Shown here in pieces: positions 1 to 64,000 of a DNA stretch of 64,000 nucleotides (positions are counted from its first letter, which is position 1; every line of letters starts with the position of its first letter). A program made the position numbers and the translations under genes. The notes under the pieces are model-generated. The model had not been told where the DNA came from, made no database searches, and worked only from the letters and a program-made list of their open reading frames with translations. The stretch covers positions 1 to 64,000 of the forward strand of contig CAMHMZ010000002.1 in assembly GCA_946186375.1 (NCBI GenBank). The letters run 5' to 3'. The stretch comes from an uncultured Clostridia bacterium. GTDB lineage: Bacteria; Bacillota; Clostridia; Oscillospirales; Oscillospiraceae.

Positions 1-189
1 TTCCAGAACGAGCCCCAGCGCTGCAAGGCCTGCCGCGACGCTCGCAAGAACGCTGCCCGCGGTCCCCGTGAGTTCTTCACGGCTGTCTGCGCTGCCTGCG
101 GCGGCGAGGCGAAGGTTCCCTTTGAGCCCAAGTCCGATCGCCCTGTTTACTGCAGCGAGTGCTTTGCGAAGATGAGAGAGCAGGCCTGA
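1..189 (+). CDS. Zinc-ribbon domain protein (5' end missing)
   Basis: Only the last 62 codons lie in the window. The visible part has three Cys pairs (CKAC, CAAC, CSEC), typical of the small Clostridial zinc-ribbon proteins of the zf-trcl type, and ends in a stretch of basic and acidic residues. Such proteins probably bind Zn, but the family has no established function. The frame is open from base 1 and stops at TGA, followed closely by a strong terminator, so the gene ends its transcription unit. The start and N-terminus are outside the window. Confidence 0.75.
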   Translation, partial: FQNEPQRCKACRDARKNAARGPREFFTAVCAACGGEAKVPFEPKSDRPVYCSECFAKMREQA

Positions 190-204
190 GCCGCTCTTAA
201 AAGG

Positions 205-242
205 GAATGAGGCGCCGCGGCGCCTCATTCTTTTTCTTTTTT
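205..242 (+). terminator. Rho-independent terminator after the zinc-ribbon gene
   Basis: A perfect 26-bp palindrome (205-230, arms GAATGAGGCGCC) is followed by a T-rich run at 231-242. It ends the zinc-ribbon transcript. Because the T-run merges into the ribosome-binding site of the next gene, that gene is either read through or has a promoter I could not see. Confidence 0.85.
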
Positions 243-254
243 GGAGGTGAAAAC

Positions 255-455
255 ATGGAAATCACACGGGAAACCCTGATCTCTGAGATCGTCGAATCCT
301 GTCCCCAGGCCATGCCCGCCTTCCAGGCCATCGGCATGCATTGCATGGGCTGCGCCATGGCCAGCGGCGAGACGCTGGAGCAAGCCTGCGCCGCACACGG
401 TGTGGATCCGGACGAGTTTCTTGACGCCCTGAAGGAATACCTTCTCTCACTGTAA
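255..455 (+). CDS. DUF1858 domain small protein
   Basis: This 66-residue protein matches the DUF1858 pattern: ISEIVESCPQAMPAFQAIGM, then HCMGC with two Cys, then a short helix ending EFLDALKEYLLSL. DUF1858 proteins are often associated with hybrid-cluster or redox proteins, but a molecular role is not established. The start at 255 is chosen because GGAGGTGA lies just upstream (243-250); an earlier in-frame ATG at 207 falls inside the terminator and is rejected. A second DUF1858 protein occurs at 28467-28685. Confidence 0.8.
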   Translation: MEITRETLISEIVESCPQAMPAFQAIGMHCMGCAMASGETLEQACAAHGVDPDEFLDALKEYLLSL

Positions 456-466
456 AACAAAGGATC

Positions 467-500
467 AGCAAAAAGGTCGGAGTTCTCCGGCTTTTTTGCT
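467..500 (+). terminator. Probable terminator between the DUF1858 gene and trmK
   Basis: A hairpin with arms around GGTCGGAG and CTCCGGC is flanked by an A-run and followed by CTTTTTTGC. The stem has a mismatch. It lies between the stop at 455 and the trmK start at 513, so it may attenuate rather than fully stop transcription. Confidence 0.55.
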
Positions 501-512
501 TTGGAGACTCTT

Positions 513-1196
513 ATGAACCTTAGACTTGCCGCTATTCGCGCGATGATCCCGGACGGCCGCGGTGTGGTCGACGTCGGCACAGATCACGGCTATCTTCCCG
601 TCATGCTCCGGAAGGATGGCTATTCGGGGAAGCTTTACGCCTCGGACATCCGACCGGGGCCGCTTTCCGCTGCCAGAAGGCACGCGGCCAGAGAAGAGGC
701 CGACGGGATCGAGTTTCTTCTGTGCGATGGGCTGGAAGCCTGTCCGCCGGAGGAGGTCGATGTAATCGTCGTCGCCGGGATGGGCGGAGATACGATCTGT
801 GGCATCCTGGATCGGGCCGAGTGGTGCCTGTCGCCGAATTACCTCCTGCTGCTGCAGCCCATGACGAAGGCAGAGATTCTGCGCTACTGGCTTTTGAATA
901 ACGGCTTTGCTATTGAGGAGGAACGCCTGGTTTGTGAGGGCAGGACGCTCTATCAGATCATCCAGGCACGCTTTTGCGGAGTAAACCGGGTCGTGCCGGA
1001 CGCCTGGCTATATACGGGACTTCCGGACAGGGCAGGGGACAGGGAGCTCTTTCGCCGGCACATGTTGGAGCAGCGAAACCGACTCGGCCGCGTCGCGGAG
1101 GGCATGCAGAGTACCGCCCGGCAGGAAAATGACCGCCTGCCTTATATCCGTGCGCTTTGCGCGGAGATGGACGAGATGATGGGGGAGAATACATGA
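513..1196 (+). CDS. trmK: tRNA (adenine22-N1)-methyltransferase
   Basis: TrmK methylates N1 of A22 in some bacterial tRNAs using S-adenosylmethionine. The 227-residue protein has the SAM-binding loop VVDVGTDHGYLPV near residue 20 and the family hallmark VAGMGGDTI, followed by LQPM, as in B. subtilis TrmK (YqfN). Start: ATG 513 follows GGAG at 503-506; an upstream TTG at 501 is possible but overlaps that site. The stop overlaps the start of the Nif3-family gene by four bases (ATGA), the usual trmK-nif3 pairing in Firmicutes. Confidence 0.9.
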   Translation: MNLRLAAIRAMIPDGRGVVDVGTDHGYLPVMLRKDGYSGKLYASDIRPGPLSAARRHAAREEADGIEFLLCDGLEACPPEEVDVIVVAGMGGDTICGILDRAEWCLSPNYLLLLQPMTKAEILRYWLLNNGFAIEEERLVCEGRTLYQIIQARFCGVNRVVPDAWLYTGLPDRAGDRELFRRHMLEQRNRLGRVAEGMQSTARQENDRLPYIRALCAEMDEMMGENT

Positions 1197-1957
1197 CGAC
1201 TGTTCTGGAACTCTTTGAGGATCTGTGCGCTTTGGCGCCGCTCGAGCTGCAGGAGGACTTTGACAACGCCGGTTTTCTGCTCGGCCGCGGCGGCACGGAG
1301 GTCAAGAAGGCGCTGCTGTCGCTTGACGTCACGGGCGACGTGATCGACGAGGCCGCCACGCTCGGCGCGCAGCTCATCATCTCGCACCATCCGGTGATCT
1401 TTCACCCGCTCAAAGCGCTGACCGACGCCGAACCGGAGAGCGAGCTGCTGCTCCGGCTCGCGGAAAGGCACATCGCAGTCATCTCCATGCACACCAATCT
1501 GGACATCGCCGAGGGCGGCGTGAACGACGTGCTGCTGAAGCTGCTGGGGGCCCAAAAAGAAGGCTGTCTGGACAGCTCCGGCTGCGGCCGCACGGGCTTT
1601 GTGCCGGAGTGCGGTATGCAGGACTTCCTGTCTCTCTGCAAAACGAAGCTGCAGACCGCAGGGCTCCGCTTTTACGACGCCGGACGCCCGGTGCGGCATA
1701 TCGCCGTGATGGGCGGTGCCGGCGGCGACAGCATCAAGGCGGCTCATGCACTGGGCTGTGACACCTATCTCACTTCCGATATCAAATATCACCAGTTCCT
1801 TCTCGCCAAAGAGCTGGGCATCAATCTTATCGACGGAGACCACTATTCTACAGAGGCTCCCGTCATGTCTGAGCTGCTCGACAGGCTTTCCAAAGCCTTT
1901 CCCACTGTAAGCTTCCGGATCTCCGAAGTACACAGACAGGTCATTCGTTTTGCCTGA
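1193..1957 (+). CDS. Nif3-like dinuclear metal center hexameric protein
   Basis: The 254-residue protein carries the Nif3/YqfO metal ligands: ISHHPVIFH, SMHTNLD and, near the C-terminus, DGDHYSTE. Family members form hexameric toroids with a two-metal centre; some are annotated GTP cyclohydrolase I type 2, but the physiological reaction is unsettled. It is translationally coupled to trmK through a 4-bp overlap. B. subtilis YqfO carries an extra CutA-like insert (about 370 residues in total); this copy is the short form without the insert. Confidence 0.88.
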   Translation: MTTVLELFEDLCALAPLELQEDFDNAGFLLGRGGTEVKKALLSLDVTGDVIDEAATLGAQLIISHHPVIFHPLKALTDAEPESELLLRLAERHIAVISMHTNLDIAEGGVNDVLLKLLGAQKEGCLDSSGCGRTGFVPECGMQDFLSLCKTKLQTAGLRFYDAGRPVRHIAVMGGAGGDSIKAAHALGCDTYLTSDIKYHQFLLAKELGINLIDGDHYSTEAPVMSELLDRLSKAFPTVSFRISEVHRQVIRFA

Positions 1958-1967
1958 GCCGGGCCTG

Positions 1968-1996
1968 TCATATCACGCCTGCGCTTCTCATAAACT
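1968..1996 (+). promoter_or_regulatory. Candidate sigma-E promoter of spoIVA
   Basis: TCATATC (1968-1974), a 14-nt spacer and CATAAACT (1989-1996) match the mother-cell sigma-E pattern (ATA-containing -35 and CATACAnT-like -10 at 13-15 nt spacing). It ends 36 nt before the spoIVA start, which is the right distance. spoIVA is a sigma-E gene in B. subtilis, so the fit is expected. Confidence 0.75.
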
Positions 1997-2032
1997 CGTA
2001 ACACCGAGAACATGAGAGCGGAGGCGTTTTTT

Positions 2033-3511
2033 ATGATCGAAAGCAGCATTTACAGGGATCTGGGTCAGCAGACAAAAGGGGCCTTCATGCTCGGCGTCCT
2101 GGGGCCCGTCAGGACGGGGAAATCCAGCTTTATCAAAAGATTTATGGAAGCGCTCGTCATCCCGCACATTGATAATGCTTATACGAGAGAGCGCACGATC
2201 GACGAGCTGCCGCAGAGCGGCTCCGGGAAGACGATCATGACGGCAGAGCCGAAATTCGTCCCGGAGGAGCCTGTGTCGATCCATCTGGAAGGGGACACGG
2301 AGGTCTCCGTGCGTCTGATCGACAGCGTCGGCTACATGGTAGAAGGTGCGGCCGGGCAGTTTGAAGACGGAAAAGAGCGCCTTGTGACAACGCCATGGTT
2401 CGATCACGAGGTCACCATGACCGAGGCCGCCGAAGCCGGGACCCGCAAGGTCATGACGGAGCATGCGACCCTGGGCATCGTAGTCACGACTGACGGTACA
2501 TTCGGCGAGATCCCGCGCGAGAAATTTTGCGAGGCCGAGGCAAGGGTCATCCGTGAGCTCAAGGAGCTCGGCAAGCCCTTTATCGTGCTCCTTAACAGCG
2601 CTCAGCCGGAGCAGGAAAGCGCCCGCCTTCTTGCTGACGAAATTGCGGAAAAGCATGGCGTCAGAGTGCTCTGCGTGAACTGCCTGACGCTGAGCGAGGA
2701 GGATGTAGCACAGATCCTGCGCTCTATATTGGAGGAATTCCCTCTCAAATCCGTCGGCTTCTTCCTGCCTGAATGGGTGGAGGCGCTGCCGGAAGGGAAC
2801 GCCCTGCGCGCAGAGCTCATGAACGGGATCCGTGAGGCCTGCGCAGACTGCCGAAAGATCGGCGATCAAAAGGAGCTGCTCGATCGAATGAAGAGGCTGG
2901 AGCTTGTCAGCGAGGCTGAGGCCGGAACGGGGGATCTCGGGCAGGGCGCGATATGCATATCGCTGCAATTGCCGAGAGAGCTCTATTACCGCACGATCAG
3001 TGAGGAAACAGGGATCGAAGTTCATAATGACGGGGATCTGATCGAGACGCTTTCCGAAATGAGCGTGATCAAGCTCGATTATGACCGTCTGCGTGCGGCG
3101 CTGGAGGCCGTCAGAGAAAACGGCTATGGGGTCGTTGTGCCGGACGCCTCGCAGATGCAGCTTGAAGAGCCGCAGATCATCCGGAAAAACGGGAAATACA
3201 GTGTACGCCTCAAAGCAAGCGCGCCGGCGATCCATATGATGATGACAAAGGTGGAAACGGAGGTCACCCCCGCGATCGGCGGTGAGACAGCCTCCGAGGA
3301 TATCATCAATTTCCTCCTGCAGGGCTTTGACGGCGACGTCAACCGGATCTGGGAGTCCAACATCTTTGGCAAATCCCTCAATGATATCGCGGAGGAGGGT
3401 CTCAACGCCAAGCTGGAGGCCCTGCCCGAGAGTGCGAAGCGGAAGCTGCGCTCGACGCTGCAGCGGATCATCAACGAAGGCAGCAGCGGGCTCATTTGCA
3501 TTTTACTCTAA
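2033..3511 (+). CDS. spoIVA: Stage IV sporulation protein A (coat-base ATPase)
   Basis: SpoIVA polymerises, driven by ATP hydrolysis, on the outer forespore membrane and forms the basement layer of the spore coat. The 492-residue protein equals the B. subtilis length and has the Walker A motif GPVRTGKS at residues 24-31 inside the conserved opening IYRDLGQQTKGAFMLGV. It also has the conserved HIDNAYTRERTIDELPQSG segment and RLIDSVGYMV as the B-like motif. Start 2033 is preferred over ATG 2012 because GGAGG sits 8-9 nt upstream. A sigma-E-like promoter lies before it and a terminator after it, so it is monocistronic. Confidence 0.96.
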   Translation: MIESSIYRDLGQQTKGAFMLGVLGPVRTGKSSFIKRFMEALVIPHIDNAYTRERTIDELPQSGSGKTIMTAEPKFVPEEPVSIHLEGDTEVSVRLIDSVGYMVEGAAGQFEDGKERLVTTPWFDHEVTMTEAAEAGTRKVMTEHATLGIVVTTDGTFGEIPREKFCEAEARVIRELKELGKPFIVLLNSAQPEQESARLLADEIAEKHGVRVLCVNCLTLSEEDVAQILRSILEEFPLKSVGFFLPEWVEALPEGNALRAELMNGIREACADCRKIGDQKELLDRMKRLELVSEAEAGTGDLGQGAICISLQLPRELYYRTISEETGIEVHNDGDLIETLSEMSVIKLDYDRLRAALEAVRENGYGVVVPDASQMQLEEPQIIRKNGKYSVRLKASAPAIHMMMTKVETEVTPAIGGETASEDIINFLLQGFDGDVNRIWESNIFGKSLNDIAEEGLNAKLEALPESAKRKLRSTLQRIINEGSSGLICILL

Positions 3512-3533
3512 CAGACTTGTATCCGCTTATAAT

Positions 3534-3562
3534 TTGACTTCAAGAGGCCGAGAGGATATAAT
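3534..3562 (+). promoter_or_regulatory. Sigma-A promoter for cwlD-radA inside the spoIVA terminator
   Basis: TTGACT (3534-3539), a 17-nt spacer and TATAAT (3557-3562) form a near-consensus sigma-A promoter. The -10 box sits in the loop of the hairpin that terminates spoIVA. A transcript starting near 3569 would contain only the 3' arm and could not form the terminator. Confidence 0.75.
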
Positions 3563-3580
3563 GATCCCGGCCTCTTTTTT
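3542..3580 (+). terminator. Terminator of spoIVA
   Basis: Arms AAGAGGCCG (3542-3550) and CGGCCTCTT (3568-3576), with an inner GGAT/ATCC pairing, are followed by a T-run to 3580. The hairpin lies 30 nt past the spoIVA stop. Its loop contains the -10 box of the next promoter. Confidence 0.85.
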
Positions 3581-3593
3581 CAGGAGGCTTCTT

Positions 3594-4301
3594 GTGAAAG
3601 CTCTTGCATCCCGCTGGGCTGTTCCGGCATTATGCGCTCTTCTCGTGAGTGCGCTTCTGTTGGTGCTGTACATCAGTCTCAAGGCAAAAATAGTTGACAG
3701 CCATGCCTATTTGCAGACACCTGTGCTTGTTCTCGATCCCGGGCACGGCGGCTTCGACGGCGGCGCTGTATCTGACGACGGAACAAAGGAAAGCGATCTC
3801 AATCTTGCCATTGCCTGCCGCTGCCGACTGATTGCGGAGCTTTTTGGTCAGAAGACCTTGATGACACGTGATACCGATGATGCACGCACGGATTTTTCCC
3901 ACTACAGTGAGCACGAGGATCTTGTACACCGTGCAGAGATGGTAAACGCTGTTCCGGGCGCGATCCTCATCAGCATCCACCAGAACGATTTTCCGACCGG
4001 GCAGCCGAGCGGCGCGCAGGTCCTCTACGCCTCATACGCCGACAGCGACCGCCTCGGTACGCTCACACACAACAATCTCATTCGGCTGCTGGATCCGGAA
4101 AACAGGCGTGTCGCGGAGCCCGCACCGAAAAAGCTCTATCTCACCTCTCACGTGCAATGCCCTGCGATCCTCGTGGAATGCGGCTTTATGTCCAACAACT
4201 TTGAGGTGCAGAAGCTTGGCGACGCGGCTTATCAGACTTCGATTTCCCTCGTTCTGGTCGGTTCGCTGCTGCAGTTTCTGCAGGACTCGGAAATACGATA
4301 G
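3594..4301 (+). CDS. cwlD: N-acetylmuramoyl-L-alanine amidase, CwlD type
   Basis: This amidase family 3 enzyme removes the peptide side chain from muramic acid; CwlD acts with PdaA to make muramic-delta-lactam in spore cortex. The 235-residue product has an N-terminal membrane anchor (roughly residues 8-27) and then the zinc amidase motifs VLDPGHGGFDGG (His, then Glu of KESDLNLAIA), ISIHQND and VECGFMSN. GTG 3594 is chosen because AGGAGG precedes it; an in-frame ATG at 3561 lies upstream of any possible ribosome-binding site on the cwlD transcript. Size, anchor and the spoIVA neighbour favour CwlD over a vegetative amidase. radA follows after 15 nt. Confidence 0.8.
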   Translation: MKALASRWAVPALCALLVSALLLVLYISLKAKIVDSHAYLQTPVLVLDPGHGGFDGGAVSDDGTKESDLNLAIACRCRLIAELFGQKTLMTRDTDDARTDFSHYSEHEDLVHRAEMVNAVPGAILISIHQNDFPTGQPSGAQVLYASYADSDRLGTLTHNNLIRLLDPENRRVAEPAPKKLYLTSHVQCPAILVECGFMSNNFEVQKLGDAAYQTSISLVLVGSLLQFLQDSEIR

Positions 4302-4316
4302 AACGGAGTACATCCT

Positions 4317-5678
4317 ATGGCGGCAAAGCAAAAGACGATCTACTGCTGCACGGAGTGCGGCAACGAAACCTCGAACTGGGCCGGAAAATGCCCCGCCTGC
4401 GGCGCGTGGAACACGCTGCAGGAAGTCAAGCCGGGCGTGCTGCCCGGGCGCGAGGCATCCCACCGCGCAAAGCGCGCGAAAGCGAGGCTTCTCACAGAGC
4501 TCGACGCCGGGGCTGAGATCCGCTTCTCAACCGGGATCTCGGAGCTGGACAGAGTTCTGGGCGGCGGCGCTGTGGTTGGTTCTCTTGTCCTCGTAGGAGG
4601 CGCGCCGGGGATCGGCAAATCCACGCTGCTGCTGCAGATGTGCGGAGAGCTCGACGATGAAAGCAAGATCCTCTATGTCACCGGCGAAGAGAGCGAGCGG
4701 CAGCTCAAGCTGCGCGCACAGCGTCTCGGCATTGCCAAACCGCTCGTCTACGTGCTGGCGGAGACAGATCTTGCCGCTGTGATCGCTGCCGCGGAAGAGC
4801 TCGAGCCCTCGGTTTTGATCATCGACTCCATTCAGACAATGTCTGATGTGGACGTGAGCTCTGCTCCGGGCAGCATCAGCCAGGTGCGCGAATGCACGAT
4901 GAAGCTGATGCGCCTGACCAAAGAGCGCGGTATCACCGCCTTCGTGATCGGGCATATCAACAAGGAAGGCAGCATCGCGGGGCCCAAGGTGCTCGAGCAT
5001 ATGGTCGACTGCGTCTTGTACTTTGAGGGCGAGCGCAGCACCAGCTTTCGGATCCTGCGCGCGGCCAAAAACCGTTTCGGCTCCACCAATGAGATCGGCG
5101 TCTTTGAGATGGCTGAGAAGGGCCTTGTCTGCGTCGATAATCCCTCAGAGCTCCTGCTCTCGGGACGTCCGGAAAACGCGCCCGGGACCTGTGTAGCCTG
5201 CGTGATCGAGGGCAGCCGCCCCATTTTAGCGGAGATCCAGGCCCTGGTCAGCGCCACGAATTATAATGCCGCCCGCCGCAGCAACGGTATCGACTATAAC
5301 CGAGCCGCCATGCTGCTGGCGGTCCTGGAAAAAAGGGGAGGGCTCGCCGTATCCGGCTGCGACGCCTATATCAACGTCATCGGCGGATTAATGCTGGACG
5401 AGCCTGCCGCCGATCTGGCGACGGTCCTGGCTATCGCCTCCAGCTTCCTTGACCGACCTCTCGGCCTCGACCTGGCCGCGATAGGGGAGGTAGGTCTCTC
5501 CGGCGAGATCCGCAGCGTGAGCATGCTCAACCAGCGCCTGGCTGAGATCGCGCGTCTGGGCTTCCGGCGCTGCGTGATCCCGTTCCACGTACGGGACGAG
5601 CTGCGTGTGCCGCAGGGTCTCGAGATGATCCCGGTCAAGAACGTCGGTGAAGCGGTCGCCGCTGTGTTGCATCGCTGA
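4317..5678 (+). CDS. radA: DNA repair protein RadA (Sms)
   Basis: RadA is a RecA-like ATPase that drives branch migration and processing of recombination intermediates. The 453-residue protein shows the N-terminal C4 zinc finger (CTECGNETSNWAGKCPACG), Walker A GGAPGIGKST near residue 95, the RadA-specific KNRFGSTNEIG motif and a C-terminal Lon-protease-like domain (from about residue 290). Length and domain order are normal. It follows cwlD closely and probably shares its sigma-A promoter. It ends facing the Xer recombinase gene. Confidence 0.96.
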   Translation: MAAKQKTIYCCTECGNETSNWAGKCPACGAWNTLQEVKPGVLPGREASHRAKRAKARLLTELDAGAEIRFSTGISELDRVLGGGAVVGSLVLVGGAPGIGKSTLLLQMCGELDDESKILYVTGEESERQLKLRAQRLGIAKPLVYVLAETDLAAVIAAAEELEPSVLIIDSIQTMSDVDVSSAPGSISQVRECTMKLMRLTKERGITAFVIGHINKEGSIAGPKVLEHMVDCVLYFEGERSTSFRILRAAKNRFGSTNEIGVFEMAEKGLVCVDNPSELLLSGRPENAPGTCVACVIEGSRPILAEIQALVSATNYNAARRSNGIDYNRAAMLLAVLEKRGGLAVSGCDAYINVIGGLMLDEPAADLATVLAIASSFLDRPLGLDLAAIGEVGLSGEIRSVSMLNQRLAEIARLGFRRCVIPFHVRDELRVPQGLEMIPVKNVGEAVAAVLHR

Positions 5679-5718
5679 ATTTGGGATAAGTTAATTATTT
5701 AACATATAAACATTGTTC

Positions 5719-5746
5719 ATTCCATCGTTCATATATTATGTAAACC
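5719..5746 (+). other. Candidate dif-like Xer recombination site
   Basis: Bases 5731-5745 (ATATATTATGTAAAC) are identical to the central region plus XerD-binding arm of B. subtilis dif as I recall it. In an 11-6-11 layout the right arm TTATGTAAACC differs from that arm at only one position. The left (XerC) arm ATTCCATCGTT matches poorly. The site lies about 100 bp from the 3' end of a Xer-type recombinase gene and exactly where gene orientation flips. Functional assignment is an inference. Confidence 0.45.
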
Positions 5747-5758
5747 ATATATGGGAAA

Positions 5759-5796
5759 ACACAGGAGCCGCTCAAAGGGAAGAGCGGCTCCTGTGT
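5759..5796. terminator. Hairpin between convergent radA and xer genes
   Basis: A perfect 15-bp stem (ACACAGGAGCCGCTC and its complement, loop of 8) lies between the two convergent genes. On the minus strand it is followed by GTTTTCCC, giving a usable T-run for the recombinase transcript. On the plus strand the following bases are A-rich, so termination of radA is less certain. Confidence 0.7.
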
Positions 5797-5847
5797 AACA
5801 AAAAAGCTGATTAACTGAGCAAACTGTAGGGTTTTCTCAGTTTTTTG

Positions 5848-6849
5848 TTATTCTTTCTCGATATCGGACCGGTGCTTTTTGCCGATAGGATTGGCCATGG
5901 CCGCCTCATGAAGGGCCGCGTTATCCAGATGCGTATAGATCTGCGTCGTATTCAGATTGCTGTGCCCGAGCACCTCCTGCAGGGCACGCGTATCCACGCC
6001 GTTTTTCAGCATGAGCGTCGCCGCGGTATGGCGCAATTTGTGCGGAGAGTATCTTGTAGCGTCCAATCCGGCCATTTTCAGCTTCTTTTCGACCATTTTC
6101 TGTACGCCTCGAACACTGATCCGCCGTTGATCCCGGCTGATAAAGAGGGCATTTTTGTCTTCCGGCACGATCTTTTCCTCGTCCCGCACCATCAGATAGT
6201 CGTCGATCGCTTCGCGGCAGCCATCGCCGAAGTATACCACGCGCTCTTTGTTGCCTTTACCGAGCACGCGCAGATGATCCTCATAGATGTCCGTTGTATT
6301 CAAGGATACAAGCTCAGAAACGCGCAGCCCGCAGGACATGAACAGCATCAGCATGCAGTAGTCCCGCAGCGCATAGGGACCCTCGCAGGCATTGAGCAGA
6401 CGCTCGCATTCGGTTTCTTCCAGATATTTGGGAAGCGACGCCTGTCGCTTGGGCATGTCAAGTTCCTGGCAAATATTGTGCTCAAGTAAATGACGTTTTA
6501 CTGTGAGGTAATTGAAAAAGGATTTTACCGAGGACGTTCGGCGGCAGCGGCTGGCAGCGGACAGGGCCTGGCTGGAATTCTGCATTTCCGGTGAGAAAGA
6601 CTGATAGCGATAGAGTTCTTCAATTCTCGTCGCTTTGATGAAGTCCAGGTCGACATCCGTGATGTCTATTTCATTGAAAGGCGTTTTCGGATCGACCAGA
6701 TGACGCCGACGTTTCAAATAACGAAACAGGATCTTTAAATCCAAATAATACGCAGCGACGGTACGGTCGGAATGTCCGCGCACCGTGGAATGATATTCGA
6801 GAAACTCCATCAGAATGTCGGGAATATCGTTGATCTGGTCTAAATTCAT
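5848..6849 (-). CDS. Tyrosine recombinase, XerC/XerD type
   Basis: Xer recombinases resolve chromosome dimers by cutting and rejoining at dif. The 333-residue protein has an N-terminal SAM-like core-binding domain (about 1-140) and the catalytic domain with Arg in CGLRVSEL, HKLRHTAAT (His-x-x-Arg) and HSNLNTTQIYTH with the nucleophilic Tyr. It is about 30 residues longer than typical XerC or XerD at the N-terminus. The ATG is preceded by AAGGAG. No integrase-linked cargo or attachment repeats are visible, so a housekeeping Xer is more likely than a mobile-element integrase. Whether it is XerC or XerD cannot be told by eye. Confidence 0.85.
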   Translation of the reverse strand: MNLDQINDIPDILMEFLEYHSTVRGHSDRTVAAYYLDLKILFRYLKRRRHLVDPKTPFNEIDITDVDLDFIKATRIEELYRYQSFSPEMQNSSQALSAASRCRRTSSVKSFFNYLTVKRHLLEHNICQELDMPKRQASLPKYLEETECERLLNACEGPYALRDYCMLMLFMSCGLRVSELVSLNTTDIYEDHLRVLGKGNKERVVYFGDGCREAIDDYLMVRDEEKIVPEDKNALFISRDQRRISVRGVQKMVEKKLKMAGLDATRYSPHKLRHTAATLMLKNGVDTRALQEVLGHSNLNTTQIYTHLDNAALHEAAMANPIGKKHRSDIEKE

Positions 6850-6885
6850 GCTTGGGCTCCTTCCTGTGGAAATACGTGGTTCTAA

Positions 6886-6911
6886 GTTCGCTAAATTGAT
6901 ATTATGCGAAC
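6886..6911. repeat. Short inverted repeat upstream of the xer gene
   Basis: GTTCGC (6886-6891) and GCGAAC (6906-6911) are perfect complements separated by 14 AT-rich bases, about 40 nt upstream of the recombinase start. It could be a regulator site. The arms face the wrong way for a standard Gram-positive LexA box. Confidence 0.3.
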
Positions 6912-6927
6912 CAAACTGCTTTTAAGG

Positions 6928-6956
6928 CACCGGGGGCTTGGTTTCATCCCCCGGTG
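6928..6956 (-). terminator. Terminator after the pseudo-P1B-ATPase gene
   Basis: Arms CACCGGGGG and CCCCCGGTG (9 bp, loop 11) lie about 30 nt past the ATPase stop on the minus strand. The T-run on that strand is short (CCTTAAAAG), whereas the plus-strand side reads GTTTTGATT, so termination strength is uncertain. Confidence 0.6.
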
Positions 6957-6987
6957 TTTTGATTATAAACGGATGGCGCTTTCTTTG

Positions 6988-8673
6988 TCAATAGTCTTCG
7001 TCGTCTAAAAGCTCGTCCTGTTCGTCTTTACCCTTAAGCATACCGGACAGGTCGAACAGCGGCGCCTGCGTAACACGGATCGTATTCAGGATCGTAGCGA
7101 GCGCGGCGGCCATATCGACGAAGATGGCAAACCACAGCGTGCAGTGCCCTGTCATACTGAGGAAAATCAGCAGTGCCTTGACGGCAACGGCAAAAATGGC
7201 GTTCTCGGAATTGATCTGTCCCACTCTTCTGCAGATACCCGGAACCGCCGGAAAGCTCTGCAGCTCCTCAGGCATGATCATCGCATCGGCGTATTTGGAT
7301 TTCTGGCTGACGCGGATATCCACGCCAGCGGCGCTGTGCGATTCAATGCCGCTGGCATAGACGTACAGCACGGAATCCTTATGTCCCTGACTGAGATTTT
7401 CGATCAGACGGAGCTTTTTGTCGATATCGCATTCGGCGTACACCTCGTCGGCGTCGAGCGCGAGACCGAGACGTTCGCTTTCATCCTTCCCCTCTTCGGA
7501 AAGCAGGATGCATTTCTGTATGCCGCTCTCCTTCAATGCCGGGATAAGCTTGGAGGATTCTTCGTGGATCTTGTCGGAGATCTCAGCCTTGCCGATATAC
7601 TTATCGGATACCATCAGATAGTAGACAAGATTTTTGTTGTCCGCCTCGTAAGGGACCGCCTCTCCTCGGGCCGCATACAGCTCCCTCGTTCCGAGCGTGA
7701 CCGGCGCGCCGCCGATCTTCAGATCCACGCCGCAGCCGGGGATCTCTTCAAAATCGCTGACAAGCTCCAGCTTGTATTCCTGGTCAAACGCGTCCGTGAT
7801 CGCCTTGGCGAAGGGCTGTTCGGAATAGTAAGCGGCGTGGGCAATGAAGTCCATAAAGGTCTTCTCGTCCAGGATATCGGATTTGATCCCGATCAGCTTG
7901 GGGCTTTCGTCGGAAAACACGCCATTTTTATCAAAAATCACGGTTTTGGCCGCACCGACCTTCTCCATGGTTTTCGCGCTGTTGAAAAGCGTGCCATACT
8001 GGGCGCTGAAGCCGATACCCATGATCCCGCTGAGCGGGAGCGCCGAGACGACGGAGATCGGCGTCGCGACAAGAATGATGATCAGCGCACGATGAATGGC
8101 GGTCGTAAAACGCATGCTCGTCGCGATCGGAAGGATGATGGCAAAGGCAAAAGCAAAGAGAACGACAAAGCGCAGGATGCCGGTGGCGGCAGCTGCGATC
8201 TCCTCGCCGTTTTTGGTTTCGCCGGCGCCCTCCCCTTCCATCAGCACGGCAGCGCGCTCCGCGACGCTCTCGCTCTGATATTGCAGAAGCTCCCGCGCCG
8301 TTTTCCTGGTGCGCTGCACCGCATAAGCGATCAGAGCAAGACCGATCTTATACAGCATGATCATTGCGGCGCCTTCGACCGAATAGCCGATCACGAAGGC
8401 CAGAAAGGTCACGAACAGGATCAGGACCGGAGCTGCAAAATACCGGCCGTTCTCGACCGCATCGATCGTCTCCAGCACGACGTCATATCCGGCGATAGCC
8501 GCTGAAAGGATGAGCAGGATCAGTGTGACAACAGCGGGGATCTTTGCGAGCAGCGCGACAGCGAACAGCAGCGCGGCAATGATGAGCCGCACAACGATGA
8601 TACTGTCGAGATTGCTGTGCGTTGCCGGTATAAGAGGCTTCTGAGGCTTTTCGGCCTCGGAATGCTTACCCAA
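6988..8673 (-). CDS. Degenerate P1B-type ATPase-like membrane protein (probable pseudoenzyme)
   Basis: The order of segments follows heavy-metal P-type ATPases, but the active-site motifs are changed. The phosphorylation motif DKTGT is DKNGV (about residue 248). The transmembrane CPC is ATP in VATPISV. The SEHP motif of the nucleotide domain is SEQP, TGDN is SEEG, and GDGxND is replaced by ASGIESH. The A domain with TGES, normally over 100 residues, is absent. Flanking family positions remain recognisable (FEEIPGCGV, ADEVYAE, a final ATLWMAVFxD-like membrane pair). The 561-codon frame is intact, so it is not simply a decaying gene. TTG 8673 is preferred because AGGAGG lies 8 nt upstream; GTG 8682 would overlap that site. 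It follows fba by 36 nt. Transport activity is unlikely; a regulatory or scaffolding role is conjecture. Confidence 0.75.
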   Translation of the reverse strand: MGKHSEAEKPQKPLIPATHSNLDSIIVVRLIIAALLFAVALLAKIPAVVTLILLILSAAIAGYDVVLETIDAVENGRYFAAPVLILFVTFLAFVIGYSVEGAAMIMLYKIGLALIAYAVQRTRKTARELLQYQSESVAERAAVLMEGEGAGETKNGEEIAAAATGILRFVVLFAFAFAIILPIATSMRFTTAIHRALIIILVATPISVVSALPLSGIMGIGFSAQYGTLFNSAKTMEKVGAAKTVIFDKNGVFSDESPKLIGIKSDILDEKTFMDFIAHAAYYSEQPFAKAITDAFDQEYKLELVSDFEEIPGCGVDLKIGGAPVTLGTRELYAARGEAVPYEADNKNLVYYLMVSDKYIGKAEISDKIHEESSKLIPALKESGIQKCILLSEEGKDESERLGLALDADEVYAECDIDKKLRLIENLSQGHKDSVLYVYASGIESHSAAGVDIRVSQKSKYADAMIMPEELQSFPAVPGICRRVGQINSENAIFAVAVKALLIFLSMTGHCTLWFAIFVDMAAALATILNTIRVTQAPLFDLSGMLKGKDEQDELLDDEDY

Positions 8674-8709
8674 TTCTGCCACCTCCTATTTCTGGTGCTC
8701 TTTTATTTC

Positions 8710-9678
8710 TCAGGCTTTCCCGTCGGAACCGAGCACATGGACGATCTTATGGGCGACCATGTCCTTCACGGCCTGGCGTGCCGGCTTGAGGTACTGGCGC
8801 GGGTCGAAGTGATCGGGATGCTCGGCGAAATACTTGCGGATGTTGGCGGTCATGGCCAGACGGATATCGGAGTCGATGTTGATCTTGCAGACCGCGAGCT
8901 TGGCAGCCTCACGCAGCTGATCCTCGGGGATACCGATGGCGTCGGGCATGTTGCCGCCGTACTGGTTGACCATCTTCACGAATTCCTGAGGCACGGAGGA
9001 AGAGCCGTGCAGGACGATCGGGAAGCCGGGCAGACGCTTGATGCACTCCTTGAGCACGTCGAAACGGAGCGGAGGCGGAACCAGGATGCCTTCCTCGTTG
9101 CGGGTGCACTGAGAGGCCTTGAACTTGTAGGCGCCGTGAGAGGTGCCGATGGCGATGGCCAGAGAGTCGCAGCCGGTGCGGGAAACGAATTCCTCGACCT
9201 CTTCCGGACGGGTGTAGCTCTCATGACCGTGCTCAACCGCCACTTCGTCCTCGACGCCCGCGAGGGTGCCGAGCTCAGCCTCGACGACAACGCCGTGGTC
9301 GTGCGCATACTCGACGACCTGGCGGGTCAGGGCGATGTTCTCCTCGAAGGACTTGGAGGAAGCGTCGATCATGACAGAGGTGAAGCCGCCGTCGATGCAG
9401 TTCTTGCAGAGCTCAAAGGTGTCACCGTGGTCCAGGTGCAGCGCGATGGGGATCTCGGGGTTTTCGATGATCGCGGCTTCCACAAGTTTGACGAGATAGG
9501 TATGGTTGGCATAGGCGCGGGCACCCTTGGACACCTGCAGGATGACAGGGCTCTTCAGCTCGCCAGCCGCTTCCGTGATGCCCTGCACGATCTCCATGTT
9601 ATTCACGTTAAACGCGCCGATGGCATAGCCGCCGTCGTACGCCTTCGCAAACATCTCTTTCGTTGTTACCAGTGCCAT
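8710..9678 (-). CDS. fba: Class II fructose-bisphosphate aldolase
   Basis: The enzyme interconverts fructose 1,6-bisphosphate with dihydroxyacetone phosphate and glyceraldehyde 3-phosphate in the cytoplasm. The 322-residue protein has the zinc and substrate motifs HLDHGD near residue 81, EAELGTLAGVED, GTSHGAYK, LHGSSSVP and INIDSD. The start MALVTTKEMF is set by GGAG a few bases upstream; the frame extends further 5' but without a site. It is divergent from a phosphofructokinase gene, so consecutive glycolytic steps share one control region. A sigma-A promoter and a palindromic site lie between them. Confidence 0.95.
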   Translation of the reverse strand: MALVTTKEMFAKAYDGGYAIGAFNVNNMEIVQGITEAAGELKSPVILQVSKGARAYANHTYLVKLVEAAIIENPEIPIALHLDHGDTFELCKNCIDGGFTSVMIDASSKSFEENIALTRQVVEYAHDHGVVVEAELGTLAGVEDEVAVEHGHESYTRPEEVEEFVSRTGCDSLAIAIGTSHGAYKFKASQCTRNEEGILVPPPLRFDVLKECIKRLPGFPIVLHGSSSVPQEFVKMVNQYGGNMPDAIGIPEDQLREAAKLAVCKINIDSDIRLAMTANIRKYFAEHPDHFDPRQYLKPARQAVKDMVAHKIVHVLGSDGKA

Positions 9679-9720
9679 AATTCTTTCTCCTTTTATAAAA
9701 ATATAATTTGTGAAATGTGA

Positions 9721-9749
9721 AATTTGTGAAAATGTCATATTTACAAATT
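9721..9749. promoter_or_regulatory. Palindromic operator candidate between fba and pfk
   Basis: Arms AATTTGTGAAAATG and TCATATTTACAAATT form an imperfect inverted repeat immediately downstream of the predicted fba start point. A further direct copy of TTGTGAA lies at 9708-9714, so TGTGAAA occurs three times. The half-site TTGTGAA resembles the redox regulator Rex half-site, but the arm spacing here is wider than the known Rex operator. The binding protein is unknown. Confidence 0.4.
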
Positions 9750-9758
9750 TGCTTTTCT

Positions 9759-9787
9759 ATTATATCCTCAATCTGTCGCATAATCAA
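9759..9787 (-). promoter_or_regulatory. Sigma-A promoter of fba
   Basis: On the minus strand TTGATT (9787-9782), a 17-nt spacer and TATAAT (9764-9759) precede fba, with a leader of about 70 nt. The inverted repeat at 9721-9749 would overlap the start of the transcript. Confidence 0.8.
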
Positions 9788-9848
9788 GAAGCACGTGACA
9801 GAAAAGATACGTTTTTTCTTAAAATTTTTTATGGAGGACAATAACAGT

Positions 9849-11090
9849 ATGGAAAAGAAATTGATCGGCTCCTGCATCTTCGGCCAGTCCGGCGGCCCGA
9901 CGGCCGTCATCAACGCCAGCGCCTACGGCGTGATCCGCGCGGCGCTCGACGCCCCGGAGATCACCAGAGTTTACGGCGCGGCGCACGGGATCGTCGGCGT
10001 TTTGAAGGATCAGCTTTATGTGATGGACGAGGAAGATCCGAAGGAACTGGAGCTGCTGCTGCACACGCCGTCCTCCGAACTGGGCTCCTGCCGCTACAAG
10101 ATGGCCGATCCCGAGACCGACGACACCGATTACAAGAAGATCCTCGAGATCTTCAAGAAGTATAACGTCCGTTATTTCTTCTATAACGGCGGCAACGACT
10201 CTATGGACACCTGCAACAAGATCAGCCGCTACATGGAGTCTGTCGGCTACGAATGCCGCGTGATGGGTGTTCCCAAGACGATCGATAACGACCTCTTCGG
10301 CACGGATCACTGCCCCGGCTTTGCCAGCGCCGCAAAGTATATCGCGACTTCCTGCATGGAGATCAACAAGGACGCCCGCGTCTATGACAACGGCATGATC
10401 ACCGTCGTCGAGATCATGGGCCGTCACGCCGGCTGGCTCGCCGCGAGCGCCGCTCTGGCCTCTTATTTCGGCTCCGGCCCCGATCTGATCTACCTTCCCG
10501 AGAACGATTTTGACATGGATCAGTTCTTCGCCGATATCGACCGCATCTACAAAGCCAGCGGTAAGGTCCTGGTCGCCGTGTCCGAAGGCATCCACTATGC
10601 CGACGGCAGCTTCGTCTCCGAGGCGAAGACCTCTGCGACCGACGGCTTCGGCCACGCACAGCTCGGCGGTCTGGCCTCCATGCTCGCCAACCTCATCAAG
10701 GCCCGTACCGGCGCAAAGGTCCGCGGGATCGAGCTGAGCCTCCTGCAGCGCTGCGCCGCGCACCTGGCTTCCGCGACCGACGTCAATGAAGCCTGCGCCG
10801 CCGGTAAGAAAGCCGTTGAAGCCGCTGTGGCCGGCGACACCGGTCATATGGTCGCCTTCAAACGTGTCGAGAAGAACGGCAAATACGCCTGTGAGCTGGA
10901 GCTTCTCCCCCTCTCCTCTGTCGCAAACTACGAGAAGAAGATCCCTCTGGAATGGATCAACGACGAGCACAACGGCCTCAAGCAGGAGTTCATCGACTAC
11001 GTCCTGCCTCTTATCCAGGGCGAGCCCGAGCTGCCGCTCGAGCACTCCCTCCCCCGCTATGCAAGGCTCAAGAAGATCCTTGCCAAGTAA
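9849..11090 (+). CDS. Phosphofructokinase, probably pyrophosphate-dependent
   Basis: The enzyme phosphorylates fructose 6-phosphate to fructose 1,6-bisphosphate. The 413-residue protein has GQSGGPTAVIN at the N-terminus, GGNDSMDT, PKTIDND and MGRHAGWLAA. The Lys in PKTIDND (ATP enzymes have PGTIDND) and the Asp in GGNDS point to pyrophosphate as phosphoryl donor, which would make the step reversible. Start ATG 9849 follows GGAGG at 9833-9837; an ATG at 9831 overlaps that site. The length exceeds the approximately 320 residues of bacterial ATP-PFK. It is divergent from fba. Confidence 0.88.
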   Translation: MEKKLIGSCIFGQSGGPTAVINASAYGVIRAALDAPEITRVYGAAHGIVGVLKDQLYVMDEEDPKELELLLHTPSSELGSCRYKMADPETDDTDYKKILEIFKKYNVRYFFYNGGNDSMDTCNKISRYMESVGYECRVMGVPKTIDNDLFGTDHCPGFASAAKYIATSCMEINKDARVYDNGMITVVEIMGRHAGWLAASAALASYFGSGPDLIYLPENDFDMDQFFADIDRIYKASGKVLVAVSEGIHYADGSFVSEAKTSATDGFGHAQLGGLASMLANLIKARTGAKVRGIELSLLQRCAAHLASATDVNEACAAGKKAVEAAVAGDTGHMVAFKRVEKNGKYACELELLPLSSVANYEKKIPLEWINDEHNGLKQEFIDYVLPLIQGEPELPLEHSLPRYARLKKILAK

Positions 11091-11099
11091 CAAGGCGTC

Positions 11100-11771
11100 A
11101 TGATCGCGCTATCTCACGAGCTGCCCACCGTCGAGCAGGACGGAAGGCTCCTGTACGGCGGCAACCAGGCGCTGTCGGTCAGCAAAACCATGCGGGAATG
11201 CGGCTGCGGCGCCGTAGGCGTGCTCAATCTGCTGCTGTATCTCAGCCGCTATCACGGCGTCCGCATCGAGCGTCTGGCTTCTCTCACGCAGGCAGATCCG
11301 GTCCCAAGCGCGGAATTCGACCGCTGCGCTCTTGAGCTGAGCCACAGATACCTGCCTCTGATCCCCCATCACGGGATCAACGGTCTGCTGCTCGCGCTGG
11401 GCGTCAACCGGATCTTCCATCGAGACGATTTGCCCTACCGCGCACGCTGGGGCGTCAGCGCGGGGCGCTTCTGGTCCTCCATCGAGACCATGCTGCGGCA
11501 GGATCTGCCCGTCATCCTCTCGATCGGTCCGAACTTTCCGCTATTCTGGCAGCAGAACGATCTGCAGCTCTATCAGCGGCGCGGCGGCAGCTATATTCCG
11601 GCCGGGAAAACACGGGCTCATTACGTGACTGTCAGCGCAATCGACGATGAATGGTTGCGCGTCTCCTCCTGGGGGCGGGAATACTATCTCTCCCGCCGGG
11701 AGTATACAAACTATGTCCACGCGCACAGCATGCGCCTCGTCAGCAACATCCTCTATATAGAAAAAAACTGA
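11100..11771 (+). CDS. Predicted papain-fold (C39-like) protein of unknown function
   Basis: This 223-residue protein is not one I can name. It has the arrangement of a papain-like cysteine peptidase: CGCGAVGVLNLLLYLSRY (nucleophile-type Cys before a helix, about residue 35), AHYVTVSAID (His, about residue 178) and VSSWGREYYL, where SSWG takes the place of the usual NSWG or DPWG. No signal peptide or membrane segment is seen. It starts 9 nt after the phosphofructokinase stop with a weak ribosome-binding site, so it is probably co-transcribed. An inactive papain-fold protein remains possible because the third catalytic position is Ser. Confidence 0.55.
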   Translation: MIALSHELPTVEQDGRLLYGGNQALSVSKTMRECGCGAVGVLNLLLYLSRYHGVRIERLASLTQADPVPSAEFDRCALELSHRYLPLIPHHGINGLLLALGVNRIFHRDDLPYRARWGVSAGRFWSSIETMLRQDLPVILSIGPNFPLFWQQNDLQLYQRRGGSYIPAGKTRAHYVTVSAIDDEWLRVSSWGREYYLSRREYTNYVHAHSMRLVSNILYIEKN

Positions 11772-11801
11772 GGGAACGGAGATCCGTTCCCTCTCTTTTT
11801 T
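11770..11801. terminator. Bidirectional terminator between the papain-fold gene and cotJC
   Basis: An 11-bp stem (GAGGGAACGGA and its complement, 2-nt loop) is followed by TCTTTTTT on the plus strand and by CAGTTTTTTT on the minus strand. It serves the two convergent genes. Confidence 0.88.
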
Positions 11802-12393
11802 AATCGAATGCAGGATTGACCGCGTAAAAGTTTTTGCTGTCCATTTTGTCCATCGCAAGCCTGAGTCCCTCGCCGAAGCGCTGAAAATGCACTACTTCCC
11901 TCTCGCGCAGATAGCGGATGACCATATTGACGTCTGGATCGTCTGAAAGCCGCAGGATGTTGTCATAGGTCGTGCGCGCCTTTTGCTCGGCGCCCATATC
12001 CTCGGTCAGATCCGTGATCACGTCGCCCTTGACGGCGATTGTGGCGGCTGTCCAGGGAAAACCCGACGCGGCCGTCGGATAGACGCCGGCCGTATGATCG
12101 ACAAAATAGGTGTCGATCCCGGATCGTTTGATCTCCTCCGGCTTCATGTCACGGGTAAGCTGATGCAGGATCGTCCCGACCATCTCCAGATGGCTCAGCT
12201 CCTCTGTGCCGATATCGGTCAGCAAGCCCTTGAGCTCCGGATAAGGCATGGCAAAGCGCTGGCTCAGATAGCGCATGGACGCGGCGAGCTCGCCGTCCGG
12301 GCCGCCGAACTGACTGATGATCACGCGGGCCAGAGCGGGATTGGGATTTTTGATGCGGATCGGAAACTGCAGCTTCTTTTCATAAATGAACAT
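11800..12393 (-). CDS. cotJC: Spore coat protein CotJC (manganese catalase family)
   Basis: CotJC is a spore-coat protein of the manganese catalase family. The 197-residue product starts MFIYEKKLQFPIRIKNPNP, the CotJC opening, and has metal-ligand helices around IGTEELSHLEMV and REREVVHFQRFGE, plus the proline and glycine-rich VYPTAASGFPWTAA segment. It begins 3 nt after the stop of the cotJA-cotJB gene, so the two form one operon, as cotJABC does in B. subtilis. Length and start are normal. Confidence 0.93.
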   Translation of the reverse strand: MFIYEKKLQFPIRIKNPNPALARVIISQFGGPDGELAASMRYLSQRFAMPYPELKGLLTDIGTEELSHLEMVGTILHQLTRDMKPEEIKRSGIDTYFVDHTAGVYPTAASGFPWTAATIAVKGDVITDLTEDMGAEQKARTTYDNILRLSDDPDVNMVIRYLREREVVHFQRFGEGLRLAMDKMDSKNFYAVNPAFD

Positions 12394-12396
12394 CGC

Positions 12397-12873
12397 TCAA
12401 TCCCTCCTGTCCTGCTGCGCGTCCCAGGGCCAGGGATCGGCCAGCCACGCGTAGCGTTCCATGCCAAGCTGATCGGCCTGCATGAGCGGCCCGCAGAGCG
12501 CGGCGTAGCGCTGATGGGCTTCCTTCGCCATAGCGAGCAGCGTCTGATAAAGCTCAAAGGCCTCCCTGTCGTCCTTATGCGTATCCAGATACAGCGCCAG
12601 CTCATCGGATGCAAAATCCAGCGCCATGAGCTCGTTGAGCGCCGTATCGGGCAGCTCCTTGTTGAACACATTCATAAACGGCAGCTCTAGGCCCGGAAAG
12701 AGCGTTCCTCTGGCGAGGGCCTTCCCCGCCTCATAATGCGGCTCGGCCGCTCGCTGGAATGGCGTGAGCGAAGTCGCAAGCGGATACGCTTCCGGCAGTG
12801 AGCCGGTGCGATAATCTTTCCCGTCAGTTTTCAAATCGAATTCCTCCCTCGGGGCATTTCTGTCCCGAGACAT
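12397..12873 (-). CDS. Fused spore coat proteins CotJA and CotJB
   Basis: The 158-residue frame joins two proteins that are separate in B. subtilis. Residues about 33-70 match CotJA (LTPFQ, then ALARGTLFPGLELPF). Residues about 77-152 match CotJB (LNELMALDFASDELALYLDT, DDREAFELYQ, DPWPWD). No stop or internal ribosome-binding site separates the halves. GGGAGGGG precedes the start. It is followed directly by cotJC. CotJA and CotJC interact in B. subtilis coats, so a fused adaptor is plausible. A sequencing error that removed a stop is possible but would also have to preserve the frame. Confidence 0.85.
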   Translation of the reverse strand: MSRDRNAPREEFDLKTDGKDYRTGSLPEAYPLATSLTPFQRAAEPHYEAGKALARGTLFPGLELPFMNVFNKELPDTALNELMALDFASDELALYLDTHKDDREAFELYQTLLAMAKEAHQRYAALCGPLMQADQLGMERYAWLADPWPWDAQQDRRD

Positions 12874-12906
12874 TCTATGCCGCCCCTCCCGGGAAAGGTG
12901 CTGACA

Positions 12907-12946
12907 TAAAACGAGCCCAGACCGAATGCATGTCAGTCGGGGCTCG
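12907..12946 (-). terminator. Terminator of the CofE-like gene
   Basis: Arms CGAGCCCAGAC (12912-12922) and GTCGGGGCTCG (12936-12946), with one mismatch, are followed on the minus strand by TTTTA. It lies 20 nt past the CofE-like stop and just upstream of the cotJ operon. Confidence 0.75.
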
Positions 12947-12966
12947 CCTATACGCTGTGTAATCAG

Positions 12967-14160
12967 TTATTCCGCCGTGTAATTATCAAAATAACCCTGG
13001 ATGAACACGATGGGGGTCCCCTTGTCACCGCTGCCGGAGGTCAGATCGCACAGCGAGCCGATCAGATCGGTCAAACGGCGGGGCGTCGTTCCTTCAGAGA
13101 CCATCTTGCCGAACAGATCCGCGTCCTTCTTCTGGATCTCCGCTTTGATCGCGTCGCGCAGCGCTTCACCGGAGAGCTCGGCAAAATCATTGTCCGCGAG
13201 ATACTTGAGCTTCAGCTCGTTCGGCGTTCCGGCGAGGCCCGCGGTGTGCGCCGGAGAGACCACAGGGTCAGCCAGCTCCCAGATCTTGCCGACGGGATCC
13301 TTGAAGGCGCCGTCGCCGTAGACCATGACCTCCACATGCTTACCAGTCAGGCGCAGGATATCCTCCTGGATGCCGTCGACGAGGTCCTGGCAGTCGCGCG
13401 GGAAGAGCTTGATCTTATCCTCGGTCGCCTTGTTGGAGCCGAGCAGACCGTATTTTTCATTGTAACCGCTGCCGTTGACCGGAGCGGTCAGAATTTCGTC
13501 CAGACCGTAAACACGCTCGGCCCCGGCGGACTTCAGCAGGCGCTTGCTGCGCTCGCGGGTATGGATATCGCAGGCGATCACGTTGCCGGTGTACTTCAGA
13601 ATCTCGCGCGGATCGTTGGCAAAGACGACTTCGGCCTCCGCCCCGCAGGAGCGGATGAGATCCATATAGAACGCCACATAATCCATGCCGGTAAACGGGT
13701 GCTTCACATAGCCGAAGAGCTCGCGGTATTTTTCGAGCGTCAGCACATCGCGATAGGGGTCGACGCCCTTCTCGTCCAGCATCTCGTCCGAAAACAGATG
13801 GTTGCCCACTTCATCCGAGGGATAGGAGAGCATCACAACGACCTTGCTGGCGCCGCTGGCGATGCCGCGCAGGCAGATGGAGAAGCGGTTGCGGCTCAGG
13901 ATTGGGAACAGCACGCCGACCGTGCCGCCGCCGAATTTGGCGCGGACGTCCGCGGCGATGTCGTCAACCGTGGCGTAGTTGCCCTGCGCACGAGCGACAA
14001 TGGCCTCTGTCATGGCGATGATATCGCGGTCACGAATGGAAAAGCCATCCTGTTCTGCGGCGTTCAATACGCATTCGGTCACGAGCTTGCGGAGATTGTC
14101 GCCCTCGCGGATGATGGGTGCGCGGATCCCACGGGATACAGTACCTACCATACGGCTCAT
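12967..14160 (-). CDS. Coenzyme F420-0:L-glutamate ligase-like protein
   Basis: The 397-residue protein resembles the CofE/F420 ligase family: DIIAMTEAIVARAQGNY near the N-terminus, GGGTVGVLFPILSRNRFS, and SGYNEKYGLLGSNKATEDK. CofE adds gamma-linked glutamates to F420 using GTP in methanogens and actinobacteria. Clostridia of this kind are not known to make F420, so the substrate is probably different. The start ATG 14160 has AGAGGTG just upstream; GTG 14169 is the alternative. It has its own sigma-A promoter and terminator and appears monocistronic. The family call is from recall of conserved stretches. Confidence 0.68.
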   Translation of the reverse strand: MSRMVGTVSRGIRAPIIREGDNLRKLVTECVLNAAEQDGFSIRDRDIIAMTEAIVARAQGNYATVDDIAADVRAKFGGGTVGVLFPILSRNRFSICLRGIASGASKVVVMLSYPSDEVGNHLFSDEMLDEKGVDPYRDVLTLEKYRELFGYVKHPFTGMDYVAFYMDLIRSCGAEAEVVFANDPREILKYTGNVIACDIHTRERSKRLLKSAGAERVYGLDEILTAPVNGSGYNEKYGLLGSNKATEDKIKLFPRDCQDLVDGIQEDILRLTGKHVEVMVYGDGAFKDPVGKIWELADPVVSPAHTAGLAGTPNELKLKYLADNDFAELSGEALRDAIKAEIQKKDADLFGKMVSEGTTPRRLTDLIGSLCDLTSGSGDKGTPIVFIQGYFDNYTAE

Positions 14161-14194
14161 ATGGAGCACCTCTTTCTTGATTTTTTACGGAGGG

Positions 14195-14223
14195 ATTATA
14201 CACCTGTAAAAAGGCTTTGTAAA
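14195..14223 (-). promoter_or_regulatory. Sigma-A promoter of the CofE-like gene
   Basis: On the minus strand TTTACA (14223-14218), a 17-nt spacer and TATAAT (14200-14195) lie about 35 nt before the chosen start. Confidence 0.72.
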
Positions 14224-14249
14224 TTATTTTTTCTATATCTCTGTCATAC

Positions 14250-16917
<2,668 letters not shown>

Positions 16918-16946
16918 GGGATCACCTCCCATGATATTTTATGTGC

Positions 16947-18200
16947 TTACTCGTCCAGCATAGCACTGACGGCCATCATGATACCAAGCTTGCCGGACTC
17001 GTATGTCAAACCGCCCTGCATATAGACGGTATACGGCGGGCGGATCGGCCCGTCAGCCGACAGCTCGATGGATGAGCCCTGGATAAAGGCGCCTGCGGCC
17101 ATAATGACCTCGTCCTCATAGCCAGGCATGACGCAGGGCTCCGGCCGAACATAGGAGTCTACCGGTGCGCCGGCCTGAATGCCCAGGCAGAAGCGCTTCA
17201 TGCGCTCGGGCGAGCCAAGCTTGACCATCTGGATGATATCCGAGCGTTTCTCATCTACGGCGGGAGAAGAGTCCAGCCCGAGTTCTTCCATCATGGCAGC
17301 GCAGAAAACAGCCGTTTTCAGAGCCTGTGCGACCGTATGCGGCGCAAGAAAGAGGCCCTGATACAGCAGACGGTTGTGCCCCAGGGTGGAGCCGCACTCC
17401 CCGCCGATACCGGGCGTTGTGAGGCGCATGGCAGCGCGCTCGACAAGCTCTGCCTTCCCCGCGATGTAGCCGCCTGTCGGCGCGACGCCGCCTCCGGGGT
17501 TCTTGATCAGAGAACCCGCGATGATATCGGCGCCCACATGCGTCGGCTCCAGAACATCGGTAAATTCACCGTAGCAGTTGTCGACCATGATATGAACGTC
17601 GGGCCTGATAGCCTTGACACAGCGGCAGATCTGTCCGATCTCGTCGATCGCCAGCGCCTTGCGGTCCTCATAGCCGCGCGAACGCTGGATCATGACCGCC
17701 GCAACGCCGGGCTCCGCGACCGCACGGCGAATGGCCTCGTAATCCGGGCCGCCATCCGGCGCGAGATCGACCTGCGTATAGCCGATGCCGTAGAACTTCA
17801 GGGTTCCGAAGGCGTCACCGTTCAGGCCGATGGCAGTGCGCAGCGTATCATAGGGCGTACCCGTCACGGCGAGGATCTTCTCGCCTGGCTTTGCCAGAGA
17901 GAACATCGCCGCGGAGAGCGCGTGCGTTCCGTTGACGAATTGCAGACGCACGAGCGCGGCCTCCGTGCCGAAAATCTGTGCATAGATCCTGTCGAGCGTG
18001 TCGCGGCCGAGATCGTCATAGCCGTAGCCCGTCGTCCCGGCAAAGCAGCCTTCGGAGACGCGGTTATCCTGAAAGGCCTCCATCACACGCCGTGTGTTGA
18101 TTTCCGCGGTCTTGTCGATCTCGTCGAAGAGCGGACGGATGCGCGCCTGCGCACGCTCGGCCATCTCGTACACTTCTGGTCTGATATCGGATATCTTCAT
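16947..18200 (-). CDS. Methionine gamma-lyase-like PLP enzyme (aluminum resistance family)
   Basis: The 417-residue protein belongs to the Cys/Met metabolism PLP-dependent fold. The internal-aldimine Lys is in GSLIKNPGGGVAPTGGY, preceded by the PLP-contact VDNCYGEF; the N-terminus has CFAGTTGYGYDDLGRD and LVRLQFVNGTHAL. This subgroup (B. subtilis YnbB relatives) is annotated methionine gamma-lyase or aluminum resistance protein, but its substrate is not proven. The start codon directly abuts the murD stop (TAGATG), so translation is coupled. Confidence 0.85.
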   Translation of the reverse strand: MKISDIRPEVYEMAERAQARIRPLFDEIDKTAEINTRRVMEAFQDNRVSEGCFAGTTGYGYDDLGRDTLDRIYAQIFGTEAALVRLQFVNGTHALSAAMFSLAKPGEKILAVTGTPYDTLRTAIGLNGDAFGTLKFYGIGYTQVDLAPDGGPDYEAIRRAVAEPGVAAVMIQRSRGYEDRKALAIDEIGQICRCVKAIRPDVHIMVDNCYGEFTDVLEPTHVGADIIAGSLIKNPGGGVAPTGGYIAGKAELVERAAMRLTTPGIGGECGSTLGHNRLLYQGLFLAPHTVAQALKTAVFCAAMMEELGLDSSPAVDEKRSDIIQMVKLGSPERMKRFCLGIQAGAPVDSYVRPEPCVMPGYEDEVIMAAGAFIQGSSIELSADGPIRPPYTVYMQGGLTYESGKLGIMMAVSAMLDE

Positions 18201-19583
18201 CTATTCTAACTCCATTACGATCTTTTTATAGCACTTGCCTCTCTCCGCAAAGTTTTTGAAATGATCGAAGGAGGCGCAGGCCGGAGAGAGGATGACGATG
18301 TCGCCCTCTTCCGCATAGCCGGAGGCGGCCAAAACCGCCTCCCGGAAGTCCGGGATCAGCTCGAACGGGAGGCCGGATGAGGCATAGGAAGGCGCGGCAA
18401 GGATAGCGGCCCTGATCTTCTCGGCCGTGTCGCCGGTGAGGATCGCGCGCTTGGCGAGCAGACACAGCGCCTCGCCGAGCTCATCAAAGGGAATGTGTTT
18501 GTCGTAGCCACCCAGCAGGATGATGGGCTTCGTCCGCAGTGCGTGCAGCCCCGCGATGGTGCGCGTGGGGCTGGAAGCAATAGAGTCGTTGATATAGGTG
18601 ACGCCGCGCAGAACGCGCACCTCCTCAAGCCGGTGCTCCACCCCCGCAAAGCTCATTGCCACACGTCGGCAGACCTCGTCCTCCACGAGTCCGTCGGTCG
18701 CGGCAAAGGCAGCCAGATAGTTCAGCACGTTGTGCTCGCCGGGGATGCGGATCTCCTCGCGTTCCATGACACGGCGCTTTTCACCGTCATGGACACGGTA
18801 CAGAACGCCATCTTCACATACCGCTCCGCTTTTAACGCTCTGCCGATCGGAAAAATACGCGGTTTGCGCATGGGCAAAGCTCGCATAATACGGTGTGTGT
18901 GCGTCGTCCGCGTTGAGGATGAGCCGGTCGGATATCGTCTGCCGCTCGAGGATCGAACGCTTGGCGTCGATGTAGTCCTGAAAATCCTTATGTTTATCCA
19001 GATGATTGGGCGACAGATTGGTGATCACCGCGACGTTCGGATGGCAGTTCATGCTGTGCAGCTGGAAGGAGCTCAGCTCCAGCACCGCGATATCGTCCGG
19101 ACGGATCTCCGGCACCTCGCACAGCAGCGGGTGCCCGATGTTTCCGCCGAGATGGACGCGGTATCCGGCGGCTTTCAGAAGCTCAGAGATAATGGTCGTC
19201 GTCGTGGTCTTGCCGTCGCTGCCGGTGACCGCGATGATTCTGCAGGGACACAGGGAGAAGAAGACTTCCATTTCAGACGTCAGCACGCTCCCCTTTTCTC
19301 TGGCTTTCACCAGATGCTCGTCAAAGGGCATCAATCCGGGCGTACGGAAGATCAGATCGTGATCGAGGCCTTCCAGATAGCTCTCGCCGAGCTTCAGCTC
19401 AGCGCCCAGAGCCTCCAGTCGCCCTGCCACTTCGCCCATCTGTTCTCTTGTCCGCTTATCGCAGGCCGTCACATGGCAGCCGCCGCGCAGCAGCAGCTCG
19501 ATGAGCGGCAGATTGCTGACGCCGATGCCGATCACGGCGATCCTTTTCTCCTTGATGGAAGATACATATTCGGAAAGGGTCAA
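18201..19583 (-). CDS. murD: UDP-N-acetylmuramoylalanine--D-glutamate ligase
   Basis: MurD adds D-Glu to UDP-MurNAc-L-Ala in peptidoglycan synthesis, using ATP. The protein (460 residues from the start chosen here) has the N-terminal Rossmann motif IAVIGIGVSNLPL, the ATP loop VTGSDGKTTTT, LELSSFQLH and NLSPNHLDKHKDFQDY. The start is uncertain: GTG 19592 would have almost no leader and no ribosome-binding site, whereas TTG 19583 follows GAGGTGA at a good distance. It opens the murD, PLP enzyme, yunB, ligA operon, whose promoter lies back to back with that of rnpB. mraY and ftsW, usual murD neighbours, are absent. Confidence 0.95.
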   Translation of the reverse strand: MTLSEYVSSIKEKRIAVIGIGVSNLPLIELLLRGGCHVTACDKRTREQMGEVAGRLEALGAELKLGESYLEGLDHDLIFRTPGLMPFDEHLVKAREKGSVLTSEMEVFFSLCPCRIIAVTGSDGKTTTTTIISELLKAAGYRVHLGGNIGHPLLCEVPEIRPDDIAVLELSSFQLHSMNCHPNVAVITNLSPNHLDKHKDFQDYIDAKRSILERQTISDRLILNADDAHTPYYASFAHAQTAYFSDRQSVKSGAVCEDGVLYRVHDGEKRRVMEREEIRIPGEHNVLNYLAAFAATDGLVEDEVCRRVAMSFAGVEHRLEEVRVLRGVTYINDSIASSPTRTIAGLHALRTKPIILLGGYDKHIPFDELGEALCLLAKRAILTGDTAEKIRAAILAAPSYASSGLPFELIPDFREAVLAASGYAEEGDIVILSPACASFDHFKNFAERGKCYKKIVMELE

Positions 19584-19606
19584 GTCATTCACCTCACAAC
19601 TAAATT

Positions 19607-19635
19607 AGTATACTTCTTTTTTCTTCTGAATACAA
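19607..19635 (-). promoter_or_regulatory. Sigma-A promoter of the murD operon
   Basis: On the minus strand TTGTAT (19635-19630), a 17-nt spacer and TATACT (19612-19607) precede murD. The predicted start point is near 19600, giving a very short leader. Confidence 0.7.
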
Positions 19636-19642
19636 GAAAGGA

Positions 19643-19671
19643 TTGACTAATCCGGAGAAAATGATTAAAAT
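19643..19671 (+). promoter_or_regulatory. Sigma-A promoter of rnpB
   Basis: TTGACT (19643-19648), a 17-nt spacer and TAAAAT (19666-19671) place the start point about 7 nt downstream, at the base of the P1 helix of RNase P RNA. Confidence 0.85.
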
Positions 19672-19677
19672 ACCCGC

Positions 19678-20040
19678 GAGCAGGCCGAACGACCGCGGGC
19701 ATAAGGCGAAAGCCTGTGTGTGAGGAAAGTCCGGGCTCCGCAGGGCAAGGATAACGGGTAACGCCCGCCAGGGGTGACCCTCGGACAAGTGCAACAGAAA
19801 TAGACTACCGGGCCTTAAGCCCGGCAAAGGTGGAAAGGCGAGGTAAGAGCTCACCCGTCGCGTGGAGACACGTGGACGCTGTAAACTCTATCCGGAGCAA
19901 CACCGTGGGAGGACATATGGCTCGCCCTGGCCGTCCTCAGGAGGTGGCTTGAGCCCGTCGGCAACGGCGGGCCACAGATAGATGGTCGTTCAGGAGCGTT
20001 TCGCTCCGGACAGAACCCGGCTTACAGGCCTGCTCATCCA
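19678..20040 (+). ncRNA. rnpB: RNase P RNA, class A
   Basis: This is the catalytic RNA that removes 5' leaders from pre-tRNAs. The universally conserved segments are present in order: GAGGAAAGTCCGGGCTCC (about 19730), an ACAGAAA element, GGTAAGAGCTCACC, GTAAACTC and, at the 3' side, ACAGAACCCGGCTTAC. The P1 helix pairs GAGCAGGCC at 19678-19686 with GGCCTGCTC at 20027-20035. Size (about 360 nt) and the presence of a full specificity domain agree with the ancestral A type, not the Bacillus B type. It is flanked by a matching promoter and a strong terminator. Ends are set from the helix and promoter to within a few bases. Confidence 0.95.
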
Positions 20041-20046
20041 TAAACG

Positions 20047-20080
20047 AAAAAGGAACCGGACTGAGTCCGGTTCCTTTTTT
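20047..20080. terminator. Bidirectional terminator between rnpB and the VWA gene
   Basis: A 10-bp GC-rich stem (GGAACCGGAC and its complement, loop TGA) is flanked by an A-run and a T-run, so it works on both strands. It ends rnpB rightward. For the leftward VWA gene, the stop codon at 20079 falls in the T-run. Confidence 0.9.
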
Positions 20081-21782
20081 ATAGGCTGCCTATCTGGTTT
20101 TGGATCAGTTTTCCTACGGCGTCGGCCAGCTGCGTGACGGATCGGATGCGGGCAAAGTCTCTTTCATAGACAAGTCTGGCAGAAGGAACGTCCTCATCCT
20201 CTCCCGTGAAAACGCAAACGACGGCGATCCCCTCCGCGCGGGCGCGGCGCACCTCCTGCGCCGTATCTGACAAGCCCGCTTCCGCATTGTAAGAAACGAA
20301 CTCCTCATCACCGATGCCGGGCATTTTAAGCGCGTCGTTCGGCTTGACGTCCGAAAGTACGACCAGCATCCTGTGTTCACTGGAATTCGTGCGCATGAGA
20401 CGGCAGAGCGCGCGGATCGCCAGACCGTCGCGGTTGCAGCCATTGGCAACATAGTCGAATACGCGTTCGTTTTTCCCTTTTTCCGCATAGTCACGAAAAA
20501 TGTGCACGATGGTATACCCGGTCATGGAGCAGAAGGACGAGATGCGGCACGGGATACCGCAGCGATCCAGGCTTTCTGCAATGACAAAGGCCTGGTTCGA
20601 GATCGTTTCCAGCCGGTTTTCCTGCGAGGTCGAAGCGTCGAGAAGCAGATCCACGCTGACGCCGCCCATATCGTCCTGCTCGGTGCGTTCAAAGATCCGC
20701 TCCTCGTTCAGGACAGGTGCGCGCCAGGCGCGATCTGCCCGCAGAAGCCCCGCCGGCGAACGCACCGCCGTCGGTCGGAGATGCAGCAGGACAGAATTCT
20801 GGATCTTCGCCGTCAGTGCCAGGATCGCCGTGCTGTTCTGCGTGCTGTGCGCCATGCAGTAGGCGCGGTTTCTGCGGATCTGCGCCTCCTCCTGCTGACG
20901 CTTCAGCGCCTCGAAGCCGTTTTGGATCTTGTCGCTCCCCTTTTCTCCGCGGGTGATGAGCAGATGCGCACGTTCATGCTTTCCGGTGCAGAGCTCCCGT
21001 TCAAGCTGCTGTGTCTCCTCCGGCGAAAACATGGATCGACCGTATTTCGCCTCCATAAAGCTTCGCAGCTGCGCCCCGGAGAGAGTGGTTTTGTATTCCT
21101 GCAGCTCTCCCCCGTCCGCCTTCGACGCTCCGTAGCTGTGCTGCGGCCGGTCGGCAAAGCCCGCCCCGAAAGGGCGATAGCGCGCTTTGACGGCTTTTCT
21201 CTTCGGGAACACGGGAAACACAAGGCCTTTTCGCTTCGGCCTCTGCTCGAGGCTGATCTGCAGCCATTTTGCAAAAAGCGCTTTTGCTCTCGTCAGGATC
21301 TCCTCTGTGTCAAGCTCCGGTGAAAACTCCAGCTCATCGAGCAGCGCCTCGCTCCTCTTATCCAAAGGAAACGGCTTCCCCAGAACGCGGGAAAAATGCG
21401 CGGCGCTGAGCTTTTCATACCAGGGCGAGTCAAATCGGAGATCCAGACCGGCCAGGTAACGGGCGGCGTATTCCCGTCTCAGCTCCTCCAGCGCCGGTCG
21501 GTCTCGAAGCTCCCGGCCGTAAACGGCGTTTTCGAGACCCAGCCAAAGGAGCAATTCATAGGCGTCGGCATCCTCATGCTCCTGAAAGGAAAGAAAAACC
21601 GGCTCGATCTGCGCGTAATCATAGTGTTTGCGAACGGCTCCGATCACGGTGTTCCAATAGAGCTCGGCGTGCGCCTCGGCGTCATAGGCTTTAAAATCCG
21701 GGACAAAGTTATGATCCCCCGCCCCGTTCCAGATCTGATTGACCGCACGCCTCGCCTCAGGCTCTGTTACGGCATTTCTCAT
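20079..21782 (-). CDS. NorD/CobT-like VWA domain protein
   Basis: The 567-residue protein has a C-terminal von Willebrand A domain with a MIDAS-type motif LLLDASTS (about residue 380), followed by FVIAESLDRCGIPCRISSF and VLSDVKPND. The N-terminal half is charged, lacks membrane segments and resembles the region before the VWA domain in NorD and CobT-type proteins, which work with MoxR-family AAA+ ATPases (NorQ, CobS) to activate metalloenzymes. No such ATPase is in this window. It begins 16 nt after the ROK kinase and is the last gene of the polyphosphate operon. The target protein is unknown. Confidence 0.72.
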   Translation of the reverse strand: MRNAVTEPEARRAVNQIWNGAGDHNFVPDFKAYDAEAHAELYWNTVIGAVRKHYDYAQIEPVFLSFQEHEDADAYELLLWLGLENAVYGRELRDRPALEELRREYAARYLAGLDLRFDSPWYEKLSAAHFSRVLGKPFPLDKRSEALLDELEFSPELDTEEILTRAKALFAKWLQISLEQRPKRKGLVFPVFPKRKAVKARYRPFGAGFADRPQHSYGASKADGGELQEYKTTLSGAQLRSFMEAKYGRSMFSPEETQQLERELCTGKHERAHLLITRGEKGSDKIQNGFEALKRQQEEAQIRRNRAYCMAHSTQNSTAILALTAKIQNSVLLHLRPTAVRSPAGLLRADRAWRAPVLNEERIFERTEQDDMGGVSVDLLLDASTSQENRLETISNQAFVIAESLDRCGIPCRISSFCSMTGYTIVHIFRDYAEKGKNERVFDYVANGCNRDGLAIRALCRLMRTNSSEHRMLVVLSDVKPNDALKMPGIGDEEFVSYNAEAGLSDTAQEVRRARAEGIAVVCVFTGEDEDVPSARLVYERDFARIRSVTQLADAVGKLIQNQIGSL

Positions 21783-21798
21783 GCCTACGGCAGCTCTC

Positions 21799-22758
21799 TT
21801 ACAGGCCCTTGATCATAGCCAGATCGCCGTAGAGGATCGAGTCGTCGCCGAGGCTTGCGATCTTGATGTCCACGGTATTACGGATCTGCGGCATGCAGTA
21901 GCGGTCTACCTCCGCGAGGATCTTCTCCAGGAAGAGATCACCCACTGCTTCGATGACGCCGCCGCCGTAGAGGATGAGATCCGGTGAGAAGGTATTGATC
22001 ATGTTGCCGGTAGCGATCGCCAGATAGTGGCAGGAACGGTCGACGGCTTCCAGGGCAACCTTATCCCCTGCCGCCAACGCTTTTTTCAGCTTCTTGGAGC
22101 GGAAGACGCCGTCCTGGACAGCTTCGGCCATCATGCTTTCACGGCCGCGGCCGACCTGCTGGCGGATATAGGCGCTCATGCCCATCTTGCTGGAAAAGGC
22201 CTCCAGGCAGCCGCGCTGCCCACAGCCGCAGAGCGGTCCCTCCGGGTCGAGGATCATGTGGCCATATTCGGCGGCCTTGAACTGGTTGCCGGTGTAGAGC
22301 TTACCGTTGAGGATCAGACCTCCGCCGAGACCCGTGCCGACAAAGAAGCCTACGATATTTTTGTACCCCTTGGCCGCACCGAAGTGGTATTCACCCAGCA
22401 CGCCGAGGTTTACGTCGTTGCCGACATAGAAGGGCACGCCGAACTTTTTGCGCATGGCGCCGGCGATATCGTAGTCGCGCCAGGGCAGGTTGGGCGTAAA
22501 CAGCACGACGCCGCGATCCTGGTCGATGACGCCGGGCGCGCAGGAGGCGATCGCGTTAAGCTTGCTGCGGTCGATCCCGGACTCGCTGATCATCTCCTCC
22601 ACGACGTCGATGATGACCTTCTCAACGTCGGCCGAGCCTTCTCCGCTGCTCTTGGAGCGCTTCTTCAGCCGGTAGATGATCTCATCCTTTTCATTGAAAA
22701 TGGCACCGAGGACCTTTGTGCCGCCCACGTCCAAACAGATGTTATACTTTTCCGCCAT
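21799..22758 (-). CDS. ROK family sugar kinase (glucokinase type)
   Basis: The 319-residue protein has the ROK signatures: LDVGGTKVLGAIF at the N-terminus, VGNDVNLGVLGEY, the glycine-rich FFVGTGLGGGL, the sugar-binding EYGHMILDPEG and the zinc-binding CGCGQRGCLEAF. It most likely phosphorylates glucose or a related hexose with ATP. Because it directly follows ppk1 (13 nt), and some ROK glucokinases use polyphosphate, a polyphosphate donor should be considered, but no motif proves it. The start MAEKYN is set by GGAGG 8 nt upstream. Confidence 0.85.
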   Translation of the reverse strand: MAEKYNICLDVGGTKVLGAIFNEKDEIIYRLKKRSKSSGEGSADVEKVIIDVVEEMISESGIDRSKLNAIASCAPGVIDQDRGVVLFTPNLPWRDYDIAGAMRKKFGVPFYVGNDVNLGVLGEYHFGAAKGYKNIVGFFVGTGLGGGLILNGKLYTGNQFKAAEYGHMILDPEGPLCGCGQRGCLEAFSSKMGMSAYIRQQVGRGRESMMAEAVQDGVFRSKKLKKALAAGDKVALEAVDRSCHYLAIATGNMINTFSPDLILYGGGVIEAVGDLFLEKILAEVDRYCMPQIRNTVDIKIASLGDDSILYGDLAMIKGL

Positions 22759-22771
22759 TCTCCGTTCCTCC

Positions 22772-24934
22772 TTATTCATTTCCAAACAGTTTTTTCAGCC
22801 AGGAGCGGGCGCCGCTCAGCAGTGAGCCCTCTTCCCCGCCGTGTGTTTCTTTTTCTTTCACAGGCTCCGGGTCTGTCAGCGAGACCTTCCGCTCGCTGAA
22901 ATACCGGTACAGCGCCTCCTGTGAGCTCGTCCCCGCGCCGCCCTCTGCGCGGGTATAACTTCCGTCCGACTGCATGAGCCGGGCCTTTTCCCTGTCATTG
23001 CGCAGCGCGTCGAGCACGCGGTTGAGCTGCTCGCGGGTGTCGGGTGTGACAGCCTCGATGAAAGCTTCCACGCGCCGCTCCAGGTTGCGGTTAAGCAGAT
23101 CTCCGGAACCGATGAAGAGGCGCTGCTCCTCCCCGTCTCCGAAGCTGTAGATGCGGGAATGCTCCAGCCAGCGGCCGACGACGCTGCTGACCGTAATGTT
23201 TTCGGTAAGCTCCGGCACGCCCGGACGCAATGAGCAGATGCCGCGGATAAAGAGCTCTACCTTTACGCCCGCCTGTGAGCATTCGATCAGCTTTTCCATA
23301 AGCTCAAGATTGTTGAGCGCGTTGACCTTGATAGCCACATGTCCCTGTTCGCCCTTTTCGATCTCGCGATCCAGAAGCTCCAGCACGCGGGGCTTGAAGC
23401 TCAACGGCGCGATCCAGAGACTCTGCGCCTCGGGCGGGAGTTTCCCATCCTCCAGCGCTGCGAAGGTGGCCTCAGCGTCGTGCCCCGCCTCTTCACGGGC
23501 GGTAATGAGCGAGAGATCGGTATACTGCTCGCCGGTGACCTCGTTATAGTTGCCGGTGCCGACCTGCGTGATGCGCGAGAGCTTTCCGTCATGCTGGCGG
23601 GTGATGACGCAGAGCTTGCTGTGCACCTTGTGGTCCGGCAGTCCGTAGATCACGCGACAGCCCGCGTCCTCGAGCATCTCGGAGTAGTCGATATTGTTCT
23701 GCTCGTCAAAGCGGGCGCGAAGCTCCAGCAGACAAAGCACGTCCTTGCCGCGGTCGGCCGCATAGGCCAGCGCCGCCGCGACCTTGCTGCTGGAGGACAT
23801 GCGGTAGAGCGTGATCTTGATGGAGAGCACCTCAGGGTCGTCCGCCGCCTCATAGATGAGGTCGACAAAAGAGAGCATGCTCTGGAAGGGATAGCTCAGC
23901 AGCAGGTCGTGCTTTTCGATATAGGCAAAGTACTCCCCTTTTTTGAGTCCGATATCCCTGGCCGGGCGGCGCTCCTCATATCGAAGGGAAGCAGGGCCTC
24001 CGATCGCAGAACGGAATGACAGATCAAAGGGCACGCTCTGCGTGAAGACCCTGTTCTCCGGCACGCGAAGCTTCTTGATAAGCACTGCGCGGGCCTGGTC
24101 GCTCAGCTTGCCATAGACGCGCACGCGCGTCGGCATCTCGCGCCGGCGCTTGGTGAGCATCGTGGCGACCTTGTTTCTCAGATCCTCGTCGGAGCGATTT
24201 TCCACGTCCTCGAGGAAGACATCCGCATTGCGCGTGACCTCTACGATCGCGGACTGCACGACCGTCTCCTTCTTCAGCAGCAGCGGCAGGAAGTGCCGCA
24301 CGAGCTGCGCGGTCAGCACGATTTTCTGACAGCCCTCGATCTCAAAGCTCAGATAGGCCGGGACGCGGTGCAGCGGAATGATGCAAAGCTTCTGCTCGGT
24401 CCCGCGGCCGAGAAAGGCGATGATGTTCGGCTCACCGCTGAAGAGGAACGGAAGCGCCTGGTCGAGGCCGATGATCTTGGGAAAGAGCAGATCGCGGATA
24501 TCGCCGAAGAGCTTTTTGCTCATCAGCTCGTCCACCTTGCTGATCTTCTTGAAGTCCAGCACGTCCACCTTGTTGGCGCGCAGCTCCTCACGGATTGCCT
24601 TCCAGATGCTCTCCATCAGCGTCTGCTGCTCGCGCGTGACGCGCAGCACCTCGCTGATCTGCTTTTCCGGCAGGAGGCCTGACAGCGGGTCGACCTTATC
24701 GGGTGTCAAGAGCGCGCGATGCGTCAGGATACCGATACGCACGCGGTAGAATTCCGCAAGGTTGGACTGGTAGATCATCAGAAACTTCAGCCGCTCCAGC
24801 AGCGGCACCGAGGGATCCGCCGCCTCGAGCAGAACGCGCTCGTTGAAGGACATCCAGCTCAGCTCACGGTTGACGTAGATGCTCTCCGGCGCGGCAATTA
24901 CAGGGCTTTCGATCTTTTTCTTTTTGGAAGCCAT
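22772..24934 (-). CDS. ppk1: Polyphosphate kinase 1
   Basis: PPK1 reversibly polymerises the gamma-phosphate of ATP into polyphosphate at the membrane. The 720-residue protein shows the N domain (YVNRELSWMSFNERVL), the C1 and C2 phospholipase-D-like domains, and the autophosphorylated His in GLPDHKVHSKLCVITR. Other conserved stretches are EQNNIDYSEMLEDAGC and RFIGSGDLLNRN-like. Length is normal; the last 40 residues are low-complexity and charged. It follows the two-domain PPK2 gene by 21 nt, so synthesis and use of polyphosphate are encoded together. Confidence 0.95.
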   Translation of the reverse strand: MASKKKKIESPVIAAPESIYVNRELSWMSFNERVLLEAADPSVPLLERLKFLMIYQSNLAEFYRVRIGILTHRALLTPDKVDPLSGLLPEKQISEVLRVTREQQTLMESIWKAIREELRANKVDVLDFKKISKVDELMSKKLFGDIRDLLFPKIIGLDQALPFLFSGEPNIIAFLGRGTEQKLCIIPLHRVPAYLSFEIEGCQKIVLTAQLVRHFLPLLLKKETVVQSAIVEVTRNADVFLEDVENRSDEDLRNKVATMLTKRRREMPTRVRVYGKLSDQARAVLIKKLRVPENRVFTQSVPFDLSFRSAIGGPASLRYEERRPARDIGLKKGEYFAYIEKHDLLLSYPFQSMLSFVDLIYEAADDPEVLSIKITLYRMSSSSKVAAALAYAADRGKDVLCLLELRARFDEQNNIDYSEMLEDAGCRVIYGLPDHKVHSKLCVITRQHDGKLSRITQVGTGNYNEVTGEQYTDLSLITAREEAGHDAEATFAALEDGKLPPEAQSLWIAPLSFKPRVLELLDREIEKGEQGHVAIKVNALNNLELMEKLIECSQAGVKVELFIRGICSLRPGVPELTENITVSSVVGRWLEHSRIYSFGDGEEQRLFIGSGDLLNRNLERRVEAFIEAVTPDTREQLNRVLDALRNDREKARLMQSDGSYTRAEGGAGTSSQEALYRYFSERKVSLTDPEPVKEKETHGGEEGSLLSGARSWLKKLFGNE

Positions 24935-24955
24935 AAACGGATCCGTCCTTTTGTT

Positions 24956-26446
24956 TTATGAAAGCTGGGCCTCACAGGCTTTTTCCAGCGCGTCGATCAC
25001 GATTTTAAGAGTCTTGATGCGAGCGTATTTCTTGTCGTTGGACTCGATGATGAACCAGGGGGCGTTCTTCGTGCTGGTCTTCTGCAGCATCTCGTCGATC
25101 GCGGCCTCATACTGCGGCCACTTTTCACGGTTGCGCCAGTCCTCCTCGGTAAGCTTCCATTGCTTTTCCGGGGTATTCTGCCGGTCGTTGAAGCGCGCAA
25201 GCTGCGTGTCCTGATCGATGTGGATCCAGAATTTGAGCACGACGGCACCCCAGTCGGTGAGCTGTCGTTCGAATTCGTTCATTTCGTTGTAGGCGCGCTT
25301 CCAGTCGTCCTCGGAGCAGAAGCCCTCCAGCCGCTCTACCATGACGCGGCCGTACCAGGTACGGTCGAAGATGCAGATATGACCGCTGCGCGGCAGCCTC
25401 GTCCAGAAGCGCCAGAGGTACTGGCGCGCGAGCTCATGCGGCTCGGGCGAGGCGATGGGCATCACGTCAAAGCCGCGCGGATCGAGCGGCCGCGCGACGC
25501 GGCGGATGTTGCCGCCCTTGCCTGCGGCGTCCCAGCCCTCGTAGCAGAGGATAACCGGGATTTTTTTCCTGTAGATGATATTGTGCAGCTCACCGAGGCG
25601 CTTCTGCAGCTTTTTGAGCTCTTTTTTATATTCTTCGTCCGTCAGCGAGGGCGAGAGATCGACAGAGGCGAGCTTTGGCATCTTGATGAGCGGAAAGCTC
25701 TCGTCAAAGGGCTTGCCGATGTAACGGCCCTGCTCCAGAGCCTTGTCCACCATTTTTATCAAAAGTTGGAGCGCGTCCCGCGCGGCGAGGCTCTTTTTGC
25801 TTCCGTCGAGCACATGCCAGGGGATGAGCTTGCCGGTCTTTTCCATGAAGGCCTCATAGCATTCACGGAACTGCTTGTACTCCCGCTGCTGCCAGAGATC
25901 CTCCGGCGTGACACGCCACTCGGTCTCGAAGCTCTCGCGCAGCGCGCGCATCCGTTTGCGCTGCTCGTCACCGTCGATATCCAAAAAGAGCTTGAGCAGC
26001 AGATAGCCGCCGTCGCGCAGCTGACGCTCGAACTCGTTAACCGCGCGCACGCGCTTTTTATATTCGTCGCGCGTGATCTCCCGGTGCATGTACTTGCGTA
26101 CGCAGTCCTCCATCCACCCGGAGTCGTAGAACATGATCTTTCCGTTTTCGGGGATCGCCTTGGCATAGGGATACAGGAAGGGGTAACGCGCCTCCGCCTC
26201 CGGTGTGATGACCGGGGAGACGACGTTATAAAAGCGCGGGTCCAGCTCGCTGATGAGCTCGTTGATGAGGCTGCCCTTGCCGGCGGCGGCCCAGCCCTCC
26301 ACCAGCACAATGATGGGCAAGCCCTTGGCGCGGATCGTCTGCTGCAGGCCCATCAGATGCTCGCGCATCTGCTTGATCTCAGCCTTGGTTTCCGCCTTGA
26401 TCCGGGCGACTTCTTCTTTTTTTCCTTCTTTCTTTTCCTGCCTCAT
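24956..26446 (-). CDS. Two-domain PPK2, polyphosphate:AMP phosphotransferase type
   Basis: The 496-residue protein has two PPK2 domains in tandem. The N-terminal one has VEGWAAAGKGSL as Walker A and DSGWMED as Walker B. The C-terminal one has YEGWDAAGKGGN and DRTWYGRVMVERL, the better-kept catalytic set. This layout is that of class II PPK2 (PAP), which phosphorylates AMP to ADP from polyphosphate. Start ATG 26446 (MRQEKKEGKK) follows AAAGGA; the open frame extends 25 codons further upstream without a site. It is the first gene of the ppk2, ppk1, ROK, VWA operon and has a sigma-A promoter. Nucleotide preference cannot be proven by eye. Confidence 0.9.
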   Translation of the reverse strand: MRQEKKEGKKEEVARIKAETKAEIKQMREHLMGLQQTIRAKGLPIIVLVEGWAAAGKGSLINELISELDPRFYNVVSPVITPEAEARYPFLYPYAKAIPENGKIMFYDSGWMEDCVRKYMHREITRDEYKKRVRAVNEFERQLRDGGYLLLKLFLDIDGDEQRKRMRALRESFETEWRVTPEDLWQQREYKQFRECYEAFMEKTGKLIPWHVLDGSKKSLAARDALQLLIKMVDKALEQGRYIGKPFDESFPLIKMPKLASVDLSPSLTDEEYKKELKKLQKRLGELHNIIYRKKIPVILCYEGWDAAGKGGNIRRVARPLDPRGFDVMPIASPEPHELARQYLWRFWTRLPRSGHICIFDRTWYGRVMVERLEGFCSEDDWKRAYNEMNEFERQLTDWGAVVLKFWIHIDQDTQLARFNDRQNTPEKQWKLTEEDWRNREKWPQYEAAIDEMLQKTSTKNAPWFIIESNDKKYARIKTLKIVIDALEKACEAQLS

Positions 26447-26505
26447 GGCTGATCGATCCTTTCTATGTTGAATAATATGTAAAAAGTACTCCTTATCCAA
26501 TTTTA

Positions 26506-26534
26506 AGTTTACCCCGGGCATTTCATGAAGTCAA
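26506..26534 (-). promoter_or_regulatory. Sigma-A promoter of the polyphosphate operon
   Basis: On the minus strand TTGACT (26534-26529), a 17-nt spacer and TAAACT (26511-26506) lie 60 nt before the ppk2 start. I see no clear Pho box. Confidence 0.65.
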
Positions 26535-26569
26535 GTGCTATTCCCACTCTGTTCAACATTTCAAGAGCC

Positions 26570-26603
26570 AAAAAAACCTCCTGCCCGATGAAAGGCAGGA
26601 GGT
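26570..26603 (-). terminator. Terminator of the CPBP protease gene
   Basis: A 10-bp stem (ACCTCCTGCC at 26576-26585 and its complement at 26594-26603) is followed on the minus strand by a T-run. It separates the protease gene from the polyphosphate operon. Confidence 0.88.
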
Positions 26604-26622
26604 AAGCGTATGGGTACTGTTA

Positions 26623-27501
26623 TCAGGCTTTGCCCGCAGACTTCTTCCATCTGAGCCAGACGAGAAGGCAAAGAAGCAGCTCAACGACGATCGCGGTGAT
26701 CGTCCCTTCGACGCCGAAAACAGCGTCATAAAACGCGCTGCTCTTCGCCGCCTCAAGATGAATAAACGAGCCCTGGGAGACGATGCCGGAATTCGGCAGG
26801 CCGAAGAGGAAGTTCTGCGTGAAATTCCACATCGTATGGATCGCGATCGCCATCCACAGGCTCCCGCGGAAATACACCACAAGGCTGAGCGCGAAACCGA
26901 TCAGCACGATGTTGAGCATGGAAAGAACGGTGATGCCGGTGTTGAAAAGATGCAGCAGGCCGAAAAACAGAGAGTTTACGATCACAGCAACCCAAACGCC
27001 GTAACGCTCGCGCATTGCGCCGAGCATATAGCCCCTGGTGAGGATCTCCTCCGCCCCGGACTGGATCATAACGCAGAGGAAAGCTACCAGCAGATACAAA
27101 ACTTCAAAGCGGCCGACGGAGAAATCGAGATCGCCGTGCAGCCAGGCCACCAGGATGCACAGGCCGTTCATCACAAAGCCGATCAACACGCCCAGGCCGA
27201 ATTCCTTGAGCGTATTCCCCTTTCCGCCGCCGCGCCCGGCGCTGCCGAAAGACCGGAACACGTCTTTTTCGGCAAGACCGCAGTACAAAAGCACCGCCCC
27301 GTCGATACCGATAAAGCTCAGATACATCAGCAGAAAACGCCAGGAGGCCTGTTCTCCGGGGATGACAAGACCGAGCGGCAGGCAGAGAAGCTCGCCAACG
27401 ATCTGTCCCGCGAGCATCAGCCCCAGCGCGATCAGACATACCCAGACGATCCTGTGCCGTTTCTTTTTCACAGGCTTCTCTTCGATCATTTCCTCATCCA
27501 T
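26623..27501 (-). CDS. CPBP family intramembrane metalloprotease
   Basis: The 292-residue membrane protein has about eight hydrophobic segments and the CPBP (Abi/CAAX protease) motifs: EE and R in GAEEILTRGYML, FFGLLH and IHTMWNF. These are the presumed glutamate-activated metal and catalytic sites of the Rce1-like intramembrane proteases. In bacteria, members act in bacteriocin immunity, regulated proteolysis or unknown roles; no bacteriocin gene is near. The start follows GGGAG. It lies between yebC and the polyphosphate operon with its own terminator; its promoter is not obvious. Confidence 0.85.
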   Translation of the reverse strand: MDEEMIEEKPVKKKRHRIVWVCLIALGLMLAGQIVGELLCLPLGLVIPGEQASWRFLLMYLSFIGIDGAVLLYCGLAEKDVFRSFGSAGRGGGKGNTLKEFGLGVLIGFVMNGLCILVAWLHGDLDFSVGRFEVLYLLVAFLCVMIQSGAEEILTRGYMLGAMRERYGVWVAVIVNSLFFGLLHLFNTGITVLSMLNIVLIGFALSLVVYFRGSLWMAIAIHTMWNFTQNFLFGLPNSGIVSQGSFIHLEAAKSSAFYDAVFGVEGTITAIVVELLLCLLVWLRWKKSAGKA

Positions 27502-27535
27502 GATGGTATTCTCCCTTCAAGTTCCTGACAGACAA

Positions 27536-27568
27536 GCATAAAACCTCCCGAAGCAGGAGGTTTTATGC
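27536..27568 (-). terminator. Terminator of yebC
   Basis: A 13-bp stem (GCATAAAACCTCC and its complement, loop of 7) lies 7 nt past the yebC stop; the T-stretch is part of the stem's 3' arm on the minus strand. The CPBP gene starts 34 nt further on. Confidence 0.8.
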
Positions 27569-27574
27569 CAAACA

Positions 27575-28315
27575 TTATTCCGCGTCTTCCCAGTTGTGCC
27601 AGACGTTCTGGACGTCGTCGAAGTCCTCGAACATGTCGAGCATCTTCTGCATATTCTTGGCGTCGTCCTCGTTGGTGAGCTTGATGTAGCCATTCTGGGG
27701 CAGCATCTCGACCTGCGCGGAGAGGAGCTTGTAGCCCTTCTCGGTCAGCGCGTCGGCCACGGAGGCGACCTCGTCTTCACCGGTATAAACCGTCATGACC
27801 TCGCCCTCGGCCTCAAAGTCCGCAGCGCCCGCGTCCAGCGCGTCCATCATCACAGTGTCCTCGTCGAGCTCTTCGTCCTCGTTGTCGATGACGATGACGC
27901 CCTTCTTGTCGAAGGACCAGCTGACGCAGTTGGCCGTGCCCATGTTTCCGCCGTATTTGTCAAAGTAGTGACGGATCTCGCCCGCGGTGCGGTTGCGGTT
28001 ATCGGTCATGGTCTCGACGATGACGGCGACGCCCTGCGGGCCGTAGCCTTCATAGATGATCTTTTCATAGTTTTCCGTATTGCCCGCGCCAAGCGCCTTG
28101 TCGATGGTGCGCTTGATGTTGTCGTTGGGCATGTTGGCGGCCTTCGCCTTGGCGATCACAGCGGCCAGCTTGGAGTTGGAGCGGGGATCCCCGCCGCCGC
28201 CTTCCTTGACCGCGACGATCATTTCACGCGCTATTTTGGTGAAGGTGGAGGCGCGCTTGGCGTCCGCCGCCCCCTTGGTCTTTTGTATGTTGTGCCACTT
28301 GGAATGTCCTGACAT
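27575..28315 (-). CDS. YebC/TACO1 family protein
   Basis: The 246-residue protein opens with the family hallmark MSGHSKWHNIQKTKGAADAK and has GYGPQGVAVIVETMTDNRNR. YebC proteins are known as transcription regulators and, more recently, as ribosome-associated factors that help with proline-rich stalling; YebC_I and YebC_II subtypes differ and I cannot assign the subtype firmly. The start is fixed by AGGAG upstream and by the family N-terminus. It is monocistronic, with a consensus-like promoter divergent from that of a DUF1858 gene. Confidence 0.93.
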   Translation of the reverse strand: MSGHSKWHNIQKTKGAADAKRASTFTKIAREMIVAVKEGGGGDPRSNSKLAAVIAKAKAANMPNDNIKRTIDKALGAGNTENYEKIIYEGYGPQGVAVIVETMTDNRNRTAGEIRHYFDKYGGNMGTANCVSWSFDKKGVIVIDNEDEELDEDTVMMDALDAGAADFEAEGEVMTVYTGEDEVASVADALTEKGYKLLSAQVEMLPQNGYIKLTNEDDAKNMQKMLDMFEDFDDVQNVWHNWEDAE

Positions 28316-28365
28316 AAAAACAACTCCTCTTGTCTGAAGAATGAAATGACGCATCAACGGCAGGT

Positions 28366-28394
28366 ATTTTATCATATTCCGTCCCCGGTGACAA
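28366..28394 (-). promoter_or_regulatory. Sigma-A promoter of yebC
   Basis: On the minus strand TTGTCA (28394-28389), a 17-nt spacer and TAAAAT (28371-28366) lie about 50 nt upstream of the start. Confidence 0.8.
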
Positions 28395-28414
28395 GTGGCA
28401 AATCTGCTCCACTC

Positions 28415-28443
28415 TTGTAAAATGTCGCAAAGAAGCGTATAAT
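28415..28443 (+). promoter_or_regulatory. Sigma-A promoter of the second DUF1858 gene
   Basis: TTGTAA (28415-28420), a 17-nt spacer and TATAAT (28438-28443) lie just upstream of the ribosome-binding site GAGAGGAGAG, leaving a leader of only about 17 nt. It runs back to back with the yebC promoter. Confidence 0.82.
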
Positions 28444-28466
28444 CTCCTCGAGAGGAGAGAAAACAA

Positions 28467-28685
28467 ATGGAATTTACCGAGAAAACCAGGATCGTCGATA
28501 TCATGGAGGCCTATCCGGACCTGACGGAAGAGCTCATGTCGGACGAGCGTGTCGCCGCCTTCATGAAAACGCCCATGGCAAAGTTCATGCTGAAAACGGC
28601 AACGATCAAAGACGCCAGCAGGATCAGCGGCAAATCCGTCGAGACCCTGATCAAAAAGCTTGAGCGCGCGACAGCAAATAAATAA
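28467..28685 (+). CDS. DUF1858 domain small protein (second copy type)
   Basis: This 72-residue protein has the DUF1858 pattern: TRIVDIMEAYPDLTEELMS, a middle PMAKFMLKTATIKDASR, and a final helix KSVETLIKKLERA. Unlike the copy at 255-455 it has no Cys residues, so it cannot bind a metal through thiols. It has its own promoter, ribosome-binding site and terminator and is a single-gene unit. The function of the family is unknown. Confidence 0.78.
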   Translation: MEFTEKTRIVDIMEAYPDLTEELMSDERVAAFMKTPMAKFMLKTATIKDASRISGKSVETLIKKLERATANK

Positions 28686-28689
28686 AGAT

Positions 28690-28726
28690 CCGCCCCTCCG
28701 GCAGCAAGTCGGAGGAGCGGTTTTTT
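28690..28726 (+). terminator. Terminator of the second DUF1858 gene
   Basis: Arms CCGCCCCTCCG and CGGAGGAGCGG (one mismatch) are followed by TTTTTT. The SPOCS gene converges on it and ends 10 nt further right. Confidence 0.85.
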
Positions 28727-28735
28727 ATGCTCTAA

Positions 28736-30238
28736 TCATAACGTTCTCGGGATCAAAAGGAGCTTTCCGTCAAGCGCGCCCTCTGTCTCATTGAGCGTCT
28801 CGATGCTCTCTGCGCTGCTGTGGTAGCGCTTGGCCAGCTCCCAGATGCTCTCCTGATCCGCGCGCACGACAGTGAGACTGGGGCAGGCTTTCCATTCGAA
28901 GGGGCTGTCCTCAAGAAGGCTCATGGAAACAGCGTTCTCCAGCCGGGTCTCCACACGCAGTTCGCAGGGCAGCTCCAGGCAAAGCCTCACAGACAGCGCG
29001 CCATCGGACAGCCGCCAGTTCTTCTCCGCCATGTGCAGAGCGTGGAGCAGCAATTCCCCTTCCGGCCGTTTTGCGGACAGCGGAAAGCTCCTTCTGACGC
29101 AGGCAAGCGTTCCGTCGCCGCATCGGTAGAGGATATCCAGACTGACGGGCGTATCAAGCGTCTCATCGCCGAGCGTCGGCACCCCAACTGTGTCAAACAC
29201 AGTCAGCACTTCGATGCAATCCTCCGGCATGTCGATGCGATCCTCACGCTCCAGGCGAAGGTTTCTCGTTTCAAGGCCGGTGACAACGGGCAGCTGCTCG
29301 AAGCTCAGCGCCGAGGGAAAAAGGTTGCTGTAGGCGTCGCTGATCACCGTGTACTCCTGTCGGCAGCAGCCGGTGAGCTGCAGCAGTGCGTGTACTTCGG
29401 CGTCGATCGATTTCTCTCCGCCGATCGTATCCAGAAGGCTGAAATAGAGCGATGTCGTCTCAAGACCGGCGAAGCAGTGCTCCGTCTCCTCCTGCCCTAT
29501 ATCGACGAGCTGGGAAAAGGGCGCACTGAACTCTGCGGCGGTCGGGCATTCCTCATCTTTGGCCTTGTACAGCAACGACAGCTGGACTTCACCCTTGACC
29601 AGGATCTTGGATCCGATCTGCTGCTGATCGCTCAAACAAAACGCAGCGCTTTGCCAAATCAGCCGCTCCGGCTCAGGCATGCCGGCCGGGAGCGAAAACT
29701 GCTCATTGAGCACAAAAGTCTTTTCGCACACAGCGCTCACAAGCGAGCCGCTTGTCTGCTCTGTCTGAATATGGATCGGCGCTCTTTGCTCAGTCGGAGC
29801 GGAAGAGGCTACCCTGATTTCTGTTTGAGAAAAGGCGCTCAGCTCTCCCCCCACCTCCACGGCGACAGAGACCTTACGCGGATTGATCATGCGCGCCTCG
29901 CTGCTTCCCGCGAACAGTCTTATGCGTGTCTGCAGTTCGCTTTCTTCCCCTTCCAGCTCATACTCCAGGCTGAAGCTCCTGCTCAGCGAAAGATCACAGA
30001 CGGCGTTTGCCAGCTCGTTTACGTACAGAACGACCGCACTTACCTCCCCTGTGACGATCACGCCGTGCGCCGTGAGATCCTTGCTTTTGAGGAGTATCTG
30101 CGACCGCACTGACAGGATGTGACCGATATCGTCATTGACGTCGGGCACTACACTCTCCATATTCACCTGGATACGTTTTGTCTGCCGCAAGATCTCCTGA
30201 TAAGCCTTGACAGAAGTTGATTCAAAATTGATTTCCAT
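28736..30238 (-). CDS. SPOCS (DUF3794) and LysM domain protein
   Basis: The 500-residue protein contains SPOCS-type (DUF3794) repeats, seen as VNDDIGHILSVRSQILLKSK and the related central stretch SKILVKGEVQLSLLYKA, and ends in a LysM-like module (LTVVRADQESIWELAKRYHS ... LLLIPRTL). SPOCS/LysM proteins such as SafA/SpoVID relatives occur only in spore formers and act at the coat-cortex boundary. Start ATG 30238 follows AAGGAG; an upstream in-frame start at 30259 lacks a site. A sigma-E-like promoter lies upstream. No signal peptide is seen, which fits mother-cell coat assembly. Confidence 0.82.
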   Translation of the reverse strand: MEINFESTSVKAYQEILRQTKRIQVNMESVVPDVNDDIGHILSVRSQILLKSKDLTAHGVIVTGEVSAVVLYVNELANAVCDLSLSRSFSLEYELEGEESELQTRIRLFAGSSEARMINPRKVSVAVEVGGELSAFSQTEIRVASSAPTEQRAPIHIQTEQTSGSLVSAVCEKTFVLNEQFSLPAGMPEPERLIWQSAAFCLSDQQQIGSKILVKGEVQLSLLYKAKDEECPTAAEFSAPFSQLVDIGQEETEHCFAGLETTSLYFSLLDTIGGEKSIDAEVHALLQLTGCCRQEYTVISDAYSNLFPSALSFEQLPVVTGLETRNLRLEREDRIDMPEDCIEVLTVFDTVGVPTLGDETLDTPVSLDILYRCGDGTLACVRRSFPLSAKRPEGELLLHALHMAEKNWRLSDGALSVRLCLELPCELRVETRLENAVSMSLLEDSPFEWKACPSLTVVRADQESIWELAKRYHSSAESIETLNETEGALDGKLLLIPRTL

Positions 30239-30268
30239 ATCCAACGCTCCTTGCTGCACGTTTGCTAA

Positions 30269-30298
30269 AGCCTATGCCGCGCGCCAGGGCGATTATGC
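30269..30298 (-). promoter_or_regulatory. Possible sigma-E promoter of the SPOCS gene
   Basis: On the minus strand GCATAAT (30298-30292), a 15-nt spacer and CATAGGCT (30276-30269) resemble a sigma-E promoter with two mismatches in the -10 box. It ends 30 nt before the SPOCS start. Confidence 0.4.
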
Positions 30299-30308
30299 TA
30301 TCGTTTCA

Positions 30309-30461
30309 TCAGCAGCAGCGCAGCAGCCACAATCCGAGCGCGATCAGCCCCAGTGCAAACAGGATCCACCACACAAGACTCGGCAGCAGCAGGTACAACA
30401 GGATGACCGTTCCGACCGCGATCGCGGCGCAGGCCCCGAGCGGACGCCTCCCCCTTCTCAT
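30309..30461 (-). CDS. Small hydrophobic membrane protein, 50 residues
   Basis: A 50-codon frame starts with a basic MRRGRRPLG, has two adjoining hydrophobic stretches (about residues 11-29 and 31-46, rich in Leu, Val, Ile, Trp) and ends LLRCC. GGGAGG lies 11 nt upstream of the ATG. The composition (Arg at the inner end, then two short helices) suggests a real membrane peptide. The ribosome-binding site lies inside the 3' arm of the rsgA terminator, so expression would need read-through or opening of the hairpin. The function is unknown; it could belong with the SPOCS gene 70 nt downstream. Confidence 0.5.
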   Translation of the reverse strand: MRRGRRPLGACAAIAVGTVILLYLLLPSLVWWILFALGLIALGLWLLRCC

Positions 30462-30463
30462 AT

Positions 30464-30512
30464 AAAAACCGCCTCCCGCAAAACCAGGTACTCCAGTTTA
30501 TGCGGGAGGCGG
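30464..30512 (-). terminator. Terminator of the long cdaA-rsgA operon
   Basis: A 12-bp stem (CCGCCTCCCGCA at 30469-30480 and its complement at 30501-30512) is followed on the minus strand by GGTTTTTAT. It begins 16 nt past the rsgA stop. The ATG of the 50-residue membrane protein comes 3 nt after the T-run, and the stem holds its GGGAGG. Confidence 0.85.
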
Positions 30513-30527
30513 TAATTTATGACACGA

Positions 30528-31421
30528 TTATCCGTTTTTCGTGCTTTTTTCCCAGAAGGCATGCTGACTGCAGAGTTCATACAGCCGAACGTAAGAGCGA
30601 TAGCGGCTCTCGCCGATCTCGCCTCGACTGACCGCGGCAGTCACCGCGCAGCCCGGCTCCTGCAGATGCGCACAGTCCTGGAAGCGGCAGGAGCCAAGCC
30701 AGGGCTCAAAATCGGGAAACAGCGGTGCAAGCTCTTCTTTCGAAATAGTCTGCATCATCTCCAGGTCAAAGGAAGCGAAGCCCGGAGTGTCGGCCGCATA
30801 TGTATCGTCTCCGAGCGCGTAGAGCTCGACATGGCGGGTCGTGTGCCGCCCTCGGCCGAGCTTTTGGCTGACCTCAGCCGTCTCGATCTTTGCCTCAGGC
30901 AGAAGACGGTTCAACAGGCTTGATTTCCCGACGCCTGAGTTTCCCGTAAACGCACAGGTTTTGCCGCGAAGCAGCGCTCTGAGCGCGTCGACTCCCTCCC
31001 CGTTCTCCGCACTGGTGAGAACGACCGGAAAGCCCGCCCGGCGAAAAATGCCGCAGAGCGTGTCGCCGCTGTTCAGATCGCTCTTGTTGACGCAGACGAT
31101 CAGCTCACAGTCGGATAAAGAGGCGATGACCGAGACGCGGTCGATCAGAAAAGGGTCTGTGACGGGGTTGACCGCCGCCGCGACAAAGACGAGCGCGTCG
31201 ACATTGGCGACAGCCGGACGAACGAACCAGTTCCGCCTCGGTTCGACCTGGTCGATGCGCCCTTTTCCGGCGCTCTCCAGGCTCAATCTTACACGATCCC
31301 CCACAAGCGGCGAAGTGCCGTCAAGCCGGAAGCGCCCGCGGGCCTTGCACTCGATAAGCCCCTTTTCGGTTTGTACATAGTAAAAGCCGCTCAGGGCCTT
31401 CATGATCCTGCCCTCTGTCAT
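30528..31421 (-). CDS. rsgA: Ribosome small subunit-dependent GTPase A
   Basis: RsgA is a circularly permuted GTPase that checks late maturation of the 30S subunit. The 297-residue protein has an OB-fold N-terminus, the permuted order NKSD (G4), then FTGNSGVGKSSLLN (G1), HTTRHVELY and DTPGF (G3), and a C-terminal zinc site CRFQDCAHLQEPGC. It starts 4 nt after prkC with GAGGAG. The gene order prpC, prkC, rsgA is that of B. subtilis; rpe, the usual next gene, is missing and the operon ends here with a terminator. Confidence 0.95.
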   Translation of the reverse strand: MTEGRIMKALSGFYYVQTEKGLIECKARGRFRLDGTSPLVGDRVRLSLESAGKGRIDQVEPRRNWFVRPAVANVDALVFVAAAVNPVTDPFLIDRVSVIASLSDCELIVCVNKSDLNSGDTLCGIFRRAGFPVVLTSAENGEGVDALRALLRGKTCAFTGNSGVGKSSLLNRLLPEAKIETAEVSQKLGRGRHTTRHVELYALGDDTYAADTPGFASFDLEMMQTISKEELAPLFPDFEPWLGSCRFQDCAHLQEPGCAVTAAVSRGEIGESRYRSYVRLYELCSQHAFWEKSTKNG

Positions 31422-31425
31422 GCGT

Positions 31426-33123
31426 TCAGCTCCTCGGGCCGGAGGAGACCTGCAGATAGATCTTTGTATGCTCCTCTGCCTGCGTGAAGGCCGCAGGCTC
31501 CTGGCCGATCACGGTACCGGCCTCATAATCACTGACGACATATTCCGTATCTCCGTAGCTCAGACGGGCGCTCTCGATCTTGGAGCGGGCAGCGTCCTCG
31601 GCCAGACCGACGAGGTTCGGGACCTCAACATAGACGATCTCCGGGCCGCTGCTGACAGTGATATACACGGTCGAGCCCTGGCTGAGCTGCTCACCGGCCA
31701 TGGGGCTGGATGCGATCACATAGTCACGCGTGACGCTGTCCGAGGTGGCGTTTTCGATTTCTCCGACAAGTCCCGCTGCACTCAGCAGCAGCAGCGCGTC
31801 GCTGTAGTTGCGGTTGACGACGTCGGGCACCTCCACAAGATTGCTGCCCGTGCTGACGGTCAGCGCGACGGCGATCCCGTTGGGCGTCACCATGACGCTG
31901 CGTCCGGCCGCCGGGTCCTGCGTGAGCACAACGCCCGGCTCATGTGCGGTATCTGTAACGAAGGTCACACTGAAATTGTATTTGGACAGCAGCTCGGTAC
32001 TGCTCTCGATCTCGCTGTACTGCATGCCGATAAAGCTCGGCATACCGGTCCGCTCCGCCGAGGAAAAGACATCGCCAAGCCAGAATTTCCACAGGAAAGA
32101 GACGAGAGAGACCGTGAGAGCGAGCAGCAGGAAGGTCCCGAACAGATAGCTGACCCTGCTGGCCCGGCGGCGGCGGCGCGCATAGCTCGCCTTTGAAAGT
32201 TCACTGACGGAGCGCACAGGCTTGACCCCGCGTGATTTGAGCGTCTCACCGGTCTGCCGGTCGTTCTCCCCCTCGGTTTTCTGCTTTTTCGGTGAAAAGC
32301 TGATCGCCTCGAGATCCTCTGCAAGCTCGTTTGCCGTTTGATACCTCTCATCGAGCTTTGTCGCCATGGCTTTCATGGTGACGCGTGCAAGTTCTTCGGG
32401 AATGTCGGGATTGATCTCTCGCAGCGGCTTCGGATCCGCTGTCATGTGCTTGATCGCCACTTCGCCCAGCGTATCGCCGTCGTAGGGCACCTCTCCCGCG
32501 AGCATCTCATACATCACGACGCCGAGTGAATAGATATCGCTGCGCGCATCGGGGATCTCACCCCTGGCCTGCTCCGGCGCGATATAGTGGATCGAGCCGA
32601 TGGCCTGGCCGTTGGCCTCATGGATCTCATTTTCCAGCGCGGCGATGCCGAAATCGGCGACCTTGATCGTGCCGTCGCGCAGCAGCATGATGTTCTGCGG
32701 CTTGATATCCCGGTGGATGATACCGCGTTCATGCGCGTGGCTGAGCGCACGGGCGATCTGCCTGGAGAAATGCAGCGCTTCCTTCCAGGCCAGTTTCCCG
32801 CGCCGATCCATATACTGCCTGAGCGTGATGCCGTTGACAAGCTCCATCACGATATATTCGAGCTTGTCGCTGTGGCTGACGTCGAACACCGCGATGATAT
32901 TGGGGTGAGAGAGCATGGCGACAGCCTGGGATTCCCCGCAGAAGCGGCGTTTGAACTCCTCGTCCCCCGCCATCTCCTCGCGCATGATCTTCACAGCGAC
33001 CTCACGGTGCAGACGGTTGTCCATGGCCCGATAGACCACGGCCATACCGCCCTCGCCGATCAGCTCCTGAATCTCATATCTGTCGTCGAGCGTCTGTCCA
33101 ATGTATTGATCCTTTTCTTCCAT
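31426..33123 (-). CDS. prkC: PASTA-domain Ser/Thr protein kinase
   Basis: PrkC-type kinases sense muropeptides or lipid II and control cell-wall growth and, in B. subtilis, spore germination. The 565-residue protein has a kinase domain with Lys45 in [13 protein letters not shown] (137-144) and DFG (157-159), a linker, one membrane segment ([20 protein letters not shown], about 325-345) and three extracellular PASTA repeats ([36 protein letters not shown]). It lies between prpC and rsgA, 2 nt after prpC, so kinase and phosphatase are co-expressed. Confidence 0.95.
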
Positions 33124-33125
33124 AG

Positions 33126-33872
33126 CTACCTCGCAACTACAACAACCGTCACATTATCTTTGGCCCCGCGGTTAAGCGCCTTGCTCATCAGTGAGCGGCA
33201 CAAGAGCTCCGGCTCCGGGTAGAGATCGGCGTATTCCATCATCTCGTCGTCCGAAACGATGTTGGACAAGCCGTCCGAGCAAAGCAGCAGCAGATCGCCG
33301 CTCTGCAGAGTGAAATCATAATAATCCGCTTCGACGTCGGCCTCGGAGCCGAGCGCACGCGTAATGACGTTTTTCTGCGGATGCACCCTTGCCTGCTCCT
33401 TGGTGATCGCACCATATTCCACCAGATCCTCGACAAGGGAATGATCGCGCGTGATCTGTGTGATGACGTGAAAGCGGCGGGATATATGATAGGCGCGGCT
33501 GTCGCCCACATTAATGATATACCCGTTTCCGTTGTTTTTGATCACACCGCCGACGATCGTTGTGCCCATGCCGTTATAGGCCTCATCAAACTGGGAGTAC
33601 TCATATGCGACGCCGTTTGCCTCCGTGCAGGCGTCCTGCAGAACCTGTCTGTAGTCCAGCGCCCGTCTCACACGGGAGGTGAGCTTGGCATAGATATAGG
33701 AGACAAAGGCCTTGTTGGCCAGCTGACTTGCCAGCCCTCCGGCCTTGGCGCCGCCCATCCCGTCGCAGAGCGCGACGACCAGGCAATCGCGGGCGTCACA
33801 TTTTTCTATGATAAAGCTGTCCTGATTGTCCTTGCGGACTTTTCCGCGGTCGGTCAGGCCGAAACTCTTCAT
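33126..33872 (-). CDS. prpC: PP2C-type Ser/Thr protein phosphatase
   Basis: This metal-dependent phosphatase reverses phosphorylation by PrkC. The 248-residue protein begins MKSFGLTDRGKVRKDNQD (metal and phosphate ligands), then ALCDGMGGAKAG, GDSRAYHI, SDGLSN and NRGAKDNVTVVVV, all PPM motifs. The start at 33872 is fixed by AGGAGG and by the family N-terminus; the frame extends upstream without support. It is immediately followed by prkC. Confidence 0.95.
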   Translation of the reverse strand: MKSFGLTDRGKVRKDNQDSFIIEKCDARDCLVVALCDGMGGAKAGGLASQLANKAFVSYIYAKLTSRVRRALDYRQVLQDACTEANGVAYEYSQFDEAYNGMGTTIVGGVIKNNGNGYIINVGDSRAYHISRRFHVITQITRDHSLVEDLVEYGAITKEQARVHPQKNVITRALGSEADVEADYYDFTLQSGDLLLLCSDGLSNIVSDDEMMEYADLYPEPELLCRSLMSKALNRGAKDNVTVVVVAR

Positions 33873-33888
33873 AGCTTTCCTCCTCGTG

Positions 33889-34929
33889 TCAGGCGTCGTG
33901 CAGCGCCCGTTCTCTCTTCCTGCGCAGCTGTCCGCAGGAGGCGTCCACATCCCCGCCAAGGCTCCGCCGAACCGTCACATTGACACCAGCGTCCTCCAGA
34001 ATGCGGATAAAAGCCTTCATATGGCCCTGTGTCGTCGGCTGGAAGGGACGCTCTTCCACATGGTTGAGCGGGATGAGATTGACATGCGCCCCCACAGACC
34101 GCGCCCGTTTGGCCAGAAGCCTTGCGTGCTCGGCGCTGTCGTTGACGCCGTTGATCATGGCGTATTCAAAGGAGATGCGGCGTCCTGTACGCTCGTAATA
34201 GCGGCGGCAGGCGTCCATCAGCGCGTCGACGCCGCGGCCGTGATTGGCCGGCATGATGCGTGAGCGGGTCTCGTCGTCTGGCGCGTGCAGGGAAACGGAA
34301 AGCGTGATCTGCAGATCGCGCTCGGCCAGCTCGTCGAACCGCTCGATCAGCCCGCAGGTCGAGAGCGTGATATGGCGCATGCCGATGTTCATCCCCTGCG
34401 TATGATTGACAAGCTCCAGAAAACGCATGACATTGTCGAAATTATCGAGCGGCTCGCCGATCCCCATCAATACAATGTTGGAAATGGGGAGACCGGAGTC
34501 AAGCTGCGTAAAGAGTACCTCGTCGAGCATCTCGGCCGGTTCCAGACCTCGGACAAGCCCGCCGATGGTCGAGGCACAGAAGGCGCAGCCCTGTCGGCAG
34601 CCGACCTGGGAGGAGATGCATACCGTGTTTCCGTGCCGGTACTGCATGAGCACCGTCTCGACGGCGTTTCCATCCCGGAGCTCCCAGAGATATTTGATCG
34701 TGCCATCCAGCTTGGAAATCTGTTTGTTGAGCACCTTCGGCGCATAGATCTCATAGCGTTCGCGGAGCTTTTCGCGCAGCGAGAGCGGCAGATCCTTCAT
34801 AGCATCAAAGTCACGCACGCCGCGGCCGAGGGAGCGAAAGACCTGCCCGGCGCGATAGCGAGGCTCGCCGAGACTCGTCAGCTCCTGCTCGAGCTCAGTG
34901 GGGAGAAGAGAAACGATGTTTTCTTTCAT
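33889..34929 (-). CDS. rlmN: Dual-specificity 23S rRNA/tRNA A2503/A37 methyltransferase
   Basis: RlmN is a radical-SAM enzyme that puts a C2 methyl on A2503 of 23S rRNA and on A37 of some tRNAs. The 346-residue protein has the cluster motif GCRQGCAFCAS, the GIGEPLDNFDNV motif and a Cys near the C-terminus (ASCGQLRRK) for the resolving thiol. Start ATG 34929 overlaps the rsmB stop by four bases, so translation is coupled. Position between rsmB and prpC is the usual one. Confidence 0.95.
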   Translation of the reverse strand: MKENIVSLLPTELEQELTSLGEPRYRAGQVFRSLGRGVRDFDAMKDLPLSLREKLRERYEIYAPKVLNKQISKLDGTIKYLWELRDGNAVETVLMQYRHGNTVCISSQVGCRQGCAFCASTIGGLVRGLEPAEMLDEVLFTQLDSGLPISNIVLMGIGEPLDNFDNVMRFLELVNHTQGMNIGMRHITLSTCGLIERFDELAERDLQITLSVSLHAPDDETRSRIMPANHGRGVDALMDACRRYYERTGRRISFEYAMINGVNDSAEHARLLAKRARSVGAHVNLIPLNHVEERPFQPTTQGHMKAFIRILEDAGVNVTVRRSLGGDVDASCGQLRRKRERALHDA

Positions 34930-36236
34930 ATCTTTACTCTCTTCATCTTGCACACAAAGAAGCCGTCTGTTCCGTCGATCTGAGGCCAGAAGGTATAGCT
35001 GCCCCTATCCGATCTGCGGCCGTCTACAGTAAAGTCGACCGGTTCAAACGCCGGGTGCGTGGACAGAAACGCGGCGGCCTGCTCCTCGTTTTCCTCGCGC
35101 AGCACGGTACAGGTGCTGTACAGGAGCGTCCCGCCGGGCCTGACATAGGCCGCGGCCCGGTCGAGGATACTGCGCTGCAGCTCGACGAGCGAGGCGACGT
35201 CTTCTTCGCTCCTGAAGCGGATCTCCGGCCTCTTGCGGATGACACCGATCCCCGAACAGGGCAGATCGGCGATCACGAGGTCGAAGCGATCGTGATAAGA
35301 GGCCTCATCCACGCCGGCATCCTTGCACACGGCCTTGATGCAGCTTAGCCCAAGCCTCTCTGCGCCGGCACGAAGGCGCCTGATTTTTGCCTCATACAGA
35401 TCCTGCGCCAGGATCTGTCCGCGATTTTTCATTCGGATGGCGGCGGCAAAGCTCTTCCCGCCGGGCGCAGCGCACAGATCCAGCACCCGCGCGCCGGGCG
35501 ACGGCGCGGCAAGCTCGATCGCCATGCAGGCCGCGCGGTCCTGCACATAGAAGAGGCCCTCTTCATAGCCGGGAAGCTCGGTCACCCTCCCGCCCGGCAG
35601 ACTCACGCAGGCAGCGGGAAATGACGGTCTCGTATAGGAAAGCCCCGCGCGCTCCAGAGCGCGCAGATAATCCTCCACGCGGCAGCGGCAGGTATTGATC
35701 TGGATCTCCAGCGGCGCCTCGCCGTTATTGGCGGATAAAAAAGCTTCCGCAAAGGCAAAGCCCCGCTGCGCGACGAGCTTATGCACAAGCCAAAGCGGAT
35801 GGCTGGTCTTCGTGCTCAGCCAGGCTTCCGAGCCGCTCTCCGGGATCTCCGGGAGCGTGTCCTTTTCCGCCGAGATGCGTCGCAAGACAGCATTGACGAG
35901 CCCGGAGGCCCTCGCAAGCTTCGCGCTGCGGCAAAGAGAAACGCTCTCGCTCACAGCGGCCCTGTCCGGCACGCGGTCGAGAAAGAGGATCTGATAGATC
36001 CCCAGGCGGAGGATGTCCCGCACCTTCGGCTCAAGCTTTGAACCGGTATAGGAGCCGATATAAAAATCCAGCAGCAGACAATTTTGCAGGACGCCGAGGC
36101 TGAGCTGAGAGGCCAGCGCCGCTTCGCGCCGGTCCAGCCCCTTTTCACGGATAACGGCGTCGATCGTGCTGGCTGCCCAGGCTTTGTCCCGGCGGCAGCG
36201 CTCCAGCACGGCCAGCGCGGCCTCACGCCCGGTCAT
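34926..36236 (-). CDS. rsmB: 16S rRNA (cytosine967-C5)-methyltransferase
   Basis: RsmB methylates C967 of 16S rRNA. The 436-residue protein has an N-terminal NusB-like RNA-binding domain (about 1-140) and a Rossmann methyltransferase with DLCAAPGGKSFAAAI for SAM, DLPCSGIGVIRK and YSTCTVLREENE, each with a catalytic Cys. It is coupled by 4-bp overlaps to fmt before and rlmN after. The end is VCKMKRVKI. Confidence 0.94.
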   Translation of the reverse strand: MTGREAALAVLERCRRDKAWAASTIDAVIREKGLDRREAALASQLSLGVLQNCLLLDFYIGSYTGSKLEPKVRDILRLGIYQILFLDRVPDRAAVSESVSLCRSAKLARASGLVNAVLRRISAEKDTLPEIPESGSEAWLSTKTSHPLWLVHKLVAQRGFAFAEAFLSANNGEAPLEIQINTCRCRVEDYLRALERAGLSYTRPSFPAACVSLPGGRVTELPGYEEGLFYVQDRAACMAIELAAPSPGARVLDLCAAPGGKSFAAAIRMKNRGQILAQDLYEAKIRRLRAGAERLGLSCIKAVCKDAGVDEASYHDRFDLVIADLPCSGIGVIRKRPEIRFRSEEDVASLVELQRSILDRAAAYVRPGGTLLYSTCTVLREENEEQAAAFLSTHPAFEPVDFTVDGRRSDRGSYTFWPQIDGTDGFFVCKMKRVKI

Positions 36237-37162
36237 GCCTGCTCCTCCGGATTGATCGGGTGGCCGCGCAGATAATCGGCTGCCGCCATGCGTTTTTTGC
36301 CGGGCGCCTGCAGCTCGGTAATGAGGAGTGTAGCGCCTTCCCCGCAGACGACCTCGATGCCCTCTTTCCCGGCGCCTACGATCGTTCCGGGCTTGTGTTT
36401 GCTGAGATGCTCCGTAAGCTCTGCGTCAAACACGCGGACGGTCTCTCCCTGCAGCTCCATGGTCGCCACCGGCCAGGGCTGCAGCCCGTAGATCCATTTG
36501 CGGATCTGGCGCGGGCTTTTGCTCCAGTCGATCGGAGAGAGAGATTTGTCCAGCATGGAAACATAACTGGCTTCGGAACCGTTCTGCGGTACACGGGGCG
36601 CCTCTCCCCTCTCGATCGCGCGAAGTGATTTGACGAGAAGCTCGGCGCCGAGCACCTTCAGTCGGTCGAAAAGCTCTCCGGAGGTCTCCTTCTCGCCGAT
36701 CTCCGTCTCCTCGGTATAAATCACATCGCCCGTATCCATATCGTGAGCCAGATACATGGTCGAAACGCCAGTCTTTTCATCTCCATTGAGCACCGCCCAT
36801 TGGATCGGCGCTGCCCCGCGGTATTTGGGCAGCAGCGAGGCGTGCACGTTCACCGCGCCGAGCGGCGGAAGGGCCAGGATCTCGTCCGGAAGGAGCTTGC
36901 CGTAGGCGACAACGACGAAAAGATCGGCCTTAAGCTCAGCGAGCTGCCGGCAGACGGCCTCATCGCGGAGCGTTTCCGGCTGAAAGACAGGCAGTCCCGC
37001 TTCTGCCGCAAGTGCCTTGACAGGCGACGGCGTCAGCGTCATGCCGCGCCCACGGGGCTTGTCCGGCTGTGTATAGACGCCGACGATATCGAATTTCTCC
37101 TCTATCAGTTTTTTAAGCGACGCCTCGGCAAAATCCGGCGTGCCCATAAAAACGATCTTCAT
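36233..37162 (-). CDS. fmt: Methionyl-tRNA formyltransferase
   Basis: Fmt formylates initiator Met-tRNA with 10-formyl-tetrahydrofolate. The 309-residue protein begins MKIVFMGTPDFA and has NVHASLLPKYRGAAPIQWAVLNG with the catalytic Asn-His, and HDMDTGDV. The C-terminal OB-like domain follows from about residue 210. The start at 37162 follows GGAG; longer in-frame extensions overlap def and are not supported. It lies 22 nt after def, the standard def-fmt pair. Confidence 0.96.
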   Translation of the reverse strand: MKIVFMGTPDFAEASLKKLIEEKFDIVGVYTQPDKPRGRGMTLTPSPVKALAAEAGLPVFQPETLRDEAVCRQLAELKADLFVVVAYGKLLPDEILALPPLGAVNVHASLLPKYRGAAPIQWAVLNGDEKTGVSTMYLAHDMDTGDVIYTEETEIGEKETSGELFDRLKVLGAELLVKSLRAIERGEAPRVPQNGSEASYVSMLDKSLSPIDWSKSPRQIRKWIYGLQPWPVATMELQGETVRVFDAELTEHLSKHKPGTIVGAGKEGIEVVCGEGATLLITELQAPGKKRMAAADYLRGHPINPEEQA

Positions 37163-37184
37163 GTGCGCGTTTCGCTCCAAAAAA

Positions 37185-37682
37185 TCAGAATTCTCCGCTT
37201 TCCAGTTCCTCCTGCGTGAGCATGCGCTCGCACAGAGAGGTAAAAACGATCCCTTCAAGGTGGTCGATCTCATGGCAGAAGCAGCGTGCCGTGAGGCCCT
37301 CGCCCTCCACCTCGAACCAGTTGCCGTCGCGATCCTGTGCGCGTACACGCACGTGCTCGGGCCTTGTGACCACGCCGTATTCCCCCGGCACGCTCAGGCA
37401 GCCCTCAGCGCCGCGCTGCTCGCCGTCGCGCTCGATGATCTCGGGGTTTACAAGCTCGATCATGTATTCCTCTTCGCCCTCGGGGACGTTGGTTTCAATA
37501 ACGATGACCGCGCGGCGCAGAACGCCGACCTGCGGTGCGGCCAGCCCAACGCCCGCCTCGCGGCTCAGCGTCTCGCGCATATCGTCGAGAAGCTGATGGA
37601 GTCTTGCGTTGAACTGCGTGACGGGGCGGCTCTTTTTATAAAGCGTCGGATCTTCTTTGGTCAATATATTGCGTACAGCCAT
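37185..37682 (-). CDS. def: Peptide deformylase
   Basis: The enzyme removes the formyl group from nascent proteins. The 165-residue protein has the three motifs: GVGLAAPQVG, EGCLSVPG with the metal-ligand Cys, and CHEIDHLEG with the His ligands and catalytic Glu. The third motif has Ile where HEFDHL is more common. It stands between priA and fmt. Confidence 0.96.
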   Translation of the reverse strand: MAVRNILTKEDPTLYKKSRPVTQFNARLHQLLDDMRETLSREAGVGLAAPQVGVLRRAVIVIETNVPEGEEEYMIELVNPEIIERDGEQRGAEGCLSVPGEYGVVTRPEHVRVRAQDRDGNWFEVEGEGLTARCFCHEIDHLEGIVFTSLCERMLTQEELESGEF

Positions 37683-37712
37683 GATTTCTCTCTCCTGTAT
37701 TGCCTTCTCATT

Positions 37713-39962
37713 TCAGTCGGACGGATCGTTGTCCGCAAAGACGGATACACCCTTGTAGCGCTTGTCCTGACTGCAGGTCATGATGGTCTGCGCCAGGATC
37801 CTGCGGACGGTCCTGCTGTCCTGCGTCGTTACGGTGACGCGGTACCGGAAGCGGTTGTTCACCTTGACGACTGACAGAGGCGCCGGCCCCAGCAGCGTTG
37901 TACCGGGGACGTCTTTCACTGAGGTTCTGATCAGATCGCGCAGCTCACGCATGCAGTGAAAGACCTGTTCTTCATTCTGCCCGGATCCGGTCAAGGCAAA
38001 CATGGTGCACAGCGGCGGGGCGTTCTGCAGCCGCCGCAGCTCCAGCTCCGAGCGGTAAAAGCTCTCGTAATCCTGCGCCGCCGCCTGCCGGATGGTCTGG
38101 TTTTCGGGCGTATAGGTCTGGATGACGGCACGCCCCGGCTTGCTGCCGCGGCCGCTGCGCCCCACGACCTGAGTGATGAGGGAGAAGGTGCGCTCCCCCG
38201 CCCGATAATCACTGGCATAAAGGCTCTGATCGGCGTCAAGCACGCCGACGAGCGTCACATTGTCAAAATTGAGGCCCTTGGTCACCATCTGTGTGCCGAC
38301 CATAATGGGGATGTTTTCCTCACGGAAGCGCTCAAAAAGAGGCTCATGAGATCCGACGGGGGAAACACTGTCGGTGTCCATACGCAGGATCTCGATGTCC
38401 GGGAAGATCTCATGGAGTTCCTCCTCCACGCGCTGCGTGCCCGTGCCGAGATATCTGAGCTCACCGCCGCAATCCGGGCAGACCTCGTCGATCCTCCGAC
38501 TGTGTCCGCAGTAATGACAGCGCAGCCGTCGGTTGACACTGTGGTAGGTCAGCGATACGCTGCAGTTCGGGCACTTGTAGGTGAAGCCGCAGTCGACGCA
38601 GCTGATGAGTTTGTTGGCGCCGCGGCGATTGATGAAGAGGATGCTCTGCTCACCCTGCGCGATGTTTTTCTGCAGCTCGGAGCGCAGCGCCTCGCTGATA
38701 TCTCCGTTGTTGCCGTGGCGAAGCTCGCGTTTCATGTCGACGATCTTCACCTCCGGCAGCGCATGGTCGTTGTAGCGCTCCTGCAGGGTGAAGAAAGCAT
38801 AACGCCCGGTGTCGGCCAGATAACGACTCTCGATATCCGGGGTGGCCGAGCCGAGGAGAAGCAGCGTGCCCGCCTGCGCACAGAGATATTTTGCCACGTC
38901 ACGGGCGTGATATCGCGGAGAATTCTCCGACTTGTAGCTCTCCTCCTGCTCCTCATCGATGATGATGAGACCGAGCTCCTTCACAGGCGCGAAGACGGCG
39001 CTGCGCGTCCCGATGACAACGCGGGCTTTCCCGGCGCGGATGCGCTTCCACTCGTCGTAGCGCTCTCCGGTTGAGAGGCTGGAATGCAGCACGGCGATCT
39101 CATCCCCGAAATGGGACGAAAAGGTGTGGAGCATCTGCGGGGTGAGCGCGATCTCGGGAACGAGGAGGATGCATGACTTTCCCCGCTGCAGCTGCTGATG
39201 GATCAGATGGATATAGACGCTGGTTTTCCCGCTTCCGGTAACACCGAAGAGGAGCGCGCAGCCCGCTTTGCCGGAGAGCGCAAGCTCGCTCAATCCGCCG
39301 AAAGCCGCCTCCTGTTCCCTGTTGAGGACCGGCAGCGGCTGCACTTCCCCGTCAAAGACCTCGGGTCTGCGGTAAACTTCTCTTTCATAGAGCTCGACCA
39401 GCTCCTGGGTCTGCAGGGCCTTGAAGGATTGGCGCGAAGCGCCTGTATGGGTCAGCAGGTCGCGCAGCGGCAGCGCTTCAAAGCTGCACAGAAGCTCCAA
39501 AAGCGCCGACTGCTGCGGCGAGCGCCGCCGCTTGTTTTCGGCAATGACGGCCGCGTCCTCGCTCGGTACGGAAAGCCGTGCCATGAGCACCGTCTTGTCC
39601 TTCGCGCGCTGTCGTCCCTTTTCGTCGAGCCAGACGCCGGCGGGCAGGATCGCCTTCACAGCCTCATAGACCGTGCAGAAAAAGCGCTCCCGCATAAAAA
39701 GCGCAAGGCGGAGCTGCGACTCTGTCAAAACCGGCTCCCGGTCGCAGACTTCAAGCAGGGGCTTGAGCTTTTGATGCTCGCTGCGATCCGAAACGGAGAG
39801 GACGATCCCCTCCGCACGCCGGTTGCCGCGCGAAAAAGGCACGCTGACCCGAACGCCGGGCCGAACCTGTTCCCGGAGTTCCTCGGGCACAAGGTAGTCG
39901 TAAGGCTTGTCGATCCAATACGTTGCCGCGGATACCGCGATCTTTGCGATTGTCTGTGACAA
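37713..39962 (-). CDS. priA: Primosomal protein N' (replication restart helicase)
   Basis: PriA reloads the replisome at stalled forks. The 749-residue protein has an N-terminal DNA-binding domain, Walker A FGVTGSGKTSVYI, DEEQ in IIIDEEQEESY, and the zinc-binding insert with paired Cys (CVDCGFTYKCPNC, CHYCGHS, CPDCGG). The start appears to be TTG at 39962, with GAGGTGG about 9 nt upstream, because no ATG or GTG fits before conserved sequence. coaBC, which usually precedes priA in Firmicutes, is missing here. Confidence 0.95.
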   Translation of the reverse strand: MSQTIAKIAVSAATYWIDKPYDYLVPEELREQVRPGVRVSVPFSRGNRRAEGIVLSVSDRSEHQKLKPLLEVCDREPVLTESQLRLALFMRERFFCTVYEAVKAILPAGVWLDEKGRQRAKDKTVLMARLSVPSEDAAVIAENKRRRSPQQSALLELLCSFEALPLRDLLTHTGASRQSFKALQTQELVELYEREVYRRPEVFDGEVQPLPVLNREQEAAFGGLSELALSGKAGCALLFGVTGSGKTSVYIHLIHQQLQRGKSCILLVPEIALTPQMLHTFSSHFGDEIAVLHSSLSTGERYDEWKRIRAGKARVVIGTRSAVFAPVKELGLIIIDEEQEESYKSENSPRYHARDVAKYLCAQAGTLLLLGSATPDIESRYLADTGRYAFFTLQERYNDHALPEVKIVDMKRELRHGNNGDISEALRSELQKNIAQGEQSILFINRRGANKLISCVDCGFTYKCPNCSVSLTYHSVNRRLRCHYCGHSRRIDEVCPDCGGELRYLGTGTQRVEEELHEIFPDIEILRMDTDSVSPVGSHEPLFERFREENIPIMVGTQMVTKGLNFDNVTLVGVLDADQSLYASDYRAGERTFSLITQVVGRSGRGSKPGRAVIQTYTPENQTIRQAAAQDYESFYRSELELRRLQNAPPLCTMFALTGSGQNEEQVFHCMRELRDLIRTSVKDVPGTTLLGPAPLSVVKVNNRFRYRVTVTTQDSRTVRRILAQTIMTCSQDKRYKGVSVFADNDPSD

Positions 39963-39996
39963 TTCCTCACCACCTCAGCTTCCCGGACGGGTTCTT

Positions 39997-40185
39997 TTAT
40001 TTGATCGTCAGCTTGCCGGTATAGACTTCGTCGATCGCCGAGGAGACCGGCTTTCTCTCCAGGGGAATCTGCTTCTCTTCCGCGTCGGCAGAGATCGCAC
40101 GCGCTCTGCGGGCGACGAGGTTGACAAGCTGGTAACGGCTGCCGATCTTCTCCACGAGGTCGGCCATGGGAGGATAAAGCATCAT
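39997..40185 (-). CDS. rpoZ: RNA polymerase omega subunit
   Basis: The 62-residue protein has the omega core YPPMADLVEKIGSRYQLVNL and ARRARAISADAEE, with KPVSSAIDEVYTGKL at the end. Omega helps assemble RNA polymerase. Start ATG 40185 follows GGAG at 8 nt; the frame extends further but without a site. It lies after gmk as in most Firmicutes. Confidence 0.92.
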   Translation of the reverse strand: MMLYPPMADLVEKIGSRYQLVNLVARRARAISADAEEKQIPLERKPVSSAIDEVYTGKLTIK

Positions 40186-40247
40186 AAGAATTACTCCATT
40201 CCGCCGCACATGGCGGCATTGTAATGACTGATAATATGAATAGGCGC

Positions 40248-40847
40248 TCAGCGCCGGTTCAACAGATAACTGCGGTCGGCAAAGCGGCAGTGCTCCGCGT
40301 CAAGAATCGCGGAAAACTCCTTTGCGGCCTTTTCAAGCTCATCGTTGACAATAAGATAGTCGTAAAAGTCCGCTTCCCCGTATTCCTGCCTGGCGCGTTC
40401 AAGCCTGGCGTCGATGACCTCTTCGCTGTCAGTTCCGCGGTTGAGAAGCCTTCTGCGCAGCTCCTCCAGCGAGGGCGGGATGATAAAGATCCGGACTGCG
40501 CCCGGAAAACGCTCGCTGACCTGCCGCGCCCCCTGGACCTCGATGTCCAGGATGACGTTCATACCCTCGGCGAGACGAGTTTCCACAAACTTCCTCGGCG
40601 TGCCGTAAGAATGCTTGACATAGACGGCGTGCTCGAGCAGCTCATCATTGGCCACCATCTCATCGAACCGGGTCTGGTCGATGAAGAAGTATTCACGGCC
40701 GTCTATTTCACCCGGTCTCGGATCACGTGTCGTGACAGAGGTAGAAAAGCAGAGATCCGAACGTGTCTCCATCGCCTTGAATACGACCGAGCTCTTTCCC
40801 GCGCCGGATGGACCGGAGATCACAATGAGTTTTCCTGCGTCAGTCAT
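40248..40847 (-). CDS. gmk: Guanylate kinase
   Basis: The enzyme makes GDP from GMP and ATP. The 199-residue protein has the P-loop [11 protein letters not shown], the GMP-binding [16 protein letters not shown] and the lid [14 protein letters not shown]. Its start overlaps the remA stop by 8 nt, so they are coupled. Length is standard. Confidence 0.96.
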
Positions 40848-41103
40848 GCCTGTCCGCCTCCTGTTCTTCCTTCTCCGCGAAGCGGGCCGCCAAATTCTCC
40901 GGCGGCAGAGCGGAGAGGATGATGTTGCCGCTGTCCATGATGAGCACAGACCGCGTACTGCGTCCGAAGGACGCGTCGATCAGCAGCCCCTTCTCACGCA
41001 CATCCTGGATCATGCGCTTGATGGGCGCGGAGTCCGGGCTGATCACAGAGATCACCCGTTCGGCAGCGACCAGGTTTCCAAATCCGATGTTGATAAGCTT
41101 CAT
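40840..41103 (-). CDS. remA: RemA-like extracellular matrix regulator (DUF370)
   Basis: RemA is a DNA-binding activator of biofilm and osmoprotection genes in B. subtilis. The 87-residue protein has the DUF370 core [44 protein letters not shown] and [14 protein letters not shown]. It sits between yicC and gmk in the standard order. Whether it controls a matrix operon here is unknown. Confidence 0.92.
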
Positions 41104-41112
41104 CTTCGCCTC

Positions 41113-41991
41113 TCACTCGATGTTCTGGATCTGTTCACGGATCTTCTCGATCTCTGATTTTAAATCAACCACAATATGAGCAATGTCGGAATTCTGACAT
41201 TTGGAACCGATCGTATTGGCCTCGCGATTGAATTCCTGGATCAGAAAATCGATCTTGCGGCCGATCGGCGAACTGCCGTCGAGCATCGTTTTTAGCTGTG
41301 CGATGTGGCTGCGCAGGCGGACCGTCTCCTCGTCCACGGCGATGTGATCGGCAAAAATCGCGGCCTCCGTCAGGATTCGGCTCTCGTCGATCCCGGCGGT
41401 GTTCAGCACCTCCGCCATGCGCTGCTCCAGCCGCGCGCGGTAGGCAGCGACGGTCTTCGGCGTTTCTGTCTCCACAATGGAGACCAGTCTCTCGATCTCG
41501 CCGACACGCTGAAGCACATCTTCTCTGAGCTTGCCGCCCTCGCGCAGGCGCATCTGGTCGAAATCGGCCAGCGCCTGCTCCGTTATGCTGCGGACACCCT
41601 CTGTGATCGCTTCAGCATCGAGTTCTTTTTTCTCCACGGACAGCACGTCCGGAAAGCGGCTCGCGCCAAGCGCGGTGAGGTCATTTTCAAGCTCATACTT
41701 GTCCGCGATCAGCTGAAGGGCCTCGATATAGCCCCGCAGCAGCGGCTCGTTGACCTTGACGCAGACGTCGCTGGAGCCTGCAGCGTCTACGCTGATAAAG
41801 ACGTCCACTTTTCCTCGGCTGATATGGAACTGTACCGCGGATTTGACGGTGTCCTCAAGAAACAGAAAGCTTCTGGGCAGACGCACAGAGGTGTCAAGAA
41901 AGCGATTGTTCACACTTTTGAGCTCGACGGTGACCTCCAGATCTCCCACCTGACCCGAGGCCCGTCCGTAGCCGGTCATACTTTTGATCAT
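41113..41991 (-). CDS. yicC: YicC family endoribonuclease
   Basis: The 292-residue protein starts MIKSMTGYGRA, the family signature, and has VELKSVNNRFLD and, near the C-terminus, GRKIDFLIQEFNREANTIGSK. YicC-type proteins have been shown to be endoribonucleases in E. coli and B. subtilis (YloC). The start has GGGAG upstream. It lies between the rseC-like gene and remA. Confidence 0.93.
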   Translation of the reverse strand: MIKSMTGYGRASGQVGDLEVTVELKSVNNRFLDTSVRLPRSFLFLEDTVKSAVQFHISRGKVDVFISVDAAGSSDVCVKVNEPLLRGYIEALQLIADKYELENDLTALGASRFPDVLSVEKKELDAEAITEGVRSITEQALADFDQMRLREGGKLREDVLQRVGEIERLVSIVETETPKTVAAYRARLEQRMAEVLNTAGIDESRILTEAAIFADHIAVDEETVRLRSHIAQLKTMLDGSSPIGRKIDFLIQEFNREANTIGSKCQNSDIAHIVVDLKSEIEKIREQIQNIE

Positions 41992-42018
41992 GTTGATTCT
42001 CCCTGAAAGTAAGATGGA

Positions 42019-42426
42019 TCAAATCCTGGAAACGATGGTAAAGCTGATCTCCTGCTCTCTGCCCTTTCTTCGGTGCACCAGGACCAGAAGCACAGCGCCG
42101 AGAACAAGTCCTGCGAAGCTGCATAGGACCGCGACAGCCTCAGACAAACCAAGGAGGCTTGCCGCCGCGAAGCCCAGCAGCATGAGCAGCAGCGGCACGA
42201 TATAGACAAGCATCGCCGCCCCGTAAATGCGGGAAGAGCGGCTTTCGATCAAGACGCGCTGCCCGGGCCGCGCGTCGATCTCATTCTTCGCGCTGGTACG
42301 CAGCTCACTTTGAAAGATACAGCTCTCACAGCTGCCGCAGTTGCCGCCGCAGGCGGTCGAACGCGTGACCGCGACCTCCGCCATGCCGCCGGGAAGGAGC
42401 TTGGTAACGACCGCTTCCTGCGTCAT
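42019..42426 (-). CDS. RseC/MucC-like membrane protein (SoxR-reducing system)
   Basis: The 135-residue protein has an N-terminal Cys cluster CGGNCGSCESC, a beta-rich segment ending RPGQRVLIESRSS, and two membrane helices (about 68-115). RseC relatives bind a cluster through these Cys and act with Rnf-type complexes to keep SoxR reduced, or modulate sigma factors. No rnf genes are in the window. Its ATG follows the cdaR stop directly (TAGATG). Confidence 0.85.
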   Translation of the reverse strand: MTQEAVVTKLLPGGMAEVAVTRSTACGGNCGSCESCIFQSELRTSAKNEIDARPGQRVLIESRSSRIYGAAMLVYIVPLLLMLLGFAAASLLGLSEAVAVLCSFAGLVLGAVLLVLVHRRKGREQEISFTIVSRI

Positions 42427-43698
42427 CTATCCCTCCGCCTCCTCTTTCTTCAGCTCGACGGAGAGTGTATAGTCTCCAATGGCTCCGACCTCGGTAAAGC
42501 CGTCGACATAGATCTTCACGTCCACCATATAGACGCCGACAGAGTTTTTATAGTCGAGCATATCCGCAACGACCGTAATGTTCTCACTGCCGATCTTGTC
42601 GAGGACGTCAGCCGGGCCGCGCAGGACGATCTCCAGATTTTCGGACAGGATTTCGCCGACGTAGCCCTCTGTCACATTGATGCAGGTGAGATTCTGCTCG
42701 CGCACCGTATAGCTCTTCGTCGTCAATCCGACGATCTCGACCGTGACCTTGGCCTCGGTGATCCCCGTCATGTTGATGGTGTCGTCATCCAGCGGGATCG
42801 CATAGGTATCGGTAAAGGAGGTGACAAAGTCTGCCAGATCGATCGTTGCCAGCACGATCCGGTTCTTGCGCGCAAGAACGGAGGAGTCTCCCGCAAGGGT
42901 GATCTTGTCATAGGGCTCGATCGTGACCTTGGCATTGGCCGCTGTCGCACCGGCGCCGTCGATAAGTTCGACCGTAAGCGGGATGTCCTTGACGATCAGG
43001 ATCGGCAGCGTGGCCGTCACCACTTCATCGGAGAAGGTGATCCCCTCGATGGAGCGCTCCTTGCCGTCCTTATCCATTAGGGTATATCCGGTCTCCACCG
43101 AATAGGTCTGAGAAACATCATCCGCACCGAAGCTCACCCAGGCGTATTCGATGTCCTTGATATAGGCCTCCGGCCCGCTGATCGTGATGGTGCTCGGTTC
43201 GAACTGCGGCGTTTCAGCCGTATAGCCCTCGGCCAGAGAACCGTCAAAGCTGCCGCGCACCTGAATCGTGCGGCTGACGAGACTTGAGACCATGAAATTG
43301 ACCGTTTCGGGGGTTTTTGAGGTGACCTGCAGGGAACTGACGTCACTCCCATCGGGGAAGACGATCGTATAGGACTGCGAAGTGTAGGCCGCCTGCGTGA
43401 GTCTGCTGACGTCGACCTGGGCCGTAAGATCTGAGGGACTGAGCGAGCTGACGATCCGGCGCGGACCGACGACCTCGACCGTCACCGTGCTGAAATCGAG
43501 ACCGGTGATCACCATATTGCGGGACTGGCGCAGATTATCCTCTCCGACGAATTCGACCCGGACGGGATAGAAGGTACGCTTGAATTCGTCGGCGTTCTGA
43601 TTGGTCACATAGACCCACATGGCCAGCGCGACGAGCAGCGCGATGATCCCCCAGAAGATCCTGCTGTCAAACAGCTTTTTCAGAGCATTATTCTTCAT
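42427..43698 (-). CDS. cdaR: CdaR, YbbR-domain regulator of CdaA
   Basis: CdaR is an extracytoplasmic partner that modulates the diadenylate cyclase CdaA. The 423-residue protein has one N-terminal membrane segment (FWGIIALLVALAMWVYVTNQ, about 14-33) followed by about four YbbR repeats (such as VEFVGEDNL, VRGSFDGSLAEGY, TVELIDGAGATAANAKV). It overlaps the end of cdaA by 11 nt. glmM, which normally follows cdaR, is missing; an rseC-like gene takes its place. Confidence 0.93.
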   Translation of the reverse strand: MKNNALKKLFDSRIFWGIIALLVALAMWVYVTNQNADEFKRTFYPVRVEFVGEDNLRQSRNMVITGLDFSTVTVEVVGPRRIVSSLSPSDLTAQVDVSRLTQAAYTSQSYTIVFPDGSDVSSLQVTSKTPETVNFMVSSLVSRTIQVRGSFDGSLAEGYTAETPQFEPSTITISGPEAYIKDIEYAWVSFGADDVSQTYSVETGYTLMDKDGKERSIEGITFSDEVVTATLPILIVKDIPLTVELIDGAGATAANAKVTIEPYDKITLAGDSSVLARKNRIVLATIDLADFVTSFTDTYAIPLDDDTINMTGITEAKVTVEIVGLTTKSYTVREQNLTCINVTEGYVGEILSENLEIVLRGPADVLDKIGSENITVVADMLDYKNSVGVYMVDVKIYVDGFTEVGAIGDYTLSVELKKEEAEG

Positions 43699-44548
43699 TC
43701 TTTTTCACCTTGAAGAGTTTTCTCAGATTATACATCAGTCCGCGCTTGGCCGTCTCATTCTCGTCCATGATGAGCTCGCCGCGCAGCACCTTCTCCAGTG
43801 TTGCCGGCGTCATATGCCGCTTGAGCATGCCCTCGACCGCCACGGAAATCGCGCCGGTCTCCTCCGAGACGATCACGACCACTGCGTCAGACTGTTCGCT
43901 CAGGCCGATGCCGGCCCTGTGCCGCATGCCGAGATCCTTGCTGAGGTTCGTGCTGTGCGTAAGCGGAAGCACGCAGCCGGCGGCCGCAAGGCGGCTGTCA
44001 CGGATGATCAGAGCGCCGTCATGCAGCGGTGCCTTGTTGAAGAAGACGTTCTTGATGAGCTCAGCCGTAACATCGGCATTGATGATCGTACCGGTACTCA
44101 TGATATCGTTGAGCGACACCTTGCGCTCAAAAATAATAAGTGCGCCGGTCCTGGAAGAGGACATGTCCTTGCAGGCGAGAACCGTCTGGGCGATGGAGGT
44201 CTCCATCTCCGTGCCGACAGTCCCCTTCCCCTTGGAAAAGCCGCTGCCCATGCGCTCCAGAACTCTGCGCAGCTCCGGTTGGAACAGGATGACCAGAGCG
44301 ATGAGGCCGAGCTCCATCGCCTTGCGGAGCAGGAAGCTGAGCATGTTCAGCTCAAAAATCTCCGCCAGGCCGAGGACGGCCAGCAGCAGCAGGATCCCGC
44401 GTGCCAGATTGTAGGAATTTGTCTTGCGGACAAACCAGATCGCCTTGTAGATGAGATAGGCCACGATCAGAATATCGATCACGTCTGCCGCGCCGATCGT
44501 GGAGATCACGTTGCCGGTATGCGCAAATGCGTTTTTTATCCATTCCAT
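43688..44548 (-). CDS. cdaA: Diadenylate cyclase CdaA
   Basis: CdaA makes c-di-AMP from two ATP at the membrane; c-di-AMP controls potassium, osmolyte and cell-wall balance. The 286-residue protein has three N-terminal membrane helices and the DAC domain with HDGALIIRDSRL and the GMRHRAGIGLSE motif, both needed for catalysis. It is the first gene of the long operon and has a near-consensus promoter. The start follows GAGGG. Confidence 0.96.
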   Translation of the reverse strand: MEWIKNAFAHTGNVISTIGAADVIDILIVAYLIYKAIWFVRKTNSYNLARGILLLLAVLGLAEIFELNMLSFLLRKAMELGLIALVILFQPELRRVLERMGSGFSKGKGTVGTEMETSIAQTVLACKDMSSSRTGALIIFERKVSLNDIMSTGTIINADVTAELIKNVFFNKAPLHDGALIIRDSRLAAAGCVLPLTHSTNLSKDLGMRHRAGIGLSEQSDAVVVIVSEETGAISVAVEGMLKRHMTPATLEKVLRGELIMDENETAKRGLMYNLRKLFKVKKNEE

Positions 44549-44612
44549 AAGCTAACCCTCAACCAATGAGCCGTTGCCACTTTTGTACACAGCAAACCTA
44601 TTGTATCACTGT

Positions 44613-44641
44613 ATTATATAGCATAATGGAAAAATTGGCAA
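44613..44641 (-). promoter_or_regulatory. Sigma-A promoter of the cdaA operon
   Basis: On the minus strand TTGCCA (44641-44636), a 17-nt spacer and TATAAT (44618-44613) precede cdaA, with a leader of about 60 nt. It is the only strong promoter I found upstream of this 15-gene string. Confidence 0.82.
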
Positions 44642-44687
44642 TTGATTTTTCCTTAAAGATTGTAAAGATTTTGAGTTGCTTCATCCT

Positions 44688-45809
44688 TTACAGGGGCCGT
44701 CGGAGAAGCTCGCGGAGGATCGCGGCCGCCCTTGAGATCTGCTCCGCCGAAAGAAACGGCGAGAAGCTCAGGCGGACCGTACCGCTCTCGAGCGTTCCCG
44801 CGCTGCGGTGCGCTTTCGGGGCACAGTGAAGCCCCGCGCGCACACAGACGCCGCGTTCGGCAAGCTGAGAAGCCAGTGTCTCGCAGTCGATCCGGCGGCT
44901 GCGCAGCGAGAGAACGCCGGTCTGCTCCTCTCCGGAAGCGAGAAAGAGCTCGAGCTCCTCACAGTACTCAAGTTCATCCGCCATCTGGCGCAGCAGCGTC
45001 TGTTCATGATTTTTGATGGCCTCCGGGTCCTTTTCCCTGACAAAGCGCAGCCCGGCCAGCAGTCCCGCAATGCCGGGGACGTTGTGGGTGCCCGCTTCCA
45101 GACGATCCGGCAGCTCCTCCGGCATCTCCTGTCGTCGGCTGTCCGATCCCGAACCGCCGTACAGCAAAGGGCGTCCGCTCTCCCCGCAGAGCAGCAATCC
45201 CGTCCCTTGTGGACCATGCAGCCCTTTGTGACCGGGCATTGCGATAAAGGCTGCGCCGAGGGCGCACATATCGATTGGCAGCAAGCCGGCCGACTGCGAG
45301 GCGTCAATGATGAGCGGCACGCCTTCTTTTTTACAGAGCGACGCGATCTCGGCGATCGGAAGGATAAAGCCAAACACATTTGAGACATGCGTACACACGG
45401 CAAGCTCCGCGCCCCTGAGCGCTTCGGCAAAGCCGGAGACGACCGACGCACCGTCGAACAGTTCTCCTCTCGCCGTGACGACGTCCGCGCCCAGCGCGTG
45501 CAGGGGGCGCGTCACGGCGTTGTGTTCAAAGCCCGAGATCACGACGCGGCTCCCCTTCTTTGCCAGCGATGTGATCGCGATATTGAGAGCATGGGTGGCG
45601 TTCATGGTGAAAACGACATTTTCCGGCTCCTCGACGCTGAAAAGGGACGCCGCTTCCTCCCGACAGTCGAGCAGCAGCTCCGCCGCCTGCATCGCCGGAG
45701 GATAGGCGCCGCGTCCGGGGCTTGCCATGCTTTCCATCGCTCGCTGCACCGCACTGTAAACAGATTGCGGCTTAAGAAGCGTCGTGGCCGCACTGTCGAG
45801 ATAAATCAT
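44688..45809 (-). CDS. Cysteine desulfurase-like PLP aminotransferase (class V)
   Basis: The 373-residue protein has YLDSAATTLLKP at the N-terminus, the PLP-His in FEHNAVTRP, the Schiff-base Lys in MPGHKGLHGPQGTG and a catalytic-type Cys in RAGLHCAPKAH. This matches the cysteine-desulfurase subfamily often found near selenium-related genes (EF2568 type), not IscS or SufS. Its start overlaps the Se/S-carrier-like gene by four bases, so the two likely act together in sulfur or selenium transfer. The acceptor is unknown. Confidence 0.86.
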   Translation of the reverse strand: MIYLDSAATTLLKPQSVYSAVQRAMESMASPGRGAYPPAMQAAELLLDCREEAASLFSVEEPENVVFTMNATHALNIAITSLAKKGSRVVISGFEHNAVTRPLHALGADVVTARGELFDGASVVSGFAEALRGAELAVCTHVSNVFGFILPIAEIASLCKKEGVPLIIDASQSAGLLPIDMCALGAAFIAMPGHKGLHGPQGTGLLLCGESGRPLLYGGSGSDSRRQEMPEELPDRLEAGTHNVPGIAGLLAGLRFVREKDPEAIKNHEQTLLRQMADELEYCEELELFLASGEEQTGVLSLRSRRIDCETLASQLAERGVCVRAGLHCAPKAHRSAGTLESGTVRLSFSPFLSAEQISRAAAILRELLRRPL

Positions 45810-46054
45810 CGGCGCAGCTCCTCATATCGTCCGGTACTGTCCTGCCGATAGATCTTTCCCCGGATCATATCGTTTCTGCGCAAAATCGACTCCGCCTCCT
45901 CAAAGCGGCGAGAAAGCTTCACCGCGTAGCGGCAGCCGTTTTCGCTCAACCCAGCCTCTGCTTTCACGACGACCGCCGTGATCCCGGCTCTCTCGAGTAA
46001 CCGCGCCGAGCGCTGCGCGTGTGTGAGCGAGCGGCACATGATCCAATACATCAT
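45806..46054 (-). CDS. DUF3343 putative Se/S carrier-like protein
   Basis: The 82-residue protein has the DUF3343 layout: MYWIMCRSLTHAQRSARLLE, then AVVVKAEAGLSENGCRYAV with one conserved-type Cys, then a C-terminal FEEAESILRRNDM. The family has been proposed to carry selenium or sulfur. It is translationally coupled to the desulfurase-like gene, which would be its natural donor. The start follows GGGGAGG. No selD, yedF or selenocysteine genes are in the window. Confidence 0.78.
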   Translation of the reverse strand: MMYWIMCRSLTHAQRSARLLERAGITAVVVKAEAGLSENGCRYAVKLSRRFEEAESILRRNDMIRGKIYRQDSTGRYEELRR

Positions 46055-46082
46055 CCTGTCTGCCTCCCCTGTTCAAAAAATG

Positions 46083-46115
46083 AAAAGGCCGCGCAGCCAT
46101 GTCGGGCCACGCGGT
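46083..46115 (-). terminator. Probable terminator after ispF
   Basis: An imperfect stem (46088-46098 with 46105-46115, two internal mismatches and a G-T pair) is followed on the minus strand by TTTTCATTTTTT. It lies about 50 nt past the ispF stop and before the Se/S-carrier gene. Confidence 0.5.
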
Positions 46116-46166
46116 CATTGCGTTTCACGGTCCACCCCATTGTATGCGTCGGGTGGGTCTACGTGT

Positions 46167-46640
46167 TCATTTTTCAAGGAGGAGCACGACGGCGTGCGCG
46201 GCGATCCCGGCGCCCTCGCCGGTAAAGCCGAGCCCCTCTTCCGTCGTCGCTTTTACGCTGACACGATCAACGGGTATGCCGAGATCGGCGGCGATATTCT
46301 CGCGCATTTTGAGGATATGCGGCGAGAGCTTCGGGCGCTGGGCCAGGATCGTGCAGTCCAGATTGCCGACGTCGTATCCGTGAGCCGAGATAAGCTCGAT
46401 GACTTTCCGCAGCAGCTCGCGGCTGTCGATGCCGCGATAGCGCTCGTCGCTGTCGGGGAAATGCTGCCCGATGTCGCCGAGAGCCGCCGCACCGAGCAGC
46501 GCATCGCAGACCGCGTGCAGCAAAACGTCCGCGTCCGAGTGCCCGAGAAGCCCCTTCTCATAAGGGATCTCGACGCCGCCGAGGATCAGCCTTCTGCCCT
46601 CCACAAGCCGGTGGACGTCGTAACCGTGCCCGATCCTCAT
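46167..46640 (-). CDS. ispF: 2-C-methyl-D-erythritol 2,4-cyclodiphosphate synthase
   Basis: IspF makes MEcPP in the MEP pathway to isoprenoids. The 157-residue protein starts [11 protein letters not shown] (zinc ligands) and has [28 protein letters not shown] and [12 protein letters not shown]. Its start overlaps ispD by four bases. Consecutive pathway genes in an operon with mreB and repair genes. Confidence 0.96.
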
Positions 46641-47371
46641 GCCTTTTCTCCGCGTCCCTGCAGGATAGCAGCGGCGATCTTCATATCCAAAGGAGAGGTG
46701 ATCTTTATATTTTCCTCATCGCCCTGTACCGCCCGGCTCTTGAGCCCCATCATCTCCGCCGCGGCGCTGTCGTCCGTCACCCGGACGCCGCGTTCAACGG
46801 CGGCTGTCAGCGCGCCCTTGATGAGATCAGCCTGGAAGACCTGGGGCGTCTGCACGCGCAGCGTGCGCTCGCGGTCGACCGTTGCGGCAATGTTGCCCTT
46901 TTCGTCGAGAAGCTTCAGCGTATCGGCGCTGCTGATGACAGGCACAGCCGCCTGATATTCCTCGGCGGCATAGATCGTCCGCAGGATGAGATCTGCTGTC
47001 ACAAGAGGACGCGCTCCGTCGTGGATGGCGATGAGCTTCGCCCCCGCTTTCGTCGCCGAGACGCCGGCGAGCGCGGACTCCGCTCTGGTTTTTCCGCCGC
47101 TGACGATCTTGCTGATCTTCCCGACGCCGCCGCTTTTGCACAGCTCCGCCATCTCTTCAAGCCGCTCCGTCCGCGTGACGAGCACGATCTCGTCGATGAG
47201 CGGAGAGGTGTCGAAGGCGCGCAGCGTCCGCAGGAGGACGGGAACGCCTTCCAGGTCCATCGTGAGCTTATCCTCGCCCATGCGCTGCGAGTGTCCCGCT
47301 GCGACGATCACAGCGGAGCAGCGTGGAAGCTGCTCTTCCGTGTGAAAAGAAAACAGATCGCGAAGCCGCAT
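46637..47371 (-). CDS. ispD: 2-C-methyl-D-erythritol 4-phosphate cytidylyltransferase
   Basis: IspD activates MEP with CTP. The 244-residue protein has the nucleotide loop [24 protein letters not shown], and [11 protein letters not shown] and TPQVFQ. It carries about 20 extra N-terminal residues ([18 protein letters not shown]) before the catalytic fold. Start ATG 47371 follows GGAAGGGGG; a TTG at 47389 is less likely. It is coupled to ispF. Confidence 0.94.
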
Positions 47372-47401
47372 ACCGCATCCCCCTTCCAAGTGTCTGTCAG
47401 A

Positions 47402-48433
47402 TCAGCCCTGGAGCTGTCTCTTTCTGTAAAAATTCATCATGCCGTCCTGCATGTCCCCCAGGCGCTTGAGCATCTTGCCCGCGCCATAGGCCGCGCAGGA
47501 AATCGGATCGTCGACAACGTTGGTGCGCATGCCGGTGCTGCGCTCGATCAGGCGGTCGATGCCGTAAATGAGGCTGCCGCCGCCGGACATGATGATGCCG
47601 TTCTGGTCGAGGTCTCCCACCAGCTGAGGCGGCGTGCGCTCGAGCACAGTGTGGATCGCGTCGAGGATGCTGTTCATGGGCTCAACAAAGGCCTCGATCA
47701 GCTCGTTGGAGCTGATGTTGACCGTCTTCGGCAGGCCGTTTGTGAGGCTGCGGCCCTTGACCTCCTCGATGCCGACGTCGGGGCGCTGCATCACGCCGCC
47801 GATGCTGCGTTTGAGCTCTTCGGCCGTACCGAGGCCGATGAGCATATTGTGCTTGCGGCGAACATATTTGACGATCGCCTCGTCAAAGCTCGCTCCGGCG
47901 ACCTTGATCGACTCGCATTCCACGACGCCCCCGACAGAGATGATCGCGACCTCGGTCGTACCGCCGCCGATATCGATGACCATATGGCCGTCGGCCTTGG
48001 AGATATCCACGCCCGCGCCGAGCGCGGTGGCCACGGCCGTCTCGAGCAGATATACCTTGCGGGCGCCCGCGTCGATCGCGGCGTCGATCACGGCCCGCTC
48101 CTCCACGCCGGAGATGCTGCTGGGCACGCAGGCCAGCACGCAGGGCTTGAAGAAGCTGAAGGAGGTGATGCGGCTGATGAGCTCGCGCTGCATCTGCGCC
48201 GTCATCTCATAGTCGTTGATGACGCCCGCGCTGATCGGATGGATCGCGACGATGTTGGCCGGGGTGCGGCCCAGCATCTTCTGGGCGTCCTGCCCGACCT
48301 TCATGATCTTTCCCGTGTATTTGTCGACCGCCACGACGGTAGGCTCGCGCAGCACCACGCCTTTGCCCTGTTCAAAAACGAGCGTGGTCGAAGTACCCAT
48401 ATCAATGGCGATATCTCTTTCTGCAAGCAGCAT
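47402..48433 (-). CDS. mreB: Rod shape-determining protein, MreB family
   Basis: The 343-residue actin-like protein organises peptidoglycan synthesis under the membrane. It has IAIDMGTSTTLVF, VIDIGGGTTEVAIIS and GIIMSGGGSLIYGIDRLI, the phosphate and adenosine motifs. Start ATG 48433 follows GAGG; GTG 48439 is possible. mreC and mreD are absent, so this may be the Mbl-like or a solitary paralogue. It lies between comFC and ispD. Confidence 0.92.
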   Translation of the reverse strand: MLLAERDIAIDMGTSTTLVFEQGKGVVLREPTVVAVDKYTGKIMKVGQDAQKMLGRTPANIVAIHPISAGVINDYEMTAQMQRELISRITSFSFFKPCVLACVPSSISGVEERAVIDAAIDAGARKVYLLETAVATALGAGVDISKADGHMVIDIGGGTTEVAIISVGGVVECESIKVAGASFDEAIVKYVRRKHNMLIGLGTAEELKRSIGGVMQRPDVGIEEVKGRSLTNGLPKTVNISSNELIEAFVEPMNSILDAIHTVLERTPPQLVGDLDQNGIIMSGGGSLIYGIDRLIERSTGMRTNVVDDPISCAAYGAGKMLKRLGDMQDGMMNFYRKRQLQG

Positions 48434-48451
48434 GTTCACACCTCATCAGGA

Positions 48452-49102
48452 TTATTGTTCTGTTCGCGCGACCGTGGCCGCGGCGATCTCAGCCGCGCCA
48501 GCCTCTTTCAGAACGGCGGCGCAGGCGCATAAAGTAGATCCGGTTGTAACGATGTCGTCGATCAGAAGGATCCGCTTTCCGCTGATGTGCGCGGAAGGAT
48601 TCGCCCGATAGACGCCAGCGACGTTCTTCCTCCGCTCTGCCGCGCTGTTTGTGCGTGACTGCGGCGGGGTATGCCGTGCCTTGACGAGCATCGGCTCACA
48701 CGGAACGCCCAGACGAACAGCCAGCGCTTCCGCCAGAAGCCTTGCCTGATCATAGCCGCGCCGCCGCAGACGGCGACGGCTCAAGGGCGCCCATGTGATA
48801 CTATCGCAGGTTATTTCGTTTTCGTCAATACATTTTACCAGAAAATCTGCATAAATCTCGGCGTAGCCCGTCACGCCGCCAAACTTGTATCGGTGCAGCG
48901 AGGCACGCACATCGCCACGGTAGTAAAAAGGCGAAACGCAGTCCGTGATCCCGGCAAGCTTCTTTTTCTGCGCCATCGGGACGTAGGGAAGCTTTCGGAT
49001 GCAGTCGCGGCAGACCTTCTCCTCCGGCGTCCTGGCCAGCTTGTGGCAGAAGGCGCAGCGGGTGGGATAGAGAAGCTCCAGCAGCTGATCGATGAGCTTC
49101 AT
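48452..49102 (-). CDS. comFC: ComF family phosphoribosyltransferase-like protein
   Basis: ComFC-type proteins help uptake of transforming DNA. The 216-residue protein has an N-terminal zinc finger (CAFCHK ... CRDC), FYYRGDVRASLHRYKF and the PRPP loop LLIDDIVTTGST. It overlaps the recD2 stop by four bases. comFA is not next to it, so an additional role in repair has to be considered. Confidence 0.9.
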   Translation of the reverse strand: MKLIDQLLELLYPTRCAFCHKLARTPEEKVCRDCIRKLPYVPMAQKKKLAGITDCVSPFYYRGDVRASLHRYKFGGVTGYAEIYADFLVKCIDENEITCDSITWAPLSRRRLRRRGYDQARLLAEALAVRLGVPCEPMLVKARHTPPQSRTNSAAERRKNVAGVYRANPSAHISGKRILLIDDIVTTGSTLCACAAVLKEAGAAEIAAATVARTEQ

Positions 49103-51324
49103 GCGTCGATCCCGCAGGCCTTGCGCAGGCGCACACGCAGCGCGTTGTATCTTCTCGTCGCGCGGTATTGATCGATCATGGCATAGGCGGTCTCATCGTC
49201 TCCCACAAGGATCAGCAGCTCTTTGGCGCGTGTCACGGCCGTATAGAGGACGCTGCGCGTCAGCAGAAGCTGCGAGGCGGGATTGAGAACCAGGACCACG
49301 GCCCGGTACTCGCTGCCCTGCGCCTTATGTACCGTCATAGCCCAGGCGTGCTCCAGCTCCAGCAGCATGTCGAAGCTGTAGGTCGCCAGATGCCCGTCAT
49401 AATCGACCGTCAGCGTCTCGTTTTCCGGGTCGATCTGAAGAAGCTTTCCGATGTCCCCATTGAAGATGCCGCTGCCGTAGGCCGTGCCTTCTTTGTTTTT
49501 CCAGAGCAGATCGTAGTTGTTCCGGATCTGCATCACCCGGTCGCCCTCTCGAAAAACGACGTCGCCGAAGGCTTTTTCTTTTTTCTCGGGTGCGGGCGGG
49601 TTCAGCGCCGCCTGCAGCTGCTTATTCAGATTAGCTGTTCCAAGCTCTCCCCTGCGATTCGGCGTGAGGACCTGGATATCTTCGGGCGGGATGTGCATGC
49701 GCCCCGGAAGGCGCACGGCGCACAGCTCGGTTACCGTTTCCACGGTGCCGGCAGCCTGCAAACGGCGCAGGCGGAAGAAATCTCCCGTGTTTTCCGAAAG
49801 ATTGGGGTGCTCGCCCCGGTTGATCATATGGGCGTTGCGCACGATGCGGCTGTCCGCCTTCTGACGGAAGATCTCGGTCAGGCGCACGGTTTTCACGGCG
49901 CCGCTGCGAATGATGGCGGAGAAGACATCGCCAGGCCCGACCGAAGGAAGCTGATCGGCGTCGCCGACCATGATGAGCCGGGCGTCCGGGGGCATCGCCT
50001 CAAGCAGCGCGCTCATGAGTGTGATATCCACCATGGAGCTTTCGTCCAGGATGACGGCGTCGCAGTCGAGCACATCGCGCTCGGTTTTGGCAAAGACGAC
50101 GGTCTCTCCGTCCTCGGCGAATTTCGCCTCCAGCAGACGGTGGATCGTGGCGGCCTCGCAGCCGGTCAGCTCTGTCATGCGCTTGGCGGCGCGCCCTGTC
50201 GGCGCAGTCAGCAGCGTTTTGAGCCCCAGGCTGTCAAACAGTGCGAGGATCGCTCGGATGGAGGTCGTCTTGCCGGTGCCCGGGCCGCCGGTGATGACCA
50301 GAAGCTGATTTTGAAGTGCCAATGCCAGCGTTTCCCGCTGCAGCGGCGCGTAGTGGAGTCCCGTCTGTTTTTCCAGCCGCTCGATCAGGGACGAAAGCTC
50401 CGTCTCGTCGTCAAAGCGCCGCTTTGCCATGCGGGAAAGCCTTTTGGCGGTCTTCACTTCCGCCTCGTAGAGGCTGGGCAGATAGCAAGCCCGGCAGCCC
50501 GCAATTTCCTCAAAGCTGATGCGTCCGGAGGCGATCAGCTCTTTTGTGCTCTCGTCTACCGCCTCCGCAGGCACGCCGATCAGCTCGGAGGTGACCGCAG
50601 CAAGCTTTTCCCTCGGAATGAAGCAATGGCCGTTCCCGGCATTATGCGCCAGCTCGAACAGGATCGCCGCCTCGATGCGCACGGGGCTGTTGAGATCCAT
50701 GCCGAGCTCATTGGCAAGATAATCGGCCTCGCGGAAGCTGCCGCCGATATGGTCGGCCGCAAGGACATAGGGATTGCTGTGCAGCAGCTCCAGCGCGCTG
50801 TCGCCGTAAAACTTGTACATTCGCATGGCGAGAATGGGCCGCAGCCCGAAGGAGCAGACAAAGTCCATCAGACGGCGCATTCCCAGCTGCTGCCGAAAAC
50901 TCTTGCTGATCTGCTGCGCCTTGGAGGCGCTGATCCCGCGGATCCGGCTCAGCTTATCGGGCTCGTTTTCCAGCACCTCCAGCGTCTGATCGCCGAATTC
51001 CCCGACGATCATCGCTGCGGTTGCGGGGCCGACGCCCTTGATCGCGCCGCCGGAGAGAAAGCCGAAGATCGCATTGGCCGTCGTCGGCAGGAGCCGCTGG
51101 GAAAACTCGGCCTTGAACTGCCGCCCGTGCACCGGGTGCGTCGTCCAGGCGCCGCTGAGAACCAGCGACTCTCCCGCCGAGGCAAAGGGAAAGCAGCCGA
51201 CGACTGTGACGACTTCTCCGTTTTCATCGGTCATGCGCAGCACCGTGTAGCCGTTTTCTTCGTTTTTATAGATGATCGTATTGACCGTGCCGGTCAGCTC
51301 AGTGAGCTCCAGCTCCTGATCCAT
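49099..51324 (-). CDS. recD2: RecD2-type ATP-dependent helicase
   Basis: RecD2 is a 5'-3' helicase working without RecBC. The 741-residue protein has the RecD2 N-terminal OB-fold and helix-hairpin-helix region (GAIKGVGPATA, ISASKAQQISKSF), Walker A TGGPGTGKTTSIRAI, DESSMVD and the C-terminal motif MTVHKAQGSEYRAVV. Start ATG 51324 follows AGGAG. It sits between uvrA and comFC in an operon with a DNA-repair character. Confidence 0.95.
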   Translation of the reverse strand: MDQELELTELTGTVNTIIYKNEENGYTVLRMTDENGEVVTVVGCFPFASAGESLVLSGAWTTHPVHGRQFKAEFSQRLLPTTANAIFGFLSGGAIKGVGPATAAMIVGEFGDQTLEVLENEPDKLSRIRGISASKAQQISKSFRQQLGMRRLMDFVCSFGLRPILAMRMYKFYGDSALELLHSNPYVLAADHIGGSFREADYLANELGMDLNSPVRIEAAILFELAHNAGNGHCFIPREKLAAVTSELIGVPAEAVDESTKELIASGRISFEEIAGCRACYLPSLYEAEVKTAKRLSRMAKRRFDDETELSSLIERLEKQTGLHYAPLQRETLALALQNQLLVITGGPGTGKTTSIRAILALFDSLGLKTLLTAPTGRAAKRMTELTGCEAATIHRLLEAKFAEDGETVVFAKTERDVLDCDAVILDESSMVDITLMSALLEAMPPDARLIMVGDADQLPSVGPGDVFSAIIRSGAVKTVRLTEIFRQKADSRIVRNAHMINRGEHPNLSENTGDFFRLRRLQAAGTVETVTELCAVRLPGRMHIPPEDIQVLTPNRRGELGTANLNKQLQAALNPPAPEKKEKAFGDVVFREGDRVMQIRNNYDLLWKNKEGTAYGSGIFNGDIGKLLQIDPENETLTVDYDGHLATYSFDMLLELEHAWAMTVHKAQGSEYRAVVLVLNPASQLLLTRSVLYTAVTRAKELLILVGDDETAYAMIDQYRATRRYNALRVRLRKACGIDA

Positions 51325-51335
51325 GCGCAGCACTC

Positions 51336-54164
51336 CTAACGTGAAAGGATGGGTTTCAAAAACTGTCCGGTATAGCTCTCTTCACACGCGGCGCAGCCCT
51401 CCGGTGTACCGGCAAAGACAAGCTCTCCGCCGCCGTCGCCGCCCTCCGGGCCGAGGTCGATAATATGATCGGCCATTTTGATGACGTCGAGATTATGCTC
51501 GATGACGATCACAGTGTTGCCCTCCTCCACAAGGCGGTCCAGGATCGTGACCAGCTTGTGCACATCCGCGATGTGGAGCCCGGTCGTGGGCTCGTCGAGA
51601 ACATAGACCGTGGAGCCCGTGCTTTTTTTGGACAGCTCTGTGGCGAGCTTTACACGCTGCGCTTCGCCGCCCGACAGCGTCGTGCTCGACTGGCCGAGCT
51701 TGACGTAGCCCAGGCCCACGTCGGCAAGCGTCTCGATCTTATGGCGGATCTTCGGCTGGTTTTCAAAGAAAGCGCAGGCCTCGTCGATGGTCATGTCAAG
51801 GACGTCCGCGATGCTCTTGCCCTTATATTTGACCTCAAGGGTCTCGCGGTTATAGCGCTTGCCCTTGCAGACGTCGCAGGGGACGTATACGTCGGGCAGG
51901 AAATGCATCTCGATCTTCACGAGGCCGTCGCCCGAGCAGGCTTCGCAGCGCCCGCCCTTGACGTTGAAGGAGAAGCGGCCCTGTCCGTAGCCGCGCAGCT
52001 TCGCGTCCTGCGTGGAGGCGAAGAGATCGCGGATATCGTTGAAGACGCCCGTATAGGTCGCCGGGTTGGAGCGCGGGGTGCGGCCGATGGGGCTCTGGTC
52101 AAGCTGGATGACCTTGTCCACATGCTCCAGTCCGTCGATGCGTTCACATTTGCCGGAGCGCGTCTTGGCACGGTTTTTCTCTGCGGCGAGCTTTTTATAG
52201 AGGATCTCGTTGACGAGCGAGGACTTTCCGCTGCCGGAGACTCCCGTCACGCAGATGAAGGTCCCCAGTGGGAACTCCACATCGATATTTTTGAGGTTAT
52301 TTTCCGCCGCGCCCCTGATCCACAGGCTTTTTCCGTTTCCCCTGCGGCGCGCCGCGGGGACCGGGATCGTCTTCTTTCCGCTCAGATACTGGCCGGTGAT
52401 CGACTCCTCACAGGCGCAGATATCCTCGATGCTGCCGGCGCAGATGACGCGCCCGCCGTTGACGCCGGCGCCTGGCCCGATATCGATCACGTGGTCGGCC
52501 GCGCGCATGGTATCCTCGTCATGCTCGACGACGATGAGGGTGTTGCCGAGGTCTCTGAGCTCCTTGAGCGTGGCGAGGAGCTTGCCGTTATCGCGCTGAT
52601 GCAGGCCGATGCTCGGCTCGTCAAGGATGTACAGGACGCCCATCAGACTCGAACCGATCTGCGTGGCCAGCCGGATGCGCTGGCTCTCGCCGCCGGAAAG
52701 CGTCGCCGCCGCGCGGGAGAGCGTGAGATAGCCGAGACCCACGCTGGACAAAAAGCCCAGCCTGGAGCGGATCTCCTTCAGGATACGCTCAGCGATCATG
52801 GTCTCCTTTTCGTCAAGGACGAGACTGTCGATAAATGCCAGCGCCTGCACGACGGAGAGCTCGGCAAAGTCCGCGATGTTGAGCCCGCCAACTGTGACGG
52901 CGAGCGCCGTTTTTTTGAGCCGCCGCCCGCCGCATTCCGGGCAGGGCGTTTCGGACATGCACTCCTCGATATCCGCGCGCATGCCGGGGCTCTGCGTCTC
53001 ACGGTAGCGACGCTCGAGATTGTTGACGATGCCCTCAAATTCCCGCTTCAGGACACCGTAGCCCTCGCTCTTTTCAAAGCGAAGCTGCAGCGGCTCGCCC
53101 TTGGTGCCGTACATGATGGCGTCCATAGCCTCAGGGGAAAGACTTCGAATGGGATCGGTGAGCTTGAAATGATAGCGCTTGCCGAGCGCTTCGAAATACA
53201 TTTTGGCGATAGAGTCGCCCTTGACGTTCCCCCAGCCGCTGGCGGCGATTCCTCCGTCCATGATGCTGAGGCTGTCGTTGGGGACGATGAGCTCCGGATC
53301 GACCAGCATCTGCATGCCAAGGCCCGTGCACTTCGGGCAGGCCCCGTAGGGATTGTTGAAAGAAAACAGGCGCGGCGTCAGCTCCTCAATGGAGATGCCG
53401 CAGTCCTCACAGGCGTAGTTCTGGGAAAAGCTCAGTTCCCTCTCCTGCCCGACGAGATCGACAAGCAGCAGCCCGCCGGAGAGCGCGAGCGCCGTCTCGG
53501 CAGAATCCGTCAGACGTCGGACGATCTCAGGCTTTACGACCAGCCGGTCGACTACGATCTCGATGTTGTGCTTTTTATTCTTTTCGAGCTTGATCTCTTC
53601 CCCGAGCTCATAGGCGATGCCGTCGACCCGGGCGCGGACATAACCGGAGCGGCGCGCGTCCTCCAGGATCTTGACGTGTTCGCCCTTTCGGCCGCGTACG
53701 ACCGGCGCCATAAGCTGCAGGCGTGTACCCGCGGGCAGGGCCATGATCTGATCGACGATCTGATCGATGCTCTGCTGACGGATCTCCTTGCCGCAGTTCG
53801 GACAATGCGGCACACCGACACGCGCCCAGAGAAGACGCATGTAGTCGTAGATCTCCGTGACCGTGCCCACGGTCGACCGGGGATTGCGGGAGGTCGTCTT
53901 CTGGTCGATGGAGATAGCCGGAGACAATCCGTCGATATAATCGACGTCCGGCTTGTCCATCTGACCCAGGAACATCCGCGCGTAGGAGCTCAGGCTCTCC
54001 ACATAGCGCCGCTGGCCCTCGGCATAGATCGTGTCGAAGGCGAGGCTGGATTTGCCGCTGCCGGACAAGCCTGTGATGACGACGAGCTTATCGCGCGGGA
54101 TCTCCACATCGATATTCTTGAGGTTATTCTCTCTGGCGCCCTTGATGAAAATGCTTTCCTGCAT
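51336..54164 (-). CDS. uvrA: Excinuclease ABC subunit A
   Basis: UvrA finds DNA lesions in nucleotide excision repair. The 942-residue protein has two ABC ATPase halves: [22 protein letters not shown] at the N-terminus and [18 protein letters not shown] in the middle; two LSGGE signatures, in [12 protein letters not shown] and [13 protein letters not shown]; and zinc fingers (CEDCG ... CPKC, and CEACSGDG ... CDVCKG). uvrB and uvrC are not in the window. It lies 5 nt after ybaK. Confidence 0.97.
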
Positions 54165-54169
54165 AGAAC

Positions 54170-54655
54170 TTATTCCTTTGAGTCAACAATGTCTGCAACA
54201 GATGCGCCGGTCAGGCCGATCAGGTCCTCCGGGGAGAGCTCGACCTGCAGTCCGATCTTTCCGGCGCTGACGATGACGTTTTCCAGATCTTTTACCTGCG
54301 CGGCAAAGACGGTAGGATACCGCTTTTTCATGCCGATCGGCGAACAGCCGCCACGGACGTAGCCTGTCAGACCCAGTAGCTCGCTGACATGCACCATGGC
54401 GATGGACTTTTCTCTTACGGCTGCGGCAGCCTTTTTGAGATCCAGCTCGCAGCCGACCGGGATGACGAAGACATAACAGCTTTTGCTTGCCCCGCGCGCG
54501 ACAAGTGTTTTATAGACGCACGCAGGATCGCGGCCGATCATCGCCGCGACAGCCAGGCCGTCCGGCGCCGTATCTCCATGCGGATAGCTGTGCCTCTGCC
54601 AGCGGATCTTCTTCTGATCCAGCAGCCGCATAACGTTTGTTTTCTCTTCTGCCAT
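54170..54655 (-). CDS. ybaK: YbaK/EbsC-type Cys-tRNA(Pro) deacylase
   Basis: The protein removes Cys wrongly attached to tRNA-Pro. The 161-residue sequence has the YbaK features [28 protein letters not shown] with the Lys pair, and [18 protein letters not shown]. It opens the operon ybaK, uvrA, recD2, comFC, mreB, ispD, ispF, with a promoter that overlaps the end of the upstream flavoprotein gene. Confidence 0.92.
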
Positions 54656-54684
54656 CTTTTTATCTCCCGGGACGCGAATACTTT

Positions 54685-54713
54685 ATTTTATCTCAAAACG
54701 AGCGATCTTTCAA
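54685..54713 (-). promoter_or_regulatory. Sigma-A promoter of the ybaK-ispF operon
   Basis: On the minus strand TTGAAA (54713-54708), a 17-nt spacer and TAAAAT (54690-54685) lie 30 nt before ybaK. The -35 box sits just past the stop of the thioredoxin-reductase-like gene. Confidence 0.75.
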
Positions 54714-54718
54714 TCCTT

Positions 54719-55537
54719 TTATCCGTTCAGCTTGCTCATATAGTCGCAGGCGCTGAGCGCGGCGATATTCCCCTCTCCGGCGGCCTTGGCCAGCTGATAG
54801 GGCTTGCCGGTGCAGTCGCCGGCCGCAAAGACGCCGGGAACGCTCGTCGCCATGCTGCGGTCCGTCACGATTCCGCCCGCCTCGTATTCGAGGCCGGGAA
54901 CCAGACGCGTGACGGAAACCGTATCCTTGATGATGAAAACGCCGTCGACGGGATACTTTTCGCCCTTGAAGCTCACAGTATCCGCTTTCATTCCGCCGCT
55001 GATCTCATAGCGGCCGTTCTGCTCAAAACGCAGCACCTTGCAGCCGATCCCCTCGAGAAAATCGGCGTCCTCCTTTGCCTCGTGGCTGTTGCCGATCACG
55101 GCGACCGTCTTGCCCCGATAGAGCATGCCGTCGCAGGTGGCGCAGTAGCTCACGCCGCGCCCGAGGAACTCGCCCTCGCCGGGATATAGGTTTTCCCGTG
55201 TGATCCCCGCCGCGATAATCAGGCTGCGGCACTGATAAAAATCGTTCCCCACAGCCACACCGAAGCTCTCGTCCATCGGCATCACGTTGAGTGCCCTGCC
55301 TTCGATCACGTCGGTCGCGTTCTCTTCGATCTGGCGGCGGAAGAGCTCCGTCATCTCGCGTCCGCTCATGGGCGGCAGTCCGGGATAATTTGTGATCTTC
55401 TCGGCGCGGTATAGGCTGCTCGTTTCCAGAGGATTGGTGATTACGGCAACGGTCTTGCCTCGGTTTTTCGCCGTCAGCACAGCGGAGGCCGCCGCGGCCC
55501 CGCCTCCGATAATGATGATATCATACAAATCCAGCAT
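54719..55537 (-). CDS. Thioredoxin reductase-like flavoprotein without NADPH motifs
   Basis: The 272-residue protein has a GxGxxA FAD motif (IIIIGGGAAAASA), the redox-active CATC (residues 132-135) and the FAD-binding FAAGDCTGKPYQLAKAAGEG. The second nucleotide-binding motif is degenerate: GNSHEA (149-154) replaces GGGNTA, and the HRRxxxR that binds the NADPH phosphate is missing (RFEQNGR). It is about 40 residues shorter than standard TrxB. These traits fit the ferredoxin-dependent or otherwise NADPH-independent clostridial reductases (FFTR/DTR-like). Start ATG 55537 follows AAAGGAG. It is divergent from glnS; thioredoxin is not adjacent. Confidence 0.8.
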   Translation of the reverse strand: MLDLYDIIIIGGGAAAASAVLTAKNRGKTVAVITNPLETSSLYRAEKITNYPGLPPMSGREMTELFRRQIEENATDVIEGRALNVMPMDESFGVAVGNDFYQCRSLIIAAGITRENLYPGEGEFLGRGVSYCATCDGMLYRGKTVAVIGNSHEAKEDADFLEGIGCKVLRFEQNGRYEISGGMKADTVSFKGEKYPVDGVFIIKDTVSVTRLVPGLEYEAGGIVTDRSMATSVPGVFAAGDCTGKPYQLAKAAGEGNIAALSACDYMSKLNG

Positions 55538-55602
55538 GCGTATCGCTCCTTTGTTCAGCATAGTTTTATCGATTATCTTCTTTGTATCTTATCACATTTT
55601 TG

Positions 55603-55631
55603 TTGTAATTACTACCACAATCGTTTATAAT
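55603..55631 (+). promoter_or_regulatory. Sigma-A promoter of glnS
   Basis: TTGTAA (55603-55608), a 17-nt spacer and TATAAT (55626-55631) lie 32 nt before the ATG. The leader is too short for a T-box. Confidence 0.82.
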
Positions 55632-55663
55632 GGCGAAGAAATTTATATGATGGAGACGCAGCC

Positions 55664-57346
55664 ATGGAAGAAACAAAAAACTTTATCGAAGCTTTTGTAA
55701 AAGAAGACCTCTCCGAGGGCAACCGCTGCTACGGCATGCAGGTACACACCCGTTTTCCGCCCGAACCGAACGGTTATCTGCACATCGGCCACTGCAAGGC
55801 GCTTACGATCGACTTCAGCACGGCCGAGCGCTTCGGCGGTCTGTGCAACCTCCGCTTTGACGATACGAACCCCGCCAAAGAGGACACCGAGTATGTCAAC
55901 GCCATCCAGCAGGATATCCACTGGCTGGGCTTCGACTGGGGCGACAGACTTTTTTACGGCTCGGACTACTTCGAGAAGACCTATGAATACGCTCTTGAGC
56001 TCATCCGCAAGGGCCTGGCCTATGTCTGCGAGCTGACGCCCGAGCAGTTCCGCGAATACCGCGGCGACACGACGACGCCGGCCGTGAGTCCCTGGCGCGA
56101 CCGCCCGATCGAAGAAAACCTCGATCTCTTCCGCCGCATGCGCGCGGGCGAATTCCCCGAGGGCAAATATACGCTGCGCGCGAAGATCGACCTCGCCAGC
56201 GGCAACTTCAACATGCGCGACCCGGTGCTCTATCGCATCCGCTACATTGAGCACCACCGCCAGGGAACGAAGTGGTGCATCTTCCCGATGTACGATTTCG
56301 CGCATCCGATCCAGGACGCGCTCGAGGGCATCACGCACTCCCTCTGCTCGCTGGAGTATGAAGCGCACCGGCCGCTGTACGACTGGGTTGTGTCCAATGT
56401 CTCCATCCCGGGCATCAAGCCGCGCCAGATCGAGTTTGCGCGTCTCGGCATCAATTACACGGTCATGAGCAAGCGCAAGCTGCGCCAGCTCGTCGAGGAG
56501 GGACGCGTCTCCGGCTGGGATGACCCCCGCATGCCGACGCTCTGCGGTCTGCGCCGCCGCGGCTACACGGCCGCCTCTATCCGCGAATTCTGCGACAGGA
56601 TCGGCGTGAGCAAGGTCGACTCCACGGTCGACTGGGCGCTGCTCGAAAGCTGCCTGCGCGATGACCTCAACCAGCACGCCAGCCGCGTCATGGCCGTGCT
56701 GCACCCCATTCGCCTCACCGTGACGAATTACCCCGAGGGACAGAGCGAGCTTCTTGAGATCGAAAACAACCCCATGGAGCCTGAGGCCGGTACGCGCTCC
56801 GTCAGCTTCTCCCGCCATCTGTGGATCGAGGCAGACGACTTTATGGAGGTCCCCGCGCCGAAATACAAGCGCCTGCATCCTGGCTTTGAGGTACGTCTCA
56901 AAGGCGCTTATCTTGTCACCTGCACCGGCTGTGTGAAGGATGCAGACGGCAACGTGACCGAGGTCCTCTGCGAATATGACCCCGACAGCCGCGGCGGCGA
57001 CCCCGCCGACGGGCGCAAGGTCAAGGGCGCAACGATCCACTGGGTGGACGCCGCGAGCGCCGTCGACGCCGAGGTGCGGCTCTACGATTATCTCTTCAAC
57101 GATCCCGACCCCGACGGCCCGGACAAGAATTTCCTCGACTGCATCAATCCCCATAGTCTCGAGATCCTTAGGGGCTGCAAGGTAGAGGCCATGCTGGCTG
57201 AGGCTCCCATGCCGGAGCCCGGCAAGAACTCCGTGGGCTATCAGTTCATGCGTCAGGGCTATTTCTGCCTCGATAACCGCGACGCCGCGCCGGGGCATCT
57301 GGTCTTCAACCGCGCTGTTGCGTTGAAAGACAGCTTTAAAAAGTAA
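55664..57346 (+). CDS. glnS: Glutaminyl-tRNA synthetase
   Basis: The enzyme charges tRNA-Gln directly. The 560-residue class I synthetase has FPPEPNGYLHIGHCKA (HIGH), DTNPAKEDTEYV, and VMSKRKLRQLVEEG (KMSKS), and a C-terminal two-barrel anticodon domain. Many Firmicutes lack GlnRS and use GatCAB amidation, so its presence suggests either an old acquisition or use of both routes. It is monocistronic, with a promoter and a strong bidirectional terminator. Codon use does not look different from its neighbours by eye. Confidence 0.96.
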   Translation: MEETKNFIEAFVKEDLSEGNRCYGMQVHTRFPPEPNGYLHIGHCKALTIDFSTAERFGGLCNLRFDDTNPAKEDTEYVNAIQQDIHWLGFDWGDRLFYGSDYFEKTYEYALELIRKGLAYVCELTPEQFREYRGDTTTPAVSPWRDRPIEENLDLFRRMRAGEFPEGKYTLRAKIDLASGNFNMRDPVLYRIRYIEHHRQGTKWCIFPMYDFAHPIQDALEGITHSLCSLEYEAHRPLYDWVVSNVSIPGIKPRQIEFARLGINYTVMSKRKLRQLVEEGRVSGWDDPRMPTLCGLRRRGYTAASIREFCDRIGVSKVDSTVDWALLESCLRDDLNQHASRVMAVLHPIRLTVTNYPEGQSELLEIENNPMEPEAGTRSVSFSRHLWIEADDFMEVPAPKYKRLHPGFEVRLKGAYLVTCTGCVKDADGNVTEVLCEYDPDSRGGDPADGRKVKGATIHWVDAASAVDAEVRLYDYLFNDPDPDGPDKNFLDCINPHSLEILRGCKVEAMLAEAPMPEPGKNSVGYQFMRQGYFCLDNRDAAPGHLVFNRAVALKDSFKK

Positions 57347-57353
57347 ATTGGGT

Positions 57354-57389
57354 TAAAAAACCACTCCGCCGCGGCGGAGTGGTTTTTTT
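57354..57389. terminator. Bidirectional terminator between glnS and the DUF554 gene
   Basis: A perfect 22-bp palindrome (57361-57382, arms CCACTCCGCCG) is flanked by an A-run on the left and a T-run on the right. It ends glnS rightward and the DUF554 gene leftward. Confidence 0.93.
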
Positions 57390-58101
57390 ATCGGAAAAAG
57401 GAGCCGATCAGCTCCGCAATGGGAAAATACAGGATCGGGAGAAAGATGCCGGGCAGCATATCGCCCACTTTGATTTTTTCATCTCTCAATCCCAGAAGAT
57501 TGATCGCCATGCCGATGAACAGCAGACCCCCGACGGCGGACATCTCCGCGACCACCTGCTCGCTCATGAGGGGCGCGGCCACGCCTGCGAGCAGTACAAG
57601 CGCGCCCTGGATGACGATGACTGTCACCGCTGAAAACAGCACGCCCGGCCCAAGTGCCGCGGCGAAGGCCACGGAGCTGAAGAAGTCCATCACGCTCTTG
57701 GTAAAGAGGATGCTGTAATCCTTGTTCAGGCCCGCCTGGATCGAGCCGATCACGGTCATCGTCCCGACGCAGAAGAGGATGCTCGTCGTAACAAAGGCCT
57801 CGGTAAACGGTCCCTGGCCGATCTTCGTTCCCTTCAGCTTATTCTTGACGCTGTCCCCCGCGGCGTTGATCCGATCATCCAGTTTCAGCCAGGTACCGAG
57901 GATCGTCCCCAGCACGATACACAAAACGACGATCAGGATGTTCTGCGTCTGCAGGACGCTCTGCACGCCGATGCCCACCGTGACAAGTGAGATGGCGACC
58001 ATGATCCCCTTGGTATACTGTTCTTTGATCTTATTTCCAAACAGCGCGCCGATCAGTCCTCCGAGAATGACGACGGCGGCGTTGACGAATACTGCAGGCA
58101 T
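57388..58101 (-). CDS. DUF554 family membrane protein
   Basis: The 237-residue protein has about seven hydrophobic segments and family-conserved stretches VNAAVVILGGLIGALFGNKI, GPFTEAFVTTSILFCVGTMT and GLLFIGMAINLLGL. DUF554 (YdfK-like) proteins are probably transporters or channels without a known substrate. It starts after GGAGC and ends at the glnS terminator. No partner gene is visible; the tetR gene upstream reads in the same direction 69 nt before. Confidence 0.85.
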   Translation of the reverse strand: MPAVFVNAAVVILGGLIGALFGNKIKEQYTKGIMVAISLVTVGIGVQSVLQTQNILIVVLCIVLGTILGTWLKLDDRINAAGDSVKNKLKGTKIGQGPFTEAFVTTSILFCVGTMTVIGSIQAGLNKDYSILFTKSVMDFFSSVAFAAALGPGVLFSAVTVIVIQGALVLLAGVAAPLMSEQVVAEMSAVGGLLFIGMAINLLGLRDEKIKVGDMLPGIFLPILYFPIAELIGSFFR

Positions 58102-58170
58102 TTGGCTCTCAGCTCCTTTTTTCTTTCAGCACAATAGCACAGCTCAGGCGGATGTTCAAGCAAATTCTTT

Positions 58171-58752
58171 TCAACCTGCGATGCTGGGACGAAGGCTTGC
58201 AAGGATGATCGTTGCGGCCAGCTGTGAGATCTCCTCCGGGCTGCTGCCGTGCTCGCCGTCGTCCAGCCACTTCTGAAAGATGCCGATGCAGCCGTTGATG
58301 ATAAAGGCATTGTACATTTCAAATTTTGCGCTGTCAGATCCCGGCGCAGCCTCGTACCAGATATGGGAGCAGGTGTCACTTACGAGCCGCTTGATCTGCT
58401 CGACAAACTGCATGTCGCCATTTGGCCCCAGCATGATCTGACAGAAGGCGCGGTGCTCGCCGAGGACGGAGAAGATCGCGCTCAAATAGGGATAGATCGA
58501 TTCCTTCAGCGGCCCCATATTGCCGAGCGTCTCGCTGAAATGCTCCAGGAACTCCTCCTCCATGCTGCGCAGCAGATCGTAGATGTCCGTAAAGTGAAAA
58601 TAGAAGGTCCCCCGGTTGACGTCGACAAGCTCCGTCAGTTCCTTGACCGAAATCTCATTGATGGGCTTCTGTTCCATAAGACGGAGCAGACCGTCCCTGA
58701 GCTTGCGCTTTGTATTTCTGACGCTGCGGTTTTCCTCCCCCGCTTTGTTCAT
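58171..58752 (-). CDS. TetR family transcriptional regulator
   Basis: The 193-residue protein has an N-terminal helix-turn-helix (ISVKELTELVDVNRGTFYFHF, residues about 36-56) and a C-terminal ligand-binding region with the TetR_C-like pattern. Start ATG 58752 follows a GAAGGGGG site. It is divergent from the MMPL transporter gene (139 nt apart), so it very likely represses the MMPL-GLUG operon and itself. The inducer is unknown. Confidence 0.88.
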   Translation of the reverse strand: MNKAGEENRSVRNTKRKLRDGLLRLMEQKPINEISVKELTELVDVNRGTFYFHFTDIYDLLRSMEEEFLEHFSETLGNMGPLKESIYPYLSAIFSVLGEHRAFCQIMLGPNGDMQFVEQIKRLVSDTCSHIWYEAAPGSDSAKFEMYNAFIINGCIGIFQKWLDDGEHGSSPEEISQLAATIILASLRPSIAG

Positions 58753-58789
58753 TCTGTTTTCCCCCTTCAACAAAATGGAAAATTATGTT

Positions 58790-58806
58790 CAAATTTAATC
58801 AATTTG
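58790..58806. promoter_or_regulatory. Possible TetR operator
   Basis: CAAATT, a 5-nt spacer and AATTTG form a perfect 6-bp inverted repeat between tetR and the MMPL gene, 15 nt before the MMPL -35 box. The short arms and AT-richness make chance possible. Confidence 0.35.
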
Positions 58807-58820
58807 TGTGATATTGCATA

Positions 58821-58850
58821 TTGACCCTGTTTCCGGTTCTTTTGTATAAT
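58821..58850 (+). promoter_or_regulatory. Sigma-A promoter of the MMPL-GLUG operon
   Basis: TTGACC (58821-58826), an 18-nt spacer and TATAAT (58845-58850) lie 41 nt before the MMPL start. Confidence 0.75.
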
Positions 58851-58891
58851 TTAACTGTAATATAAAATTCAACACCTGTCAAGGAGCCGCC

Positions 58892-61189
58892 ATGGCTGAG
58901 AAAGACCGCAGACAACCGGATATCATGCACCGGATCGCGACGCTGATCGTGAATAACCGCTATTTCATCATTCTTCTTTTCCTTGTCGCGGCGGTTTACT
59001 GCGCCCTCTCGATCGGTCGGGTCAAAGTCAGCTCCGATCTGACGACTTTTCTGCCCGCCGACACGGAGACCCGCCGCGGCCTGACCATCATGGAGACGGA
59101 GTTCGAGACCTACGCTTCGGAGAACATCATGCTCTCGAACATCACCTATGAGACGGCGTCCGCTCTGGCCGAGCAGATCCGGCAGATTGACCGCGTCGCT
59201 TCCGTCGCGTTCGACGACAGTGCCGCACACTATGTGAGCGCCTCGGCGCTGCTGACGATCTCTTATAACGGCACTTCCGGCGACCGTGCTGTCAAAAGCG
59301 CCAAGTCTGCGGTCGAGCAGATCCTTTCTCCCTATGACACCTACAGCTATTCCATCAGTATGGAGAGCTATTCCGCACAGCTGGCGCAGGAGATGGTCGG
59401 CGTTCTGACGATCGCGGTGCTCGTTATCATGGCGATCCTCCTCTTTACCTCCCGCAGCTATTTCGAGGTCGTCATTTTCCTGCTGGTCTTTGTCTTTGCC
59501 GCGCTTCTCAACATGGGCACCAATTTCTGGTTCGGCACGATCTCGACGATCACAAATTCCATCGCCGTCATCATGCAGCTGGCCCTCGCCATCGACTACG
59601 CCATCATCTTCAGCCATCGCTACCAGGATGAATGCCTCGTCTTTGACACACCGCGCGAAGCGCTGATTGAGGCGCTTTCCCAGTCCATCATTGAAATCTC
59701 CTCTTCCAGCCTCACAACGATCTCCGGACTCGTTGCGCTGATGCTGATGCAATTTCGCCTCGGCTACGATCTCGGCATGGTGCTGGCAAAGAGCATCGTG
59801 TGCAGTCTTCTGACGGTGTTTCTGCTGATGCCGGGGCTGATCCTGCTCTTCCCGAAGGCGATCCGGCGGACCGTACACAAATCTCTCATCCCCGACATCC
59901 GCCCCTGGGGCCGCTTTCTGATGCGCTCCGGCTACTGCTTTGTGTGGCTGTTTCTGCTTGTGATCCCGGCGGCGGTGATCCTTTCGGGCAAAACGACCTA
60001 TGCCTTCGACGACAACTCTGTAACGGAGCTCGTCTATTCGGAAAGCCGTGCCGCCATGCACCGCATCACCGATACCTTTGACCACTCCACCTCTGTCGCC
60101 ATTCTCGTTCCGGCGGAGGATCTTGAGAAGGAGAAGACCGTTCTTCGACGCGTCCGTGAGCTCGACGAGATCAAGTCCACGATGGGCCTGGCCTCCATTG
60201 AGATCGACGACGAGCACGTGCTGACCGACAAATATACGCCGCGGATGTTTGCGGAGCTGCTGGACATCAGCTATGAGGAAGCTTCTCTTCTTTTCCAGGC
60301 CTACGGGATCCGCCATGAGGAATACCAGGCGATCTTCGGCACGACGGAGAACTACGAGGTGCCGCTTGTCGACATGTTCCTCTATCTGTTTGACATGATC
60401 GACCGTGGCGTCGTCACGCTCGACGATGAGCAGCAATCTAAGCTCGACGAGCTGCGCGGGACATTGGAATTCGGCGTCGCGCAGCTGCGCGGTGAACACT
60501 ATAACCGACTGATCTTTACGGCAGACGTGCCGGTGGAGGGCGAGGAGAGCGCCGCTCTCGTGGAAAAGGTGCGCGCCATCGCCGAAGAGAGCTACGGCCC
60601 CGGCGCGATCCTCGTCGTCGGTGATATCACAAGCTCGCGCGACCTGCGCGACTCCTACACCGGCGACTCCCGTCTCATCAGCATTCTGACGATTCTCTTC
60701 GTCTATACGATCCTCCTCTTCACCTTCCGCAGCTTCATTGGTGCGGCGATTCTCGTTTTCGTCATTCAGGGCAGCATCTGGATCAACTTTTCCTTCCCTT
60801 ATCTGGAAGGCTCCATCCCCTCCTTTGTCACCAACATGATCGTCTCAGCCATCCAGATGGGTGCTACGATCGATTATGCGATCGTATTGATGAACCGCTA
60901 TCTTGTCGGCCGCAAAACACTGCCAAAAAAGGAAGCCATGGCCAACGCCGTCAGTCAGAGCTTCCCGACGGTGCTGACCTCCGGCTCGATCATGACACTC
61001 GCCGGGCTGTTGATCGCCTACCGCGTCAGCGACGTCTATGTCGGCCATATCGGGCTGGCTGTCGGCCGCGGCGCCTTCACCTCGGTGATCCTGGTACTGA
61101 CGGTGCTGCCGCAGCTGCTCGTGCTGCTGGACAGTCTCATAAGCAAAACCACTTTTTCTCTCGATCTGCGCGGAGGTGACGAAGCATGA
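58892..61189 (+). CDS. MMPL/RND superfamily transporter
   Basis: The 765-residue protein has two repeats of an extracellular domain plus a membrane bundle (about 11-12 helices), with the conserved proton-relay Asp-Tyr pairs in ALAIDYAIIFSHRY (about residue 234) and GATIDYAIVLMNRY (about residue 660). This is the layout of MmpL-type lipid or small-molecule exporters in Gram-positive bacteria. No lipid-synthesis gene is near. It starts after AAGGAG and its stop overlaps the next start (ATGA). Control by the divergent TetR protein is likely. The cargo is unknown. Confidence 0.9.
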   Translation: MAEKDRRQPDIMHRIATLIVNNRYFIILLFLVAAVYCALSIGRVKVSSDLTTFLPADTETRRGLTIMETEFETYASENIMLSNITYETASALAEQIRQIDRVASVAFDDSAAHYVSASALLTISYNGTSGDRAVKSAKSAVEQILSPYDTYSYSISMESYSAQLAQEMVGVLTIAVLVIMAILLFTSRSYFEVVIFLLVFVFAALLNMGTNFWFGTISTITNSIAVIMQLALAIDYAIIFSHRYQDECLVFDTPREALIEALSQSIIEISSSSLTTISGLVALMLMQFRLGYDLGMVLAKSIVCSLLTVFLLMPGLILLFPKAIRRTVHKSLIPDIRPWGRFLMRSGYCFVWLFLLVIPAAVILSGKTTYAFDDNSVTELVYSESRAAMHRITDTFDHSTSVAILVPAEDLEKEKTVLRRVRELDEIKSTMGLASIEIDDEHVLTDKYTPRMFAELLDISYEEASLLFQAYGIRHEEYQAIFGTTENYEVPLVDMFLYLFDMIDRGVVTLDDEQQSKLDELRGTLEFGVAQLRGEHYNRLIFTADVPVEGEESAALVEKVRAIAEESYGPGAILVVGDITSSRDLRDSYTGDSRLISILTILFVYTILLFTFRSFIGAAILVFVIQGSIWINFSFPYLEGSIPSFVTNMIVSAIQMGATIDYAIVLMNRYLVGRKTLPKKEAMANAVSQSFPTVLTSGSIMTLAGLLIAYRVSDVYVGHIGLAVGRGAFTSVILVLTVLPQLLVLLDSLISKTTFSLDLRGGDEA

Positions 61190-63840
61190 AAAAACAACTT
61201 TGTCTCATTTTCTCACTGCTCCTTCTCCTCTTCTGTGCCTGTCCTGTGTCCGCCTCTGCCGCGCAGAGCGGGGAGGAGGCGGCTCCGGCCAGGACCGTGG
61301 CGATCAACAATGTCGCGGATTTTCTGCGCTTTGCGGAAGCGTGCAGCCGTGACGTCTATTCCAAAGACGTCGTTTTCTCTCTGAACACGGATTTGAATCT
61401 CTCACACTCCGATTTCAGCGGCGTGCCTTATTTTGCCGGGACCTTCCTCGGAAACGGGCACCGAATCCTGGGGCTCGCGCTCGGCGGCGACGGCTCGCGC
61501 GTGGGGCTCTTCCGGCGGGTGGCCGCTGGTGCCGAGATTCGCCAGCTCCATGTGCAGGGCTTGGTCATGCCGGGCGGTACGCAGTGCTTTATCGGAGGGC
61601 TGGCCGGCGTCAGCGAGGGCTCTATCCTCTCCTGTTCCTTCAGCGGTACGGTCAAGGGGCTCGAGACGGTGGGCGGCCTTGTCGGCCTCAACGCGCCGGG
61701 CGCCGTGCTTGACGATTGCGTGTTTTCCGGCTCTGTTTCCGGGGAGCATCGGGTCGGCGGCGCCGCCGGGCAGAACGACGGGGTCGTCTCCCGCTGCCGT
61801 AGCGAGGGCAGCATCAACACCGAAGCGATCGTGCCGCAGAGCGAGACGCACTTTGACCTGGCACAGCTATCCGAGGACACCTTCCTGGACCTGACCGATA
61901 TCGGCGGGATCGCGGGTGTGAACAGCGGCGTGCTCAGCGCCTGTGTAAACGTTGGGCCCGTCGGCTATAAGAATACGGGCTATAACGTCGGCGGGATCGC
62001 CGGGAAGAGCTCCGGCTTCATTACCGGCTGCAGCAACGAAGCCTTTATCTGCGGCCGCCGTGACGTCGGCGGTATTACCGGCCAGCTCATCCCGAGCGTC
62101 AGCTGGGATTTCTCCAACGACAAGCTGGAGGCGCTGTCCGGGCAAATCGGCAGTTTGAGCCGTCTTATCTCCGCGGCCTCCCAGCACGGTGAGGAGGGCA
62201 GCGAGGAACTCGCCGTGCAGCTCGGGCTCATGCAGGACTATGCAAAAACCGCGGCCGAGGAACTGAAAAAAGCTCTCACAGACCAGGAGGCCATCCACGA
62301 ACGCGTCATGCACACGATCCACGTCGACCCGGAGACCGGCAGAGTCAGCTTTGATTTTCAATGGGTCGATCTGAGCAGTCTGATGAGTGCGCTGACCGAT
62401 CTGCGCGCCCAGTCCGCTCTCATCGACGAGCTGATCAAGACGACCGTAACGGACGTCCGGGAGGATCTGACTAAAATCACGCAGCAGATGTCCGGCGTAC
62501 TTGGCGGCATGTATTCTCTTGTCGGCGGCGCCGCAGACGCAGAGCTCTATGAAAGCTATGATATCTCCGCCGCAGAGTGCTATGATCACGACCAGGGCGC
62601 TGTCGCGGACTGTATGAACACGGGCCGGATCGAAGCAGAAGACAATGCCGGCGGCCTTCTCGGTACAGTCGGCTATGAGGTCTCCTTCGATATGGAGGAC
62701 TCGCTTGACGCTTCGAAGTTTTTGACAGCGGACGCCAGCCGCTATATTTTCGCTGTCGTCCGCGGCAGCCGCAGCTTCGGCGAAGTCGAAGTCAAAGCGG
62801 ACGGCGCGGGGGGCATAGTCGGCTCGATGGATGTCGGCGCCGCGGTGAACTGCGTTGGCGTCGGCGCCATGCGCTCGTCGACCGGCGACTACGTAGGCGG
62901 CGTCGCGGGCCGCTCCGACGGCTCGATCGTCGGCTGCTGGTCCCGCGCGGATCTGAGCGGGCGGCGCTATGTCGGCGGCATCGCCGGTCTGGGCAGCGGA
63001 CTCACCGGCTGCCGCTCCTGGGCACATATTGAAGAAGCCAGCGAATATGCCGGTTCCGTCGCGGGTTGGAGCGAGGGCGAGATCACGGATAACCTCTATG
63101 TCGACAGCCTCCCCGCCGGGATCGACGGCGTGAGCCTCAGCGGGCAGACTGACCCTGTCAGTGCGGAAGAGCTTGCGGCCATGGAGGATCTGCCGGAAGG
63201 CTTCCGGGATCTGACTGTGCAGTTTCTTGTCGACGGTACCCCAGTCAAAACGCTTACGGTGCCCTTCGGCGGCAGCGTCACGGAGTTCCCCGAGGTCGCA
63301 AACGAAGGCGAGAAATACTGGAAGTGGGACGAGGCGGATCTCAGTCAGATCTATCGCAGTCTCACGGTCAGCGGGAAATATTATTCCCCCGCCACGACGC
63401 TTTCCTCCGGCGGCGAGCTTCCGCAGTTTCTTGTTGAGGGCGTCTTCTACGAGGGACAGGAGCTGACGGTCGCCGAATATAACCCCGGTATGGAAACGGA
63501 CGATCTGATCGGCGCGTATACGCTCTATGTCGACGGCTATGAGGGAGATCTGACCGTACATCTGCGCACGGAAGAAGATGGGCGGATCTTCGCTGTTCGG
63601 GATGACGGGAGTCTTTCCCCCGTTTCCGTCCGGCGCGACGGGCAGTATCTTGTCTTTGAGCTCTCCAACGGAGCGTCCTTTGTGTATCGGCACGCAGAAG
63701 AGCTTCTGGACTACAGCACATGGATCATCGGCGGAGCCGCAGGTCTTGGTGCCGCTGCGATTGTTCTTGTCCTCGTCCTGCGCAGAAGGAAAAAGAAAAA
63801 ACAGGATCTCCCGGAGGAGATCCACGTTTCGGAAGAATAA
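61186..63840 (+). CDS. GLUG-repeat cell-surface protein with C-terminal anchor
   Basis: The 884-residue protein has a signal peptide (LCLIFSLLLLLFCACPVSASA), then about ten GLUG-type repeats (GGLAGVSEGSILSCSFSG, GGIAGVNSGVLSACVNVG, GGVAGRSDGSIVGCW and others) that should form a beta-helix. The repeats are split by an alpha-helical insert (about 307-445) that looks coiled-coil-like. A C-terminal membrane helix (WIIGGAAGLGAAAIVLVLVL, about 845-865) is followed by basic residues, so both ends suggest a type I surface protein. No LPxTG is seen. It is translationally coupled to the MMPL transporter, suggesting a partner or adaptor role. Function is unknown. Confidence 0.82.
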   Translation: MKKQLCLIFSLLLLLFCACPVSASAAQSGEEAAPARTVAINNVADFLRFAEACSRDVYSKDVVFSLNTDLNLSHSDFSGVPYFAGTFLGNGHRILGLALGGDGSRVGLFRRVAAGAEIRQLHVQGLVMPGGTQCFIGGLAGVSEGSILSCSFSGTVKGLETVGGLVGLNAPGAVLDDCVFSGSVSGEHRVGGAAGQNDGVVSRCRSEGSINTEAIVPQSETHFDLAQLSEDTFLDLTDIGGIAGVNSGVLSACVNVGPVGYKNTGYNVGGIAGKSSGFITGCSNEAFICGRRDVGGITGQLIPSVSWDFSNDKLEALSGQIGSLSRLISAASQHGEEGSEELAVQLGLMQDYAKTAAEELKKALTDQEAIHERVMHTIHVDPETGRVSFDFQWVDLSSLMSALTDLRAQSALIDELIKTTVTDVREDLTKITQQMSGVLGGMYSLVGGAADAELYESYDISAAECYDHDQGAVADCMNTGRIEAEDNAGGLLGTVGYEVSFDMEDSLDASKFLTADASRYIFAVVRGSRSFGEVEVKADGAGGIVGSMDVGAAVNCVGVGAMRSSTGDYVGGVAGRSDGSIVGCWSRADLSGRRYVGGIAGLGSGLTGCRSWAHIEEASEYAGSVAGWSEGEITDNLYVDSLPAGIDGVSLSGQTDPVSAEELAAMEDLPEGFRDLTVQFLVDGTPVKTLTVPFGGSVTEFPEVANEGEKYWKWDEADLSQIYRSLTVSGKYYSPATTLSSGGELPQFLVEGVFYEGQELTVAEYNPGMETDDLIGAYTLYVDGYEGDLTVHLRTEEDGRIFAVRDDGSLSPVSVRRDGQYLVFELSNGASFVYRHAEELLDYSTWIIGGAAGLGAAAIVLVLVLRRRKKKKQDLPEEIHVSEE

Positions 63841-64000
63841 AGCTTTGCAGAACAGAACCTTCTGCCTCGCTTTGCTCGACGCTGGATATCAGAATATAGC
63901 CTTTTATGCACATCGAGCCGGGCTGTTCAGCCCGGCTCAATACTTTTATTTTGACTTCTGTTTGCGCTATTATCCCCATATCGAGTTTTTACAATATGAT
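63841..64000. other. Intergenic region at the right edge
   Basis: After the GLUG gene the sequence has no convincing frame. It holds one terminator (63915-63938) and an AT-rich tail. I find no clear promoter or gene start before the window ends. Confidence 0.6.
63915..63938 (+). terminator. Terminator of the MMPL-GLUG operon
   Basis: A perfect 11-bp stem GAGCCGGGCTG with loop TT is followed by AATACTTTTATTTTG. It lies about 75 nt past the GLUG stop. Confidence 0.8.

Follow-up and report, generated by a model that had tools for sequence, protein, structure and literature searches.

The pseudo-pump gene and its link to fba

The window analyzed here, a stretch of 64,000 nucleotides from an uncultured Clostridia bacterium, comes from a genome of 3.29 Mb in 133 contigs that is 83.9% complete. 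Its minus strand carries fba, which encodes a class II fructose-bisphosphate aldolase (positions 8710 to 9678; PF01116, 3.3e-102; TIGR01859 above the cut-off), followed by a pseudo-P1B-ATPase gene (6988 to 8673, minus strand) that begins with a TTG and stays open over 561 codons. A prior sequence-only reading of this locus had described the intact frame and its pairing with fba at 36 nt, and our data confirmed both. The 36-nt spacer (8674 to 8709, minus strand) holds an AGGAGG just 5' of the TTG, an alternative GTG start at 8682 overlaps this AGGAGG, and no terminator-like site is listed for the spacer. At the 3' end of the pseudo-pump gene lies a promoter-like site, TTGACA-18-TATAAT, matching 12 of 12 positions (6962 to 6991, minus strand) and facing the open reading frame at 5848 to 6849, which suggests that the fba transcription unit ends there.

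The protein matched TIGR01525 at 3.6e-48 and PDB entry 7qbz at 8.3e-25, and a family profile of 19 rows (the window protein and its first 18 relatives, 25 to 48% identical to it) matched Shigella ZntA (4umv) at 1.2e-73. Homology to TIGR01525 and the PDB entries spans the membrane, P, and N segments and, as judged from these alignments, is far above chance; the pseudo-pump is descended from Zn/Cd-type P1B pumps. An AlphaFold prediction based on two rows only, the window protein and L028, a relative from an uncultured Oscillospiraceae bin, had a pLDDT of 36.1 and a pTM of 0.27.

Adjacency to fba is widely shared. Among 88 actuator-less rows gathered irrespective of fba, the gene immediately 5' on the shared strand is fba in 87, including L014, which shows the last 30 fba residues at a contig edge; the single exception is L028, whose contig ends before the fba position. 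Canonical pumps gathered likewise (L002, L030 to L058) have fba upstream in 0 of 30 cases, seven of them with less than 600 bp of flank. In 75 of 95 rows, a start with Shine-Dalgarno support could be located, its median distance from the fba stop being 38 nt. Of the actuator-less relatives with a head that were found later, 9 of 12 are adjacent to fba and three (L177, L181, and L182) are not, so actuator loss does not require fba; L177 and L182 also fall outside the main clade in a tree of 61 rows. The remaining counts (FD 10 of 11, FC 3 of 3, OD 0 of 7, and those of the later canonical rows) do not test the link, as rows added later were sorted by it, FA, FD, and FC being linked by choice and OD and the later canonical rows not.

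Seen from the side of the aldolase, fba is present in 97 of 110 genomes surveyed, and 60 fba loci were fetched, a set that is not unbiased because G003 and G032 were picked for a P-ATPase already seen on the contig. A P1B-like gene lies within 300 nt downstream on the same strand in five of the 60 (L211, L228, L229, L244, and L261), and in the other 55 the 500 nt that follow fba contain none in the fba orientation, with less than 1.4 kb of downstream sequence at L209, L215, L234, and L240. Evidently, fba does not need the pseudo-pump. The linkage on which the sequence-only reading had built falls short of universality, yet it is very strong in the rows gathered irrespective of fba. By eye, the neighboring fba copies fall into identity groups of about 90 to 98% and 73 to 80% within one genus, a split that the pseudo-pump does not show; fba replacement or transfer is possible.

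Lost motifs and retained residues

P-type ATPases are enzymes familiar from textbooks. We counted their motifs in 97 actuator-less rows, including the window (L122, L124, and L128 among them being cut or broken), and in 42 canonical rows, a class assigned from the rows' own motifs, with DKTGT, HP, and CPC intact in 42 of 42 and GDGxND in 40 of 42. The actuator domain with its TGES motif is absent from the window protein, just as the sequence-only reading had stated: where a domain of about 118 residues would stand there is only a junction (residues 128 to 160; 8194 to 8292, minus strand), and the region measures 15 to 36 residues (median, 32) in the 97 rows versus a median of 118 in the canonical ones.

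The altered motifs that had been read from the window, DKNGV, SEQP, SEEG (residues 392 to 395), and ASGIESH, are present as written, and the losses are common to the 97 rows. At DKNGV (residues 248 to 252; 7918 to 7932, minus strand), both threonines of DKTGT are gone while the aspartate and lysine are kept; DKTGT is intact in 0 of 97 rows, the first position being Asp in 91 and Glu in 6, and the lysine persists in 87. SEQP (residues 284 to 287; 7813 to 7824, minus strand) has Gln for the ATP-binding His of the HP motif, which is kept in 3 of 97 rows. For two motifs the loss stood and the exact site did not: CPC aligns with T204-P205-I206 (8056 to 8064, minus strand), one residue away from the ATP that had been proposed, and GDGINDx aligns with YASGIES at residues 439 to 445, one residue away from ASGIESH (residues 440 to 446; 7336 to 7356, minus strand). 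CPC is intact in 10 of the 97 rows, retains one Cys in 3, and has lost both in 84. The claim that every catalytic motif had disappeared thus holds for the most part, the exceptions being the Asp and Lys of DKTGT and the P-domain lysine K420 (7414 to 7416, minus strand), which is Lys in 89 of 95 rows. As D248, K249, and K420 are kept, some residual phosphate chemistry would still be possible.

In the membrane part, E100 (8374 to 8376, minus strand) aligns with the ZntA release residue E202 and is Glu in 87 and Asp in 9 of 97 rows; K499 (7177 to 7179, minus strand) aligns with ZntA K693 and is Lys in 94 of 94; and D520 (7114 to 7116, minus strand) aligns with ZntA D714 and is Asp in 92 and Glu in 2 of 95. 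The complete E/D100-K499-D/E520 set occurs in 93 of 94 rows, while 9 of 97 retain the inlet residue equivalent to ZntA E214. In ZntA, E202 is described as stimulating zinc release and a K693-D714 bridge as preventing reflux (PMC6305203). Nine of the ten rows that retain CPC also have the complete set, and the retention of CPC in these actuator-less rows would mean that, in that branch, the catalytic cycle was lost before the metal ligands. The dead group also shares residues that pumps lack: Q286 (76 of 97), H279 (86 of 97), H446 (78 of 95), and D452 (78 of 95), as well as residues at the further positions C415 and R454.

Compared with the P1B-2 Zn/Cd/Pb-ATPases (ZntA and CadA; PDB 4umv and 7qbz), the pseudo-pump has the same order of membrane and P/N segments and shares the positions of E202, K693, D714, the DK pair, and the P-domain Lys, but it lacks the actuator, CPC, the HP histidine, GDGxND, and the DKTGT threonines, and its TIGR01525 score of 164.8 bits lies below the curated cut-off of 346.25. 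The protein is P1B by descent but lacks the actuator, DKTGT, CPC, HP, and GDGxND features that define the family by function, and its status as a pseudoenzyme is well supported.

Relatives, selection, and the series from intact to dead pumps

The pseudo-pump is present in at least 72 of 101 genomes of its own genus, and 71 of the 72 matches have no internal stop, two of the 71 being cut by contig ends. The remaining one, L128 (G703:C30), has an in-frame TGA and may be a broken copy or an assembly error. In a sample of 400 genomes of the family, at least 42 gave a one-piece match to the N-terminal profile, that is, one without an actuator domain; six of these are headless and three are actuator-less but away from fba. 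Outside family f1, this N-terminal profile, A2 (E ≤ 1e-25), gave no one-piece match in 335 genomes of the order or in 331 of the class, both samples including some family genomes. A2 derives solely from family members, weak matches would escape it, and L211, which lies inside the family, is not among the one-piece matches listed; one search for relatives was set at 1e-50, so that divergent members were missed there.

Over 17 pairs, pooled NG86 dN/dS was 0.108 for the first four helices, 0.110 for M3-M4, 0.065 for the head, and 0.077 for M5-M6, the last value including L124, which is cut by a contig end and whose M5-M6 values are not meaningful; for fba, it was 0.028 over 17 pairs. Among the pairs listed, all those above 60% identity with a finite dS had a dN/dS of at most 0.25. 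These rates show purifying selection on the pseudo-pump, tightest in its dead head, and the gate residues of the membrane part are under selection as well. Relaxed selection, which the sequence-only reading had named as the mark of a decaying gene, was not observed in the pooled values (0.065 to 0.110 by region), and with these rates and mostly stop-free frames we rejected decay.

The relatives form a series of three arrangements: fba followed by an arsR-type gene and an intact pump (three loci), fba followed by a dead pump that retains the actuator (10 loci), and fba followed by a dead pump without it (98 loci, that is, the 97 plus L211, which has 36 residues at the actuator site). In all three intact loci (L186, L196, and L229), an ArsR-type gene lies between fba and the pump, called by HTH_5 in two (3.3e-13 and 6.7e-15) and by eye in L229. 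These loci resemble the ArsR/SmtB-P1B metal-resistance operons, unlike the dead forms, in which ArsR is absent and the gene directly follows fba. In the 10 dead rows with an actuator (fba seen in nine, L193 being cut at a contig edge), the phosphorylated Asp is replaced by Asn in four and by Ser in four and is kept in two, and CPC and GDGxND are intact in none. These patterns of aspartate and actuator show two dead routes, one in which the actuator was lost and the Asp mostly kept and another in which the actuator was kept and the Asp mostly lost. The fba-linked forms occur in 14 genus codes: the actuator-less ones in g1, g20, g28, g41, g79, g95, and g102, the dead ones with an actuator in g4, g51, g70, and g94, and the intact ones in g24, g32, and g54. 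Canonical homologs in close relatives had been held to speak against a repurposed pseudoenzyme; such homologs are indeed present beside fba, though in other genera (L186, L196, and L229), and look like the starting state of the series more than like counterevidence.

Two trees were built, one of 49 rows and one of 61. The latter held 21 of 97 FA, 9 of 11 FD (including L211), 3 of 3 FC, 4 of 6 HL, and 6 of 7 OD rows together with 18 canonical ones and was rooted on L004, a canonical paralog of 847 codons. L211, L018, L261, and L004 have long branches, the attachment of L211 to L004 came with a warning, and numerous forks are open. On this tree, no fewer than three changes account for the actuator-less fba-linked rows, and the absence of the actuator over the whole set of rows takes five (six once L211 is included). 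The hypothesis that the actuator-less fba-linked forms arose just once was rejected (p-AU, 0.00023; 2.3e-05 with L211 added), the clade tests having been made after the tree was seen. By these topologies, the actuator domain was lost more than once. L186 branches close to the root of the clade containing the actuator-less fba-linked rows, where forks are open, a position that fits descent in place. L196 and L229 lie outside that clade, and the fba-arsR-pump arrangement may therefore have arisen or spread more than once.

Other degenerate P1B proteins occur in the family. Six headless remnants (L168 to L173, from G042, G190, G040, G073, G149, and G106) have 370 to 425 codons, with 41 to 45 residues at the place of the N/P head and 16 to 22 at the actuator site; in 6 of 6, the membrane helices keep ACPC and the E/K/D gate residues. 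Those read have a His-rich N terminus, no fba was seen upstream of the six, and an ArsR-type gene lies just upstream of L169; the four placed in the 61-row tree form one clade (100/100). The window's own genome has a second degenerate P1B of 701 codons, L003 (L132:9859-11961; G000:C12:28668-29960), with FSKTGT, an actuator that has LVGA for TGES, and no GDGxND; in the 49-row tree, L134, from a same-genus genome, groups with it. Further degenerate lineages away from fba are L198 and L203 (genus g84), L177 (G108), and L181 and L182 (genus g72). The window's bacterial family seems prone to producing dead P1B proteins.

Possible functions of the pseudo-pump

The shared losses, the adjacency to fba, and the purifying dN/dS support the proposal of the sequence-only reading that a pseudoenzyme has been repurposed here and is paired with fba; the function in central carbon metabolism or by moonlighting that it also suggested is putative. 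Our preferred reading, to which we give an even chance of being right, is that of a repurposed, nonpumping pseudo-P1B-ATPase that serves as a membrane adaptor or sensor made together with the class II aldolase. In this scenario, the gene would be cotranscribed with fba, and the membrane part, in which the release Glu and the Lys/Asp gate pair of ZntA persist, would form a locked or ligand-sensing helix bundle. Constraint is tightest in the dead head, which speaks for a role in binding, and its pseudo P and N domains would bind a partner or ligand without ATP hydrolysis. The most likely partner would be the aldolase made together with it, and the pseudo-pump would then act toward it as a membrane adaptor or as a metal or metabolite sensor, tuning or placing the enzyme. 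A fuller version, possible rather than probable, casts this former zinc pump as a membrane regulator of central carbon metabolism whose ATPase is dead and whose ion gate is kept. It would sense or pass zinc, or use the retained Asp/Lys pocket of its pseudo P domain to read a phosphorylated metabolite, and would thereby determine how active the class II aldolase is, how it is loaded with metal, or where it sits at the membrane; the dead fba-linked forms would have been reached repeatedly in one family, by actuator deletion or by mutation of the phosphorylated Asp.

There are partial precedents for such proteins. KdpB is a P-type subunit that works with partner proteins in KdpFABC, but it keeps its catalytic motifs and hydrolyzes ATP. 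The iRhoms are dead membrane enzymes retained for roles in binding or trafficking; the analogy is one of kind only, as their fold and the organisms concerned are unrelated. Among the titles and abstract openings listed by searches of the open-licence literature, we recognized no report of a selected, catalytically dead branch of P-type ATPases and none tying a dead P-type ATPase to an aldolase. The gene series offers a natural stepwise record of a pump turning into something else, and it ties metal homeostasis to glycolysis in gut bacteria in a way that is concrete and open to testing.

The alternative that survives best, although we consider it unlikely, is that the linkage serves expression alone, the protein having an unrelated membrane job and using the promoter of a strong fba unit. 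This predicts direct adjacency equally well, and adjacency can persist for expression alone; the gene that follows carries a promoter-like site of its own, the intact fba-side pumps bring their own ArsR so that the position may simply be inherited, and three actuator-less relatives sit away from fba. However, 55 of the 60 fba loci have no such gene and yet dead forms hold the place in 11 genus codes, and ArsR has been lost and the gap closed to the median of 38 nt.

Rather more doubtful is a passive or gated metal or proton pathway, in which the membrane part leaks or senses Zn2+ or another ion, for example to supply the zinc enzyme aldolase. The near-universal set of E202, K693, and D714 equivalents (93 of 94 rows), the roles of these residues in ZntA (PMC6305203), and the ten rows with CPC, nine of them with the full set, are all in its favor, as is the class of the adjoining enzyme: Salmonella needs zinc uptake for the activity of its class II aldolase (PMC6221366). 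On the other hand, the metal-binding CPC is not intact in 87 of 97 rows, the E214-position inlet residue is kept in nine, the strongest constraint falls on the head rather than the pore, and the K-D pair can be purely structural.

A working but very divergent P-type ATPase is highly improbable. The Asp (91 of 97, otherwise Glu), its neighboring Lys (87 of 97), and the P-domain Lys (89 of 95) are what one would expect of it, but the GDGxND site is broken, DKTGT is intact in none of the 97 rows, and the HP His survives in three; moreover, a protein without an actuator domain has no known route of dephosphorylation. A separate actuator protein supplying the missing domain was considered and rejected: no stand-alone actuator domain was found in the 83.9%-complete genome, where all four PF00122 matches lie in P-ATPase-sized frames of 632 to 927 codons. 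A decaying pseudogene, to which fast evolution (25 to 48% identity among the first 18 relatives) and the one in-frame TGA (G703, L128) might point, can be dismissed given that 71 of 72 same-genus matches are stop-free (two of the 71 cut by contig ends), that dN/dS is 0.065 to 0.110, and that the dead group has residues of its own; from these alignments and rates, both the active-ATPase and the decay readings are disfavored.

Two cysteines also set the dead group apart. C415 (7429 to 7431) is Cys in 68 of 95 actuator-less versus 3 of 42 canonical rows, and C511 (7141 to 7143) is Cys in 61 of 94 versus 0 of 41; a new metal or redox site is possible.
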